The notes beneath the pieces were generated by a model. It made no database searches. It had not been told where the DNA came from and saw nothing but the letters and a program-made list of their open reading frames with translations. A DNA stretch of 57,123 nucleotides from Acidobacteriota bacterium. GTDB taxonomy: Bacteria; Acidobacteriota; Blastocatellia; Chloracidobacteriales; Chloracidobacteriaceae. Below are positions 1 to 57,123 of the stretch, piece after piece; the first letter of the stretch is position 1; each line of letters begins with the position of its first letter. The translations under genes were made by a program, and so were the position numbers. The stretch is from NCBI GenBank assembly GCA_016208495.1, contig JACQXX010000078.1, positions 1-57,123 of the forward strand, written 5' to 3'.

Positions 1-1165
1 AACCGTGACCGTGACCCAGGCTGGAAACACCGGTTCACAAACCGTGACGGGCAGCAACACGAGCGCGATTGCGATTCCTGACAACAACACGACCGGCGTT
101 ACCCGCGTGATCAACATTGCCACCGCACTGACGATCCAAAGCGTCAGCGCCACGGTCAATATCACGCACCCATATCGTGGAGATGTCCAAATCGAACTCA
201 TCAGCCCGGCTGGAACGGTTGCAACCCTCAAGACAACCTCCAACGATAGTGGCGATAATATCAACGCCACCTACACCCCAACTTCGTTCAATGGTCAGAA
301 CTCAGCCGGAAACTGGACTCTGCGCGTCAAAGATCTGTTCGCTTCTGATATTGGAACACTCAATAGCTGGAGCATCTCCATCACGGGAACCACTGGCGGT
401 GGCACCTGCACCTACTCAGTGTCTCCAACCAGCGTTTCAGCGACTGCCGCTGGCGGCGCGAGCAGTGTGAGCGTGACTGCCGGAACGGGATGTGCCTGGA
501 CCGCAACCAGCAATGCAAGCTGGATCACGACTTCAGCTTCAGGAAGCGGCAATGGCACGGCGTCTTTCACCGTCGCCGCCAACAGCGGAACGACCTCACG
601 CACCGGAACACTCACCGTCGCCGGCCAAACCGTGACCGTGACCCAGGCTGGAAACAGCGGTTCACAAACCGTGACGGGCAGCAACACCAGTCCCATCGCG
701 ATTCCAGACAACAACACGACCGGCGTTACCCGCGTGATCAACATTGCCACCGCTCTGACGATCCAAAGCGTCAGCGTCAGCGTCAACATCACCCACACGT
801 GGCGTGGCGATATCCAGATTGAACTGATCAGCCCGGCTGGAACGACAACCGTTCTCAAGGCGACCAGCTCTAGCGACAGCGCGGATAACATCGTGGCCAC
901 CTACACGCCAACGACGTTCACTGGCCAGAACTCAGCCGGAAACTGGACCTTACGCGTCAAGGATCTGGCTTCATCTGACACTGGAACGCTGAACAACTGG
1001 AGCATCTCCATCACTGGCACGACTTCCGGTGCCAAAGCCAGCAATGATCAGGCATCAGGAGTCAATCCTGCCCAGCCCTGGCGGCGTGAGGACAGCACCC
1101 CACTGTCCGTCAATCGGAAAGGGTATTCGTCACCTGCCATTCTTGGCTACAACGGCTCGAAGTAA
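1..1165 (+). CDS. Secreted P-domain/BACON repeat protein, 3' part
   Basis: The frame is open to the left edge, so only the C-terminal ~387 residues are visible. Domain order is P/Homo B-type domain (about residues 15-130), BACON-like domain (about 133-215, with CTYSVSPTSVS and CAWTATSNASWI), then a second P-type domain (about 224-342) and a polar tail without an obvious sorting signal. The two P domains are near copies at protein and DNA level, so this is an internal tandem duplication. P domains normally follow proprotein convertase or other secreted protease domains, and BACON domains bind carbohydrate or surfaces. A large secreted protease or adhesin is inferred, but the catalytic part lies outside the window. 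Confidence 0.8.
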   Translation, partial: TVTVTQAGNTGSQTVTGSNTSAIAIPDNNTTGVTRVINIATALTIQSVSATVNITHPYRGDVQIELISPAGTVATLKTTSNDSGDNINATYTPTSFNGQNSAGNWTLRVKDLFASDIGTLNSWSISITGTTGGGTCTYSVSPTSVSATAAGGASSVSVTAGTGCAWTATSNASWITTSASGSGNGTASFTVAANSGTTSRTGTLTVAGQTVTVTQAGNSGSQTVTGSNTSPIAIPDNNTTGVTRVINIATALTIQSVSVSVNITHTWRGDIQIELISPAGTTTVLKATSSSDSADNIVATYTPTTFTGQNSAGNWTLRVKDLASSDTGTLNNWSISITGTTSGAKASNDQASGVNPAQPWRREDSTPLSVNRKGYSSPAILGYNGSK

Positions 1166-1204
1166 GTCCACTTCAGTCTGGATCTCCTCATAAGGATTTT
1201 TCTG

Positions 1205-1233
1205 AAGGGTGGCCCACCAGCCACCCTTTTTTT
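1205..1233 (+). terminator. Rho-independent terminator after the P-domain gene
   Basis: A GGGTGGC/GCCACCC stem (1207-1213 with 1220-1226) and a 6-nt loop are followed directly by seven T. It lies 40 bases after the stop of the P-domain gene. Confidence 0.85.
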
Positions 1234-1256
1234 GTGCCCACGTCAGGCAATCAAAA

Positions 1257-1298
1257 ACCCCAGACTGGAAGATCATCCAGGCTGGGGTATTTTTATAT
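1257..1298. terminator. Second, probably bidirectional terminator
   Basis: ACCCCAG-a-CTGG pairs with CCAG-g-CTGGGGT. An A-run lies to the left and a T-rich tract to the right, so it could stop transcription from both sides between the convergent P-domain and VWA genes. Confidence 0.75.
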
Positions 1299-1323
1299 CA
1301 TTTAGAGTTCAGGGTATCAGGTT

Positions 1324-1427
1324 ATACCATTTTGGAATGAATAGATCGTACTAGAAAATAGTCAAGTAATTCAATCAATTGAAGTTAGTGAACTACTGAC
1401 CACCATCTACTGACTACAAACTGGTAT
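1324..1427 (+). repeat. Dispersed ~105-bp repeat, copy A
   Basis: The element runs from ATACCATTT to AACTGGTAT, imperfect inverted ends of 8 matches in 9. About 94% of its bases match 47404-47507 by my hand alignment, and it is related in inverted orientation to 35142-35228. It contains an AGTCAGT-like heptamer stretch and no ORF, so a MITE-like non-coding element is possible. Confidence 0.8.
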
Positions 1428-1432
1428 TATAA

Positions 1433-1579
1433 GCGCCAGGATAAGAAACTCGCGCCCTTTCCGTTGGCATTGAACGACGCTTATGTCGGGCCTGGATCCC
1501 GTCCTGGCCGGAACCGTGGGCTTCGCACCACGGCTATTAAACGACCGACCCTCCGGGCCTGAAATCCTTATCCTGGCGC
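1433..1579. repeat. Palindromic intergenic element
   Basis: The ends are a perfect 13-bp inverted repeat (1433-1445 GCGCCAGGATAAG, 1567-1579 its complement). Inside are further self-complementary pieces, including CCGTGG...CCACGG around 1515-1535. It lies immediately 3' of the minus-strand VWA gene. It is probably a mobile palindromic element or structured 3' region; no ORF is seen. Confidence 0.65.
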
Positions 1580-1586
1580 CTATGCC

Positions 1587-2690
1587 CTATTTTCCCCCAT
1601 CCCCCGTGGCATAATACCCAAGCCGATGATGGGCCTGTAAATCAATGCGGTCTTTGACTTCGATTTTGATTGTGCGGAACGAATCATCACGTGTGGATGG
1701 CGTGTAGGACAGCACGTACTGTTGCCGCAAATCCTGTTCGATTTGTTCGAAGGCAGCGATGAACTCCCGGTCCTGACGCGGATAAAATGCCCGTCCGCCA
1801 GTTGCCGCGCAGAGCCGTTCCAGAACTTCGCGGTTGACATCTTTGGCGTTTTCTTCCGTCGGGCTGGTAATGCCAATCGCATAGATGCTCACGCTCGACC
1901 GCCAGGCCCGGTCAATTGCTTCGCGGAGTTGAACGCTCCCTTCCCCATCATACCCATCAGTCAGCAGCACAATCACCCGCCGTGAATTGGACGCCACTGG
2001 TTGCGACAACAAATCATCCACCGCGAGATAAATCGCCGCGTTGAGCGCTGTTCCCGCCGGCTGGTTATTGCCTGGATCAAACGGCATCACCTGTCCAATC
2101 GGGGTTGGCACGTGGTAATCCGCTTCGGCAATTCCCCGCCGGAGAACGTCAAGATCGTTGGTCAACGGCGCCGCCTGAACCACATCCTGCTGAAAAACCA
2201 TCAAGGCCGCCTTGTCGTCCTTTAACCGCAACACCTGATTTAAAAACTGGAGCGCCGCGCGTTTGGCAATCGAAAGCCGGCTCCGCATGCTGCCGCTAAA
2301 ATCCACCAGCAACGCCAGCGTCAGCGGGGTGTCAGAGATTCTCCCCAGTGAAGCAACTTCCTGTTCCTGGCCATTTTCAATCAGCCGTAAGTCTTCGACT
2401 TTCAATGTGTTGATATAGCGATTTTGCCGGTCAGTCACCGTAAACGGAACAACCACAAGCTGGGTATTGAGCCGCAGCAGCGTACCTTCGTCCGGGAGCG
2501 CGCCTTCGGTTCGCACCCGCAGGACGGTGTCTTCCTGACCAGGAATGACCTTCTTTTTGTCATCGGTTGGCTGCGGTTTGGCTGACGGGGAGGATTGGGA
2601 CTGACTATGAGTTGGCGGTACAGGAACATACCAAATCAATGCCAGCAGCGAAAAAAAGAAAATCCATCGAAAAAATCGAGCATGCACCAT
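1587..2690 (-). CDS. VWFA-related secreted protein (acidobacterial type)
   Basis: From the ATG at 2690 the product is 367 aa. It begins with a basic/hydrophobic signal segment (MVHARFFRWIFFFSLLALIW). An upstream in-frame TTG at 2714 would add 8 residues and is less likely. A low-complexity Ser/Pro/Lys linker precedes the VWA domain. The metal-binding MIDAS motif is visible as DFSGSM, with the later TDGYDG element. The FTVTDRQNRYI...LRLIENGQEQEV region before the VWA domain is characteristic of the 'VWFA-related' family abundant in Acidobacteria. A periplasmic or secreted protein-binding role is inferred; the ligand is unknown. Confidence 0.85.
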   Translation of the reverse strand: MVHARFFRWIFFFSLLALIWYVPVPPTHSQSQSSPSAKPQPTDDKKKVIPGQEDTVLRVRTEGALPDEGTLLRLNTQLVVVPFTVTDRQNRYINTLKVEDLRLIENGQEQEVASLGRISDTPLTLALLVDFSGSMRSRLSIAKRAALQFLNQVLRLKDDKAALMVFQQDVVQAAPLTNDLDVLRRGIAEADYHVPTPIGQVMPFDPGNNQPAGTALNAAIYLAVDDLLSQPVASNSRRVIVLLTDGYDGEGSVQLREAIDRAWRSSVSIYAIGITSPTEENAKDVNREVLERLCAATGGRAFYPRQDREFIAAFEQIEQDLRQQYVLSYTPSTRDDSFRTIKIEVKDRIDLQAHHRLGYYATGDGGK

Positions 2691-2777
2691 AAAAACTATC
2701 TCTGGAAAAACCAACCAGGGTTGAAGGATAGGCTTGTATCACTTTAGGACATTGCCAGCAAGGCTATCCGTCAGGCT

Positions 2778-2809
2778 GGGTTGGAAATCAAACATCAGAT
2801 TTCCAACCC
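2778..2809. other. Stem-loop after the ankyrin gene
   Basis: GGGTTGGAAATC pairs perfectly over 12 bp with GATTTCCAACCC across an 8-nt loop, 16 bases beyond the stop of the ankyrin gene on the minus strand. There is no T-run on that strand, so it is a 3'-end or processing hairpin rather than a classical terminator. Confidence 0.6.
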
Positions 2810-2824
2810 GAACATGTAGCCGGC

Positions 2825-5251
2825 TCACTGATGAAAACCAGCACAGGGCGCAAACGTATCAGTTGGCTTCCAAAACTGGCTTTGATGTTCCCGGTACCAG
2901 GTCAACCACCGCCGGCGTGCGGTTTCCGGACCGCATAAAATGATTGTCTCGCCAGCAATGTAATATTCCATCTGGGGACCAAGGTAATAGGCTTCACAAT
3001 GAGTGAGGTCATGCAAAGCTGATTGGAATGAGGTATTTGGAAGTCTGGAAAGAATTGACATCGAATTATTTTTCAGAACTTCTGTTTCAACCACAAATTG
3101 GTTGGCGATGAGTAAAGTCAATAAACTGGAATACACCTCCTTTAAATCATCTGGGAATTCCTGATGCACTGGACGACCAGGTAAATCGTACCGTTGGAGA
3201 GCTTTGACAAATGCCCAGGTATTGGGACCACCTCGCTGCAGATGCTCCATCAGGACAGGCACATCACTCATCCAGGGTGCCCGGGTAAGAAGTTCGAGAA
3301 TCTCAACCTGGAGGTCTTGCCTTGATAAAAGATCAAGCAGGATTTTTCTCGCTTTCCGGCTTCGAAATGGCTCACACTCCGGAAGAGAAGGCTGAAGGTC
3401 CAATCCAATTAAATTGACGGTCAGAGCCGCCCCATAGATGGCGCGATTGGTCTGCGCTTGCTGGATAAACCTCAACAACGGGTCAAGCGCCATCTCGCCA
3501 CGAGCAGCAATGTTCCCCATTGTTTGGTTATAAGGCAACTGCCAGGCTTTGTAGGTTTCACCAGCCTCCCAATTTCCATTCAGGGTATTGATCAAACTGA
3601 TCAACTCACTGTCATCAAATGGATTTGTGGGATAGGTACCCGCATCTTTTGGAAGCCGAATATATGGCGGATGATGGACAGGCAGGTTAAAGGACCGGAG
3701 AAATTGAGCCACGCTCTGGTTATTGCGGCGGAGGGCCCGAGCAAGCGGAGTTTCATACTTATCTGCTCCTTCAAGATCTGTCCCCTGTGCAACCAGCAGT
3801 TTTGCAACTTCTACATCGCTGACCAGGTGTAATGGGGTTTCATGATTGTGAGCCACAGCCGCAACATTGGCCCCATTGGCAATCAACAATTTGGCGATTT
3901 CCGGCGCCGATTCAACCGCAGAAAATAACGGGGTGCGTCCATCTTTTTTGACAGCATTGACATTGGCGCCCTTCTCAATCAGCAACTGTGCCAGATGTGG
4001 ATCTTGAACCAGGTGCAGTGGGGTTACACCACCGTTCTCGTTTGCATAAAGCCTGGCTGTTTCAAGCTCGGCACAGGCGTTGACGTCGGCACCATGCTCA
4101 ATCAGGTAGCGAGCAATGTCGGGTGTGTTTTCAACCACAATGTGAAGCGGCGTTAAACCATTGACGGTCCGGGCGTTGATGTTTGCCCCATGGTGCACCA
4201 AAACATCAATCGTTTGAAAACAATCCGCGAGCAGAATTTGGCGTTGATGCGGCTCAACCTGAAGCATTGTGAGCAGTTGCAAGACCTCTTGATAATCGTG
4301 AACAACAACGTGCAGCGGGGTGAGTCCCTGATGGTTTCCAGTATTAACGGCTGCCCCCTGCTCAAGCAATGTCCGTACAATTTCCAATCGCTGATGACGT
4401 AATGAAGGATCGAAGGAAACAGTAACGGCTTCGTGCAATGGTGTTTGCCCGAAATCATTCTGGACATTGATATTCTGCCCCTGTCTGATCAATTCCGACA
4501 CCATTTGTGGAAGACCAAACACTGCATTGTGAAGTGGCGTGTTGTGGGCGGTGTCTTCAATGTTTACTGGCTGGCTGTCGGCTTGAGCTTCGATGTCAGA
4601 GGAACCAGAATGCCTGATGACTCCAGTTTGATCGAGAAAAAAACAATCTGTTCCTGTTGGAAAAAACCTGTCCTGAACACTGGGTCGAGCCGTGAGGGTA
4701 AAACCGGCTTCGAGAGTTGAAATTTGGGCGTTGCGGCGCAGGCTGATGAGGTACCCATCCACCCAGATATAAGTGATTGGGTCAGGTGCGAACTCACGCC
4801 GGGTATAGGATCCGGCTTCGCTCAGGTTTGGTTCCGGAAACCAGACGTCTCTCAAATCATCCGAAAAACTGCCACAGCCGGCACCCTGCTGGTACATAAG
4901 CTGAGCCTTGTGCAGATACCGCAATTTCATCAAAATCACGGCGGTATTCCGCTCGGGCGAGAGGGACCACTGAATCCACTGATACAGCGGAGAACCAGAA
5001 ACAGCCTGAAAAAAGATCAACCAGCTCCCAATTGTCACTATACCAGCCACAAACCAGACAAGCGGGCGATTCCAAAACTCATAGGACTGTATTCTGGCTC
5101 TTCCCTTCAAGAACAAATTGACGGTTCCTGAATTCAGCCAAACTTTTGAGCAACGGGTACAGGTATTTGTTTGGGGGTTAAAACAATCTGATTGGTGGCA
5201 GATATTACAGCGCACGGGATCAGATTCAGCACAAATCTTCAAACCATCCAT
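2825..5251 (-). CDS. Membrane protein: zinc-ribbon, pilin-like segment, ankyrin repeats
   Basis: 808 aa. The N-terminus has paired cysteines (CNIC, CTRC) like a small zinc ribbon. One TM segment follows (about residues 66-86). The next segment (LRYLHKAQLMYQ... to SLRRN, then FFLDQTGVIRHS, about 108-215) resembles the globular part of acidobacterial type IV pilin-like proteins. About eight ankyrin repeats follow (roughly 235-510; TPLHNAV, TPLHEAV, TPLHVVV, TPLHIVV, TPLHLV, TPLFSAV, TPLHLV, TPLARAL). The C-terminal third is helical with no recognised domain. The pilin-like call is by resemblance only. A membrane-anchored protein-interaction scaffold is inferred; no enzyme motif is seen. Confidence 0.75.
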   Translation of the reverse strand: MDGLKICAESDPVRCNICHQSDCFNPQTNTCTRCSKVWLNSGTVNLFLKGRARIQSYEFWNRPLVWFVAGIVTIGSWLIFFQAVSGSPLYQWIQWSLSPERNTAVILMKLRYLHKAQLMYQQGAGCGSFSDDLRDVWFPEPNLSEAGSYTRREFAPDPITYIWVDGYLISLRRNAQISTLEAGFTLTARPSVQDRFFPTGTDCFFLDQTGVIRHSGSSDIEAQADSQPVNIEDTAHNTPLHNAVFGLPQMVSELIRQGQNINVQNDFGQTPLHEAVTVSFDPSLRHQRLEIVRTLLEQGAAVNTGNHQGLTPLHVVVHDYQEVLQLLTMLQVEPHQRQILLADCFQTIDVLVHHGANINARTVNGLTPLHIVVENTPDIARYLIEHGADVNACAELETARLYANENGGVTPLHLVQDPHLAQLLIEKGANVNAVKKDGRTPLFSAVESAPEIAKLLIANGANVAAVAHNHETPLHLVSDVEVAKLLVAQGTDLEGADKYETPLARALRRNNQSVAQFLRSFNLPVHHPPYIRLPKDAGTYPTNPFDDSELISLINTLNGNWEAGETYKAWQLPYNQTMGNIAARGEMALDPLLRFIQQAQTNRAIYGAALTVNLIGLDLQPSLPECEPFRSRKARKILLDLLSRQDLQVEILELLTRAPWMSDVPVLMEHLQRGGPNTWAFVKALQRYDLPGRPVHQEFPDDLKEVYSSLLTLLIANQFVVETEVLKNNSMSILSRLPNTSFQSALHDLTHCEAYYLGPQMEYYIAGETIILCGPETARRRWLTWYREHQSQFWKPTDTFAPCAGFHQ

Positions 5252-5549
5252 AAGGTTTGATCCTCACAGAAAACAAAATAGGCGGGGCTTGAACTGTGCA
5301 GGGTTTGAACTGTGCGGAGATTAAGAAATTTGGAGAAAAGCAATACTTTTCGATTTGCTGCACTATAGCTGAGGGATCTGCAAAAGAAAACGCTTTCAAC
5401 TGGATTCACAAAAGATGGGCGATGGAGACTGCCATCAATGTAATTCGTTGTCATCACAGAGTTTATGCTTCAGTGAATGCTCAATTTCGAAGGCATTTCA
5501 ATTATGAGAAAAAGTTCAGCATTTCAGGAGAAATTTCGGGAGCAGGGTC

Positions 5550-5578
5550 TTGCGCAATGCGTCAATCTTCAGTAATAT
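5550..5578 (+). promoter_or_regulatory. Candidate sigma70 promoter of the fadR-fadD unit
   Basis: TTGCGC (5550-5555), a 17-nt spacer and TAATAT (5573-5578). The -10 ends exactly where the FadR palindrome begins, so a bound repressor would cover the start site. Promoter strength is not known. Confidence 0.5.
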
Positions 5579-5595
5579 GAATGACGATTCATTCA
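5578..5595. promoter_or_regulatory. FadR operator 1 (TGAATGACGATTCATTCA)
   Basis: A perfect 7-bp inverted repeat, TGAATGA/TCATTCA, with a 4-bp centre. These half-sites and this spacing match the known Bacillus subtilis FadR box (TGAATGA-4-TCATTCA). It lies upstream of a TetR gene resembling that regulator, and a second site precedes fadE, so autoregulation is inferred. Confidence 0.75.
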
Positions 5596-5731
5596 GTCAA
5601 AAAAACAAGCACTCAAACCAAGAAAAAATTGCTTACTGTGTGTGTCAACCAGGCAGCGAACGGCTTCACACCTCCTTCCTCGAACCGACGCTTCCTCTCT
5701 CCCAAACCCTTCTTCCCCAAGATCTTTGCGC

Positions 5732-6382
5732 ATGGCTATGGCCACATTGAACCGAACTGCTTTGCCTTCTTCCAGCCGTACGAACGGAAAACATCAAGCC
5801 ATCTTACGGGCGGCCACCAAAGTATTTGCTCGCAACGGTTTTTTTAATTCAAAAGTGGCGGATGTGGCCCGTGAGGCCGGTGTGGCGGATGGAACGGTGT
5901 ATCTGTACTTCAAAAACAAGGATGATTTGCTGCTCTCGATCATCAACGAAGCCCTCGAAATCGCCCACGAACGCCTGAGTCAGGAACTCCCACTTTTTTC
6001 CGATCCATTTGAAAAATTGCGCCGCATGGCCGAACTCCACCTGGAGTTTATGGGCAGTGACCGGGACTTAGCCGTGGTGTTCGAGGTTGAAATTCGCCAG
6101 TCAACCAAGTTTATGGAGCAGTTTTCAACCACCAAACTGAGCGCATACTTCAAACTCATCCGACAAATTATTGAAGAAGGCCAGCAAAGCGGGCATTTTC
6201 GCAACGATTTCAATGCGCAAATTGCCACCAAGATCTTTTTTGGCGCCCTTGATGAAATGGTCACCAACTGGATCTTGAGCCATAAAGCCTACAATTTGGC
6301 CGACTACGCCCGGCCAGTGGTCGAGTTACTCTTTCGTGGTTTTGCCAAGCCCAGCGAAGCCTCAGCAACCCAAACTGCCTGA
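5732..6382 (+). CDS. fadR: TetR-family fatty-acid regulator, FadR-like
   Basis: From the ATG at 5732 the product is 216 aa, a normal TetR length. The open frame extends back to 5642, but that part is low-complexity and family alignment starts near residue 20. The HTH covers about residues 41-60, with the VADVAREAGVADGTVYLYF signature seen in Bacillus FadR; the rest is a helical ligand domain. In that family long-chain acyl-CoA binding releases DNA and derepresses beta-oxidation genes. It sits directly before fadD, with a FadR-type palindrome upstream of itself and of fadE. The exact start (5732 or 5738) is uncertain because no strong ribosome site is visible. Confidence 0.85.
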   Translation: MAMATLNRTALPSSSRTNGKHQAILRAATKVFARNGFFNSKVADVAREAGVADGTVYLYFKNKDDLLLSIINEALEIAHERLSQELPLFSDPFEKLRRMAELHLEFMGSDRDLAVVFEVEIRQSTKFMEQFSTTKLSAYFKLIRQIIEEGQQSGHFRNDFNAQIATKIFFGALDEMVTNWILSHKAYNLADYARPVVELLFRGFAKPSEASATQTA

Positions 6383-6485
6383 TTCTTGTTTTTCCGTGAT
6401 TCCGCCGTGTCAGGACACCTGGTCCTGAATGATTCCGGATGTTCCAGACGATATTTTCCCATTCCACTCCAGAGGATTGTTGATC

Positions 6486-8327
6486 ATGCAAGCAACGGCA
6501 GCCGCACCCACACCAAAAGCCGGCCAACCCCGGACCATTAATGAAATTTTTGCTCAGGCGATTCAAAATCACCGCAAAGACGATGCCTTTGCCTACAAAC
6601 ACAATGGCGAGTGGATCAAAGTCTCACATGATGTGTTTGTGAGCCAGGTCCGCGAAGCACGCGAGGGCTTTCTGAAACTTGGCATCAAACGCGGTGACCG
6701 ACTTGGGCTTTTGTCAGAGAACCGACTCGAATGGACCATTACGGACCTCGCCATGCTCAGTTGTGGCGGGATTACCGTTCCGATCTATGCGACCCAAACC
6801 CCGCAGCAGGTAACCTATATCCTCAATGACTGCGAAGCTGAGGTGTTGTGCCTGTCCAATGCCAAGCAACTTGGCAAAGTCATGGGCGAACTGGCCAATC
6901 TGCCGCATATCCGCGCGATTGTCACTCTTGACCAGCTTCAGCGCCCAGCCGAACTCCCGGACCGCATTACCTTTTTGAGCTTTGAAAAACTCCGCCAGAC
7001 TGGAAGCAGCACAGCAGCCAGCACCAGTGATTTTTTGAAGGAACTGGTCGCGGCGGCCAACCCGGACGACCTCGCCACGCTGATTTATACCTCAGGCACG
7101 ACTGGCGAGCCCAAAGGCGTGATGCTCACACACTCCAACATTACTTCAAATGCGCTGGCTGGGGTTGAACGCATTGAGTGTACCGCCCAAGACATCGCAC
7201 TTTCATACCTGCCGCTCTCCCATATTTATGAGCGGACGGTGATGTATGTCTTTATTTTTGCTGGGGTCAGCGTCTACTTCGCCGAAAGTGTTGATGCCAT
7301 TGCCGCCAACCTGGCCGAAGTCAAGCCGACTGTCATGACCAGCGTGCCCCGGATCTTTGAGAAAATTCTGGCCAAAATCGAAACTGGAGTGAAGGAAGCC
7401 GGAGGGTTGAAGGCCAAAATGTATGCCTGGGCCATGAAAAACGGGAAAGAGTATGCCCGGATGGTCAATGACGGCAAACCGGTTCCCTTTTTCCTCAAAT
7501 TCCAGCGCGATTTGGGGTACAGCCTGGTTCTGAGCAAAATTAAAAACCGAATTGCCCCACGGGTCCGCTTTTTCTCCTCCGGCGGCGCGGCGCTTTCTGA
7601 AGAAATCGCCTACAGTTTTGAAGCCATGGGCTTGCCGATTTTGCAAGGCTACGGCCTGACCGAAACGTCACCAGTAATTTGCGGAAATTCCCTGCAGGAA
7701 AATCGCTATGGCACGGTGGGCAAACCGATGCGCGGCGTTGATGTCAAGATTGCCGAAGATGGCGAAATCCTCGCCCGTGGCCCAAACATCATGCGCGGCT
7801 ATTACAAACGCCCAGAGGCTACGGCTGAAGTCATGAAAGACGGCTGGTTTCACACCGGGGACATCGGCCATTTTGACGCCGATGGCTATTTGAAGATCAC
7901 TGACCGCAAGAAAGACCTGTTCAAAACGTCAGGCGGCAAGTATGTTGCGCCGCAACCGATTGAAAACAAGCTCGTTGCATCACACAACATCCAGCAGGCA
8001 ATTGTGATTGGAAACGAACGCAAATTCCCAGCCGTGATCATCGTGCCTGATTGGGACGTGATTATGGAACTCGTCAAAACCCACGGAATCAAATATAAAG
8101 AGCGAACGGAACTGCTCGACCATCCCAAGATCCTGGAGTACTTCCAGAAAGAAGTGGATCGCTTAACGCCGGATCTGGCGAGCTACGAAAAACCGAAAAA
8201 AGTTGTGCTTCTGGAACAGGAACTGACCATTGAAGGTGGCGAATTAACGCCGACCCTCAAGGTCAAGCGCCGCGTGGTGGATCTCAAATACAAAGACGTG
8301 ATTGACAAGATTTACCAGGAGAAATAA
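6486..8327 (+). CDS. fadD: Long-chain fatty-acid--CoA ligase
   Basis: The ATG at 6486 is preceded by AGAGGA at a good distance; the product is 613 aa. It is a member of the AMP-forming acyl-CoA synthetase (ANL) superfamily, long-chain/FAA1-like branch. Visible motifs are the phosphate-binding loop YTSGTTGEPKGVML, the GYGLTETSP adenylate motif, the HTGDIGHFDADGYLKITDR hinge region and a GGKYVAPQPIE stretch near the C-terminal domain. It activates free fatty acids with ATP and CoA in the cytoplasm or at the inner membrane, feeding the beta-oxidation enzymes encoded downstream. It is probably co-transcribed with fadR, 104 bases upstream. Confidence 0.93.
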   Translation: MQATAAAPTPKAGQPRTINEIFAQAIQNHRKDDAFAYKHNGEWIKVSHDVFVSQVREAREGFLKLGIKRGDRLGLLSENRLEWTITDLAMLSCGGITVPIYATQTPQQVTYILNDCEAEVLCLSNAKQLGKVMGELANLPHIRAIVTLDQLQRPAELPDRITFLSFEKLRQTGSSTAASTSDFLKELVAAANPDDLATLIYTSGTTGEPKGVMLTHSNITSNALAGVERIECTAQDIALSYLPLSHIYERTVMYVFIFAGVSVYFAESVDAIAANLAEVKPTVMTSVPRIFEKILAKIETGVKEAGGLKAKMYAWAMKNGKEYARMVNDGKPVPFFLKFQRDLGYSLVLSKIKNRIAPRVRFFSSGGAALSEEIAYSFEAMGLPILQGYGLTETSPVICGNSLQENRYGTVGKPMRGVDVKIAEDGEILARGPNIMRGYYKRPEATAEVMKDGWFHTGDIGHFDADGYLKITDRKKDLFKTSGGKYVAPQPIENKLVASHNIQQAIVIGNERKFPAVIIVPDWDVIMELVKTHGIKYKERTELLDHPKILEYFQKEVDRLTPDLASYEKPKKVVLLEQELTIEGGELTPTLKVKRRVVDLKYKDVIDKIYQEK

Positions 8328-8402
8328 TACCGGTTCCAGCGAAGGGCTGAGCCTTCAAGCAAGCTGTCCGATTGACCAGAGAATTTGCTCTCAAAAATCG
8401 CT

Positions 8403-8606
8403 ATGAAATTGAAAGTTGTCATCCATCAAGCGGAAGAAGGCGGATACTGGGCAGAAGTACCTTCAATCCCAGGATGTGCCACCCAAGGTGAAACATTCGA
8501 GGAATTGCTCAACAACCTGTACGAAGCTGTTGAAGGGTGTTTGGCAGTTGATGTGTCGCCATTTCTGACGGATGAGCGTGCCAGGGTCATGGAAATTGCA
8601 GTATGA
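8403..8606 (+). CDS. hicB: HicB-type antitoxin (short form)
   Basis: 67 aa from the ATG at 8403. The sequence [20 protein letters not shown]...[22 protein letters not shown] is the compact HicB RNase H-like fold without a separate DNA-binding tail. The stop overlaps the hicA start by 4 bp (ATGA), the usual coupled arrangement. It lies between fadD and fadN on the same strand. Short HicB proteins neutralise HicA, an mRNA interferase. Because the adjacent HicA appears truncated, this antitoxin may be a remnant. Confidence 0.88.
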
Positions 8607-8809
8607 AATCTGTCTCTGGCAAAGAATTTGCCAAAGTCCTTGAACGCCATGGATGGAGTCTGCTCCGAGTTCAGGGAAGTCATCATATCTATGGAAAAGC
8701 TGGACTCCCAGTCAGAATTTCAGTTCCAATTCATGGGAATCAGCCTTTGAAAACAGGACTTCTCTGAACCTTATTAAAAGCCGCTGGATTATCTGAATCC
8801 GACCTGTAA
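8603..8809 (+). pseudogene. hicA: HicA toxin interrupted by an in-frame TGA
   Basis: The frame opens with [18 protein letters not shown] and contains the GSHHIY motif with the conserved His of HicA RNases. It stops at TGA 8765-8767 after 54 codons. In the same frame, with no indel, it continues TLLKAAGLSESDL and ends at TAA 8807-8809. That restores the typical C-terminal helix and a normal length near 68 aa. A single CGA to TGA change (family members commonly have GLLR here) is the simplest explanation. The missing helix probably weakens folding, so an inactivated toxin is inferred. A sequencing error or a viable 54-aa form is also possible. Confidence 0.8.
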
Positions 8810-8837
8810 TTTTATTTTTTTGCAAAGGAAGTTGTTC

Positions 8838-11243
8838 ATGAACCGCAAGTTGGAAAAAGCAGCAGTACTAGGAGCCGGAGTTATGGGCGCACAAATTGCC
8901 GCTCATCTGGCGAATGCAGGTGTGAGTGTCACCCTGCTCGATATTGTGCCCCCCAGCTTACACCCGGCTGAAGAAGCCGCCGGGTTAACACTGGCCGACC
9001 CGAAAGTCCGCAATCGGTTTGCCGCTCAAGCAGTGGAAAACATGCACAAGATGAAGCTGGCACCGTTTTTCACTCGCGAACAGGCGGCGTTGATCCGCAC
9101 AGGGAACTTTGAAGACCATCTCGAATGGTTGAAAGATGCCGACTGGATCATCGAAGCGATTGTCGAACGACTCGACCTCAAAAAAGCGCTCTATGAGCGC
9201 ATTGAACCATTCCGCAAACCAGGCAGCCTGATTACCACCAATACCTCGGGGATCCCGATTGGATCGCTTTCGGTTGGACGGTCTGATGATTTCCGCACTA
9301 ATTTTTTGGGAACGCACTTTTTTAATCCGCCACGCTATATGCATCTGGTGGAAATCATCACTACCCCGGATACCAACCCTGAAGCCGCCTGTTTTTCGGC
9401 TGGACTGTGCGACAAAGTCCTTGGCAAAGGGCTGGTCTATGCCAATGACACACCGAACTTTATTGCCAACCGCATCGGGATCTTCGGCATTCTGCAGACG
9501 ATCAAGGTGATGGTCGAAGGTGGCTATTCGATCACCGAAGTTGACAAAATGAGTGGCCCGGCCATTGGGCGCCCCAAGAGCGCAACGTTCCGCACCGCCG
9601 ATCTGGCTGGCCTCGACACCACCATGCTGGTTGCGGGGAACGTCTATGACAATGCCCCGCACGATGAATACCGGACGACCTTTGTTGTTCCGGATTTCTT
9701 CAAAGATATGGTTGCCCGTAAGTGGCTGGGCGATAAGACCGGACAGGGCTTTTATAAGAAAGTTCAGGGTGCTGGTGGAAGAGAGATTCTGGCGCTCGAC
9801 TACCAGACGATGGAATATGTCCCACAGCCTAAAGTGAGCTTCCCATCGCTTGAAAATGCCAAAAATATCAGTGATTTGGGCGAACGGCTCCGCACGCTTG
9901 TCTATGGCAAGGACCGGGTCGGTGAATTCCTCTGGCCCGTCATCAGCGAAACATTGCTCTATACCGCCCGCCGGATTCCTGAAATTGCCAACGATCCCAT
10001 CCAGGTGGATAAAGCCATGCGCTGGGGCTTTAACTGGGAAATGGGGCCGTTTGAAATGTGGGATGCCCTGGGCGTTGAAAAAACCGTCAAGAAGCTCCAG
10101 GCCGAGGGCCGCGAGATTCCACAACTGGTCCAGGATCTGCTCAACTCAGGTCGCAAGAGCTGGTATGAGTCAGAAAAAGGTGTCACCCGCGTGTTTATGC
10201 CGGCGGCCAAGGAACACGTCGAAGTTCCCGACCAGTCAGGCGTGATCGTGCTCAAGGCGCTCAAAGACCGCGAAAAAGTTATCAAGAAGAATTCCGGCGC
10301 GACGCTGGTTGACCTTGGCGATGGTGTGGCCTGTCTCGAATTCCACACCAAGATGAACACCATCGGCAGCGACACGGTTTCGATGATGCAACAGGCGGTC
10401 AAAGAAGTTGAAAAGAACTTTGAAGGACTCGTCATCAGCAACCAGGCCGACAATTTCTGTGCCGGTGCCAACCTGATGATGGTGATGCTGGCCGTGCAGG
10501 AAGGTGAATGGGATGAACTCAACCAGATGATTCGCGCCTTCCAAAACGCCAATATGAATCTGCGGTATTCCGCCAAACCAGTCGTCGTGGCGCCATTTGG
10601 CCTGACCCTCGGCGGCGGGTGCGAAATCACACTCCATGCCGACAAAGTGCGGGCGGCAGCGGAAACCTACATCGGGATGGTCGAAGTCGGTGTCGGATTG
10701 ATCCCAGCCGGCGGCGGCACCAAGGAAATGCTCCTGCGGTCAGCCGACCGGATCAAAGGTTCAGACGCGGATTTGTTCCCTTACATCAAAGACGCGTTTA
10801 CCAATATTGCCACCGCGAAGGTCGCCACCAACGCCGTTGATGCCCGAAAATTGGGGTATATCCGACCGGGTGACGGCATCAGCATGAATAAAGACCGACT
10901 GATTGCCGACGCCAAGGCCACCGTGCTTGGACTCGTCAAAGAAGGCTATCAACAACCGAAACAACGCACCGATATTCCAGCCCTCGGCGAATCAGCACTG
11001 GCGGCCTTGAAGCTTGGCGCGCATATGCTGTATCGCGGCGGGTTCGCCAGTGAGCACGACATCAAGATTGCGGGCAAAGTCGCCTATGTGTTGACCGGCG
11101 GCGACTTAAATCACCCAACAAAGGTGTCGGAGCAATACCTGCTGGATCTGGAACGCGAAGCTTTCCTGAGCCTGCTTGGCGAACGCAAGACGTTGGAGCG
11201 GATTCAATCTCTGCTCAAGACCGGAAAACCAGTCAGAAACTAG
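8838..11243 (+). CDS. fadN: 3-hydroxyacyl-CoA dehydrogenase/enoyl-CoA hydratase fusion, FadN type
   Basis: 801 aa from the ATG at 8838, preceded by AAAGGAAG. The dehydrogenase part comes first: NAD Rossmann motif GAGVMG (residues 12-17), [17 protein letters not shown] with the catalytic His, and a C-terminal dehydrogenase domain to about 450. The crotonase domain follows, with LGGGCE (Glu about 596) and VEVGVGLIP (Glu about 616), the two expected catalytic glutamates. HAD-before-ECH is the order of Bacillus FadN (YusL), opposite to E. coli FadB. It carries out the hydration and NAD-dependent oxidation steps of beta-oxidation and pairs with the thiolase 110 bases downstream. Confidence 0.93.
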
Positions 11244-11248
11244 AATAC

Positions 11249-11273
11249 GGGGGTCAGGGGTCAGGGGTCAGGG
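11249..11273 (+). repeat. Heptamer array (GGGGTCA)
   Basis: Three to four near-perfect 7-bp units fill part of the fadN-fadA gap. One of the short tandem arrays found in many intergenic regions here. Confidence 0.8.
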
Positions 11274-11353
11274 CTTCCGATCAACAGTTTTCTGTGGTCC
11301 TTTTTGTCCCTTGTGTCCCTTACGTCGTTTCCCTTCCCCAAAGAGGAGCTGTC

Positions 11354-12535
11354 ATGAAAGAAGCTGTTATTGTATCCGCCGTTCGAACGGCGGTTGGAAA
11401 AGCACTCAAAGGCACACTCGCCTATACCCGCCCGGATGATTTTGGCGCAGTATGTTTGAAAGCCGCGATTGATCGCGCCCCCGGTCTGGATCCAAAAGAG
11501 ATTGAAGACGTCATCATTGGTTGTGCCATGCCCGAAGCTGAGCAGGGAATGAACGTGGCCCGGATCGCGTCATTTCGCGCCGGGCTGCCAAACAGTGTCA
11601 GTGCGGTCACGGTCAACCGGTTTTGTTCCTCAGGATTACAGGCCATTGCCTATGCCGCGGAACGAGTCATGGTTGGAAGTTCAGAGGTCATTCTGGCTGG
11701 CGGAATCGAAAGCATGTCCTTGATTCCAATGGGCGGTCATAAAATCTCGCCCAACCCGTGGCTGGTTGACAACTACCCGGATGCCTACCTGTCAATGGGC
11801 CTGGTTGCCGAACGACTGGCCAAGAACTATGAAATTTCACGTGCCCAACAGGATGAGTTTTCATACCTCAGCCACCAGCGGGCCAGCGCGGCGATTGCGG
11901 CTGGAAAGTTCAAAGATGAAATTGTGCCGGTGACCGTCAAGCACACATCGCTCAACGCCAAAGGAAAAAAAGTCGTCACCGAAACCGTCTTCGACACCGA
12001 TGAAGGTCCACGCGCCGACACCTCGGTTGCCGCACTGGCGAAACTCAAACCAGCATTCCATGCGGCAGGCAGCGTAACTGCGGGAAATTCCTCACAAATG
12101 AGTGACGGAGCCGCCGCCTGCATTGTAATGTCATCACAGAAGGCCAAAGCGCTGGGACTCAAACCCCTGGCACGCTTTGTGGCTTACGCCACAGCCGGTG
12201 TGCCACCTGAAGATATGGGCATCGGCCCAGTCTATGCGATTCCGAAAGCCCTCAAACTTGCCGGACTGACACTCGACGACATCAAAGTCATTGATTTGAA
12301 CGAAGCCTTCGCCTCACAGGCGCTTTCAGTGATGAAAGAACTCAACCTTGATCCAGAGCGGGTCAATGTCAATGGCGGCGCGATTGCCCTTGGCCACCCG
12401 TTGGGCTGTACGGGGGCCAAACTTACCGCTTCGGTCATCAACGAAGTCAAACGGCGGGGCGGCGGGTATGGAATGGTCACCATGTGTGTCGGCGGCGGAA
12501 TGGGTGCGGCAGGCATTTTCGAAGTCTTTGCGTGA
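11354..12535 (+). CDS. fadA: Acetyl-CoA C-acyltransferase (thiolase)
   Basis: 393 aa from the ATG at 11354, with AGAGGAG 7 bases upstream. An upstream in-frame start at 11294 would add repeat-derived sequence and is rejected. Thiolase hallmarks: nucleophile Cys about 91 in NRFCSSG, His about 348 in [11 protein letters not shown], and Cys about 378 in [10 protein letters not shown]. It cleaves 3-ketoacyl-CoA to acetyl-CoA plus a shortened acyl-CoA. Its position after fadN mirrors the fadN-fadA-fadE order of Bacillus subtilis, supporting a catabolic rather than a biosynthetic thiolase. Confidence 0.93.
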
Positions 12536-12541
12536 TTTGAT

Positions 12542-12613
12542 CCCTGGTACCTGGTGCTTCGTTCCTGGTTCTTAGCTCTTCATTTGAAAACACCAGGCAC
12601 CAGGTACCAGTCA
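12542..12613. repeat. Inverted pair of heptamer arrays
   Basis: CTGGTACCTGGTGC (12544-12557) is an exact inverted repeat of 12597-12610. Both arms are 7-bp repeats (CTGGTAC-like units, and CCAGGCA/CCAGGTA/CCAGTCA). There is no T-run, so it is not a clear terminator, though it can form a long hairpin. Confidence 0.8.
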
Positions 12614-12799
12614 CCAACATTGTCCAGGGTCCACCAGTTTAGGGTTTGGGGTTTGATTTCAGATTCGAGGATGGTAGGGTGATAGTGAAGCAGAGAGCAC
12701 GAAAACCATACGGTCTTCACTCAACGTTCCAATAATCCAAATCCCATAACCCTAAAGTTACTTGATTGAACTCATTTTCACGTGAAAGGTGACCGAACG

Positions 12800-13426
12800 A
12801 TGATTGTCCCTTCCTTACGAAAACTGATTTTCGCATCTACCCTGACAGCCTTGTGTCTAAGCGCACACTGGATGTTTCCATCTTCGACGCCAGTGCAGGC
12901 TGGGGTCATAACTCGTCCCATCCGCCAGGACGATGCAGCCAAAGTACCCGACTATGTGAGTGATATGGGTGGAGTCAAATTTAAAAAACCCGCACCTGAC
13001 TGGCAAGTATTCGACAGCGGTCCTGAGCTGGTGCAACGAATCGTATGCTTGCCTCCAGGTGATACCCTCAGCAATTTTTCTCCTCGCTTTGTGATTTTAA
13101 TTTATCCAGCGACGGCGGTCATCGGGGGGATGGAATTTCGACGACAACAGGTCAACACGGTCACATCCGAAGCAAAAGTCAAATTAACTCAATTGAAATT
13201 TGAGAATTCATCAGTTGCTGGTAAAGAAGCCGTGCTTTACAGCTACGACCTCGAATTTCAGACACCAATTCACACAGTTGAATATGGTGTGGTCAATCAA
13301 GGGAATTTTTACGTCGTCCAGATTGCTGCCACAAGCAGCGAATGGGAAAAGCCTGAATTTACAACCATGATGGACAAAACGCTGAAAAGCGTGAGTTTCG
13401 TCAAAATTCCAACCTTGAAGAAGTAA
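12800..13426 (+). CDS. Secreted protein of unknown function, possible DcrB/PsbP-like fold
   Basis: 208 aa from the ATG at 12800, preceded by AAAGGTGA. The N-terminal signal peptide probably ends near VQAG (about residue 36). The remainder, with an AGKEAVLYSYDLEF strand, a YVVQIAATSSEW strand and a final MMDKTLKSVSF helix-strand, is reminiscent of DcrB/PsbP/LpqN-like small domains; this is pattern resemblance only. It lies between fadA and fadE on the same strand, so a link to lipid handling at the envelope is possible but not shown. No catalytic motif is seen. Confidence 0.65.
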   Translation: MIVPSLRKLIFASTLTALCLSAHWMFPSSTPVQAGVITRPIRQDDAAKVPDYVSDMGGVKFKKPAPDWQVFDSGPELVQRIVCLPPGDTLSNFSPRFVILIYPATAVIGGMEFRRQQVNTVTSEAKVKLTQLKFENSSVAGKEAVLYSYDLEFQTPIHTVEYGVVNQGNFYVVQIAATSSEWEKPEFTTMMDKTLKSVSFVKIPTLKK

Positions 13427-13515
13427 CCAGTTCCACTGTCTTCCCCTTCACCCAGGTTTGCTTCCGAAGTGATCTAGCGCGAGAGAGCGTCTTCGGGAGC
13501 AGTGGACACGGAAAT

Positions 13516-13533
13516 TGAATGATGACTCATTCA
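13516..13533. promoter_or_regulatory. FadR operator 2 (TGAATGATGACTCATTCA)
   Basis: The 7-bp arms and 4-bp centre are the same as in operator 1. It lies 55 bases before the fadE start and overlaps a possible -35 (TTCAGA 13530-13535) that pairs with TAATTT 13552-13557 across 16 nt. FadR control of fadE is inferred. Confidence 0.72.
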
Positions 13534-13588
13534 GAACCGCCCTCGTTTTCATAATTTATTGAAGTACAACAAGAAAGGACGTTCACTT

Positions 13589-15403
13589 ATGTCTGCTACC
13601 ATGCCAGCCGCATCCAAGTCAGAGAAAACATTCGTCAAAGGCGGGAGTTTCCTTATCCAACCCACTGCTCCAGCCGATGTGTTCACCCCAGAAGATTTTA
13701 CCGAAGAACAACTGATGATCGGCAAGACCACCAATGACTTCATTCAAAACGAAGTCATGCCCTTGCTCCCTCAGCTTGAAAAACAATCCCAAACCCAGAA
13801 CTTTGACCTGACCGTGTCGCTGATCCGCAAAGCCGGGGAACTTGGCTTGCTGGCAGGTGACATTCCGGCCAAGTACGAAGGATTGGAACTTGACAAAGTG
13901 TGCTCCATGTTGATGGCCGAAGGCGTTGGCGTCTCCGGCGGCTTTTCTGTTTCCATTGGTGGCCACACTGGCATTGGCACCTGGCCGATTACCTTCTTTG
14001 GCACGCCAGAACAAAAAGCCAAGTACCTGCCCAAACTGGGCACTGGCGAACTGCTCGCCGCCTATGCCCTGTCTGAACCAGGCAGCGGCTCTGATGCCCT
14101 GGGTGCGCGCACCCGTGCCGTGCTGAGCGAAGATGGCAAACACTACATTTTGAACGGCAGCAAAATGTGGATCACCAACGCCGGGTTTGCCGATATCTTT
14201 ATCGTCTTCTGCAAAATTGACGGCGACAAGTTTTCGTGCTTTATCGTCCCGCGTGACTCCGAAGGACTTTCAACTGGGAAAGAAGAAGACAAGATGGGGA
14301 TTCACAGCTCATCAACCCGGTTGTTGATTTTGGAGAACGTCAAAGTGCCAGTCGAGAATCTCTTAGGCCAAATTGGCAAAGGGCACTTCATCGCATTTAA
14401 CTGCCTCAATATGGGCCGGTTTAAACTGGGAGCAAGCTGCTGTGGCGCGTCCAAAGCCATCATCAAGCATTCGGTCAAATACAGCTCCGAACGCCATCAA
14501 TTTGGCAAACCGATTGCCTCGTTTGGTGCGATTAAACACAAACTGTCGGAAATGCTGGTCCAGACATTTGCCACCGAATCCATGGCCTATCGGGCAGCCG
14601 GGTTGATTGACCAGCGCCTGACTGGCGTGGATGCCGATGATGTTCAAGAAATCATGGATGGCATCGAAGAATACGCCATTGAATGCTCGATTATGAAAGT
14701 CTATGGCTCGGAGGCGATGGACTTCTGTGCTGACGAAGCCGTGCAGATTTTTGGCGGCTACGGGTTCTCAGAAGAATACCCGGTGGCACGCTTCTATCGT
14801 GATTCCCGTATCAATCGGATTTTCGAAGGCACCAATGAAATCAACCGGTTGCTGATTCCAGGGATGCTGCTCAAGAAAGCCATGAAGGGCGAACTCCCCT
14901 TGATGCAGGCCGTCAAGAAAATCATGGAAGAAGTGATGTCGCTGCCTTCATTTGGGGAAGACGAAGAAGAAACCCTGTTCAGTCTCGAAAACAAGCTGGT
15001 TGAAAATGCCAAGAAAGCCGGCCTCTTTGTCGCTGGTGTGGCTGTCCAAAAGTACATGCAGAAGCTCAACGACCAGCAGGAAATCCTGATGGCCATCAGC
15101 GATATCACGATGGACATTTATGCGATGGAAAGCATGTTGTTGCGGACGCTCAAGCAGGTCAGCCGGATCGGCGAAGCCAAATCACGCGATATGATTGATG
15201 CCACCCGCATCTATATCAACGACGCGATTGGCCGCATCGAGCAAAATGCCCGCCGTGTACTGCCAAGCCTCGCGGAAGGCGATGACCTGCGGATGTACCT
15301 GTCGGTGCTCAAACGCTACACCAAGTACACCCCAATCAACACAATCAGCCTGCGTCAGCGCCTGGCCGACCGTGCCCTCGAAACAGGTGGATACATGATC
15401 TAG
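13589..15403 (+). CDS. fadE: Acyl-CoA dehydrogenase, FadE type
   Basis: 604 aa from the ATG at 13589, preceded by AGAAAGGAC. The length fits the ~600-aa Bacillus FadE-like group rather than the ~380-aa short-chain enzymes. Visible: the ALSEPGSGSDALG flavin/substrate motif, KMWITNAGFADIF, the IFGGYGFSEEYPVARFYRD motif and FEGTNEINR with the probable catalytic Glu (about residue 413). About 170 extra C-terminal residues are helical. It introduces the trans-2 double bond into acyl-CoA and passes electrons to ETF; no ETF genes are in the window. It has its own FadR palindrome upstream. Confidence 0.93.
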   Translation: MSATMPAASKSEKTFVKGGSFLIQPTAPADVFTPEDFTEEQLMIGKTTNDFIQNEVMPLLPQLEKQSQTQNFDLTVSLIRKAGELGLLAGDIPAKYEGLELDKVCSMLMAEGVGVSGGFSVSIGGHTGIGTWPITFFGTPEQKAKYLPKLGTGELLAAYALSEPGSGSDALGARTRAVLSEDGKHYILNGSKMWITNAGFADIFIVFCKIDGDKFSCFIVPRDSEGLSTGKEEDKMGIHSSSTRLLILENVKVPVENLLGQIGKGHFIAFNCLNMGRFKLGASCCGASKAIIKHSVKYSSERHQFGKPIASFGAIKHKLSEMLVQTFATESMAYRAAGLIDQRLTGVDADDVQEIMDGIEEYAIECSIMKVYGSEAMDFCADEAVQIFGGYGFSEEYPVARFYRDSRINRIFEGTNEINRLLIPGMLLKKAMKGELPLMQAVKKIMEEVMSLPSFGEDEEETLFSLENKLVENAKKAGLFVAGVAVQKYMQKLNDQQEILMAISDITMDIYAMESMLLRTLKQVSRIGEAKSRDMIDATRIYINDAIGRIEQNARRVLPSLAEGDDLRMYLSVLKRYTKYTPINTISLRQRLADRALETGGYMI

Positions 15404-15448
15404 GGTTGCGGGAGTTGTCTCCCCCTGAAATCTGCCTGAACGATACAT

Positions 15449-15497
15449 AAAAATGCCCGGTGGTATTGAGAATATCAGTACCACCGGGCATTTTTTA
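15449..15497. terminator. Terminator after fadE
   Basis: AAAATGCCCGGTGGTA (15450-15465) pairs with 15479-15494, followed by further T. Its A- and T-rich flanks suit both fadE and the convergent coiled-coil genes. Confidence 0.9.
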
Positions 15498-15518
15498 TTC
15501 GATCAAATCAAAGAAGCC

Positions 15519-15827
15519 TTATTCTTTGGTGTCATTCTTTTGTGCCAGTTTCAGAGCTTTATCCGCTTTGGCATCAACCTGATAAAATAAATCTTTTAAA
15601 TCCTGGACCATTTCACGGACCATCCGCCGGTCAGCTTCGGCATTGTCCGAAAAGTGTTGAAACATCGCCTTCATGAGTTGGCGGTCCAGTTCAGCCTGAA
15701 CTTTCATTTCCGCCACATCAGCCGTTAAGGCAGCCTGCGATTCTTTCAACAAGTCAATATCAACGCTGAATTTAGCCTGTTGATTGACAATAAATTCCAT
15801 CGTGCGTTCCATCTCTTCAAAGGTCAT
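15519..15827 (-). CDS. Coiled-coil protein, tandem paralogue 1
   Basis: 102 aa from the ATG at 15827, preceded by GGAGAAATCAAGA; a start 5 codons earlier lies upstream of that site and is less likely. The heptad-rich helical sequence has no signal or TM segment. The C-terminal ~60 residues (ADVAEMKVQAELDRQLMK, HFSDNAEADRRMVREMVQDL) are almost identical to the next gene. No enzyme family is recognised; a cytoplasmic oligomerising protein is all that can be said. Confidence 0.75.
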   Translation of the reverse strand: MTFEEMERTMEFIVNQQAKFSVDIDLLKESQAALTADVAEMKVQAELDRQLMKAMFQHFSDNAEADRRMVREMVQDLKDLFYQVDAKADKALKLAQKNDTKE

Positions 15828-15863
15828 TCTTGATTTCTCCATGTTGATCTTCAGCAGGTCATT

Positions 15864-16193
15864 TTATTCTTCGGCGTCATTCTTGTGTGCCAGTCTCAGG
15901 GCTTTATCTGCTTTCACATCAACCTGATAAAACAGACCTTTTAAATCCTGGACCATTTCACGGACCATCCGTCGGTCAGCTTCGGCATTATCCGAAAAGT
16001 GTTTAAACATCTCTTTCATGAGCTGGCGGTCCAGTTCAGCCTGAACTTTCATTTCAGCTACATCAACCGTCAGGTTGGCCACGTCTGCGGTCAGTTTGGA
16101 TTGATTCTCAGTGAGCTGGTCAACTTTGGCTGTTAGTGTTGCCTGTGAATCAAGCAAGAAATTGATTGATCGTTCGATTTGGTCGTTCGTCAT
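15864..16193 (-). CDS. Coiled-coil protein, tandem paralogue 2
   Basis: 109 aa from the ATG at 16193, with GGAGAAATCAAA before it, the same translation signal as its paralogue. Its middle holds one extra short repeat (TENQSKLTADVANLTVDVAEM) compared with the neighbour. High DNA identity over the 3' half indicates a recent tandem duplication. Function unknown. Transcription of the two is probably joint, with 36 bases between them. Confidence 0.75.
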   Translation of the reverse strand: MTNDQIERSINFLLDSQATLTAKVDQLTENQSKLTADVANLTVDVAEMKVQAELDRQLMKEMFKHFSDNAEADRRMVREMVQDLKGLFYQVDVKADKALRLAHKNDAEE

Positions 16194-16346
16194 TTTGATT
16201 TCTCCGCAAACCTTCATTTCAAGCAATTCTCGAAATCAGTCTTTCACATACAATACCCACTGCTCATTTTCACGGCAACCAATTTACCGCGATCATGGTT
16301 TTGCCTGATTGACTTCTGCCCGATACCTGTTCTTCATAATTCCACT

Positions 16347-16382
16347 GAAAATGGGCTTGCCATGCTGGTCTTTTTCCGCTAA
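16347..16382 (+). pseudogene. Remnant 3' end of a second DUF1877 gene
   Basis: The frame reads ENGLAMLVFFR-stop, nearly the same as the EEGLAMLVFFG-stop end of the intact DUF1877 gene downstream. The preceding sequence no longer matches, so only the tail of a former tandem copy seems to remain. Confidence 0.55.
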
Positions 16383-16436
16383 TCCTATTCGCCCTGCCCT
16401 TCACAACTCATTATTCAATATTTCTGGAAAAAACGA

Positions 16437-17093
16437 ATGGGAATTGAGTGTTACCTGCGGCATATCACGCCGCACTGGTTGGAACAACTGACGTCTGACC
16501 CCAAGCTGGGGCTTCAATTTGTAACGGCCATCACACCGTTTGTGGCTGAAGATCAATGGAAATCAATGGGGATTGACACCAATGACCCCCAGCAGATTAT
16601 GGACCACCTCTCAATGTCCGGCCCGGTTTCAGCACCACTCAAACACCACCTGTATGAGAAACAGGCGGTCAAAGCCTACTTAAAACAAACATTTAGAGAT
16701 GAGTTGCTGCGGGGGAAATTGCTCGATACCCACAATGCCTGGGATGTGATTCACGCGATTTTGTCGGGCACGACCGAACTCACTGGAACGACTCTGGATA
16801 AGGTCATTAAGTCGGGCACGAAAATCGGAAATGATGATAATTTTAACTACGGCGCGCCGCATTTCTTGACACCGGCTGAAGTCAAAGCCGTGTACGACGC
16901 CATCAGCCCCATCACCAAAACTGAGTTTCGAAGACGGTTCGATGCGCTCTCTGCCGATGAAGCCGAACTCGTCTATGGGTTTGATCAAGACGAGACTGGA
17001 TTTCAACAAACCTGGAATGTCTTTCGAAAAGTAGTGGACCATTACCGCGAAGCGGCTGAGGAAGGGCTGGCCATGCTCGTTTTCTTTGGCTAA
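16437..17093 (+). CDS. DUF1877 (YfbM-like) family protein
   Basis: 218 aa. It starts MGIECYLRHITP and contains AWDVIHAILSGT and a Tyr/Asp-rich C-terminal half, typical of the DUF1877/YfbM family, whose biochemical role is not established. It is cytoplasmic, with no signal or TM. Immediately upstream is a short remnant of a second copy, so a tandem pair once existed; DUF1877 genes often occur in clusters. Confidence 0.85.
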   Translation: MGIECYLRHITPHWLEQLTSDPKLGLQFVTAITPFVAEDQWKSMGIDTNDPQQIMDHLSMSGPVSAPLKHHLYEKQAVKAYLKQTFRDELLRGKLLDTHNAWDVIHAILSGTTELTGTTLDKVIKSGTKIGNDDNFNYGAPHFLTPAEVKAVYDAISPITKTEFRRRFDALSADEAELVYGFDQDETGFQQTWNVFRKVVDHYREAAEEGLAMLVFFG

Positions 17094-17102
17094 CCCCTTC
17101 AA

Positions 17103-17289
17103 ATGACAATGACACAATGACAGGGTGACAAGGTGACAAAATGACAAGGTGACAGAGTGATTCGGGTCATTCCAGTCACCTGGTCATTGATCACCTGGTC
17201 ACCTGGTCACCTGGTCACCCTGTCACCCTGTCACCTTGTCACCCTGTCACCGTGTCATCAGGTCACCTTGTCACCTTGTCACTTTGTCG
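17103..17289. repeat. Inverted octamer arrays (TGACAAGG / GTCACCTT)
   Basis: The left arm (about 17103-17160) has TGACAAGG-like 8-bp units; the right arm (about 17176-17289) has the reverse complement, GTCACCTG/GTCACCCT-like units, with a ~15-bp centre. The right arm runs into the last codons of the thioredoxin-fold gene, so that protein ends in repeat-derived SGDKVTR. Confidence 0.85.
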
Positions 17290-18665
17290 CCTGAGACAAT
17301 TCCTTCATTCTGAATTGCGGTATAGGTATCCGTGGGGAGTAATCCAAGCCATGGATCGGAGCTTGGCGTCAGAAAGAGCTCGGCATAAACCCGTTCATTG
17401 AGTTCATCCACGTTTTTCCCTCCACCAGCCTGCAGCCAGTCATAAATCTTGGTGTGAAACAGGTATTCGTTGCGGACGGTGTCAAGTGCCACTAATCGTT
17501 CAAAGTTTTGAACCATCCGGTCAAAGCGCGCTACGGCAGTGCCGCTTTGGTCTGGGGCATCGGCAATCCCGCATGTTCCGCTGCCTTGCCGGCGGATGAA
17601 ATGCAGGCTTCGTTCATCAAGTTTGGCATCGGCAAAGTGCAAGCTGGCCAGAGCCTGCCAGGTGTTTTGATCAGTTGCGGCTTCAAGTTCGGCAATATCG
17701 GTGATAAAAAAGTTTTTCAGGAGATTGATTTCAACTGCCCGTTTGGTAACCGCCACTGGCGCGGCGTCACGGGCAGTTGGCACTTTGGCGAGAGTTGGAG
17801 TTGGGGTTGGGGAGGTCGTTCTCCGGCCCAGATTGGCGGTGAGAACGTCAGGTTTCATCAGGGCCAGTTCTTGATTCCATTTGGTGAGAATTCGTTTTGA
17901 CTGACGTGAGTAATATTCATTGAGCAGGGCAGCGCGTTGTTCCAGGCTGATTGCCGGGTCAGAAGCCAGCAAGGCAGCAACATGGGCTGGTTTCAATCCC
18001 CGAAGAAACGTTTGCGGACCGTACAATCCCGGCAGCGCATCAACCACACGTCCTTCAGAATCAAGCACATAGTGGATGCTGTTTCCGGTAATTGTCCGCT
18101 CCATTTTGCGACCATCGCCGAAATCTATCGTGACTTTCGGCACGGGACGAACTGACTTCCAGTGGAGGACAAATCGCTGGCGCAAAAATTCGGACACGTC
18201 AGCATTGGCATACAGAATCGTGCGAAAAAACCGGCTATTGGCACAACTCAATTCTTCGTCCAGATTGCCAAGCAGCCGAAGCGACAAAATTGGCTTGCCG
18301 CTGGCTCTGGCGGCAGCTTTTGCGGCTTCAAAATCGGTATACCAGTATAACTGTGAGGTGTAACAGTTGCGTTGTTTGCCAACCGCGTCCAGCGCCTGGC
18401 TGATTCGTTCCCAGGCCGGAGTTGATGGAGCATCAGTCATCAGTAAATGGCGATTGATCTCGGCCCGATGGGCATCAATGAGAGCATCAAGCCCTGCAGG
18501 TCCAGCTTCTCGCAAGGCAGCAATTGCCGTATTTGCTTCAGATTGATTTTCTGAAATTGCCTGATGAGCAAGTATTTCCAGCCGTTCAGTTGCACAAGCA
18601 GCGGTGGTGCCCACACCAACAAAGAAAAGGATAAACAGTCCAAAGCACAGGACCCGAAAATTCAT
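17271..18665 (-). CDS. Secreted thioredoxin-fold protein without CXXC
   Basis: 464 aa with an N-terminal signal peptide (to about ACATE, residue 27). Residues about 110-215 look like a thioredoxin-like domain (TDFEAAKAAARASGKPILSLRLLG...SCANSRFFR), but where CXXC is expected the sequence is GNLDEELSC, so disulfide exchange by the usual pair is unlikely. A Thr/Pro linker (about 320-335) leads to a C-terminal helical region. The last codons lie in the octamer array. An extracytoplasmic binding or structural role is inferred. Confidence 0.7.
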   Translation of the reverse strand: MNFRVLCFGLFILFFVGVGTTAACATERLEILAHQAISENQSEANTAIAALREAGPAGLDALIDAHRAEINRHLLMTDAPSTPAWERISQALDAVGKQRNCYTSQLYWYTDFEAAKAAARASGKPILSLRLLGNLDEELSCANSRFFRTILYANADVSEFLRQRFVLHWKSVRPVPKVTIDFGDGRKMERTITGNSIHYVLDSEGRVVDALPGLYGPQTFLRGLKPAHVAALLASDPAISLEQRAALLNEYYSRQSKRILTKWNQELALMKPDVLTANLGRRTTSPTPTPTLAKVPTARDAAPVAVTKRAVEINLLKNFFITDIAELEAATDQNTWQALASLHFADAKLDERSLHFIRRQGSGTCGIADAPDQSGTAVARFDRMVQNFERLVALDTVRNEYLFHTKIYDWLQAGGGKNVDELNERVYAELFLTPSSDPWLGLLPTDTYTAIQNEGIVSGDKVTR

Positions 18666-18839
18666 AGATTTTTTTCTCCGAAGGAATTTGGCGAAGCAAT
18701 GAGGGACAGGCTGGAAACTTCGCGTTGTGATGCAGACTCACACGCGGCTTTGCCAAAAAGTTCGTGAAAATTTTCCCTTCTGGTCAGGACTGTACTATGA
18801 TCGCGCCTTTTATTCTGGAAAGTGAATAATGAACCCTCC

Positions 18840-19706
18840 ATGTCTCTTTTTGAAGCCATTCTCCTTGGGATCATCCAGGGCCTGACGGAATTTCTCCCCA
18901 TCAGCAGTACTGCCCATCTGGTGATTGCGATCAAACTGTTGCATCTTGATACCAGATTTTCTCCCGAACAACTGACAGCGTTTGAAGCTGTGATCCAGCT
19001 TGGCACACTGGCTGCGGTTTTGATCTATTTCGCCAAAGACCTGAAAACCATCACGGCGGCTTTTTTCATTGACCACCTGACCTACTTTCAGGGAAAACGT
19101 GAATCGGGGCAACCCGCGCTTGGTCCATCAGCCTGGCTCGGCTGGTACATCGCAATTGGAACCATGCCGATTGTGGTGATTGGGCTCTCGTTTAAAAAAC
19201 AGATTGAAGGCACACTCACTAAAAACCTGTATGTGATCGCCGGTGCGATGGTCGGGCTGGCGATCATCCTGGCAATTGCGGAGATGGTTGGAAAGCGCCA
19301 GCGGTCAGTGGAACACCTCACCTGGATTGATGCTGTCCTGATTGGATTGGCCCAGGCTTGTGCGTTGATTCCTGGCGCGTCACGGTCTGGAACCACGATT
19401 ACGGCCAGTCTTTTCCTGGGGCTCAATCGAGAGTCGGCGGCCCGATTCTCGTTTCTGCTTTCGATTCCAGCCGTTCTGGCCGCTGGGCTGCTTCAGTTCG
19501 TCAAAGAATATAAATACCTGGATCGCGACACCCTGATTGCGGTGGCGGTTTCAACGCTTGTCTCCGGGATCAGCGGCTATGCGGCAATTGCCTTTTTGAT
19601 TCGATATTTGAAAACCCATACCACGATTGTCTTTATTGCCTATCGGATTTTGGTCGGAGCTGGAATTTTCTTACTCCTGGCACTGAAAATAATTCCGCCA
19701 ATTTAG
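18840..19706 (+). CDS. uppP: Undecaprenyl-diphosphatase
   Basis: 288 aa from the ATG at 18840; a GTG six codons earlier is an alternative, and neither has a strong ribosome site. It is a BacA/UppP family integral membrane protein with about eight hydrophobic segments. The two signatures are present: GLTEFLPISSTAHL near the N-terminus and PGASRSGTTI in the middle. It dephosphorylates undecaprenyl diphosphate on the periplasmic side, recycling the lipid carrier for peptidoglycan and polysaccharide synthesis. Family overproduction is known to give bacitracin resistance. Confidence 0.95.
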   Translation: MSLFEAILLGIIQGLTEFLPISSTAHLVIAIKLLHLDTRFSPEQLTAFEAVIQLGTLAAVLIYFAKDLKTITAAFFIDHLTYFQGKRESGQPALGPSAWLGWYIAIGTMPIVVIGLSFKKQIEGTLTKNLYVIAGAMVGLAIILAIAEMVGKRQRSVEHLTWIDAVLIGLAQACALIPGASRSGTTITASLFLGLNRESAARFSFLLSIPAVLAAGLLQFVKEYKYLDRDTLIAVAVSTLVSGISGYAAIAFLIRYLKTHTTIVFIAYRILVGAGIFLLLALKIIPPI

Positions 19707-19708
19707 AT

Positions 19709-19737
19709 TTGACAAGCGCAGGGTCGGTGCCTATCAT
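19709..19737 (+). promoter_or_regulatory. Consensus promoter of tRNA-Ala
   Basis: TTGACA (19709-19714), 17 nt, TATCAT (19732-19737). It lies 25 bases before the tRNA and is the best sigma70 match noticed in the window. Confidence 0.8.
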
Positions 19738-19762
19738 AGCTTGCTTTCCACAATGATCTTTT

Positions 19763-19835
<73 letters not shown>

Positions 19836-19850
19836 TTCAAAGCAAAAAAT

Positions 19851-19883
19851 AAAAAACCAGCTCATGTGAGCTGGTTTTTTATT
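19851..19883 (+). terminator. Terminator after tRNA-Ala
   Basis: A 14-bp perfect stem (AAAAAACCAGCTCA with its complement) with a 2-nt centre (TG) ends in a T-run. It also suits the convergent minus-strand gene. Confidence 0.9.
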
Positions 19884-19952
19884 TTCCCATTTTTTAACGC
19901 TCAACCCATTTTCTTCAGCCCCAAGCTTGCCAGCCTTCAGCCCCTTGCTTTT

Positions 19953-20753
19953 TTAAGGTACCGGCATCAACGCATAGCCGCTTCCGCCCTTGCTGAGTTG
20001 AAACTGGTGCGAGATGTTTTGCTGGGGCAGGATATCAAGCACATAGGACGCATCTTTCTTTAAGGTTGAGAATTCCCACCCTTTGCGATTCAAAATCACC
20101 AGACATCCATTGACCTGCACATCAAAGTCGCTGACTGATCCATCAAACCGAACCTGAGCCACCGGTAAATCCTGAAATTCAGCCCGTTGTTCAGCCGTGA
20201 CCGTCACCTGGGGATAAGTCTTTCGAATATTTTTCATTAAGTCAGCCAGAGGCTGGAGTTTGCCTTTGTAGACCGTAAACATGACCGCTTTGGCCTCAGC
20301 CCCACTTCCTTGCTCCAGCGATACACAAATTGCGGTATTGATACTGGCGAGCATCACTTCATTTCCACCCGACGACCCACCCATCGGCATTGAAGACAAC
20401 ATCGAGGTGGTTGAGTTTCGCTCAACCGTGTAGATATACCCCAGTTTGACTCGATTGAGGGTCTTGTCAATTGTGGCCAGAACCCGATTACTGTCTTTCT
20501 GCAACACCAGATCAACCGCTCCATCAGCCCGGTAATTGAGTGAAATTTTGTTTTCTTTGAGGAACTGACCGATTCCAGGTTGACGATCAAGGGAGCAGGG
20601 AAAAGCCGTGGGCAGGCCGTCTTTATAGAGCAGTTTCGTTGCTTCCTCACTTACCTTCTTGAGATCTTGTGCCCAAACAGGAGTGGCCCAAACACCGCAG
20701 AAAAGAACCACAAAACACAACGCGACACGGGAAACAAAGCGGAGACCTGGCAT
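19953..20753 (-). CDS. Secreted protein of unknown function
   Basis: 266 aa; the ATG at 20753 follows a perfect GGAGG. The signal peptide is clear, with cleavage near VWAQ (about residue 28). The mature part is mixed alpha/beta, with a Ser/Gly/Met-rich loop (TTSMLSSMPMGGSSGG) in the middle and two Cys (AICVSL, NGCLVI). No family was recognised and no catalytic motif is seen. It is convergent with tRNA-Ala and divergent from the TonB receptor. Periplasmic or outer-surface location inferred. Confidence 0.7.
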   Translation of the reverse strand: MPGLRFVSRVALCFVVLFCGVWATPVWAQDLKKVSEEATKLLYKDGLPTAFPCSLDRQPGIGQFLKENKISLNYRADGAVDLVLQKDSNRVLATIDKTLNRVKLGYIYTVERNSTTSMLSSMPMGGSSGGNEVMLASINTAICVSLEQGSGAEAKAVMFTVYKGKLQPLADLMKNIRKTYPQVTVTAEQRAEFQDLPVAQVRFDGSVSDFDVQVNGCLVILNRKGWEFSTLKKDASYVLDILPQQNISHQFQLSKGGSGYALMPVP

Positions 20754-21402
20754 AGATCAACCTCCTTCGGCGAAATCCATAACGGCAGGATATGGTGTGA
20801 ATGTGTGAGGGGTTGGTGCGATTAGAATTGAATCAATCGTGAGGGAATCGTGGGTTGACCACGGACGACATTATTGCCTGTTTGCTATCAGGTTGTCTAG
20901 TCAACAACTTCAAAAATCTGGAGAAAAACTGAAAAAACCTAACTGTGTCATTTATATACAGGCTTGCGTTTCGCCAGAAGGGAACTATAATTATCCCGAT
21001 CCACACACCTTTTAACCACGTTCCAGGGTTACTCCAGAAATCAGCTTTAAATCAATTCCAACGTCCAACTGGAGGGCCTCAGCTTCACCACGTTGCCGAA
21101 GTTGCATAAAGTTCAAGCCAAATTTACACCTGTTTGGTAACTACACGCTCTTTTTCGCGACGCAAGCTGAGCTTCTTTCCAGTCAACATCTTCTTCAACG
21201 TGCGCGGTGGGCGCCTCACTTCTACCCACAGTTCACAACCAGGTTGGCCGAAAAGAAGCACTGGACTGCGTCGAGTTTACCCGCGGTTGTACCGGTTCAT
21301 TTGGTCTGGGCGTTTTGACCGGGCAATCATTAGCGGAATTTATTAAAAGGGCCTTATCAATCAATTAAAGGCCCACATCCAACCCAGGAAGGGACTCTCT
21401 GT
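20754..21402. other. Long leader region before the TonB-dependent receptor
   Basis: About 650 bp without a convincing gene. It holds a candidate promoter at 20964-20991 and a hairpin (GGGCCTT 21349-21355 with AAGGCCC 21368-21374) just before the receptor's ribosome site. If that promoter is used, the 5' leader is about 400 nt, unusually long. I could not fit it to a known riboswitch. Confidence 0.5.
20964..20991 (+). promoter_or_regulatory. Candidate promoter of the TonB-dependent receptor
   Basis: TTGCGT, 16 nt, then a perfect TATAAT. It is the only strong -10 seen in the region upstream of the receptor. Confidence 0.5.
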
Positions 21403-24400
21403 ATGAGTAACTGGAAAGGGAACTTACTCCATTTCATCGCTGCTGCGTTTTTGATTACGTTGGCAGCAGTCGCTCCAACGTTGGCGCAGGCACGTGCCAC
21501 CGGTGGGGCAATCGAAGGAACCGTGACGGATCCAACCGGCGCCGTGGTGGCCGGGGCCACCGTCACGGTCAAGAACATTCAAAACGGTTTGGAGCGTGAA
21601 GTTACAACCGCCGAAGATGGGGTGTACCGGATCCCGGCACTTGATGTCGGAACCTATGATATCTCGATCAAAGTGGAGGGCTTTGCACCTCAAACCGTCC
21701 GCACTGAATTGTTGATTGGAAGAACTTCCGTGGTCAACTTTTCACTGACGGTTGGTTCATCAGGTGGGGAAATCATCAATGTCACCGCCGACGCGGCATC
21801 AATTGTTGAAACCACCCGCACCCAGCAATCAGCCAACGTCAATGATCGAGCTATCCGCGAACTGCCGGTCAATGGTCGTAACTTTCTGGAATTCGTACGC
21901 TTAACACCAGGTGTGAACACCGACCCACGTGGCGGTGACATTTCCTTTGGGGGGTTACGCGGAACGGCCAACAGTCTGCTCATTGATGGGGCTGACAACA
22001 ACAACACCTTCTTTGGACAGACGATTGGACGCACCGGGTCTGGGCGTGGTCCCTACCAGTTCAGCCAGAGCTCGGTCCGTGAATTTCAGGTCAACACTAA
22101 CTCCTTCTCGGCTGAATTTGGTCGCGCGGGCGGAGCGGTGATCAATGTGGTGACCAAGTCCGGCACCAATGAATTTCACGGTGATGCCAATATCTACTTT
22201 CGTGACCGCTCGCTCAATGCTGAGGAATCAATTGCCAAAGCCAACCGCCGCCCCAAACCACGCAACCGGATTTATCAATTCGGTGGCACGCTGGGCGGGC
22301 CAATTGCGAAAGATCGGGCATTTTTCTTCTTCAACTATGATGGACAACGCAACACCGAACCACAACCGGTGATTCTTGGGGTGGCGCCACCGTCCGACCC
22401 GGTCTCTCAGGCAGTTGCCAACCAGTTGCGAGCCTTCACGGGCAACTATGACCGCAAATTTGACCAGGATGTGTTCATCGGAAAAGTTGACTGGCGGATC
22501 AATGACAAGAACCAGTATTCGGTTCGATACAACCGTCAGAACTTCACGGGGACCAACCTGGAAAATTCAGGTCCACAAAGCGCGCTTGAACACACCGGAA
22601 ATTCACTGGTGACCACCGATACGTTAACCAATCAGTTGACCACCATCGTGAAGCCGAATCTGATTAATGAATTGCGAGTGCTCTTCTCTCGCGATAAAGA
22701 ACCTGGTGCGTCCAACAGCACCAACCCGGAAGCTGACATTCGCCAGGGTGGTATTCCAATTCTGGCGATTGGGCGCAACAACTTCAGTCCGCGTGAAACG
22801 ACTGAAAAGCGGTTTCAGGTTATTGACACCATGTCATATCTGCGTGGTGCCCATAATATGAAATTTGGTGTGGATGTCGTCGTCAACCGAATCTTCAACT
22901 TCTTCCCCGGTTTGTTTAGCGGGGTGTATAGCTTCACCAGCTATGCCGATTTCGCTGACGGTAAACCCGGTGGCGGATATCGCCAGGCATTTGCCGGTGA
23001 AGGTACCGATGGCCCAATTTCACGGCCAAACAGCAATGAATTTGCCGCTTTTTTCCAGGATGACTGGTCAGTGACCCCACGGTTGAAGTTTTACCTGGGC
23101 GTTCGGTATGACGTTCAGCGCAAATCGGAACCGCCCATTGCCAACTCAGACCCTCAACTCGCGGCATTTAATATTTCAACCAAGGGCATCAACCAGGATA
23201 CCAATAACTTTGCCCCACGTCTCGGCTTTGCCTGGCAACCCTTTGATGATGGTGGCAAAACGGTTATCCGTGGCGGGTATGGCATTTTTTATGGTCGCAC
23301 GCCGTCAATTATGCTGGGAACAGCCCACACCCAAAATGGAATCAGCGTCCGGACATTGAGCTTTAGTGGTGATAATGTGCCGTCCTACCCAGGGAATTTT
23401 ACGACACCGCCAACGACAGGCGTGCCGGCAACACCATCGCTGTATTTCTTTGCCAAAGATTATGTTGACCCAATGATTCACCAGGGAAGTTTTGGCATTG
23501 AACGTGAATTGACCAAAGACCTGTCACTGTCAGTGTCATGGTTGATGGTGCGCGGCGTGCGTCAATCCCGAAGCCGTGATATCAACTTCAGCGCCCCGGT
23601 ATCACAACTGGTCAACGTCCGAACCAGTACTGCAATCAATTTTGCCAACGGTCAGCCGTTGGGAACCTTGACCGGAACACTGTTTATTCCACGCTATGGA
23701 GCTCGCCCAGCCACCCGGTTTGATCGCCTGACGCAGTTTGAAAGCACTGGCGATTCGATCTATCACGGGCTGGTGGTCGCGCTCAACAAACGCTTTAGCC
23801 AGAACTTCCAGGGATTGATTTCCTACACCTGGTCACACGCAATTGATAACAAACCGGACCAGACTTCAGTTGTGGTTGGGGTGGATGATTTCAAAAATCA
23901 GGAAGATCCGCTCAATACTGCGGCTGAACGTGGCGATGGGGAGTCAGACACCCGTCATCGGTTTGTGTTGAGCTACTCGTGGGATCTGGCCTATGCCCGC
24001 AACTTGAGCAACCCGGTTGCCAAAGCAATTCTCGATGGATGGTCATTGAGCGGAATCCTGACGGCAACTTCAGGCCGCCCATATTCAGCCACCGTCGGAG
24101 GTGATTTGAATGGCGACCGCAACGCCCGTACTGACCGGGCCCCAGGGTTTAGCCGCAATACGTTTACAACCGATAACTTTGTGAATGTTGATATGCGTCT
24201 GACTCGAACCATCAACCTGACGGAAAAGTATCGCCTCCAGTTCTTTGCTGAAGGCTTTAACTTGTTCAATCGATTTAACGTCGGTACCGTCAACACCAAC
24301 CGGCTGCTGTTTGCCGTGATTCAAGGCACGCCAACCGTGGCGCCAAACAGCACTTTTGGTCAACCACTCACCAGCCTCGGCGCTCGCCAGTTCCAACTGG

Positions 24401-24420
24401 CCGCCCGGTTTGTGTTTTAA
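21403..24420 (+). CDS. TonB-dependent receptor, Oar-like
   Basis: 1005 aa; the ATG at 21403 follows AGGAAGGGA. Signal peptide about residues 1-29. A carboxypeptidase-regulatory-like (SusC/Oar type) Ig-fold domain spans about 35-115 (GGAIEGTVTDPTGAVVAGATVTV). The plug domain has NDRAIRELPVNGRNFLEFVRLTPGV. A long beta-barrel ends in FQLAARFVF, whose terminal Phe is the outer-membrane assembly signal. Acidobacteria carry many such receptors. The substrate is unknown; binding of peptides, glycans or siderophores is usual for relatives. No SusD or ABC partner is adjacent, so substrate assignment from context is not possible. Confidence 0.9.
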   Translation: MSNWKGNLLHFIAAAFLITLAAVAPTLAQARATGGAIEGTVTDPTGAVVAGATVTVKNIQNGLEREVTTAEDGVYRIPALDVGTYDISIKVEGFAPQTVRTELLIGRTSVVNFSLTVGSSGGEIINVTADAASIVETTRTQQSANVNDRAIRELPVNGRNFLEFVRLTPGVNTDPRGGDISFGGLRGTANSLLIDGADNNNTFFGQTIGRTGSGRGPYQFSQSSVREFQVNTNSFSAEFGRAGGAVINVVTKSGTNEFHGDANIYFRDRSLNAEESIAKANRRPKPRNRIYQFGGTLGGPIAKDRAFFFFNYDGQRNTEPQPVILGVAPPSDPVSQAVANQLRAFTGNYDRKFDQDVFIGKVDWRINDKNQYSVRYNRQNFTGTNLENSGPQSALEHTGNSLVTTDTLTNQLTTIVKPNLINELRVLFSRDKEPGASNSTNPEADIRQGGIPILAIGRNNFSPRETTEKRFQVIDTMSYLRGAHNMKFGVDVVVNRIFNFFPGLFSGVYSFTSYADFADGKPGGGYRQAFAGEGTDGPISRPNSNEFAAFFQDDWSVTPRLKFYLGVRYDVQRKSEPPIANSDPQLAAFNISTKGINQDTNNFAPRLGFAWQPFDDGGKTVIRGGYGIFYGRTPSIMLGTAHTQNGISVRTLSFSGDNVPSYPGNFTTPPTTGVPATPSLYFFAKDYVDPMIHQGSFGIERELTKDLSLSVSWLMVRGVRQSRSRDINFSAPVSQLVNVRTSTAINFANGQPLGTLTGTLFIPRYGARPATRFDRLTQFESTGDSIYHGLVVALNKRFSQNFQGLISYTWSHAIDNKPDQTSVVVGVDDFKNQEDPLNTAAERGDGESDTRHRFVLSYSWDLAYARNLSNPVAKAILDGWSLSGILTATSGRPYSATVGGDLNGDRNARTDRAPGFSRNTFTTDNFVNVDMRLTRTINLTEKYRLQFFAEGFNLFNRFNVGTVNTNRLLFAVIQGTPTVAPNSTFGQPLTSLGARQFQLAARFVF

Positions 24421-24426
24421 AGACAA

Positions 24427-24716
24427 GTTCGTAGTCAGTAGTCAGTAGTCAGTAGTTCACGAAGCTGTTTTTTCGAATTACGAAGCTACCTTAAAAAATA
24501 CAGCCTGCTGATTTCAAATTTGGATGACTCTCAAAGCAAAATGCCAGCTATCCATGAAAAAGGAAGCTGGCATTTTGTTTTTCCCAGTGAGTGGTCATGA
24601 AAAAACCTAGCCTTGTCACTAAAATGTCAGGATAAATCATTCAAATAGAACTATATGTGCTTGACTAACAATTCTAAACCCTAACATTTGACTACTGACT
24701 ACTGACCACTGACTAA
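24427..24716. repeat. Inverted heptamer arrays (TAGTCAG / CTGACTA) around a terminator
   Basis: Left array about 24431-24458 and right array about 24689-24716, with opposite orientation. The right array reaches the stop codon of the minus-strand oxidoreductase. The left array and its flank resemble part of the dispersed repeat (copy C at 35142), suggesting a decayed copy. Confidence 0.75.
24538..24583. terminator. Bidirectional terminator between receptor and oxidoreductase
   Basis: AAAATGCCAGCT (24538-24549) pairs with AGCTGGCATTTT (24564-24575), followed by a T-rich tract. Confidence 0.88.
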
Positions 24717-26230
24717 CGCCTCTTACAAATATCCCGCCAGGCATTGATCCCGCTCAAGGTACAGGCCATTGTTCCCTGCCCCGGAAACGTGGTATCCCCA
24801 ACCAGCCAAAAATCTTTTAATCCGATATCCGATGAAATCGCCAGCAAGTTGCTGTTGGTCAACTGAGTTCGCAATCCGCCAACCATCCCTCGTTCACGAC
24901 TGGTGTAGTTTTCAAAGGTAATCGGCGTTCCAGGAAGCACAACTTCCAATCCACGATCAATATCTGGAAAAGCCTTTCGGACGGCGGTCAGGGTGTGTTT
25001 GGTCAATGCCTGTTTGCGCTGGATGTAATCTTCGAGTGAAAGATTATACCAGGTACTGACTTCCGTATGGGTTGAGACGACGAGTGTTTGTTTCCCGGCT
25101 GGGGCTGAACGGAGATCACCTGATTCACTCAGCGAGAGAAAACAACTATTGGCATCCTTGAACGGCTCGCCATAGCGTTGCAGCACCTGATGATTGAGGG
25201 CACTTCCTGAGGGAATAACCGACTCGTCAACTCCGAGATACAGGGTAAAGGCGCCCCAACCAATGTCAGCCTTTTTTAATGCATGTGGAAAAGTGGAAGG
25301 AAGATCAGCTTTGACGAGTTGAGGGACGTTCCAAATCGGAATGTTGGCAACCACCTTTTTCGCTTCAACAATCAGCCCTTCGCGGGTTTTCACCACATAT
25401 CCACTTTGAGGCTGAGGCACGATTTCAGTGACTTTCTGGCGAAATTTGATGGTGCCGCCCAGGCTTCGATACGCCTCCGACAGGGTTCGGACCAGTGTTT
25501 TCATCCCACCTTTTGCCCGCCGAATCCCATGCCGATACAGATCAATGCCAGCGGCAGCATTATAAAACGGAGCACGATCTGTGGTTTCTTGAGTGGTAAT
25601 CAGAAGCAATCCATCCAGAAAGGCTCGAAGTTCCCGGTGGTCGCTCAATTGATGGCGGCGCAAAATGTCACCAAAGGTGGAGATTACCGTTGGAAGAAGC
25701 CACACCACATCGGGTGAAACCAGCCGAAGATTGGAAATCAGATCTCCAATGCCTCGAATTGGCAATACTGGTTGTTTTGCGGTCATTCGCCAGAGCACAT
25801 CAGCCGTGGTATCCACCTGTTCCCAAAAGGTCGCCAGTCGGCGGGCTTCGTCAGGTGTGCGGGCAAATTGATCAATTCGTTCGCGTTCCCATTTCCCTTG
25901 ATCGTGCCACAAATTCACGGTTCGGTCAGGAAGATGAACTGTCACGCACTCAATCAATGTAGATTCAGGTGCTACTACCCCAAGCTGTTGAAATACATAG
26001 GAATGCAGCCCCTCTGGATCAAGTCCGATGATGACGGTGGCTCCCGCATCGAACGTATATCCCTTGTGAAAAAAATATCCGGCGCAGCCACCAACTTTAT
26101 CGTGGGCTTCAAGCAAAAGCGTTTGAATTCCTTCTTTCTGAAGCAAAGCCGCCGTCGTTAACCCGGCTATGCCGGCGCCAACCACCACAACTTCATATTT
26201 TGGAATGGAACTGAGGACAGATTCAGTCAT
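24713..26230 (-). CDS. FAD-dependent oxidoreductase, CrtI/CrtD (carotenoid desaturase/isomerase) family
   Basis: 505 aa. The N-terminal dinucleotide-binding motif VVVGAGIAGLTTAALLQKEG and KVGGCAGYF...YTFDAGATVI define the phytoene desaturase/CrtISO superfamily. The C-terminal motif WLVGDTTFPGQGTMACTLSGINAW is the family's FAD-closing signature. Overall similarity suggests cyanobacterial CrtD (carotenoid 3',4'-desaturase) or CrtISO rather than CrtI itself. No phytoene synthase or other carotenoid gene is nearby, so the substrate is uncertain. The start at 26230 has no strong ribosome site. Confidence 0.8.
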   Translation of the reverse strand: MTESVLSSIPKYEVVVVGAGIAGLTTAALLQKEGIQTLLLEAHDKVGGCAGYFFHKGYTFDAGATVIIGLDPEGLHSYVFQQLGVVAPESTLIECVTVHLPDRTVNLWHDQGKWERERIDQFARTPDEARRLATFWEQVDTTADVLWRMTAKQPVLPIRGIGDLISNLRLVSPDVVWLLPTVISTFGDILRRHQLSDHRELRAFLDGLLLITTQETTDRAPFYNAAAGIDLYRHGIRRAKGGMKTLVRTLSEAYRSLGGTIKFRQKVTEIVPQPQSGYVVKTREGLIVEAKKVVANIPIWNVPQLVKADLPSTFPHALKKADIGWGAFTLYLGVDESVIPSGSALNHQVLQRYGEPFKDANSCFLSLSESGDLRSAPAGKQTLVVSTHTEVSTWYNLSLEDYIQRKQALTKHTLTAVRKAFPDIDRGLEVVLPGTPITFENYTSRERGMVGGLRTQLTNSNLLAISSDIGLKDFWLVGDTTFPGQGTMACTLSGINAWRDICKRR

Positions 26231-26381
26231 GGGGGCGATACTAGCATTCTGTTTTTTCTACCCACTACGACCTCTCCCGAAATTCTCGCGAACTTCACTC
26301 AGGCAAACAAAAGCGCGGGGCAGAACTGTCTACCCCGCGCCTGAGAGTATTTTGTACCAGGGCTCAACCCTGTATCCAGAG

Positions 26382-28100
26382 TTACTTAATTCGCTTCGCG
26401 GGCATATTCCGTCCGCCTTGATGGAGAATCACCTGATTGACCTTCCCGTCAGCATCTTTGACGAAGGTCAGTTGAGCATCCACGACTTTCAGGAAAAATT
26501 TGGTTTCGGATTCAGGGAAAATCTCTAACTGCTGTTGTCCGGTGGCCTGGGTCAACAGTTTGCCGCCGTCTCGTGTCACGGTCAGCACAAAGCCGGGTGC
26601 CAGTTCATATTCACCGACATACGCATCATAGATGGCTGGATCAACTTTGGCGACTTCCCGCTCTTTCGGAACCGGTTGGTCAGTCTTGACCGCTGGTTCT
26701 TCACCTTTTTCATCAATTTTGATCATTTTGACGATCTTCCCGGCTTCATCCCGAACAAATTTGAGTACCGTGAACGAGTTTTTATAAAAAACTTCATTGT
26801 CAGAAGCTGGGGAAATTTCCATTTTTTGCCCGCCAGTGCGTTGGGCATACAGTTGATTTCCCTGGCGGGTGATAGTTCGCGTGGCACTGTTTGAAATCTG
26901 GTACACGCCAACGAATTCATCCAGCTTTTTAGCATCCAGTGTGATCGCCGTGTATTCCTTGTACGGTTTGCCGATGAGATGCGCGGCAACCTTACGGGTC
27001 ACAAAAGAAGGGTCTACTTCAGCACTATCCGAATTGGTCAGAATGGCAATGAAAATATTTTGCTTAGGTAGCCAGTACGCCATCGTGACAAACCCATTGA
27101 TGCCTCCACCATGCTGAATCACCTCTTCACCGTGAAGTTGCTCAAGCTCCAGTCCATAGCCATAGGTCGTCGGCTTTTCATTACTGAGAACATAAGGTGT
27201 AAATGCCCGTTTCCATGTAGCTGGTTTAAGCAGTTTTCCAGACGCCATGGCACGGTTCCAGATGGCCAGATCATCAACATTTGACAATAAGGCCCCTGCC
27301 GCATAGGGCAACGTCATGCTCATGGGGGCGGAATAGGTAAATTCTTTGCCACCACCAGAATGACCCAGTGCACGATTTGGAACAGATGCTTCTTCAGTCC
27401 CATAAAAGGAATGCTTCATTCCCAATGGTTTAAAGATATGGTCGTGGACATATTGCCCATAGGACTTGCCAGAAACCTTTTCGATGATAACCCCAAGCAA
27501 CACATAGCCTGAGTTGTTGTATCGCCACTCAGTGCCGGGGTCGAAATCCATCGGCTCATTCTTAAAAAAATCAACCAGTTCAATCGGGGTCGTATCTTGC
27601 TGCATTTTTGCGCGAAATCCCCCCATCCCGGTGTAGCTCTTAATCCCAGAAGTATGGGTCAACAAATGTTCAATGGTGATTTTTTTCCCACGAGTGGGGT
27701 ACTCTGGAAGAAATTTGGTAATTTCGTCATCCAGTGAAATTTTTCCCTGTTCAACCAGCAACAGGATTCCAGCCGCTGTAAACTGCTTGGTGATTGACCC
27801 CAGTCTGAAAATCATATCTGGTTGAACCGGGACCTTCTTTTCAACATCCGCCAAACCATATCCTTTTCGGAAAAGAACTTTCCCATCTTTGGAAATAAGA
27901 ACAGCCGCACCCGGTGTATTGGCTGGATACACTTCCGACAGAATTTTATCAATTTTTGCAATAACTTCTGGTGTTGCAGCAACTGTGGCACTGGCAGTCA
28001 GCTTTTCTTTTTGAACATAAGCAAATGTTGGGGCAGTGCCTCCAATCAAAAGGACTGTGGACAACACGCCTGCGCCCAAGAGGCGACCTGGATTCCTCAT
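26382..28100 (-). CDS. Secreted serine hydrolase, beta-lactamase class C/PBP4* family
   Basis: 572 aa; the ATG at 28100 follows AAAGGAG. A signal peptide covers about residues 1-28. The class C serine hydrolase domain (about 45-370) has the nucleophile motif SITK, the YNN tyrosine motif (RYNNSGYVLLG) and a HGGG in place of KTG (IQHGGGINGF), as in esterase EstB-like and D-aminopeptidase-like members. Two C-terminal DUF3471-like beta domains follow, with a Pro/Lys linker between them. It hydrolyses peptides, esters or D-amino acid substrates in the periplasm; which one cannot be told. A true beta-lactamase role is unlikely. Confidence 0.85.
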   Translation of the reverse strand: MRNPGRLLGAGVLSTVLLIGGTAPTFAYVQKEKLTASATVAATPEVIAKIDKILSEVYPANTPGAAVLISKDGKVLFRKGYGLADVEKKVPVQPDMIFRLGSITKQFTAAGILLLVEQGKISLDDEITKFLPEYPTRGKKITIEHLLTHTSGIKSYTGMGGFRAKMQQDTTPIELVDFFKNEPMDFDPGTEWRYNNSGYVLLGVIIEKVSGKSYGQYVHDHIFKPLGMKHSFYGTEEASVPNRALGHSGGGKEFTYSAPMSMTLPYAAGALLSNVDDLAIWNRAMASGKLLKPATWKRAFTPYVLSNEKPTTYGYGLELEQLHGEEVIQHGGGINGFVTMAYWLPKQNIFIAILTNSDSAEVDPSFVTRKVAAHLIGKPYKEYTAITLDAKKLDEFVGVYQISNSATRTITRQGNQLYAQRTGGQKMEISPASDNEVFYKNSFTVLKFVRDEAGKIVKMIKIDEKGEEPAVKTDQPVPKEREVAKVDPAIYDAYVGEYELAPGFVLTVTRDGGKLLTQATGQQQLEIFPESETKFFLKVVDAQLTFVKDADGKVNQVILHQGGRNMPAKRIK

Positions 28101-28202
28101 GCTTGAAACTCCTTTGTGATGTGAACTGATGGTGATGAATTGGGATTTGTGATGATGGTCGCCATACGGAGCGAAAACCGGTGAGGTTCGCCAGAAATCA
28201 TG

Positions 28203-28403
28203 GGGCTGAAAAAACCAGGGCTCAGGGCTGAAGAAGTCGGGCTAGGGGCTCAGGACTAGGGGCTAGGGGCTGAAGACTCGCACGCTCGGAGCAATCGAAG
28301 GGATGAAGGATGAAGGATGAAGGATGAGGGATGAAATAAAACCAATTTTTCAGCCTGCTGTCTTCAGCCTCCAGCCCCCAGCCCTGGTTTTTTTTCAGCC
28401 CTA
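28203..28403. repeat. Inverted heptamer arrays (GGGCTGA / TCAGCCC) with an inner GATGAAG array
   Basis: Left: GGGCTAG/GGGCTCA-type 7-bp units (about 28203-28280). Middle: four to five GATGAAG units (28300-28334). Right: CAGCCTC/CAGCCCC/CAGCCCT units (about 28350-28403), reaching the stop of bioA. No gene lies in this 300-bp gap. Confidence 0.8.
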
Positions 28404-29759
28404 TTCGCCAGTGATTTCCGGAATGACTTTGAGCAATACATCCACCAGAAAATCAATTTGTTCGGCTGAAATCGCCAGCGGGGGCATGGCCACCACGACA
28501 TTTCCCAGCGGACGCAAAATCAGCCCAAAATCACGACAGCGGTCCGTCACTTGATAGCCCATTTTGAGTTCTACCGGATAGGGGTTCCCAGTGGCTTTAT
28601 TGTCGGTCAGTTCAATTCCAATCATCAGCCCACGCTGACGGATATCACCAACGTGGGGCAACTGTGCCACCGATTCCAGCCGTCGGGCAAAATGGGCGGC
28701 CATATGATTGACGTGGGCGAGAACATTGTTTTTTTCAAAGAGTTCCAGGTTTGTCAGCGCTGCAACACAGGCAAGCGGATTTCCAGTGTAAGTATGCCCG
28801 TGAAAGAATGTTTTAAAGGCGGCGTAATCATCCCAAAACGCACGATAGACTTCATCAGTGGTGATGGTTGCCGCCAGCGGCAGGTACCCTCCGGTTAAAC
28901 CTTTGGCAAGGCATAAAATGTCAGGGACAACGTGTTCCTGTTCACAGGCAAACATCGTCCCGGTCCGACCAAACCCGGTCGCAACTTCATCACAGATCAA
29001 TAAAACTTCATATTCATCACATAATTCACGCACACGTTTGAGGAAGCCGGTTGGGTGCGTGAGCATTCCAGCCGCTCCCATCATCAGCGGTTCCAGCACA
29101 AACGCAGCAATTTCATGAGCATGCGCCTTGAGAATGGCTTCAACCTCGTGGGCCTGGTTGTCTTGGGGAACAGAAACGCGAAAAGCGTCAAACAGCAACG
29201 GACGATACAACTGGTGGAATAATTCAATCCCTCCGACCGAGACCGAACCAAGAGTGTCTCCGTGATACGACTCTCTAACGTGCAGAAATCTGGTTTTCTG
29301 GGGGCGTGGGTCAGATCGTTGCTGCCAGTACTGGAAAGCAATTTTCAGGGCGATTTCAACCGCCGTGGACCCAGAATCAGAATAAAAAACTTTGTTGAGT
29401 TGACCTGGCGCCAGCTCAGCCAGTTTGGCCGCCAATTCAATTGCCGGAACGTTGGAGAGGCCAAGCAAGGTTGAGTGGGCCACCCGGTCAAGTTGCTCAC
29501 GGATGGCCTGATCAATTTCAGTCACGTGGTGACCATGGACATTGGTCCACAGACTGCTCACGCCATCCAGGTATTTGCTGCCTTCGACATCAAAGAGATA
29601 GCACCCTTCACCGCGTTCGATGATGAGCGGATGAGTGGCATCCCATTCCTTCATTTGGGTAAATGGATGCCAGAGATGGGCTTTGTCGAGTTGTTGGAGG
29701 TGCTCCGCCCGAGCACGAAGGTGTTGTACAGAAAGAACCGGAGTCTGTTTGGGGGTCAT
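28401..29759 (-). CDS. bioA: Adenosylmethionine--8-amino-7-oxononanoate aminotransferase
   Basis: 452 aa, PLP fold-type I class III aminotransferase. BioA-specific features include LWHPFTQM near the N-terminus, DGVSSLWTNVHGH and the PLP-lysine region LCLAKGLTGGYLPLAATI, with HGHTYTGNPLACVAAL after it. It transfers the amino group from S-adenosylmethionine to KAPA, giving DAPA in biotin synthesis. No other bio genes are in the window, so it stands alone. The 150-bp gap upstream holds GAATGAA-type arrays. Confidence 0.93.
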   Translation of the reverse strand: MTPKQTPVLSVQHLRARAEHLQQLDKAHLWHPFTQMKEWDATHPLIIERGEGCYLFDVEGSKYLDGVSSLWTNVHGHHVTEIDQAIREQLDRVAHSTLLGLSNVPAIELAAKLAELAPGQLNKVFYSDSGSTAVEIALKIAFQYWQQRSDPRPQKTRFLHVRESYHGDTLGSVSVGGIELFHQLYRPLLFDAFRVSVPQDNQAHEVEAILKAHAHEIAAFVLEPLMMGAAGMLTHPTGFLKRVRELCDEYEVLLICDEVATGFGRTGTMFACEQEHVVPDILCLAKGLTGGYLPLAATITTDEVYRAFWDDYAAFKTFFHGHTYTGNPLACVAALTNLELFEKNNVLAHVNHMAAHFARRLESVAQLPHVGDIRQRGLMIGIELTDNKATGNPYPVELKMGYQVTDRCRDFGLILRPLGNVVVAMPPLAISAEQIDFLVDVLLKVIPEITGE

Positions 29760-29761
29760 AA

Positions 29762-29955
29762 CGAATGAAGAATGAAGGAGTCAGTACCACCTGCGTCAGC
29801 GGGTGGGGAAGAATGGAGAAATGAAGAAAAGGGGCAAGGAAACACTGTGAAATGAAAAATTGAGAATGAAGAAAATATATTGGCCAGTGCCAGTCCATCA
29901 ATCCAACTCTTCATTCTTCATTCTTCATTCTCAAGTCTTCATTCTTCAAGAAACG
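29762..29955. repeat. Inverted heptamer arrays (GAATGAA / TTCATTC)
   Basis: GAAGAATGAAG-type units (about 29762-29880) face CTTCATTCTTCATTC-type units (about 29910-29952). The right-hand units form the last codons and stop of the MobA-like gene, giving it the tail LRMKNEE. Confidence 0.8.
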
Positions 29956-30534
29956 GATTGCATCCTCAGGGGTGTCAATATCAAGACTTCCCCCAGCAAA
30001 TGGAATCAGAATAGTTTGATCAAGATTGGCCTGGATGATCTTTTTGGCACCTGTATCACCGCCAAGTGCCAGAAGGAGGGGAAAAAAAGAAGAGGTAAAC
30101 AAGGCTGGAATGCCCACAGTGTCGGCATACTGTGAGGCAATAATGTTTTTTCGAGTGCGAAAAAACGTGGTGATCAGGTCTGAAAGAAACTGTGTTGATA
30201 AAAACGGCTGGTCACAGGGAGCAATGACGACAGCGTCAACCGACCCAAGTTGTGAAAGTGCGGCAATCCCGGTCCGGATCGAAGCGCCCATGCCTTCTTC
30301 CCAGGTGGGATTCTCCACCACGTGGATGGCATAGGCATTCAACGTTGGTTTGATGGCTTCGGCCTGAGCCCCAAGCACAACCAGCACGGGGTGGGCGCCA
30401 GTACCGAGGGCGCATTCCACTGTATGCTGAAGCAAATTTTGGCTGCCAATCGGTAGCAATTGTTTGGGGTGTCCCAAACGTCGCGACGCGCCGGCAGCCA
30501 AAATCAAAATTCCAATCTGTTTGAAATCACTCAC
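29911..30534 (-). CDS. MobA/MocA-like nucleotidyltransferase
   Basis: 207 aa from the GTG at 30534, whose start overlaps the stop of the DUF2063 gene by 8 bp, so translation is probably coupled. The nucleotide-binding motif LAAGASRRLGHPKQLLPIG and the later VIAPCDQPFLS metal-binding motif define the molybdenum cofactor cytidylyltransferase (MocA)/CTP:Moco family. No molybdoenzyme or Moco genes are nearby. Its place at the end of the MNIO operon suggests either read-through or a so-far unassigned role in that pathway. The last residues, LRMKNEE, come from the repeat array. Confidence 0.82.
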   Translation of the reverse strand: MSDFKQIGILILAAGASRRLGHPKQLLPIGSQNLLQHTVECALGTGAHPVLVVLGAQAEAIKPTLNAYAIHVVENPTWEEGMGASIRTGIAALSQLGSVDAVVIAPCDQPFLSTQFLSDLITTFFRTRKNIIASQYADTVGIPALFTSSFFPLLLALGGDTGAKKIIQANLDQTILIPFAGGSLDIDTPEDAIRFLKNEDLRMKNEE

Positions 30535-31378
30535 CCTGAGTTGGCTCCAATTCGACGGATTGGAAAAATCCCTGATTCACCCAATCCCGAAACCACTGGA
30601 AAATCTGCTCTTTCACACCTCGGCTTGAAAAGCGACGCGTGGTGGTAAGAATTGCCTCACCGAGTGGCATGCCCGAAGTCAGAGCAGTGAGCATTTCAAA
30701 AGCTGGCCGGGTCAAATCAAACCGCCAGACACTGTATCCACGGCGGCATACAGCCACCCACGTGTCCTGACGTTTGATTTTGGGTCGGTGACTGTTGGAA
30801 CGCACCGCTTCCAGATAGGCATTCACCGGATAACGATGTGCCAGAGTTTGAAACCCATTGACTGGACGAAATCGGGCAAATTCCCAGGCATCGGCTGGAA
30901 TATCCTGGATCATTTCCGAGGTCAAAATTGACGAAAGCTCAGCGTCAAACACCTGGGTGACCGCCAGCTCCAGACGTGCCAGATCATAGACGAAGGCTCG
31001 ATTCGGCACCTGGTCATCGGTTTGGATATATTCGGGAAAGTTGTCACTCAGTCGGTTTAATGTGAAACTGCGGGAAGGAAATTGCTGGACATAGCGGGCG
31101 ACCAGATCAAAAAAATCATCTTCGCCCAGAAAATGCTCGACCGCAAAAAAATCAGCCGCCAGGGCATCATTCATCCGCAAGAGATACATTCCGCGATAAA
31201 TGTTGAGGCGTTCCTGTCCGGTCAGGGTTTTTGATGGAAGAATAATCGAAGTGGCTTTTTCTTCTTCAAGTCCTGCACTCTGGCTGGCGGCTTCCATCGC
31301 TTCACTGGTCGCACCTGGAAACACAATATAGCTTTGCATCCAGGTCTGGAGCTGGCTTAATGGAACATCAGTCGCCAT
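30527..31378 (-). CDS. DUF2063 protein, partner of MNIO enzyme (BufC-like)
   Basis: 283 aa from the ATG at 31378, which follows GGGAGGTGG and overlaps the MNIO gene end by 11 bp. The N-terminal part ([13 protein letters not shown]...[44 protein letters not shown]) matches the DUF2063 'putative DNA-binding' family. In known bufferin and related RiPP operons this family is the substrate-binding partner of the MNIO enzyme. The C-terminal half (about 170-275) has a winged-helix look. The DNA-binding label is historical; a peptide-recognition role fits better here. Confidence 0.85.
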
Positions 31379-32231
31379 ATCCACCTCCCACGGCCAGAAC
31401 TGGTTCCGGCAGGTACTGACGGGCTTTTAAGACCTCGGCGTGAACCACGTCAAATTCCGGGATGTCATCATCCCACTCAAGCAAGGTTGCCCGCCCGCCG
31501 GTTTTGGCGGTAGCCTGACGATAGAGGGCCCACACTTCGTCAATCACATGGTCGCTGTGGGTGTCGAGAATATGCGTGCCTTTGTTGGTATGTCCGGCCA
31601 GGTGATACTGGACGACCCGATCAGCCGGAATGGCGTCAATGTACACAGTTGGATCAAAATTATGGTTAAACGAACTGACGTACACATTGTTGACATCAAG
31701 CAGCAGCCCACAATTGGCATCTTCAACCAGCCGTGCCAAAAATTCCCATTCCGGCATTGATGAATCGGCAAATTCAACGTAGGACGATGGATTTTCAAGA
31801 ACAAGAGGACGTTCAAGCAAGTCGGAAACAATACGCGCCCGCTCAATCGTGTGTTTGAGCGCTTCCTCGGTGTATGGCATCGGTAGCAAGTCGTGGGTAT
31901 TTCGCCCATGAACGCCAGTCCAGCAAAGGTGGTCTGAAACCCAGGTACTGCCAATCCGATCCGCCAGGGCTTTGAGTTTTTTCAGATAGTCCATATTCAG
32001 CGGGTCAGTGCTGCCAATTGACATCGACACGCCGTGCATAATGATTGGATAGCGTTCAGCCACCTGTTCCAGAATGAACATCGGGCGACCGCCGGTTTCC
32101 ATAAAATTTTCAGAAATGATTTCAAACCAATCAACTGGGGGTTGATTTTCAAGAACGTGGGTAAAATGGACGGTGCGAAGGCCAACCCCGAATCCAAGAT
32201 CCGGGAAATTCCAACGATTAGGAGTGGTCAT
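31368..32231 (-). CDS. MNIO-family peptide-modifying oxidase (DUF692, BufB-like)
   Basis: 287 aa from the ATG at 32231 (GGTGGA before it); a GTG at 32294 would add 21 residues not typical of the family. TIM-barrel DUF692. The iron ligands can be seen: H66 ([10 protein letters not shown]), D100/H101 (SDHLCW), E146-N147 (LENPSS), D179 with N181/N182 (LLDVNN), H210 and H214 (YHLAGH), D223/H225 and E252 (LEWDDDIP). Known members (MbnB, TglH, BufB) oxidise cysteines of ribosomal peptides using mixed-valence iron. The Cys-rich peptide encoded directly upstream is the likely substrate. Confidence 0.92.
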
Positions 32232-32312
32232 AAAACTTCCACCAAGACGAAATGTGGCCGAGGTTTCAGCCTGAGAGACTGTCACCTCGACCACGGAAGA
32301 AAAAAGACTTAA

Positions 32313-32637
32313 CTATCGGCTCTTGCAGGATTCTTTGCTCTTGCAGGATTCTTTGCCCTTGCAGGATTCTTTGCTCTTGCAAGATGATTTTTCTACTTTG
32401 CAGCCGCCTTTGCCTTTGCAGGAATTTTTGCCGGCGCAGCCGTTGTCGCCGCTCTTGCAGCCGCCTTTGCCCTTGCATTCATTCTTGCCTTTGCATTCGT
32501 GAGCGCTCTTGCAGGAGGCTTTTTCTACTTTGCAGCCGCCTTTGCCCTTGCAGGAGTTTTTGCCAGCGCATCCATTGTCGCCGCTCTTGCAGCCGCCCTG
32601 CCCTTTGCATTCATTGTAGAAACTCTCTACGCTTCAT
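32313..32637 (-). CDS. Duplicated Cys-rich peptide, candidate MNIO substrate (apparent frameshift near the start)
   Basis: The frame ending at TAG 32313-32315 is open for 106 codons and holds 16 Cys spaced 6-7 residues apart, mostly as CK. A unit of about 38 residues (ECKGxGGCKSGDNGCAGKNS, then CKGKGGCKVEKxSCKS) occurs twice, followed by three KESCK[SG] repeats on an 18-bp DNA repeat. This frame has no ATG, GTG or TTG start; it opens after a TGA at 32634-32636. An ATG at 32637 with GGGAG 5 bases upstream lies in the other frame and reads MKRREFLQ-stop. A +1 shift at TTT-C would join MKRREF to YNECKG. A sequencing error, mutation or programmed shift are all possible. Unlike most bufferins, no signal peptide is seen. 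Confidence 0.75.
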
Positions 32638-32641
32638 AGTT

Positions 32642-32690
32642 ACTCCCTAAATATGTGTGGTTTAGAATTAAATTGCGGCTTTGGTGCCGC
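32642..32690 (-). promoter_or_regulatory. Leader of the MNIO operon
   Basis: Contains the Shine-Dalgarno GGGAG (32643-32647, minus strand) and a small GCGGC/GCCGC hairpin (32675-32679 with 32686-32690). A clear promoter was not found. Confidence 0.4.
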
Positions 32691-33341
32691 TATTGGTAAA
32701 ACAAATTGGGGAACTGAGTCGCCAGGTCTTTGTAATTGATGGGAAGACAAGGCGAGTTCTCCCAAAGGTATTTTGATGGTTTTGCTGCAACGGCCATTCC
32801 CGCTGTCGGGAAAATATGTCCAGATTGCCTCAACACAACTCGCAGGTTTTCAAAGATCATGCAGCGTGACCTTTTTAATATGCGGTGGATGGGTGATGTG
32901 AGGAGGTACAATCTGTTTGATTTGACGCGGGGCCTGTAATTGGATCCAAAGCTCACATCACTCTAGCCCAGAGCGCTTCAACTTTCAACCAAAAGCAAAT
33001 TCACTTTCTTGCTCCTGGTTCAGGACTTTTCAGCATTGGGCTTATTTTTTTGATTTGGAATATCTGGCAGTGAAACTGACTGGCCTTTACGGCCTGGTTT
33101 TTCAACTTGGATGTTGAGGAACCATTTTTTTCTGAGTTCAAGTCAAGGAGCTTTTGGGGTTGATGCGCATCAGACAAATCCTGTGATACAACTTTTTATT
33201 TCTCCCAAAAGAAAAAATTCCTGCTTTTTTCAGTTTCAGAACACACTCTGGGGTTCAACTCGCTCGTGGAACCGTCTACAATTTGCCGGTTTCATTCTGC
33301 GTCAATATCAATTCACTCATCTACCCTTACTACGGATTCCC
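32691..33341. other. Intergenic region between the divergent MNIO operon and truB
   Basis: About 650 bp. Short opposed frames at 32690-32956 and 32736-32939 have no Shine-Dalgarno sequence and no recognised family. An open frame from 33111 runs into truB but its first 77 codons do not resemble TruB. Nothing else is supported. Confidence 0.5.
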
Positions 33342-34289
33342 ATGATTCCTACATTGTTGAATGGTGCTGTTTTGCTTGATAAGCCAATGGGTATTACGTC
33401 CCACGATGTCGTGGCCCGTCTCCGCTATGTATTGCGGACCAAGCGCATTGGACACACCGGAACATTAGACCCATTTGCCACCGGGTTGCTGATTCTCTGT
33501 GTTGGTTCAAGTACCCGATTGTCCCAATTTTTGACGGGCAAAGACAAAACCTACCAGGCCACCATGCGGCTGGGGTTTGCCACTGATACCCAGGATTACA
33601 CCGGCAAACCGCTTTCCGAGCCCAATTCAGTCGAAGTTGTCACCGAAGACAACTTGCGTGAGGCCATGCAGCATTATACTGGCGATTATGCCCAGGTACC
33701 GCCGATGTATTCAGCCAAAAAAGTTGATGGTATTTCATTGCATCGGCTTGCCCGCCAGGGACAGGTCGTCTTTCGCTCAACGGCACCTGTCAAGATTTAT
33801 GAACTCACCCTGAACCCGGATGAACAGGGCAATGCCATCCGGCACAATGAAACCGGCACGGTTGATGTTGATTTTACAGTTTCCTGCTCGGCTGGCACCT
33901 ACATTCGAACCCTGGCTCACGACATTGGTCAGCATCTTGGGTGCGGGGCGCACCTGACAGCACTCCGACGAACGCGGGTTGGCCCGTTCACGATTGATCA
34001 GGCAACCACGATTGAACAACTGGCCGGGCTTCCCATGGAACAAATCCGGGCCAGCCTGTTGAAACCAGTTGAACTGCTCAAAGATTGGAAATTGTTCCAG
34101 GTGTCAGTCACCGACCATCTGAAATTTGTACAGGGACAGGCAATTCCGCTCGATATTTCCGGGCTGGATCCCATTTCGGAAGAATCAGATCTGCTGGTGG
34201 GGATTTGCACTGAAAACAATGACCTGCTCGGAATTGCCCGGCTTGATGCGAAAGGGAAAGCCCGACCGCAGGTTGTTTTTAACGAATAA
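33342..34289 (+). CDS. truB: tRNA pseudouridine(55) synthase
   Basis: 315 aa from the ATG at 33342 (MIPTLLNGAVLLDKPMGITSHDVV), the normal TruB N-terminus. The catalytic Asp is D43 in HTGTLDPFATGLL. KxY-type motif DKTYQATMRLG and the insertion TYIRTLAHDIG are present, with a short PUA-like C-terminal part. It converts U55 to pseudouridine in the T-loop of tRNAs. rbfA, rpsO and infB, often neighbours, are not in the window. Confidence 0.95.
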   Translation: MIPTLLNGAVLLDKPMGITSHDVVARLRYVLRTKRIGHTGTLDPFATGLLILCVGSSTRLSQFLTGKDKTYQATMRLGFATDTQDYTGKPLSEPNSVEVVTEDNLREAMQHYTGDYAQVPPMYSAKKVDGISLHRLARQGQVVFRSTAPVKIYELTLNPDEQGNAIRHNETGTVDVDFTVSCSAGTYIRTLAHDIGQHLGCGAHLTALRRTRVGPFTIDQATTIEQLAGLPMEQIRASLLKPVELLKDWKLFQVSVTDHLKFVQGQAIPLDISGLDPISEESDLLVGICTENNDLLGIARLDAKGKARPQVVFNE

Positions 34290-34324
34290 GTTGCAGGTAT
34301 TTCACACTCATAAGGAACCAGGCA

Positions 34325-35140
34325 ATGATGTTCAAATTGGCCGGCACATTACTTCTGTGTCTACTCTGGACAAGCATCAGTTGGGGGCAAAATTCGATTG
34401 AAAAATTCCGCTATCAACCCAAAAAGGTTCCGGTTGGAACCGTTCTGCACTATGTCAAAACCAATGTGGACGGCTCGCATCCAGAAAATATCGTGCTCTA
34501 TATTGCCGCCCCGGACCGCCTGGAATCATTTAAATACAAAAGCCCCGGCACTCGCTCGGCCCTGGTCAAAGCCACGATGGACTGGGACCTGTATTGTGCC
34601 AAATACCTGGAATCGTGGCAGATGTTTCCCGATGGAAAACAGCTCTTGCTGGCAGTTTTGAACTATTCCCATCCTGAAAAAACGGTTGAGGCTGATATCA
34701 AGCCTTTAAATCGCACCCCCGATAAAGTCACCATCCAGACCCTGCCCTTTCACATGTACAACTTTGACCTGTCCAGCCTGAATGTGACCTTTGCCCATTT
34801 GATTGACCTCAAAGGCACGTTCACGATTGGGTTGATTGACCCGACGTTTCAGGACGAAGGCCCGGTGATTCGGTATCGCGGGGATGTTGAAGTCAGCTTT
34901 GTCAAAATTGAAAGACGGAACCGAACGACCTGTCTCAAGTATCGAATTGACGGCCCCGGACTCGACAACAAAGGTGGTTTTATCTGGGTCAATCAGGCTA
35001 AAGGCTATGTTGAAGACATGGAAATTGCGACGCCTGACAATCCAGAATGGAAAAGCTTTAAGTTTCGCTTGCGCCAAAGCCGTCAGATGACCCCGACCGC
35101 CTGGCAAGCTTTCATCAAAAAACAGCTTGGGGTAAAGTAA
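34325..35140 (+). CDS. Secreted protein of unknown function
   Basis: 271 aa. AAGGAACC lies before the double ATG at 34325/34328. Signal peptide to about SWGQ (residue 21). The mature part is beta-rich (VPVGTVLHYVKTNVDG, NIVLYIAAPDRLESFKY) and includes a single Cys near TCLKYRIDGPG. It resembles lipid/hydrophobic-ligand beta-sheet proteins only in general pattern; no family recognised. It follows truB by 36 bases, so it may share a transcript. Confidence 0.7.
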   Translation: MMFKLAGTLLLCLLWTSISWGQNSIEKFRYQPKKVPVGTVLHYVKTNVDGSHPENIVLYIAAPDRLESFKYKSPGTRSALVKATMDWDLYCAKYLESWQMFPDGKQLLLAVLNYSHPEKTVEADIKPLNRTPDKVTIQTLPFHMYNFDLSSLNVTFAHLIDLKGTFTIGLIDPTFQDEGPVIRYRGDVEVSFVKIERRNRTTCLKYRIDGPGLDNKGGFIWVNQAKGYVEDMEIATPDNPEWKSFKFRLRQSRQMTPTAWQAFIKKQLGVK

Positions 35141-35141
35141 A

Positions 35142-35228
35142 GTCAGTTTGTAGTCAGTAGTCAGTAGTCAGTAGTTCACTAAGTTTATTTGATTGAATTA
35201 CTTGACGGTTTTCTAATCCGAGCGCTTC
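35142..35228 (-). repeat. Dispersed repeat, copy C (inverted, partial)
   Basis: Reverse complement of most of copies A and B: TTTGTAGTCAG...CAGTAGTTCACTAA...TTGATTGAATTACTTGAC. Here the middle is a cleaner AGTCAGT heptamer array (three units), so the arrays and the dispersed element are evolutionarily linked. It lies just before the YacP-like gene. Confidence 0.7.
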
Positions 35229-35278
35229 AGTGCAAATGGGATAAGCCGCTTTTCATCTTTCACCCAGCACGTTCAGGC

Positions 35279-35839
35279 ATGTACCTCATTGACGGAAATA
35301 ACTTTGCTCGCCGAAAGGCACAGGATTTTACCTACGAGGCCAAACGCGAACTCCTCACCCAGTTGGCCCAGTTCGCCCGCCTGCGCCGGGTCCGGGTATG
35401 TGTGGTTTTTGATGGCATACCGGATCGGCATTTGCCCGATGGATCATCTTTCCAAAGTGTCAAGATCCACTTTGCCCAGAGTGGAAATACGGCTGACGGA
35501 TACATTCGCAAAATGCTCGAACAATCTCGAACGCCGCGCGACTTTACGATTGTGACCAATGATCGTGAATTGCAGATGGGTGCGCGCATTCGTCAGGCCA
35601 AAGTGGTCAGCGTGCCTGAATTTCGGGCACAACTGGAAACGGCCATTCTCGAATCCACCGCACTCCACACCGAAGCCAAACCCACGACCCGCAAGGATGA
35701 TGTCAGCCACTGGTTACGATATTTTGGTGTTCCCGCTGATGAGATTGAGCCCGAAGTTGATGATGAACAATTGTTTACCCGCGAGTTTACGCAACCCACA
35801 CCCAATCGCGGCAAGGGAAAAGCCGTAAAAAAACGCTAA
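35279..35839 (+). CDS. NYN-domain ribonuclease, YacP/Rae1-like
   Basis: 186 aa from the ATG at 35279 (MYLIDGNNF); the open frame runs back to 35189 through repeat-derived sequence. PIN/NYN fold: D5 in LIDGNN, VVFDGIPD, TADGYIRKML and FTIVTNDREL supply the acidic metal-binding residues. Bacillus YacP (Rae1) is a ribosome-associated mRNA endonuclease of this family. The C-terminal ~50 residues are charged and end in a Lys-rich tail, perhaps for RNA contact. It is followed after 25 bases by the pseudopilin-like gene. Confidence 0.85.
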   Translation: MYLIDGNNFARRKAQDFTYEAKRELLTQLAQFARLRRVRVCVVFDGIPDRHLPDGSSFQSVKIHFAQSGNTADGYIRKMLEQSRTPRDFTIVTNDRELQMGARIRQAKVVSVPEFRAQLETAILESTALHTEAKPTTRKDDVSHWLRYFGVPADEIEPEVDDEQLFTREFTQPTPNRGKGKAVKKR

Positions 35840-35864
35840 CCGTACCTGCCTCCTCGGAATTCAA

Positions 35865-36464
35865 ATGCTTATGACACGGAAATATCTGATTGGATGGATG
35901 CTTGGAAGCCTGCTGGTGCTGGCCTGCAGCGGGTTGGTCTCGGCAGACCGACTGCTTGGCTCACGTGAAGCCCGCGAAGCACTGGCCAAATTAACCGGGA
36001 TTGCCTATCCGACCAAACAGATTCGCATTCGAAAAGTCATTCCTGGCTTTTCATCCACCGATGCCATTGTGGAAGCCGAAATTGAAGCCACGTTTAAATT
36101 CACCCGAACCCAGGGTCAGTGGCAACCAACCGAAGTCCGCATTGGCGACCAGCAATGGCAATCACTCCCCGAACTCACCGCCGCCCTCGCCAAAGCCCAG
36201 CGTGATCATACGGAAGCTGACCTCAACCTGCTGGCAACCAGCCTTGAACTGTATCGTGCCAAACAGGGAGGCTATGTCACAGCACCCGATATTGTGCAAT
36301 TGACCAATGTCCTGGCACCTGAATATTTGCCCAGGCTGGTCAGGCGTGACGGATGGAACCGACAGTTGATGTACCAGGGAACTTCAAGTTCGTTTCGGCT
36401 GCAATCCGTAGGACCAGATGGAAAGGCCAACACCCAGGATGATGTCATTATTGCCCGTCCCTGA
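35865..36464 (+). CDS. Secreted protein with a T2SS-G-like pseudopilin core domain
   Basis: 199 aa; signal peptide to about VSAD (residue 28). After a short N-terminal domain, residues about 115-199 match the GspG core: ADLNLLATSLELYRAKQGGY, then LVRRDGWNRQLMYQ and the calcium-loop-like GPDGKANTQDDVII. It lacks the prepilin peptidase GF(x)E helix, so it is not processed as a pseudopilin. Many Acidobacteria have such free T2SSG domains; the role is unknown. Confidence 0.8.
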   Translation: MLMTRKYLIGWMLGSLLVLACSGLVSADRLLGSREAREALAKLTGIAYPTKQIRIRKVIPGFSSTDAIVEAEIEATFKFTRTQGQWQPTEVRIGDQQWQSLPELTAALAKAQRDHTEADLNLLATSLELYRAKQGGYVTAPDIVQLTNVLAPEYLPRLVRRDGWNRQLMYQGTSSSFRLQSVGPDGKANTQDDVIIARP

Positions 36465-36500
36465 AGAATGAAGAATGAAAAATTGAGAATGAAGAGAATT
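36465..36500 (+). repeat. Heptamer array (AGAATGA)
   Basis: Units GAAGAATGAAGAATGAA and a decayed tail directly after the stop of the T2SSG-like gene. Confidence 0.7.
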
Positions 36501-36581
36501 GACCTGTGACAGGCAATGTGGAAATTGCTTCAAGTACTGTTTCCTTTGATCAAAAACCAATAGAAAGAACTATTTAATACT

Positions 36582-37094
36582 ATGAGTGCTTCAAAGAGCC
36601 TGCTTGGCAAAAAGAAAAAAAACGTTAAATCGCAACCAGTTGAATCAACCCCTTCCACCGACACGCTTCGCAGTAAACTGGTGGATCTTGGGGTCGCAGA
36701 AGATGCCGAAATCCGTGATCATTCAGGTGAATCGGAAAAAATGTCTGAGGTATTACTGGCGTTTGCCTCTCCGTTGCTGGGTCAGATTCGAACCAAAAAA
36801 GATTTTGACGCGGCACTTGATCTGGCAATTTTGAGCTGGAATATGACACTGGTCTCCGACGAATTACGTGAGGGATCATTCAACAAAATCATTGCTTCAT
36901 ATTTGCCAATCTATCAACCCAAAATACGCACAATGATCGAAATGATGATTGAGCGGAAGAATACTCATTTTGCTGATAACAAGCGCTTTATCGTCACCTA
37001 CCAGGTTGTCGGATCAGGTCGGTCCCGCCGACTTTCCGTTGTCTCCAAACCATCACCGACTGCTGAAGAAGAAACTATGAAGAATGAAGAATGA
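36582..37094 (+). CDS. Hypothetical cytoplasmic protein ending in the repeat-derived tail MKNEE
   Basis: 170 aa, starting MSASKSLLGKKKKN. A basic low-complexity N-terminus is followed by a helical core (about residues 50-145; FDAALDLAILSWNMTLVSDEL, IIASYLPIYQPKIRTMIEMM). No family recognised; no signal or TM. The last residues, ETMKNEE, and the stop are encoded by the AGAATGA array that continues downstream. The same KNEE ending is found in the unrelated MobA-like protein. The start has no strong Shine-Dalgarno sequence. Confidence 0.65.
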   Translation: MSASKSLLGKKKKNVKSQPVESTPSTDTLRSKLVDLGVAEDAEIRDHSGESEKMSEVLLAFASPLLGQIRTKKDFDAALDLAILSWNMTLVSDELREGSFNKIIASYLPIYQPKIRTMIEMMIERKNTHFADNKRFIVTYQVVGSGRSRRLSVVSKPSPTAEEETMKNEE

Positions 37095-37376
37095 AGAACG
37101 AAGAATTGAGAATGAAGAATTAAGAATGAAGAATTAAGAATCGTTGATGCCTGGTGCTTGGAAATCAATACCTTCCAGTCACCAAGAACCAGGACCTATA
37201 GCAGTTCTTAAATGAACGAATGACAAATATGTCTTTGAAGTCCTGTGGATGCAAGAAATGTGTGTACTGCGTTCACCTGAAAACTGCTATAAGAACCAGG
37301 AACCAGATAATTTCTTCATTCTTCACTCTCAATTCTTCATTCTTCATTCTCAATTCTTCATTCTCAATTCTTCCGA
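37076..37376. repeat. Inverted heptamer arrays (GAATGAA / TTCATTC) flanking ~175 bp
   Basis: Left array about 37076-37140 and right array about 37315-37376 have opposite orientation. Between them CCTGGTGCTTGG and CCAAGAACCAGG also form an inverted pair. The right array would be translated if the PBP gene began at an earlier in-frame codon. Confidence 0.8.
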
Positions 37377-37399
37377 CTTCATTCCCCACTGGAACTCAC

Positions 37400-39010
37400 A
37401 TGATCGTTTCACTCATCCTCACCTGGGTATTGCTCATTGGACTTGGCGGCATTGGGTTGCTACTCCTTCGGGCTGCCTGGAAACGGCCTCCGCAGGCTGA
37501 ATCCCTTCCAGAATCACTCAAAGGAACCAATGTGGGATTGCGGCTGGCACTGGGAGTGTTTGTGGTGATCTGTCTTGCCGTCATAGGATTTCACACCTAC
37601 TGGGCGCTAATTGCTCCGAGAAGCAATCCCCAATATTCAACGCTCAAAGATGCCCGCGACCAGCGATTGCGGCGACAGACCGAAGCCTCACTCCGGGGCT
37701 GGGTGTTTGACCGCAGTCGCCTGCCGGAAAAGGCACTCTGCCGGTACAAACTGGTTGGAGGGCGAGTCTACCGCGAATATCCGTTGGGCTCATCAGCCGC
37801 GCATCTGCTTGGCTACACAAGCTTTGTGCGCGGAGATTCCGGGATTGAACGGGCTTTTGAAAAAAAATTGACCGAGCCGGCTAAATTGATCAATTCCCTG
37901 CTTTCAACCGCACCTGTGGGCTCTGACTTGATGCTTTCGCTTGATGCCGACCTGCAACGAACCGCTGGTGATTTGCTCAAAGGGGCACGTGGGGCAATTG
38001 TGGTCATCCGCCCACAAACCGGAGAAATCCTGGCCCTGGCCAGCAGTCCCGGTTTTGATCCAACTGACGTCAATAACGAAGCCGCCTGGCAAAAGCTGAT
38101 TTCAGACACTGATGGCCAGCCGTTTTTGAATCGGGCATTGAACAACTATTACCTGCCCGGTTCAACCTTCAAAACGATTGTCGCCGCCGCCGCCCTTGAA
38201 AGCGGCCTGGAACACCAACGCTTTACCTGCACCGGCAGCGGCTACACCCCACCAGCCAGCGGGCGGCCAATCAAAGACGATAAAAACGAAGTTCACGGCT
38301 CGGTTGATCTGGCAAAAGCCTTTGAAGTCTCGTGTAATCAATATTTTGCCCAGATGGGTATTGAACTCGGTTACGGACGCCTGGGAGATGTCGCCCGGCG
38401 GTTCGGCTTTCATATTGACGATAGCCCCGAATCTGCCCGTCAAAGCCGAACGGTTGACCGGCTCTGGAACAGCGACGGCTCAGAACTGGATAAGTCTTTT
38501 GGTGTGGTGGAAAGCCGCATGGTCCTCTCGCCGCGCGTCACGGCCTACGACATCGGCCTGCAATCCATCGGCCAGGGGTTTGATCAGGCAACGGTCCTGC
38601 AGATGGCACTTGTGGTCGCCGCAGTCTCCCGCCCGGACGGAATGCGACTGGCACCGGCACTCGAAGCCGAACGCCAGGTGAAACTCCTTGGTCCGGCATT
38701 GAATCCATCTGCCGCTAAGGCTTTACAACCATTGATGCGTTCCGTCGTCGAACGTGGAACTGCCAGTCGAGCCTTTCGCGGATGTCGCATCCCAGCCGCC
38801 GGCAAAACCGGCACGGCGCAGGTTGCGATTCGGGGCGGGCGTGACATCCGCATTGACGCCTGGTTTATTGGCTTTGCCCCATACGACAATCCGAAAATTG
38901 CTTTTGCGGTGGTGGTTGAAGGCGGAGGCTACGGCGGTGAAAAGGCGGCCCCCATCGCCAGAGCACTGATCGAACAGGCAGACCGGTCCGGGCTCTTTAA
39001 CCTGCGATAG
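37400..39010 (+). CDS. Penicillin-binding protein, FtsI/MrdA-like transpeptidase
   Basis: 536 aa from the ATG at 37400 (MIVSLILTWVLLIGLG). Two N-terminal hydrophobic segments (about 1-25 and 50-75) precede a short dimerisation-like domain (GWVFDRSRLPEKAL...GIERAFEKKL). The transpeptidase motifs are S255-TFK (SxxK), S311-CN (SxN) and K469-TG. It crosslinks peptidoglycan in the periplasm. It is shorter than typical FtsI or MrdA and has two N-terminal TM segments; relatives of this type are found beside FtsW/RodA-like genes, absent here. Upstream in-frame codons come from the repeat array and are rejected. Confidence 0.9.
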   Translation: MIVSLILTWVLLIGLGGIGLLLLRAAWKRPPQAESLPESLKGTNVGLRLALGVFVVICLAVIGFHTYWALIAPRSNPQYSTLKDARDQRLRRQTEASLRGWVFDRSRLPEKALCRYKLVGGRVYREYPLGSSAAHLLGYTSFVRGDSGIERAFEKKLTEPAKLINSLLSTAPVGSDLMLSLDADLQRTAGDLLKGARGAIVVIRPQTGEILALASSPGFDPTDVNNEAAWQKLISDTDGQPFLNRALNNYYLPGSTFKTIVAAAALESGLEHQRFTCTGSGYTPPASGRPIKDDKNEVHGSVDLAKAFEVSCNQYFAQMGIELGYGRLGDVARRFGFHIDDSPESARQSRTVDRLWNSDGSELDKSFGVVESRMVLSPRVTAYDIGLQSIGQGFDQATVLQMALVVAAVSRPDGMRLAPALEAERQVKLLGPALNPSAAKALQPLMRSVVERGTASRAFRGCRIPAAGKTGTAQVAIRGGRDIRIDAWFIGFAPYDNPKIAFAVVVEGGGYGGEKAAPIARALIEQADRSGLFNLR

Positions 39011-39072
39011 CTGAATATTCTTATTTTCAATATTTTGCATTACTTTACGCTTGAAGGAGAAGTTATAACGCA

Positions 39073-39645
39073 ATGGATCCGAATGTGATTACTATCGTTT
39101 CGGGGCTGCCACGCTCTGGAACGTCAATGATGATGAAAATGCTTGAGGCTGGTGGAATCCCAGTCCTGGTTGACAACATTCGTCAGGCTGACGAAGACAA
39201 CCCCAACGGATACTATGAGTTTGAACTGGTGAAAAAAGTCAAAGACGACACGTCCTGGCTCGATGATGCGGGTGGCAAAGTCGTCAAAATGGTATCAATG
39301 TTGCTCAAGGACCTGCCCGCCGGTCAGACCTACAAAATCGTCTTTATGCGCCGCAAGATGGAAGAAATCCTGGCGTCACAAAAGCAGATGCTGGTTCGCA
39401 ACAACAAACCGACCGACACCATTTCCGATGAGAAAATGGCGGCCCTGTTTGAAAAGCACCTCAAGGAAATCTTCGCCTGGCTTGAAAAGCAATCACACAT
39501 GCACGTGCTCTATGTGAACTACAACGACATGGTGGTCAACCCACTGCCGTATATTGCTCAAATCAATGACTTTCTGGGGAAAAGACTGGATACTGACAAA
39601 ATGGCGGGTGTGATTGATAAGAAACTCTACCGGCAGAAGAAATAA
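39073..39645 (+). CDS. Sulfotransferase-family protein
   Basis: 190 aa. GLPRSGTSMMMKMLEAGG at the N-terminus is the PAPS-binding 5' loop of sulfotransferases, and VFMRRKMEEILASQ resembles the 3'-phosphate motif. It ends with a short helical segment and is smaller than most (~250-300 aa), so it is a compact member. The acceptor is unknown; no PAPS synthesis genes are in view. AAGGAG lies 13 bases from the ATG, a long but possible spacing. Confidence 0.82.
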   Translation: MDPNVITIVSGLPRSGTSMMMKMLEAGGIPVLVDNIRQADEDNPNGYYEFELVKKVKDDTSWLDDAGGKVVKMVSMLLKDLPAGQTYKIVFMRRKMEEILASQKQMLVRNNKPTDTISDEKMAALFEKHLKEIFAWLEKQSHMHVLYVNYNDMVVNPLPYIAQINDFLGKRLDTDKMAGVIDKKLYRQKK

Positions 39646-39652
39646 AACCATT

Positions 39653-39675
39653 TAGGGTTCAGGGTTCAGGGTTCA
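39653..39675 (+). repeat. Heptamer array (AGGGTTC)
   Basis: Three GGGTTCA units directly after the sulfotransferase stop. The same unit recurs at 44401 and 56979. Confidence 0.8.
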
Positions 39676-39747
39676 ATCACTGAACCAGATTCTCCCCGCA
39701 ATCAGAAACTGAGACGGATGCAGACTCAATCAAATTTGACGTTCATC

Positions 39748-39780
39748 AAAAACTGGCGGCTGAGTGGCCGCCAGTTTTAT
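39748..39780. terminator. Terminator after the sulfotransferase gene
   Basis: AAAACTGGCGGC (39749-39760) with GCCGCCAGTTTT (39767-39778), A/T rich ends. Confidence 0.88.
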
Positions 39781-39860
39781 GTTGCAGGTCAGATGTTTGA
39801 GGAACTTCCCAGATTACGTGGGGTCTAAACACCTGAAATCCAAATCTTTTCAGGTGGCCT

Positions 39861-40415
39861 ATGATTGAACAATTCGTGCTGTTGTTTCTGCTCCTGGCGT
39901 TTGTCTCACTTTTTACCTGGGCACCACTGAATCTCGTTTGTGCGCTCATTGCGCAGAGAAAGAAGCTCCAGAATTATCCCAAACTGGTAAAACATCTCAA
40001 AACCGGTCCAACAATTGCCTGTATTACCTTTTTTCTGGTTATCTTCGGCTATCATTTTGGAATGATTGGTGTTTGCCACTCCAAAATGCTTGTTTACATT
40101 TATCTGTCGCCCACAAATGAGTGGCCACCTGAACTCAGGCTTCATCTGGTGATGCGCGTTCCGTGTGGCAATGCGGCTGAAGGTCTGATTTACAGTACCT
40201 ATGGTTCAACAGCAGTGGTTGGAGTCGAGAGTTCAGATCCGAGCGTGAGAGCACGATCTCTTAGAATGTTCCTGAATGTCTATCCCTGGTCAAACGTCTG
40301 TAGCCTTGAAGGAAAGCCTAAAGAAATGATTGATCGCTTGAAATCAGACCCAGCACCAGAGGTTCAAGCTGTGATCGAAGAAAACCGGGAATTGATTGAG
40401 CAAGTGTGCCGCTGA
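39861..40415 (+). CDS. Hypothetical membrane protein
   Basis: 184 aa. Two hydrophobic segments (about residues 5-30 and 50-72) are followed by a soluble domain with three further Cys (PCGNAAEG, SNVCSLEG, QVCR at the very end). The SDPSVRARSLRMF and SDPAPEVQAVIEEN parts look like HEAT-like helices. No family recognised. It is convergent with the ATPase/TOPRIM pair, 24 bases from its end. Confidence 0.65.
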   Translation: MIEQFVLLFLLLAFVSLFTWAPLNLVCALIAQRKKLQNYPKLVKHLKTGPTIACITFFLVIFGYHFGMIGVCHSKMLVYIYLSPTNEWPPELRLHLVMRVPCGNAAEGLIYSTYGSTAVVGVESSDPSVRARSLRMFLNVYPWSNVCSLEGKPKEMIDRLKSDPAPEVQAVIEENRELIEQVCR

Positions 40416-40439
40416 GGCTGCTTTGAATTGTTGAATTTT

Positions 40440-41102
40440 TCAGTTCTGTGTTTCAGGGAATAACCTTTTTAGCCATTCAGTAAATGAAATTGCTGTTTCT
40501 GTATTGGGCCGGAGTGCCTGGCTGGTTATGGATTGCCCCAGTGGACGCCCAGGTTCATCTTGCCAGGCAAGGTAGGTATGCACGATTGCCTTTGAAAAGT
40601 GAGCCTGGATAAACGTAGCAACTCCTTTTGCCTGAGCATTTTCCACAGAATCTTTCGCAACTTGATGTGCTTGTGATTCAACCATTTCCAGACAAAAATC
40701 CTCAAGCATGCCTTCAGTTTGATTATTTGGCATGAACCAAAAACCGAGGGTTGGAAGAGATTCCGTACCTGGAACGATTGTTCCGTCTTGATGTGGAAAA
40801 TCTGGGAATTCGTAGTCTGGATAGTTCTTCGATAGTTTAGCTTTGATACTCGTCCAGCGACGTTCAATACCAGTGTCAGCATCAACAACAACGCCTATTG
40901 CTTCTGGTGGGGTTGCTGATTGAATCAGTGCATTTAACCGCCTCAAAATTCGATCTTTGTCGCCACCACATTCATAAATTCCAAACGTGTGCGGTACCTG
41001 ATGTTGCCCACATAGCGCCATGATGACGTGGCAATCATTCACCCCTTCGACTAAAAGCACTTTGGAACTTTCCTCTTTACAGGGTTTCCCTTGACTCGAC
41101 AT
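40440..41102 (-). CDS. TOPRIM-like DUF3226 protein
   Basis: 220 aa. The ATG overlaps the ATPase stop by one base (TAATG), a coupled arrangement. Motifs fit the DUF3226 TOPRIM-like fold: acidic E19 in VLLVEGVND and D75-x-D77 in GVVVDADTG, then the conserved LGFWFMPNNQTEGMLEDF. TOPRIM folds in OLD, GajA and AriB proteins are nucleases or effectors controlled by an AAA ATPase. The fused nuclease half of an OLD protein appears here as a separate gene. Defence function is inferred, not shown. Confidence 0.85.
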   Translation of the reverse strand: MSSQGKPCKEESSKVLLVEGVNDCHVIMALCGQHQVPHTFGIYECGGDKDRILRRLNALIQSATPPEAIGVVVDADTGIERRWTSIKAKLSKNYPDYEFPDFPHQDGTIVPGTESLPTLGFWFMPNNQTEGMLEDFCLEMVESQAHQVAKDSVENAQAKGVATFIQAHFSKAIVHTYLAWQDEPGRPLGQSITSQALRPNTETAISFTEWLKRLFPETQN

Positions 41103-42241
41103 TACCGAACCTCAACTTCCGTCTCTAAAGAGTCGGCTAAGGTTTCGCACGAATACAAAGTTGTCGTTACCCGCCCATCTGGTTTGAGGTTTAATCGGAA
41201 GAAGTTCCCAAGCTCTTCATTTTCCTCCCAGGCTTCACCAAATGCCCGCACGCAATCGCGACTGTGGGTTGTAGCAAATATCTGCACGTTCAATTTTTCC
41301 GCTAATTGAAAAACCGCCTTCCAAATCTCTGGCTGTATGGACCAATGCAGGCCATTCTCAAACTCATCAATCAGTAAAATTCCGTTTTTGGCATTTACCA
41401 GTGCCAATGCGATATGGAACAGACGGACTACACCGTCACCTAAGCTCCTTAAAGGCAACGGTTCTGAGACATTATTCTTTTTCACGATAGGAATTCGGGC
41501 TTCGGTACGCCCCATGAGGTTCTTTCTAACAAAAGAAATCCCACTTATATCTGGTTCAATAAGGTGAAGGCAAGTTACAACCTCTTTTGCAAGTGGAGTT
41601 AAATCAATTTCACCCCATAACATTTCTAATTTTTCATTTGTCAGATTACTCGTTGGAACCTCTTCAATTGAATACCTTATGGATTTTTCCAAAAAAGCGA
41701 AATTACGGTGATAATCGCTTGCCTCAAGAAACGGGTTGCGATCAAGCTGAAAAATCCTTCTGATACTTTCTTTTTCCTCAGCAACTAAACAAATCTCAAC
41801 ATCTGTAAAGTCAGGGGGAAGATCTTTAAGCTGAAACTCTTTGCCGAAAAGACTGCTTGGAAGATTATCTGGTAGGCTGATCAGCTTTGTGACATAAAGA
41901 TTCAATGAATTCGTCTCTTTAGATGACAAAGGGCCAATAATTATCCCCTCTTTATCTAACCCAGGAAAACGATGGTTATAGAAAAGGTGACGCATTGGGT
42001 TGATCCAAACGGTCCCATCTATTTCCGTTTCAGGAAGTTTCCCTTGCCAGTTTTCGGTGCGGGTCCTGACAAGGCTGGCCAACATATCTGGAGCCCCGCC
42101 ACTTGCATACAGCTTTACCGCTTCAAGAAAGGTGCTTTTTCCAGAATTATTGCGGCCAACGATCAGATTCAACCGGCTTAACTTCTTGACTTCAAGATGT
42201 TTAAAAAGCCGAAAGTTTTTGATCAGAAATGAGTCGAGCAT
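41102..42241 (-). CDS. AAA-family ATPase, OLD/AriA-like
   Basis: 379 aa from the ATG at 42241 (MLDSFLIKNFRLFKHLEVKK); codons further upstream are out of family. Walker A GRNNSGKST (residues 29-37); ABC-type signature region LRSLGDGVVRLFHIALAL; Walker B ILLIDEFENGLH; switch His in TTHSRDC. It is a SMC/OLD-like ATPase domain with the C-terminal nuclease missing, that part being supplied by the next gene. Partners of this type sense phage proteins and license the effector in PARIS and related systems. Confidence 0.88.
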   Translation of the reverse strand: MLDSFLIKNFRLFKHLEVKKLSRLNLIVGRNNSGKSTFLEAVKLYASGGAPDMLASLVRTRTENWQGKLPETEIDGTVWINPMRHLFYNHRFPGLDKEGIIIGPLSSKETNSLNLYVTKLISLPDNLPSSLFGKEFQLKDLPPDFTDVEICLVAEEKESIRRIFQLDRNPFLEASDYHRNFAFLEKSIRYSIEEVPTSNLTNEKLEMLWGEIDLTPLAKEVVTCLHLIEPDISGISFVRKNLMGRTEARIPIVKKNNVSEPLPLRSLGDGVVRLFHIALALVNAKNGILLIDEFENGLHWSIQPEIWKAVFQLAEKLNVQIFATTHSRDCVRAFGEAWEENEELGNFFRLNLKPDGRVTTTLYSCETLADSLETEVEVR

Positions 42242-42643
42242 ACTGCGTACCAACCTTTGAATGCAAAAAAGATCAAAGTTTTGGAGTCCCTTGGGTTTCG
42301 ATCCAGCGCCCATCCGGGCGCAAACCATTCGCGGCTTGCATTCCGGTGGGTGCGCCTCAAAGCCGCCCTGCCCACCGGCTACTTTCCACCGCCCTGCGGG
42401 CGAAAACCAATCCTTCCCAGGGTGAAGAATCAAATTCCATCCCTGATTTATGGGGACTTGTACCAAGTCTTTCGCCCGTCTTCTTCATCCCATTTTCTTC
42501 AGCCCCGAGCTTGCGAGTCTTTAGCCCCAAGCCCCAAGCCCCTTCTTCAGCCCCGAGCTTGCGAGCCTTCAGCCCTTAGCCCCAAGCCCGATGTCTTCCG
42601 CCCCAAGCCCGATGTCTTCCGCCCCAAGCCCGATGTCTTCCGC
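42242..42643. repeat. Repeat-rich region with three exact 21-bp tandem copies
   Basis: About 400 bp between the ATPase start and the SDR stop, with no gene. From 42478 it is made of CTTCAGCCCC-like heptamers. At 42580-42642 a 21-bp unit (three heptamers) is repeated three times without a mismatch and ends one base before the SDR stop codon, indicating recent amplification. Confidence 0.8.
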
Positions 42644-43423
42644 CTACTTCTCCGGTCGGAACAGGCTTCCGGCGATGCGGGTGCCGATTTCACGTGGAAC
42701 GAGCCGGTTTGACTGAGCCATCAGGTAGTTGGTCATCCCCGAAATAATGTGGCTGCGTTTCGCTTTCAAGCCACGCAGGGCAGTTCGGACGACATCATCC
42801 GGCGTTTGCATGGCGGTGCGTTCTTTGACCCCGGCGACATCAAAAAACTCAGTCGCGGTTGTTCCTGGACACAGCGCCATCACTGTCACGTTGTGATGGC
42901 GGTATTCTTCCCACAACGCTTCGGAAAAACTCAGGACAAAGGCTTTGGTGGCCGAATAGGTGCCCAGATACGGCACGGCTTGAAAAGAAGCCGTCGAAGC
43001 CACGTTGATCACCGCGCCGCCTTTGCGCTCGACCATTCCGGGCAAATAGCGGTAGGTCAATTCCATCAACGTTGTGATATTGAGCTGGATCATTTCCAGG
43101 TTGCGTTCAAGTGTGGTATCCAGAAACGCTCCTCCAATTCCGAATCCAGCATTATTGATCAAGATATCCACCTGCCAGCCGCGCCGGGTGGTTTCGTCAA
43201 AAAGTTCTTTCGCTGCAGCCGGTTGGGATAAATCTTTGGCAATGACGTCCACTTTGATGCCGTGGCGTCTGGTTAATTCATCAGCCAGGACACGCATTTT
43301 ATCTTCCCGGCGTGCGACCAGAATCAAATTGGCTTTTTTCTCAGCCAGTTGTTCAGCAAAACACTTCCCAATACCAACTGAAGCGCCAGTCAACAACACA
43401 GTCTTTCCTTGAAAGGAATCCAT
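42644..43423 (-). CDS. Short-chain dehydrogenase/reductase
   Basis: 259 aa from the ATG at 43423, with AAAGAGGAAAAA before it; an earlier in-frame start at 43468 is less likely. Classical SDR: NADP-binding TGASVGIG, NNAG motif (ILINNAGFGIGG), catalytic Ser in NVASTAS and YSATK. Similar to the DltE/YqjQ-like group of broad-specificity reductases. Substrate unknown. It is 3' of the nucleotide-sugar genes, with the same direction and a small gap. Confidence 0.88.
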   Translation of the reverse strand: MDSFQGKTVLLTGASVGIGKCFAEQLAEKKANLILVARREDKMRVLADELTRRHGIKVDVIAKDLSQPAAAKELFDETTRRGWQVDILINNAGFGIGGAFLDTTLERNLEMIQLNITTLMELTYRYLPGMVERKGGAVINVASTASFQAVPYLGTYSATKAFVLSFSEALWEEYRHHNVTVMALCPGTTATEFFDVAGVKERTAMQTPDDVVRTALRGLKAKRSHIISGMTNYLMAQSNRLVPREIGTRIAGSLFRPEK

Positions 43424-43464
43424 AGATTTTTCCTCTTTCGGAGTGCGGCGACTTGACGCCGCTT

Positions 43465-44397
43465 TCAAAGGACTTTGGATCGAAAATATGCAATCGTGTG
43501 CGCCAACCCTTCGTCAAGCGGAATGGTCGGCGACCAGTCAAGCTTCTCTTTGGCCAGTGAAATGTCTGGCCGACGGCGTTGAGGGTCGTTGACTGGCAAT
43601 GGTCGCAAGGCGATTTTTGAAGAGGAGCCCGTCATCGCCAGGACTTTGTCAGCCAGCTCGCGGATGGTGAATTCGCCCGGATTGCCCAAATTAACCGGTC
43701 CGATGAAATCCGGCTGGCTCATCATCCGCACCATGCCGTCAACCAGATCAGAAACATAACAAAATGAACGGGTTTGATTGCCTTCACCATACATGGTCAA
43801 GTCACTGCCACGAAGCGCCTGACAGATGAAGTTACTCACCACCCGACCATCATTTTCGTGCATATAGGGGCCGTAAGTGTTGAAAATACGGATGATCCTG
43901 ATATCTACGCCATTCTGGCGGTGATAATCCATCATCAATGTCTCAGCCACGCGTTTGCCTTCGTCATAATTGCTGCGCGGGCCAACCGGATTGACGTTTC
44001 CCCAGTAGTCTTCGCGTTGTGGATGTTCCAACGGGTCACCATACACTTCTGACGTTGACGCCTGCAAAATCCGCGCTTTCACTCGTTTCGCCAGTCCCAG
44101 CATATTCAAAACCCCAAGCACATTTGTCTTGATGGTCTTGATTGGGTTGGCCTGATAGTGAACCGGAGAAGCCGGGCAGGCGAGGTTGTAAATCTGATCA
44201 ACTTCGACCAGCAACGGGTCAACAATGTCATGTCGAATCAATTCGAAGTTCGAATGACCTACCAGTGCCTGCACATTGCGTTTGCTGCCGGTATAAAAAT
44301 TGTCGGCACAAATGACTTCGTGGCCGTCATCGAGTAATCGCCGACAGAGATGCGTTCCAATAAAACCGGCGCCGCCGGTGACAAGAATTCGGTTTAT
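43465..44397 (-). CDS. UDP-glucuronate decarboxylase-like SDR with ATA at the expected start
   Basis: The coding sequence is intact back to [20 protein letters not shown], the normal N-terminus with its GGAGFIG motif. The codon before NRILV is ATA (44395-44397), preceded by CCT and TGA from the GGGTTCA array; no ATG, GTG or TTG lies upstream in frame. With ATA as start the protein is 310 aa, the usual UXS length. The first in-frame GTG, at 44274, would delete the Rossmann motif. Further motifs: [18 protein letters not shown] (catalytic Tyr/Lys) and RIFNTYGP. It forms UDP-xylose from UDP-glucuronate. Confidence 0.85.
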
Positions 44398-44545
44398 AGG
44401 TCAGGGTTCAGGGTTCAGGGTTCAGGGTTTTTAAAAGACAAAGGACGAAAAGGACAAAAGGGACAAAAAGGACGAAAATAAATCTGAATGCAACCTCCAT
44501 AAACTTGTTTTTTTAGCCCTCAGCCCTTAGCCCCAAGCCCTGTTT
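44398..44545. repeat. AGGGTTC array, GGACAAA array and CAGCCC array
   Basis: Four GGGTTCA units (44398-44430) abut the UXS start; GGACAAAA-type units (44440-44475) and CCCTCAGCCCTTAGCCC units (44515-44540) follow. This leaves no recognisable ribosome site for the UXS gene. Confidence 0.75.
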
Positions 44546-44563
44546 TTTCAATCCGGGACCTCT

Positions 44564-45430
44564 TTAAAATTTCATCTGCTTCAAATATTCGCGAAATTCC
44601 GGCCCCAGGTCAGGCCGCTTGAGGGCATATTCGACGGTGGCAATCAAAAAGCCAAGTTTGTCGCCGGCATCGTGGCGAATCCCTTCAAATTCATAGGCAT
44701 ACATCGGCTGTTCCTTGAGCAGAAGGCGCATAGCGTCAGTGAGCTGAATTTCACCGCCAGAACCGCGCGGCGTCCGTTCGAGAGCTGAGAAAATCTCGGG
44801 TGTCAAAATATAGCGGCCAATGATGGCCAAATTCGAAGGGGCCTGGTCAGCCGGTGGTTTCTCAACCATATCACGGATTCGATAGGTTCGCTCACTCACC
44901 GCCTCAACATCCAGCACCCCAAACCGCGAAATGGCGGGGCCTTCGACGCGGGTGGTACTGATGATCGAATGACCATAGCGCTCATAAGTTGAAACCAGTT
45001 GTTTCAGGCATGGGGTTTGGGAATCAATGATGTCATCGCTCAAAATGACGGCAAAGGGCTCGTCTCCGATCAACTCTTTCGCCACCAGTACCGCATGACC
45101 AAGGCCAAGTGCTTCTTTTTGACGAACATAGGCAACATTCACCATCCGCGAGACCGATTGAACTTCTTCCAGGAGCGCAACTTTGTTTCGCTCTCGAAGC
45201 GTGGTTTCCAGTTCAAATGAAATGTCAAAGTGGTCTTCAAGCACGTTTTTCCCACGCCCGGTGACAATGATGATTTGTTCGATGCCACTGGCCAGGGCTT
45301 CTTCAACTCCATATTGAATCAACGGTTTATCTACCAGCGGCAACATTTCTTTGGGTTGGGCTTTGGTGGCCGGCAAAAAACGGGTGCCAAGACCGGCAGC
45401 AGGGAAAACAGCTTTACGAATGCGCTTCAT
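44564..45430 (-). CDS. galU: UTP--glucose-1-phosphate uridylyltransferase
   Basis: 288 aa from the ATG at 45430 (MKRIRKAVFPAAGLGTRFLPAT); the longer frame to 45517 is not family-like. Nucleotide-binding motif AAGLGTRFLPATKAQPKEMLPLVDKP, FAVILSDD metal site and VEKPPADQAPSN are typical of bacterial GalU. It makes UDP-glucose for envelope polysaccharides. The UXS gene is downstream on the same strand; UDP-glucose dehydrogenase, which would link them, is not in the window. AAAGGAG lies 12 bases from the ATG. Confidence 0.93.
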   Translation of the reverse strand: MKRIRKAVFPAAGLGTRFLPATKAQPKEMLPLVDKPLIQYGVEEALASGIEQIIIVTGRGKNVLEDHFDISFELETTLRERNKVALLEEVQSVSRMVNVAYVRQKEALGLGHAVLVAKELIGDEPFAVILSDDIIDSQTPCLKQLVSTYERYGHSIISTTRVEGPAISRFGVLDVEAVSERTYRIRDMVEKPPADQAPSNLAIIGRYILTPEIFSALERTPRGSGGEIQLTDAMRLLLKEQPMYAYEFEGIRHDAGDKLGFLIATVEYALKRPDLGPEFREYLKQMKF

Positions 45431-45589
45431 AGAGGGGGAAAGCTCCTTTGGTTCGATGTGGGAAAGCCTGAAACCTTGATGAGGGTTGTCGTTTTTCAGA
45501 AGTGGGATGAATGCCAAAATCCCGAGTGTATCCGCGCAAGCGACCTACCACACCTGGCACAGTTCAAGTGGAAAATGACCAAAGCAACG

Positions 45590-47155
45590 CTAGCGATACT
45601 GGAAGGTGATGGTGGTGGAGACTTTGACGGGTTTGCCATCCTGGAATGTGGGTTGGAATTCCCATTCTGCAGCCGCATTGACAGCCGGTGGATGGAGGTG
45701 TGGAGGACCGTTGCGTGGTCTCGCCATCTCAACCAATCCATCTTCTGAAATCAGGACTTCAACCACCACATCTCCTTTTCGTCCAAACCATCGAGCAGCC
45801 AGCGGGTAATCTGACTCAACCCGGCGAAGAACTTTCCCAGCCATTTCCAGTTCGGATTTTTGAATGATAGGTGACGAATTGGTGACCGTGACCTGACCTG
45901 AACGATGGAATTCAGTTGCCCCAGGTGGTAAGGCTGGACGCGGAGGCGGTGGGCCCATCATACGTAGCGCCAAACCACCGGCCACAATCAGCACACCGAT
46001 TCCAATCAACCAGGATCGAGGCACTGTCTTCCACCATCGAGTCACGGATCTGGTGTCAGATACAACGGGAAGTACGGTCGGTTGAGCCGGAATAAGGGTG
46101 GTGCCAGTTGGACGTGCCGGGGCTGATATATCTGATTGAGGGGCAATTGGGCCAAGGGGGTCAAACACGGTCTCAGCCGTTGAAAGACCTTCAGCGGTCT
46201 TATTTCCCGCTTTGGTAACCGCCACTGGTGAAACTTCCTGACCCCCGGTCGAAGATGACGGGACAAACAGCCTCATCGAAGCCGGTTGCGGACGATCTTC
46301 ATAGGGTATGTTTTGGAGATTGAGACTGTGTGCAACCAATCGGAGATGTCGTCGCAAATCTCTGGCTGAAGCTGGTCGGCTGGCGGCTTTGAGAGATAAG
46401 GACTGGTGCAAAATTTCGGCAAGGGGAAGTGGGACGATTGGGTTGATCTCGCTGGCAAGTTGAAGCGGATCAGACTTTTCTCCGACGATGGTCATCGCTC
46501 TGGTTAACGCATCAACTGGCGCTTTTCCAGTCAATAAATGGTAAATCGTTGCTCCAAAAGCAAATAAATCACTTTGCGGATCAGTCCCGGTTCCCTGGAT
46601 TTGCTCAAGCGGCGCATATGACAGCGTAAAGGCCATAATGCTCCCAACCCCTGTGGTCATCTCTGAGAGCGAGCGATGTCCTTTCGCCAGACCGAAATCA
46701 AGCAGAAAAATATTCCCAGTCTCAGTCAATTTGATGTTGGCTGGTTTGATATCTCGATGAATCACCGGTGGGTCCTGGCTATGCAGATATTCCAGGGCAT
46801 CCAGTAACCCATCTGCCCAGCGTAAGACCTGCTCCACCTGAAAAGATCCACCATTGATCGCCAGCAACTGCTCAAGGTTCTTGCCGGAAATAAACTGCAT
46901 CACCAGGAATTGCCCCTGGTCATCCGAGAAATGGTCACTGACCACCGGAAGCGCCTGGTGATGGAGTCGAGCCAGCAATTTGGCTTCGCGTTCAAATGCC
47001 CGTCGCAATTCTTCTTGAGAAAAGAAAGTTTCTTTCAGCGCGACAATCGAATCCAGGCGCTCGTCTTTCGCCTCATACACCGCGCCCATTCCGCCCTCCC
47101 CAAGCGAGCGAATGATGCGATACCGGTTTTGGAGCAGCGAACCTGAAGTCAGCAT
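45590..47155 (-). CDS. Ser/Thr protein kinase fused to a TonB C-terminal domain
   Basis: 521 aa. The kinase domain (about residues 11-275) has GEGGMGAVYEA, VALKE (ATP Lys), HRDIKPAN and LLDFGLAKG. A Thr/Pro-rich linker follows, a TM helix (about 378-398, LIGIGVLIVAGGLAL), and a C-terminal domain (VVVEVLISEDGLVEMARPRNG...AAAEWEFQPTFQDGKPV) matching the TonB C-terminal fold. The kinase is cytoplasmic and the TonB_C part periplasmic. A link between outer-membrane contact and phosphorylation is inferred; substrates are unknown. Confidence 0.9.
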   Translation of the reverse strand: MLTSGSLLQNRYRIIRSLGEGGMGAVYEAKDERLDSIVALKETFFSQEELRRAFEREAKLLARLHHQALPVVSDHFSDDQGQFLVMQFISGKNLEQLLAINGGSFQVEQVLRWADGLLDALEYLHSQDPPVIHRDIKPANIKLTETGNIFLLDFGLAKGHRSLSEMTTGVGSIMAFTLSYAPLEQIQGTGTDPQSDLFAFGATIYHLLTGKAPVDALTRAMTIVGEKSDPLQLASEINPIVPLPLAEILHQSLSLKAASRPASARDLRRHLRLVAHSLNLQNIPYEDRPQPASMRLFVPSSSTGGQEVSPVAVTKAGNKTAEGLSTAETVFDPLGPIAPQSDISAPARPTGTTLIPAQPTVLPVVSDTRSVTRWWKTVPRSWLIGIGVLIVAGGLALRMMGPPPPRPALPPGATEFHRSGQVTVTNSSPIIQKSELEMAGKVLRRVESDYPLAARWFGRKGDVVVEVLISEDGLVEMARPRNGPPHLHPPAVNAAAEWEFQPTFQDGKPVKVSTTITFQYR

Positions 47156-47159
47156 AACG

Positions 47160-47395
47160 GGCGAAAGAGTGAGGTGGTGAAGCAGCGAAGTAGTGAAGTA
47201 GCAAGTCGTCAGAAAGAGTGAGTCGCGAGTAGCGAGTAGTGAGTCGTCAATCCATCACAGATTGAATTGAACCCCTGGTCTTTCAGTTCCAGGCAATCAG
47301 CAAAGAAAAATTTTTGAATACTTCACATTGGAAGTACTTTTTCTGACGACTCGCTACTCGCTACTCGCTACTCGCTTTTTGAGCGCCACTCGCTC
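47160..47395. repeat. Inverted heptamer arrays (GAGTAGC / GCTACTC)
   Basis: GAGTAGCGAGTAGTGAGTCG units (about 47218-47250, with decayed GAAGTAGTGAAGTAGC before them) face CGACTCGCTACTCGCTACTCGC units (about 47346-47390). The core between is ~95 bp with no gene. Confidence 0.85.
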
Positions 47396-47403
47396 ATCAA
47401 GTT

Positions 47404-47507
47404 ATACCATTTTGGAATGAAGTGATCGTATTAGAAAACAGTCAAGTAATTCAATCAATTGAAGTTAGTGAACTACTGACTACGATCTACTGACTACAAA
47501 CTGGTAT
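47404..47507 (+). repeat. Dispersed ~105-bp repeat, copy B
   Basis: Same ends (ATACCATTT and AACTGGTAT) and near-identical sequence to 1324-1427; about six differences by eye. Its right end coincides with the TAA stop of the minus-strand aldehyde dehydrogenase gene, so insertion at the stop is inferred. Confidence 0.82.
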
Positions 47508-49030
47508 TAGCTGGCAAACCATCCAATTGGCCGTTCGCTCAGATCAACCCAGACACTCTTGGTTTGGGTGTAGAGTTCCAGCGCATGGATTCCCATTTCA
47601 CGACCATAACCTGATTGCTTATAGCCGCCAAATGGAATCGCCGCATTGAACATGTTGTAGGTATTGATCCAGATTGTCCCGGCTTTGATCGTGCGGGCAA
47701 ACCGATGCGCGCGCTTGATATCGCGCGTCCAGAGACCAGCGGACAATCCATAAATTACGTCATTGGCCTGTTTGACCAGGTCTTTTTCATCCTTGAAGGT
47801 CAGCACCGAGACCACCGGCCCAAAGATTTCTTCCTGGGCGACGCGCATCTTATTGTTGACATTGCTCAGGATCGTCGGTGAGAAGAAATACCCTTTGGCC
47901 AGCACTTCATCGTCAGGTGAAGCACCACCAGTGACAACGGTTGCCCCTTCTTCGCTGCCAATATCAACATATTTCTTGATCCGGTTGAGTTGTTCACGCG
48001 AAACCTGCGGTCCCATATGGGTCGCTTTGTCGAGTGGGTTGCCAACCCGGATGGTTCTGGCGCGAGTGGCTAGTTTTTCGACAAATTCATCGTGAATGCT
48101 TTCTTCAACAAACAGGCGTGAACCGGCAGTGCAGACCTGTCCCTGATTGAAGAAAATGGCAAACAGGGCACCTTCCACGGCGTGATCCATATCGGCATCG
48201 GCAAACACAACATTTGGTGCTTTGCCACCCAGTTCAAGCGAAACCCGTTTCAGATTTGAGCGGGCAGCCGCTTCGGCCACCAGTTTGCCGACTTCAGTGG
48301 AACCGGTAAATGCCACTTTATCAACATCCATGTGTGAAGACAGTGCGGCCCCGGCGGTTTCGCCAAAGCCGGGAACAATATTGAGCACGCCTTCCGGCAA
48401 ACCAGCTTCAAGGAAAATTTTGCCCAGTTCCATCGCTGAGCAGGGTGTTTGTTCGGCTGGTTTGAGCACAATCGTGTTCCCAGCGGCCAGTGCCGGGGCC
48501 AATTTCCAGGCGGCCATCAACAACGGGAAATTCCACGGAATAATTTGTCCGCAGACGCCGACGGGCTCGCGGAGCGTGTAGTTGAAAAAGCTGTTGTTGA
48601 TCGGAATCGTGTCACCCTGGATTTTCCCGGCCAGGCCAGCGAAATATTCAAAATTTTCAATGGTTTGCGGAATATCAACATAGGTCGTTTCGCGCAAGGT
48701 TTTGCCATTATCGAGCGTTTCGAGTTCAGCCAGCTCCTTGGCGCGGTCCGTAATAATTTGGGCTGCTTTATAGAGGATTTTCCCGCGCTGATGCGGGGTC
48801 ATCCGGGCCCAGGGGCCGCTTTCAAATGCCCGGCGGGCCGCCGTGACAGCCAGGTTGATATCTTCGGCCTCACCTTCAGCCACGTGGGCCAGGACTTCAC
48901 CGGTTGAAGGGTTCAACGATTCAAAGGTGCGCCCTGAGACGGCATCCACAAATTTGCCGTCAATCAAGAGCTGGTATTTGCGTGGTGTGGATTGGTCCGA
49001 TGACGAAATTTTAACTTCAGGGGTTGACAT
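47507..49030 (-). CDS. Aldehyde dehydrogenase (NAD type)
   Basis: 507 aa from the ATG at 49030 (MSTPEVKIS), with GGAG 10 bases upstream; an earlier in-frame start at 49072 is not family-like. Class I/II ALDH: FTGSTEVGK NAD-binding turn, catalytic Glu in LELGGKAPNVVF, catalytic Cys in NQGQVCTAGSRLFV and a C-terminal FGGYKQSGYGREMG. It closely resembles betaine/retinal-type ALDHs of about 490 aa. It oxidises an aldehyde to an acid; substrate unknown. The 3' end abuts the dispersed repeat. Confidence 0.92.
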   Translation of the reverse strand: MSTPEVKISSSDQSTPRKYQLLIDGKFVDAVSGRTFESLNPSTGEVLAHVAEGEAEDINLAVTAARRAFESGPWARMTPHQRGKILYKAAQIITDRAKELAELETLDNGKTLRETTYVDIPQTIENFEYFAGLAGKIQGDTIPINNSFFNYTLREPVGVCGQIIPWNFPLLMAAWKLAPALAAGNTIVLKPAEQTPCSAMELGKIFLEAGLPEGVLNIVPGFGETAGAALSSHMDVDKVAFTGSTEVGKLVAEAAARSNLKRVSLELGGKAPNVVFADADMDHAVEGALFAIFFNQGQVCTAGSRLFVEESIHDEFVEKLATRARTIRVGNPLDKATHMGPQVSREQLNRIKKYVDIGSEEGATVVTGGASPDDEVLAKGYFFSPTILSNVNNKMRVAQEEIFGPVVSVLTFKDEKDLVKQANDVIYGLSAGLWTRDIKRAHRFARTIKAGTIWINTYNMFNAAIPFGGYKQSGYGREMGIHALELYTQTKSVWVDLSERPIGWFAS

Positions 49031-49265
49031 ATGAGGGGAACTCCTTGAATGACTGTGCCTGGGTCCAAACACAGGTTTGAATAGATTTTCAGCCCGTGAC
49101 TCAAAGGCTCGCGGTCAGAAATTTGAGGTTAAACAATATGTATGGAGGGGATCCTTGTGGTGAAATTGCGACTTTATATGCCATTCTTCCAGCAATGTGA
49201 AGCCATTCACACCCCGAACCAATAAACAGCCACAACCTGAAATCAATCGGAAAGGAATTTTTTGC

Positions 49266-50084
49266 GTGTCTGACCAACGAACTCAAGCTTATCTGTATGA
49301 TCTGTATGTTGCACCGCTCTGGCGAGAGCGCTTTGATCAGTTGTTTATCGAACAAGTTGGGCTTCCAACCGAAGGGCAAATGCTGTTATTGGAATGCGGT
49401 ACAGGTGGATTGGCACTTGAAGTTGCCGCCGCTTTAAAAGATACTGGCACGGTCGTCGCCAGTGACCAGGATCAAGACATCCTGGAACTGGCTCGGGCCA
49501 AAGCCCTCGCCACCAAATTAGAGAATGTTCGGTTTGTTTCAAGCGGCGAAATTCAAACTGAATTCACGCCCCACACCTATGATCTGACGTTGGGAGATAC
49601 CTCACTCCTGCCACCAAATCAGATCCAACCAATGCTCAACAATTTGTATCGCCCACTGGCAACTGACGGCACGGCAATTCTTTATGCCATCACCCGTGGG
49701 AGTTTCGACGAGTTTTTTTCGATCTACTGGGAAGCCTTGTTTGAGTGTGGTCTGGCTGAACAACTGCAACCACAACTGGAGCAGGTCTTAAACCTCTATC
49801 CAACACTGGAAGATATCGAGGGCTGGGCTACATCAGCCGGATGGAAAAATGTGCAGGTGGTTTTGGAAAATGAAGAATTCACCTTCGACACCGGAGAAGA
49901 ATTTTTATCATCACCGCTCATTTCCAACTATCAATTGGAGAATTGGCTTGCAATTGTGCCCACGGCTGCCGAAATCACTCAGGTCAAACAGGCCATTGCC
50001 GCCATTATTGACCGTGACCGGGGTGAATATCCGTTTGATATCACCATTAAAGCCGCACTGGTCACTGGAAAACGAAACACGTAA
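49266..50084 (+). CDS. SAM-dependent methyltransferase, class I
   Basis: 272 aa from the GTG at 49266, which has GGAAAGGA before it; an ATG at 49197 would add 23 residues. The glycine motif LLLECGTGGLALEVAA, the acidic VVASDQDQDILELARAK and the later DLTLGDTSLLPP are the Rossmann motifs. Beyond them the C-terminal half (about 155-260) is not recognised. Substrate unknown. It is divergent from the ALDH gene. Confidence 0.8.
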   Translation: MSDQRTQAYLYDLYVAPLWRERFDQLFIEQVGLPTEGQMLLLECGTGGLALEVAAALKDTGTVVASDQDQDILELARAKALATKLENVRFVSSGEIQTEFTPHTYDLTLGDTSLLPPNQIQPMLNNLYRPLATDGTAILYAITRGSFDEFFSIYWEALFECGLAEQLQPQLEQVLNLYPTLEDIEGWATSAGWKNVQVVLENEEFTFDTGEEFLSSPLISNYQLENWLAIVPTAAEITQVKQAIAAIIDRDRGEYPFDITIKAALVTGKRNT

Positions 50085-50190
50085 CCACCAAACCAAAAAA
50101 CATACGCTCAGTCAAACACACGCACGATATTGATTTCATTGACGCCTGACCCCCTCTTCATCCACTTTTGACGGCCCCAAGGAGGATTTT

Positions 50191-51075
50191 ATGAACGGGA
50201 GAAGTTTGTTTCTTACCTCTGGTCTTTGGGTAAAACTCTTTTGCCTGGTCTTTACCACAACATTGCTCTGGCTTCCGTCCGCGCTCGTGGCAGCCGACGA
50301 CAAACCCACACTTCAACAGGTGGTTGATCGGCATAGGCAAGCTCTGGGCGGACCAGACCGACTCAGCAAAACCAAAACCAGGGTGGCACGGGGAAAAGCT
50401 GAGTTAATCCCAGGACGAAACTCTGGATTATCCCAAATGTCAGGGGAAGCCGTGTTTTATTCAAAAGCACCGAATAAGGTACGCATGGATTTTGTATTTG
50501 GTAGCTTTGGCGTCAAACGCGGATTTAACGGGACTGATGCCTGGATCAAACCCGCCCCGCCAGCCAGTGATAGTGCCATGACCAAAGCCTTTCTTTCTCT
50601 GCTCAAATCAGGTGGGTTGTTGCACGAAATCTCAGTCTATGATGGCTTGATCGAAGCCTTTCAACGTGAAAGCGAGCTCAAAATCAAAGGCAACAAAAAA
50701 ATCAACGACGTTGAATCCTACCAGCTCGAACTGAAACAAACCGATGTGACGCCCAAATTGTTTGTGGATGCCATCAATGGGAACCAAATTCGGACCACAT
50801 TTTCAGTTCTCTATAACCCGGCGGCATCTCCCGGTTCGGCGGCCCCGGTGAGTGGGAGCGGTGGTGGACTGATCGGTACCGCACCCATGTCTTCGTCCGG
50901 CGCATTTTCCGCTCCGACAGCCTTTAACATCGAACTCGACACCAGTGATTATCGCGATGTCAACGGAGTTAAGCTTCCACACGCCTATAGTGAGCGCCTC
51001 CCGTTTTACACCATTAAAGTCACGATTCTGAAATATGAAGAAAATGTCGAAATCAACGATGTGATTTTTAATTAG
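50191..51075 (+). CDS. Secreted LolA-like protein of unknown function
   Basis: 294 aa; the ATG at 50191 follows a perfect AAGGAGG. Signal peptide to about LVAAD (residue 35). After it comes TLQQVVDRHRQALGGPDRLSKTKTRVARGKAEL, the pattern of periplasmic LolA/outer-membrane lipoprotein-sorting-like proteins common in Acidobacteria. A Gly/Ser-rich loop (about 211-240) is inserted near the C-terminus. It could carry lipids or lipoproteins in the periplasm; this is inferred from family resemblance. Confidence 0.75.
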   Translation: MNGRSLFLTSGLWVKLFCLVFTTTLLWLPSALVAADDKPTLQQVVDRHRQALGGPDRLSKTKTRVARGKAELIPGRNSGLSQMSGEAVFYSKAPNKVRMDFVFGSFGVKRGFNGTDAWIKPAPPASDSAMTKAFLSLLKSGGLLHEISVYDGLIEAFQRESELKIKGNKKINDVESYQLELKQTDVTPKLFVDAINGNQIRTTFSVLYNPAASPGSAAPVSGSGGGLIGTAPMSSSGAFSAPTAFNIELDTSDYRDVNGVKLPHAYSERLPFYTIKVTILKYEENVEINDVIFN

Positions 51076-51080
51076 AAATT

Positions 51081-51275
51081 GGGCTGAAGAAATCGGGCTG
51101 AAAACTTCGGGCGGAAAACTTCGGGCGGAAAACTTCGGGCGGAAGACATCGGGCTTAGGGCTGAAGACTCACAAGCTCGGGGCTGAAGAAGTTGGGTAAA
51201 AGATTTTCTCATTTTCTTCAGCCCAATGTTTTCAACCCGTTTTCTTCAGCCCAAGCCCTGATTTTTTCAGCCCCA
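51081..51275. repeat. Inverted heptamer arrays (CTTCGGGCGGAAAA, 14-bp units; TTCAGCCC)
   Basis: GGGCTGAAGAAATC and three 14-bp AACTTCGGGCGGAA units (about 51081-51195) face TTCTTCAGCCCAA-type units (about 51215-51275). No gene. Confidence 0.75.
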
Positions 51276-51341
51276 CGCAAGTTCAGGTAGCGTCTCTCGC
51301 CGACCATCTGACTTTGTATCCCCTCACAACCAGTAAACACT

Positions 51342-51752
51342 ATGGGTACCTGGCTTGGTTTCGCTGTGATTTTAATGGTGATTGCGGCCCTGTTTTGGTA
51401 TGAACTTTCTGTCTATGGAAATCTTAAACTCCAACAGAAAGACAGCCCATCGGCCAAAGCTCGTTTTGGACGCCGCACCGTAGGGCTGATCCTGCTGCTG
51501 ATCATATCACTTATGACCTTTTTCGGGTTGCAGCATCGCACGGCGTTTCCCTCGCCGATTTTTTTCTTATTCTATTGGGGCACCTGTTTGTTGTTGACCC
51601 TGATTTTGATTGTGCTGGCATTACTCGATACACACGCAGTCTTGAAACAAGCCATTGCGACTTATACCGACACCAACGAAGAAGAAAAGCGATTCCGTGA
51701 ATTTATGGAAAAGCACGTTCGAGCAGAATCGAAAAAGGTGAACAAGACTTGA
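51342..51752 (+). CDS. Small membrane protein of unknown function
   Basis: 136 aa with three hydrophobic stretches (about residues 4-22, 47-65, 72-95) and a charged C-terminal tail. No family recognised. It is 590 bases before the STT3 start, with octamer arrays between. No strong Shine-Dalgarno sequence. Confidence 0.65.
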   Translation: MGTWLGFAVILMVIAALFWYELSVYGNLKLQQKDSPSAKARFGRRTVGLILLLIISLMTFFGLQHRTAFPSPIFFLFYWGTCLLLTLILIVLALLDTHAVLKQAIATYTDTNEEEKRFREFMEKHVRAESKKVNKT

Positions 51753-51809
51753 GTTCAGGGTTCTTAAAAAAGAACGAATGCTAAAAAATCAGGGGTGAAT
51801 ACAATTCCA

Positions 51810-51960
51810 ATGTCACCCTGTCACTTTGTCACCTTGTCATTTGGTCACCCTGTCACTTTGTCACCTTGTCATTTGGTCACCCTGTCACTTTGTCACCTTG
51901 TCACCTTGTCACCTTGTCACCTTGTCATTTGGTCACCCTGTCACTCTGCCACCTCTTCCA
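51810..51960 (+). repeat. Octamer array (GTCACCTT/GTCACCCT) abutting the STT3-like gene
   Basis: About eighteen 8-bp units such as GTCACCCT, GTCACTTT and GTCACCTT end directly at the ATG of the STT3-like gene. In frame they would read as an 8-residue period (CHLVTLSL-like), an artefact for gene prediction. Confidence 0.85.
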
Positions 51961-54231
51961 ATGACTCCATCTGCACCTTCAAAATCCGCTCGAACCTGGT
52001 TGTGGATCTACCTCTCAGCATTTTTGCTTCGGATGGCCAATAACTTTTTCGGAGTCTTTTCGCCAATTGGTGTCATTCCGGTGGCGGCTGATTCTTTTTT
52101 TCACATGCATCGCATCCGGTGGGCGACCGAGCATGGATTTCAGGTTCCAGATGTGGAGCGCTACCTGAATTTTCCAGTTGGGGCACATACTTACTGGCCG
52201 TATGGGTTTGACCTGGTGTATGCCGCAATGGCCCGTCTGGTGAGCCCGTTGCACCCGGATCCGTGGTGGACCGTTGCAACCGCATCGGTGGTCACACCAC
52301 TCATCAGTGCCTTGACCCCTTGCCTGGTATTTGAAATCGGAAAAACACTTGGGGGTAAACGGCTTGGAATCTGGTCGGCATTCTTATGTGTGATCTTGCC
52401 GTCAATCACCATGACCGGCAGTATTGGCTATGTTGATCACCATGTGTTCGAATCCCTCTGGCTGGCGGTGTACCTGCTGGCCTACCTCAAAGCCCTCACG
52501 CTGCTTGATAGTCATCTGGTGAAGGCCCGCTGGCTGGCCCGTCTGGCTGGTGTCGCGATGACCGCTGGGGTTTTGTTTACCACTGTTCTGCCGATTCTCT
52601 TGCCTCTCCACACTGGTGTTGTCGTTTGCCAGATCGTGCGCGAATGGAGGCAATCAAATACGGCTGCAATTCGCCAACTGATTGAACTCAACAGCTTTGT
52701 GTATACAGCCTTCCTGTTGACGCTGCTGCCGTTTGTCACCCTGCCAATTGCCGAACCCAATGGTATCAATCCGGCACTCGTCTTCTCATGGGTGTTTGGG
52801 TTTGGGCTGGCCTGTACCGTGCTGGTCTTGCTCAACGTCTGGGGGCCGCAGACCAGTGGCAACCCGAGGCTTTCTGTTCGGTGGCGTTTCGGCGCCTGCC
52901 TGGTCGCTCTGGGATTGATGCTCTTTCGAACTGACCTGTCGTCCGCGCTTTCATTTCTCGAATATGGAATCGGCCACTTGTTGCGGGGTGATCCCTGGGT
53001 GGCAACCGTCCAGGAAAACCTTCCAATCTGGCATTTCCCAACTTCACGCATCTTCGGAATGTTTTCAGGGTTTGTCGTGGTTTGGCCAGTCGCAATTGGC
53101 CTGATGCTCAAACGGGGTTGGGAAAAATCGTCACCAGTGTGGGTTGTGGTGATCTTGGGAGTTTTTCAAGCCGGAATCACAATGTTACAGCTTCGGTTTT
53201 GTGGATTTGCCACCGTGACGTATGCCCTGGCCCTTGGGTATCTGCTAACAGCCGGGATTGATTGGCTTTATGTGCGATTTGACATCAAAGAAACCACAAC
53301 CGTTCGTGAAGTCAAAGGACTGGCCTGTTTTGTCGGCGGTATTCTCTTATGGCTCGGAATGTTGTGGCCCATCCTGGCCAATGTCGTTTATCCATCAGCC
53401 TTTATTGGCAGTGTCAGTCCAATGTTCTTTCGTCTGTTCCCTACCTTGCAATGGATAAACCACCATACACCGCCTGTTTCCCCGAAAGCTGATGCGACCA
53501 CTGACTATTGTATTGCGGCAGATTGGGTCGTGGGTCACTGGATTGTCCTGATGGGGAACCGTCCGGTGCTGGCTTCGCCAATGGAACATACTCAATCACA
53601 CCGCGAAGGCATTCATGACGGTGCCGCAGCCCTGATGTTGCCGCCCGAAGCAGCCTTTCACGTCATGGAGCGCCGTCGAATCCGATATCTTCTGGTCACG
53701 GATATTCAGGTAACGACTTTTCTTGAAGCCGCTTACTGGGATCTGGCCACCAACCAGATTACATTCCCGCATTCACAAACCGAAATGATTCGGCAGGCAC
53801 TTTATTTTCGATTACTGCACGATGCGATTCCGGCCAATGATCCAGCAGCGAGGGTGCTCCGTCATTTACGGCTTGTTCACGAAGCCCTATCAGCAGGTGA
53901 AAAAATCCCCTATGCCCGCCTGTTTGAAAGGGTTCCAGGAGTTGAACTGTCTGGAACCACCCAACCAAATGCTGAAGTTCGATTAACCGCTCAGCTTTAT
54001 ACTCCCAATGGACGCCTCATTGCTTACACCGATACTGTGACGGCTGATGCAACTGGGAAATTTCAGGTGGTTGTCCCCTATGCGGCAGGTCAACAGGCCC
54101 ATTCCGAAATTCGAATGCTGACCCCATACAAAATTGAATCTGCCGGGAACCAAAGTGTGATTGTGGTGACTGAAGCAGAGATACTTTCCGGTGCCAAACG
54201 GGAAGTGAATTGGAATGAAAAAACCTTTTAG
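51961..54231 (+). CDS. STT3/PglB-like oligosaccharyltransferase with a C-terminal beta domain
   Basis: 756 aa from the ATG at 51961; codons upstream come from the octamer array. About twelve TM segments occupy the first ~510 residues. Catalytic-loop features: an acidic motif in VAADSFFHMHR (about 40-50), GYVDHHVFE (about 157-165, like DHHxxE of STT3) and VVGHWIVLMGNRPVLASP in place of WWDYG-type. A soluble C-terminal region ends in a beta-rich Ig-like part (VELSGTTQPNAEVRLTAQLY to about 740). STT3-family enzymes transfer lipid-linked glycans to Asn of proteins on the periplasmic side. No flippase or glycosyltransferase cluster is adjacent, so the glycan is unknown. Confidence 0.82.
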   Translation: MTPSAPSKSARTWLWIYLSAFLLRMANNFFGVFSPIGVIPVAADSFFHMHRIRWATEHGFQVPDVERYLNFPVGAHTYWPYGFDLVYAAMARLVSPLHPDPWWTVATASVVTPLISALTPCLVFEIGKTLGGKRLGIWSAFLCVILPSITMTGSIGYVDHHVFESLWLAVYLLAYLKALTLLDSHLVKARWLARLAGVAMTAGVLFTTVLPILLPLHTGVVVCQIVREWRQSNTAAIRQLIELNSFVYTAFLLTLLPFVTLPIAEPNGINPALVFSWVFGFGLACTVLVLLNVWGPQTSGNPRLSVRWRFGACLVALGLMLFRTDLSSALSFLEYGIGHLLRGDPWVATVQENLPIWHFPTSRIFGMFSGFVVVWPVAIGLMLKRGWEKSSPVWVVVILGVFQAGITMLQLRFCGFATVTYALALGYLLTAGIDWLYVRFDIKETTTVREVKGLACFVGGILLWLGMLWPILANVVYPSAFIGSVSPMFFRLFPTLQWINHHTPPVSPKADATTDYCIAADWVVGHWIVLMGNRPVLASPMEHTQSHREGIHDGAAALMLPPEAAFHVMERRRIRYLLVTDIQVTTFLEAAYWDLATNQITFPHSQTEMIRQALYFRLLHDAIPANDPAARVLRHLRLVHEALSAGEKIPYARLFERVPGVELSGTTQPNAEVRLTAQLYTPNGRLIAYTDTVTADATGKFQVVVPYAAGQQAHSEIRMLTPYKIESAGNQSVIVVTEAEILSGAKREVNWNEKTF

Positions 54232-54234
54232 TGG

Positions 54235-54720
54235 TTAGTGGTCAGTGGTCAGTGGTTAGTTCTTGGTGGTTAGTGGTTAGTGATGTCAGTGAAGAGTTGA
54301 AGCCGTTTTGGTTCTCAGCCCACAAAGTGGGCGCCGGCTCGTAGCCCAGGGCGAGTCTTCGAGCCCTGGGAATTCGGGTCATTTCCCACCTTTTCCCCGC
54401 CCGGCCAGCCGCCGTAGGCGGCGGCTGGCCGGGCGATGGTGAGGAGGCAACGTTTTCCCAGGGTTGCACCCTGGGCTACGAGCCTTTCACCCGCTTCGCG
54501 GGTTCAAATCCGCTCATTTTTTCAACTCTTAATCTGGCATTAGTGGTTAGTGGTTAGTGGTTAGTAATTGGGGCTTGGGGCTTTGGAACCATACCTTCGA
54601 AGAACCAAGAACCAAGAACTAACCACTAACCACTAGCCACTAACCACTAACCACTAACCACTAGCCACTAACCACTAACCACTAACCACTAACCACTAAC
54701 CACCGACACCCATTGCCTGA
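54235..54720. repeat. Inverted GTGGTTA / TAACCAC arrays around a palindrome
   Basis: GTGGTTAGTGGTCAGTGG units (54235-54290 and 54538-54570) face CTAACCACTAACCAC units (about 54612-54703; roughly twelve 7-bp units). Between the two left arrays lies the palindromic element at 54338-54482. No gene in this ~600-bp gap. Confidence 0.85.
54338..54482. repeat. Nested palindromic element (CTCGTAGCCCAGGG ends)
   Basis: The outer arms CTCGTAGCCCAGGG (54338-54351) and CCCTGGGCTACGAG (54469-54482) are a perfect 14-bp inverted repeat. A second pair (around CCCTGGGAA 54364-54372 and TTCCCAGGG 54455-54463) lies inside. The centre is a 16-bp perfect stem (54398-54413 with 54420-54435). REPIN- or MITE-like in plan. 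Confidence 0.8.
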
Positions 54721-54848
54721 AAGCTTGCATCCAACCGATTGTCTCCGTACACTTTCAGCTTCTCAATCACTATTCCATCTAACTACAACTTATTGTTTTT
54801 AAACCGGTTATCTCACACATTCGTGTTTTTCAGTATTGAAGGTCTGCT

Positions 54849-56975
54849 ATGAAAACCTGCCCTGCCTGTAATCATCAATTCGAAGACACACTTAAATTTT
54901 GCCCTAATGACGGAACAGCACTGGCTTCACCAGATACAATTCCCTCAACCATACCAAATAACCCGAAGGAAACTGATTCTCTGGTTGGCAAATTGATTGC
55001 CGGACGCTACCAAATCCTGGCCAAGCTTGGCGAAGGCGGAATGGGCGCTGTCTACAAAGCCGAGCAGACGATGATGAATCGAACCTGTGCCATCAAAATC
55101 ATGAATCCGGCTTACACTCAGGATCACGATGCTGTCAGCCGCTTTCATCGCGAAGCCCAGATGTCGAGCAAGCTTGATCATCCACATGCCATTCATATTT
55201 ATGACTTTGGCAATACTGAAGACGGACTGCTTTATCTGGTTATGGAATTTGTCGAAGGCCAGACCCTGTCCTCACTTCTGAAACAAAGCGGCCCGCTTTC
55301 CCTCGAACGCACCATGACGATTGCCCGGCAGGCAGCCGCCGCCCTCGAAGCCGCACACAAACTTAACATCGTGCATCGTGACCTCAAACCCGACAACATT
55401 ATGATTGCCCAGCGTGACAACAGCGACTGGGTTAAGGTTCTGGATTTTGGAATTGCCAAAGTATCTGGTGAAGACCACCGCTGGGACGTCACCAAAGCCG
55501 GAATGGTCATTGGGACGCCGCTTTATATGTCGCCGGAACAACTTTCCGGGGATCGCCTGGATCCACGCTCAGATATCTATAGTTTTGCGCTGATTTTGTA
55601 TCAGATGCTCACCGGCGGACTGCCTTTCACAGGTGACAATGCCCAGGCCGTCATGGTCAAACGTCTGACAGAAACGCCGCTTCCAATGACAACGGTCAAT
55701 CCACGAGTCAGTATTTCAATCACGGTTGAAAATGCCATTCTGCAAGGGTTAGCGCGAAATCGGGACCATCGTCCCTATGACGTTGGCACCTTCCTGCAAT
55801 TGCTCGAACAAGCCATCCGAACCACATCTCCATCGGCCTTTGCTGGAACGATTCAATATGTGGCCCAACGCGGCGACACCAATCCAATCAACCCGGCGGA
55901 AACACACGTGACAGGGGCAAAAGGCCCATCAGCAGCACCTTCATACAGCCCAGCGCCGGCAATTGACCACACACCGCCAACTCCAGGACAACCACAACCG
56001 CCGGTTCAGCCAAGTGGGGTATCAAACAGCGGAATGCCACCGATTCCAACTATTCCTCAGCCCCAAAGTACACCAGGACAGGCATTTGGGGCACCACCTG
56101 TTCCACCAGGATTTGGGTATCACCCAGGCCCACAATCCGGCCAGGGTTTGGGATCCCCACATAGTGGAGTTCCACCGCAACCGCCACCGGCTCCGCCACC
56201 GCCAGCCCCGCGAAAAAGCTACGCCGGGTTGATTATTGGACTCCTGCTTGTATTTGCCGTTCTTGGAATCGGTGGGGTATGGGGAGTCTGGAAATTTGTG
56301 TTAAACAAAGAGCAGCCACCAGTTGTCGCCACTGATCCCAAACAACCAGACACCAAACCGACGACACCATCTGGAGATTCCAAACCAACCACCGACAATC
56401 CGACCCGGCCCACGACTCCGGAAAAACCGACTGTCACCGCCAATCCAGCCACTGGAGATGAAGCCGCAGCCAAAACCAGCTATGACCAAGGGCTCAAACT
56501 GGCCAAAGAAAACAAGCTGTCAGAAGCCATCACCAGGTTTCAGGAAGCCGTTAAAGCCAAGCCTGATTATGGCGAAGCTCATCTGGCCCTGGGCACCGGG
56601 CTGTTTGCACTCCACCAAATTCCGGAATCAATTGACGCCTATACTCAGGCGATTCGCTATGTGACCGATGCCGACAAAAAACATAAAGCCCACTATGGAC
56701 GGGCACTTGGTCAATGGGAATCAAAAGAATTTACTGCAGCGGCACAAGATTTCAAAACCGCCTATGAAAACAAGCCAACTGAACAGGAATTACTTGTTTA
56801 TCAAGGGTTTATGCTCCAACTGGCCGGCAATGCAGACGAGGCCAACACGGCTTATGATACCTATTTGCAATCCAACAAAATCGGAAAGTTTGCCCGCTAT
56901 GCCAGACTGTGTCGTAGCGGCAAAGCCAAACCTCCAGCAACCCTAAAGGAATTTGACAGCTACCCGTTGGACTAA
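54849..56975 (+). CDS. Zinc-ribbon Ser/Thr protein kinase with TPR domain
   Basis: 708 aa, GAAGG before the ATG. The N-terminal zinc ribbon has CPAC (4-7) and CPND (18-21). The kinase domain (about 50-320) has GEGGMGAVYKAE, AIKIM, VHRDLKPDNIMI and VLDFGIAKV. A Pro-rich linker (about 350-455), a TM helix (about 457-485; LIIGLLLVFAVLGIGGVWGVW), and a periplasmic C-terminal part with TPR-like repeats (about 540-690; ALGTGLFALHQIPESIDAYTQAI) follow. The zinc ribbon and kinase are cytoplasmic, the TPR outside. Substrates unknown. It is a second, differently built receptor kinase beside the TonB_C one. Confidence 0.9.
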   Translation: MKTCPACNHQFEDTLKFCPNDGTALASPDTIPSTIPNNPKETDSLVGKLIAGRYQILAKLGEGGMGAVYKAEQTMMNRTCAIKIMNPAYTQDHDAVSRFHREAQMSSKLDHPHAIHIYDFGNTEDGLLYLVMEFVEGQTLSSLLKQSGPLSLERTMTIARQAAAALEAAHKLNIVHRDLKPDNIMIAQRDNSDWVKVLDFGIAKVSGEDHRWDVTKAGMVIGTPLYMSPEQLSGDRLDPRSDIYSFALILYQMLTGGLPFTGDNAQAVMVKRLTETPLPMTTVNPRVSISITVENAILQGLARNRDHRPYDVGTFLQLLEQAIRTTSPSAFAGTIQYVAQRGDTNPINPAETHVTGAKGPSAAPSYSPAPAIDHTPPTPGQPQPPVQPSGVSNSGMPPIPTIPQPQSTPGQAFGAPPVPPGFGYHPGPQSGQGLGSPHSGVPPQPPPAPPPPAPRKSYAGLIIGLLLVFAVLGIGGVWGVWKFVLNKEQPPVVATDPKQPDTKPTTPSGDSKPTTDNPTRPTTPEKPTVTANPATGDEAAAKTSYDQGLKLAKENKLSEAITRFQEAVKAKPDYGEAHLALGTGLFALHQIPESIDAYTQAIRYVTDADKKHKAHYGRALGQWESKEFTAAAQDFKTAYENKPTEQELLVYQGFMLQLAGNADEANTAYDTYLQSNKIGKFARYARLCRSGKAKPPATLKEFDSYPLD

Positions 56976-56978
56976 ATT

Positions 56979-57012
56979 AGGGTTCAGGGTTCAGGGTTCA
57001 GGGTTCAGGGTT
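56979..57012 (+). repeat. Heptamer array (AGGGTTC)
   Basis: Four to five AGGGTTC units a few bases after the stop of the kinase gene. Confidence 0.8.
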
Positions 57013-57017
57013 GTTGA

Positions 57018-57061
57018 GTATCATTAAATCGTATACAGGAAAGTATCATAAATTGTATACA
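57018..57061. promoter_or_regulatory. Two direct copies of a GTATCAT(T)AAATYGTATACA motif
   Basis: GTATCATTAAATCGTATACA (57018-57037) and GTATCATAAATTGTATACA (57043-57061), offset by 25 bases, each containing the GTATAC palindrome. Tandem operator-like sites for a gene beyond the window edge are possible. Confidence 0.45.
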
Positions 57062-57123
57062 CCGTTATATATCAAGGAAATGACCCGGATAAAAGATTAA
57101 CCAGAAAAATCGTGCGGAGTTGA

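Follow-up and report, generated by a model that had tools for sequence, protein, structure and literature searches.

The closest described relatives of the peptide studied here are the Buf2 bufferins. According to PMC12452194, their precursors measure 51 to 367 residues and contain 6 Cys in 90% of cases and 12 in the rest, so that repeat-built 12-Cys Buf2 peptides are already known. The same paper reports lipoprotein signals in about 16% of Buf2 precursors and describes both stand-alone precursors of the lipoprotein type and precursor genes unlinked to MNIO genes. It also mentions preliminary results for a Buf1 system, according to which the signal peptide would be part of BufB-BufC recognition (PMC12452194).

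We analysed a 57,123-nt stretch of DNA (hereafter the window), which is the whole of contig C78 of an 8.38 Mb acidobacterial genome assembled in 177 contigs. The original prediction, made from the sequence of this stretch, proposed that it encodes an unusual leaderless, repeat-built MNIO substrate, possibly made by +1 frameshifting, and gave a recently broken gene as the alternative. Comparison with homologous loci favours the latter: the locus is most likely a recently broken bufA2, the gene for the precursor of a Buf2 bufferin, i.e., of a peptide predicted to be modified by an MNIO enzyme and to bind copper.

Results

A Cys-rich frame without a start codon in a bufABC operon

The scan of frames and start codons recovered the start-less frame that had been reported ahead of the MNIO gene, with its 106 codons and 16 Cys (Table 1). 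The frame runs from stop to stop on the minus strand and contains no start codon of table 11, whether ATG, GTG, TTG, CTG, ATT, ATC or ATA. Leaderless or internal initiation within it might be suggested by its being long and open, but the complete lack of such codons nearly excludes this. The frame gives a match to the NCBIfam model Cu_RiPP_BufA2 (NF050166) that chance cannot account for (43.7 bits, E = 2.4e-11), while missing the curated cut-off of 60 bits, and its best-matching stretch corresponds to positions 31-75 of the 79 of the model. Like BufA2, it has the six-Cys unit (one complete and one truncated copy) and Lys/Gly-rich spacers, lies ahead of bufB and bufC, and comes with a ribosome-binding site and the first signal codons; unlike BufA2, it has no further signal sequence, its unit 1 is without the first Cys, and its frame is broken.

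The six-Cys unit of Buf2 follows the pattern H.C...N.C...GGC...GC...N.C...GGC. The duplication of a unit of some 38 residues, as originally described, holds for the two copies but not for the length, since the period is slightly longer: the NECKG...GGC blocks of units 1 and 2 start 44 codons apart. The three KESCK repeats are present after the units. The duplicated six-Cys domain recalls the 12-Cys Buf2 bufferins described in PMC12452194; unlike these, the frame has five unit Cys in unit 1 and six in unit 2, five more in the linker and tail, and no signal.

Two genes adjoin the Cys-rich frame. The predicted bufB product, whose start (ATG at 32231) was placed from homologues, is 72% identical to that of G001, a genome of the same family, over residues 1-287 of 287. 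The predicted bufC product is 53% identical to its G001 counterpart over residues 3-278 of 285, and scores 46 bits against NCBIfam HvfC (NF050145), below the cut-off of 142. Both genes are thus full-length. Since a BufA2-like frame is followed by matches to MNIO_BufB and DUF2063, in the order bufA-bufB-bufC, the locus is a bufABC operon, which bears out the link to MNIO/bufferin operons that had been drawn beforehand. No known RNA element was found at Rfam gathering thresholds between 31300 and 33400. Counts of promoter- and terminator-like patterns between 31900 and 33100 were uninformative (2 vs 1.0, sd 1.0, and 3 vs 1.7, sd 1.3, in shuffles, respectively). There is also a small hairpin, GCGGCACCAAAGCCGC then AATTTAATTC, at 32675-32690 on the minus strand, 37 bases upstream of the ATG described below; such sites occur at about the frequency expected in shuffled sequence.

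Table 1 Features of the bufABC locus in the window and the unlinked precursor gene of the same genome
Feature	Position	Strand	Basis
bufC, DUF2063 partner protein, full-length	30527..31384	-	Pfam PF09836, 58.7 bits (cut-off 27.2)
bufB, MNIO family bufferin maturase, full-length	31368..32231	-	NCBIfam MNIO_BufB, 364.2 bits (cut-off 310)
Strong hairpin between bufA and bufB	32254..32294	-	folding of 32232-32320
Cys-rich frame, 106 codons and stop, no start codon; probable leftover mature part of bufA2	32313..32633	-	frame scan, NCBIfam, start-codon check
Three KESCK tail repeats	32316..32387	-	sequence
Cys unit 2, complete six-Cys Buf2 unit, HECKGKNECKGKGGCKSGDNGCAGKNSCKGKGGC	32400..32501	-	profile and unit alignment
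Cys unit 1, truncated, NECKGQGGCKSGDNGCAGKNSCKGKGGC, Cys 2-6 of the six-Cys Buf2 unit	32532..32615	-	unit alignment
Inferred deletion junction, where signal codons enter the interior of Cys unit 1 in the wrong frame	32611..32617	-	ATG-to-NEC distances
Putative bufA2 stub, ATG AAG CGT AGA GAG TTT CTA CAA TGA, MKRREFLQ*; signal-peptide start with twin arginine	32611..32637	-	sequence and homologues
Shine-Dalgarno-like AGGGAG upstream of the stub ATG	32643..32648	-	sequence; AGGGGAATAACTATG at the equivalent place in G001
Intact stand-alone lipoprotein-type Buf2 precursor	G000:C47:40311-40850 (L117 3812-4351)	+	sequence comparison

Orthologues read straight from the start to the Cys repeats

We confirmed that a well-placed ATG (32637-32635), preceded by a Shine-Dalgarno-like sequence, lies in a frame other than that of the Cys repeats and meets a TGA (32613-32611) after eight codons, with UUU-C at codon 6 as described. 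The encoded MKRREFLQ resembles the N-termini of homologues (MNRREFLNN, MNRRDFAK, MNRRDFTK, MNRREFSMIL). A search for BufB in 58 genomes, including that of the window, gave matches in 25. The closest outside the window's own genome were those of G001, G010, G011 and G013 (68-73% identity), and that of G012, a fragment at a contig end (55%). At these five orthologous loci, all from the same family or order, the gene directly before bufB is one continuous frame composed of MNRR[DE]F, a hydrophobic signal sequence and Cys repeats. The precursor of G001 begins MNRREFLNNLMGAAVAGMVVGAGSSVFAAGKAEC and has two Cys units resembling those of the window. Because the orthologues pass from MNRR[DE]F to signal to Cys in a single frame, MKRREFLQ is best taken as the beginning of the same signal peptide. 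The comparison of 5' ends with relatives, which had been proposed along with the original prediction, reveals ordinary starts and single frames in all five, in substance the outcome that had been named beforehand as refuting an unusual substrate.

A broader survey used a profile of the six-Cys unit, built from 18 units found by pattern, on 91 loci: the best 80 of 567 relatives and 11 named loci (the window, the paralogue of its own genome and nine from related genomes). The profile revealed a Buf2-like precursor at 64 of them, of which 55 belong to the set of 80 and 9 to the 11 named loci. A start codon and a hydrophobic stretch precede the Cys units in 55 of the 64. The other nine comprise seven with starts and no signal (L080, L096, L097, L104, L105, L106, L110), L046, which is truncated at the end of its contig, and the window, which is the sole locus, apart from L046, where the script found no usable start. 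The absence of a signal means here that no 13-residue stretch near the unit has a mean hydropathy of at least 1.3, a definition under which a more distant upstream N-terminus would escape. These counts are also to be read knowing that the profile misses intact precursors: a partial inspection by eye recovered L043, L047, L089, L091 and L094 among the 25 of 80 loci without match, and L005 and L006 are likewise intact genes overlooked by the profile and read by eye. Furthermore, L032 is the G010 locus repeated. We discarded the distance from the nearest start to the first unit, since it picks internal starts (minimum 13 codons, L004) and yields no start for L053.

At five of the loci without signal (L096, L104, L105, L106, L110; L080 and L097 by profile alone), the MNIO gene is preceded by a signal-less frame with a Cys domain, ELHVC.GLN.C, that resembles the Buf2 unit. 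These frames are perhaps a non-exported counterpart of Buf2.

A segment is missing between the start and the Cys units

The distance from the ATG to the NEC motif is 22 nt in the window, 147 nt (49 codons) in G001 and 183 nt (61 codons) in a paralogue on contig C47 of the same genome. Around 125 nt are thus missing relative to G001 and 161 nt relative to the paralogue. As 22 is not a multiple of three, the Cys frame looks start-less. The junction falls within a six-Cys unit: past the eighth signal codon, the sequence enters the interior of the first unit in a different frame. This unit lacks its first Cys, and the second unit is complete. No N-terminal signal peptide is in frame with the Cys core, and the stub of eight codons sits in the other frame. 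Judging from the homologues, the lost stretch would have encoded the remaining part of the signal peptide, its cleavage region and one Cys or more. Neither a +1 shift nor the correction of one base in the reads would restore an exportable precursor, because the signal and the first Cys are gone and not a single base.

The size of the missing segment also rules out a single-base sequencing error as the whole story. The collapse of a tandem repeat is unlikely, since what meets at the junction is signal-peptide sequence and the interior of a unit, not two units. A larger artefact, in which the organism has an intact bufA2 and the stretch was lost through a chimeric read or a mis-join, has a small probability. 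We saw no second genome of the species, in a search that may omit records of the window's own genome, and the deletion consequently rests on one assembly, itself in 177 contigs. Yet, the flanks of the junction, as deduced from homologues, share only a handful of bases, not enough for an assembler to overlap them, the absent segment far exceeds one base, and, apart from the paralogue, which is 74% identical, the genome contains no other copy of the flanking DNA.

A functional +1 frameshift on the UUU-C of codon 6 would give MKRREFYNECKG..., a cytoplasmic or unusually exported bufferin with 16 Cys. Several traits speak for it: the codon after UUU-C is CUA, which makes up 10 of 3763 codons across ten reading frames of the window and is used least among the six for leucine, a Shine-Dalgarno-like AGAGAG lies just upstream, and the Cys frame is open and without decay. 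However, AGAGA and UUU belong to the ordinary codons of the RREF motif. G001 and the C47 paralogue have them in the equivalent position, and both read straight on. None of the 55 intact precursors needs a shift, and the five orthologues have one frame, so the two-frame arrangement is not conserved. The product would also lack the signal peptide, reportedly part of BufB-BufC recognition in the preliminary Buf1 work (PMC12452194), as well as the first Cys of unit 1. We thus regard such a frameshift as very improbable. A leaderless, repeat-built substrate made by +1 frameshifting, as originally proposed, is not supported, given five orthologues that continue from ATG through signal to Cys.

The Cys frame bears the mark of past selection

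Units 1 and 2 of the window differ by 8 synonymous and 1 non-synonymous changes (pS 0.48, pN 0.01), which supports the earlier suggestion that the Cys frame is or was translated. The comparison with the units of G001 gives pS of 0.26-0.56 and pN of 0.08-0.12. The two 28-residue blocks (56 residues) contain no residue outside those seen in 26 blocks of other loci, including the own paralogue. By these comparisons, the frame was formerly under strong selection and has no visible decay. Given some 134 non-synonymous sites without departure, we estimate that a neutral age above about 0.02 substitutions per site is unlikely. Hence, either the break is recent or the Cys frame is still in use; an undecayed frame with this signature of selection fits a recent break and is also expected if the frame is still translated.

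An intact paralogue lies elsewhere in the genome

The C47 paralogue encodes 179 residues (MNRREFSMILGAAVAGMLTGCSAE...) with 15 Cys in all and two full units, and is 74% identical in DNA to the window over 228 bases. It has the same repeat units as the window frame, but its signal sequence is intact, with a lipobox-like MLTGC, and there is no MNIO match on its contig. BufB matches in this genome are three, on C78, C43 and C165, which means that the paralogue is not beside an MNIO gene detectable by the BufB search. G010, G011, G012 and G013, all draft genomes, have similar genes, whose contigs differ from the ones with the MNIO matches; the gene in G013 is cut by a contig end. Near the stand-alone genes of L120 and L122 lie frames that look DoxX-like. 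G001 gave no second Buf2 gene at E 0.01, an absence of little weight because linked genes known in G010, G012 and G013 also escaped this search. The combination of full-length maturation genes with a broken linked precursor and an intact unlinked one suggests that a single BufB-BufC pair could act in trans on a precursor encoded elsewhere in the genome.

Twin-arginine motifs and a hairpin in Buf2 operons

The motif xRRxF precedes the hydrophobic stretch in 38 of the 55 intact precursors and in 2 of 197 control frames, and the looser RRx[FILVMY] in 41 and 12, respectively. The contrast may be overstated, because the controls are mechanical reading frames with hydrophobic N-termini, taken from the loci of the best 80 of 567 relatives, and not annotated secreted proteins, and because the precursors are mutually related. 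The window's genome has TatC (216.4 bits, cut-off 25.1). PMC12452194 refers to Sec signals, and its main text contains neither 'twin-arginine' nor a word beginning with 'Tat'. The term 'twin-arginine' is also absent from the MNIO-mentioning papers among the ten listed of 58 matches. The motif suggests that the modified, possibly metal-loaded peptide could be exported by Tat.

The other shared trait is a hairpin of high stability in the bufA-bufB gap. In the window, the region folds at -31.8 kcal/mol (z -3.96), and none of 200 shuffles was as stable. Of 50 bufA-bufB gaps 50-300 nt long, 44 have a z of -2 or lower. Two controls gave lower counts, with 4 of 49 for stretches preceding bufA and 6 of 50 for stretches within bufB; an earlier count without controls gave 48 of 56 gaps. 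Among the five relatives folded, G001, G010, G012 and G013 have the hairpin and G011 does not. The hairpin sequences of the different loci look unrelated by eye. As a candidate role, the hairpin may be a partial terminator or an mRNA-stabilising element that keeps the precursor in excess and sets the precursor-to-enzyme ratio. The searched parts of PMC12452194 contain no mention of it.

Discussion

Our analysis favours the reading of the locus as a recently broken bufA2, the alternative already considered in the original prediction and now supported by the single frame of the orthologues and by the missing signal segment. A deletion would have taken the larger part of the signal peptide together with its cleavage region and the first Cys, if not more, and fused signal codon 8 to the interior of the first six-Cys unit in a different frame. 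Translation from the native ATG would then end after eight residues, leaving the Cys frame without a start of its own. We infer that this deletion occurred in the lineage of the window, that it is real and not a product of sequencing, and that this copy yields no useful peptide. Three points count against a broken gene: the Cys frame is undecayed, bufB and bufC are full-length, and UUU-C/CUA is a plausible +1 site.

These points leave a slim chance that the gene is damaged and still expressed, by a +1 shift at UUU-CUA, as a signal-less cytoplasmic 16-Cys bufferin modified by BufB/BufC. If this were true, an exported bufferin would have been turned into an internal copper sponge, with an output set by the rate of frameshifting.

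The broken bufA2 is most likely ordinary in kind and not a new way of making peptides. It would represent the natural loss of a bufferin precursor in a genome with full-length maturation genes and an intact unlinked paralogue, which the enzymes encoded by bufB and bufC may still serve. Two further traits of Buf2 operons emerged from the comparison, the hairpin between bufA and bufB and the twin-arginine motif of the precursors, the latter of which would allow modification ahead of export.
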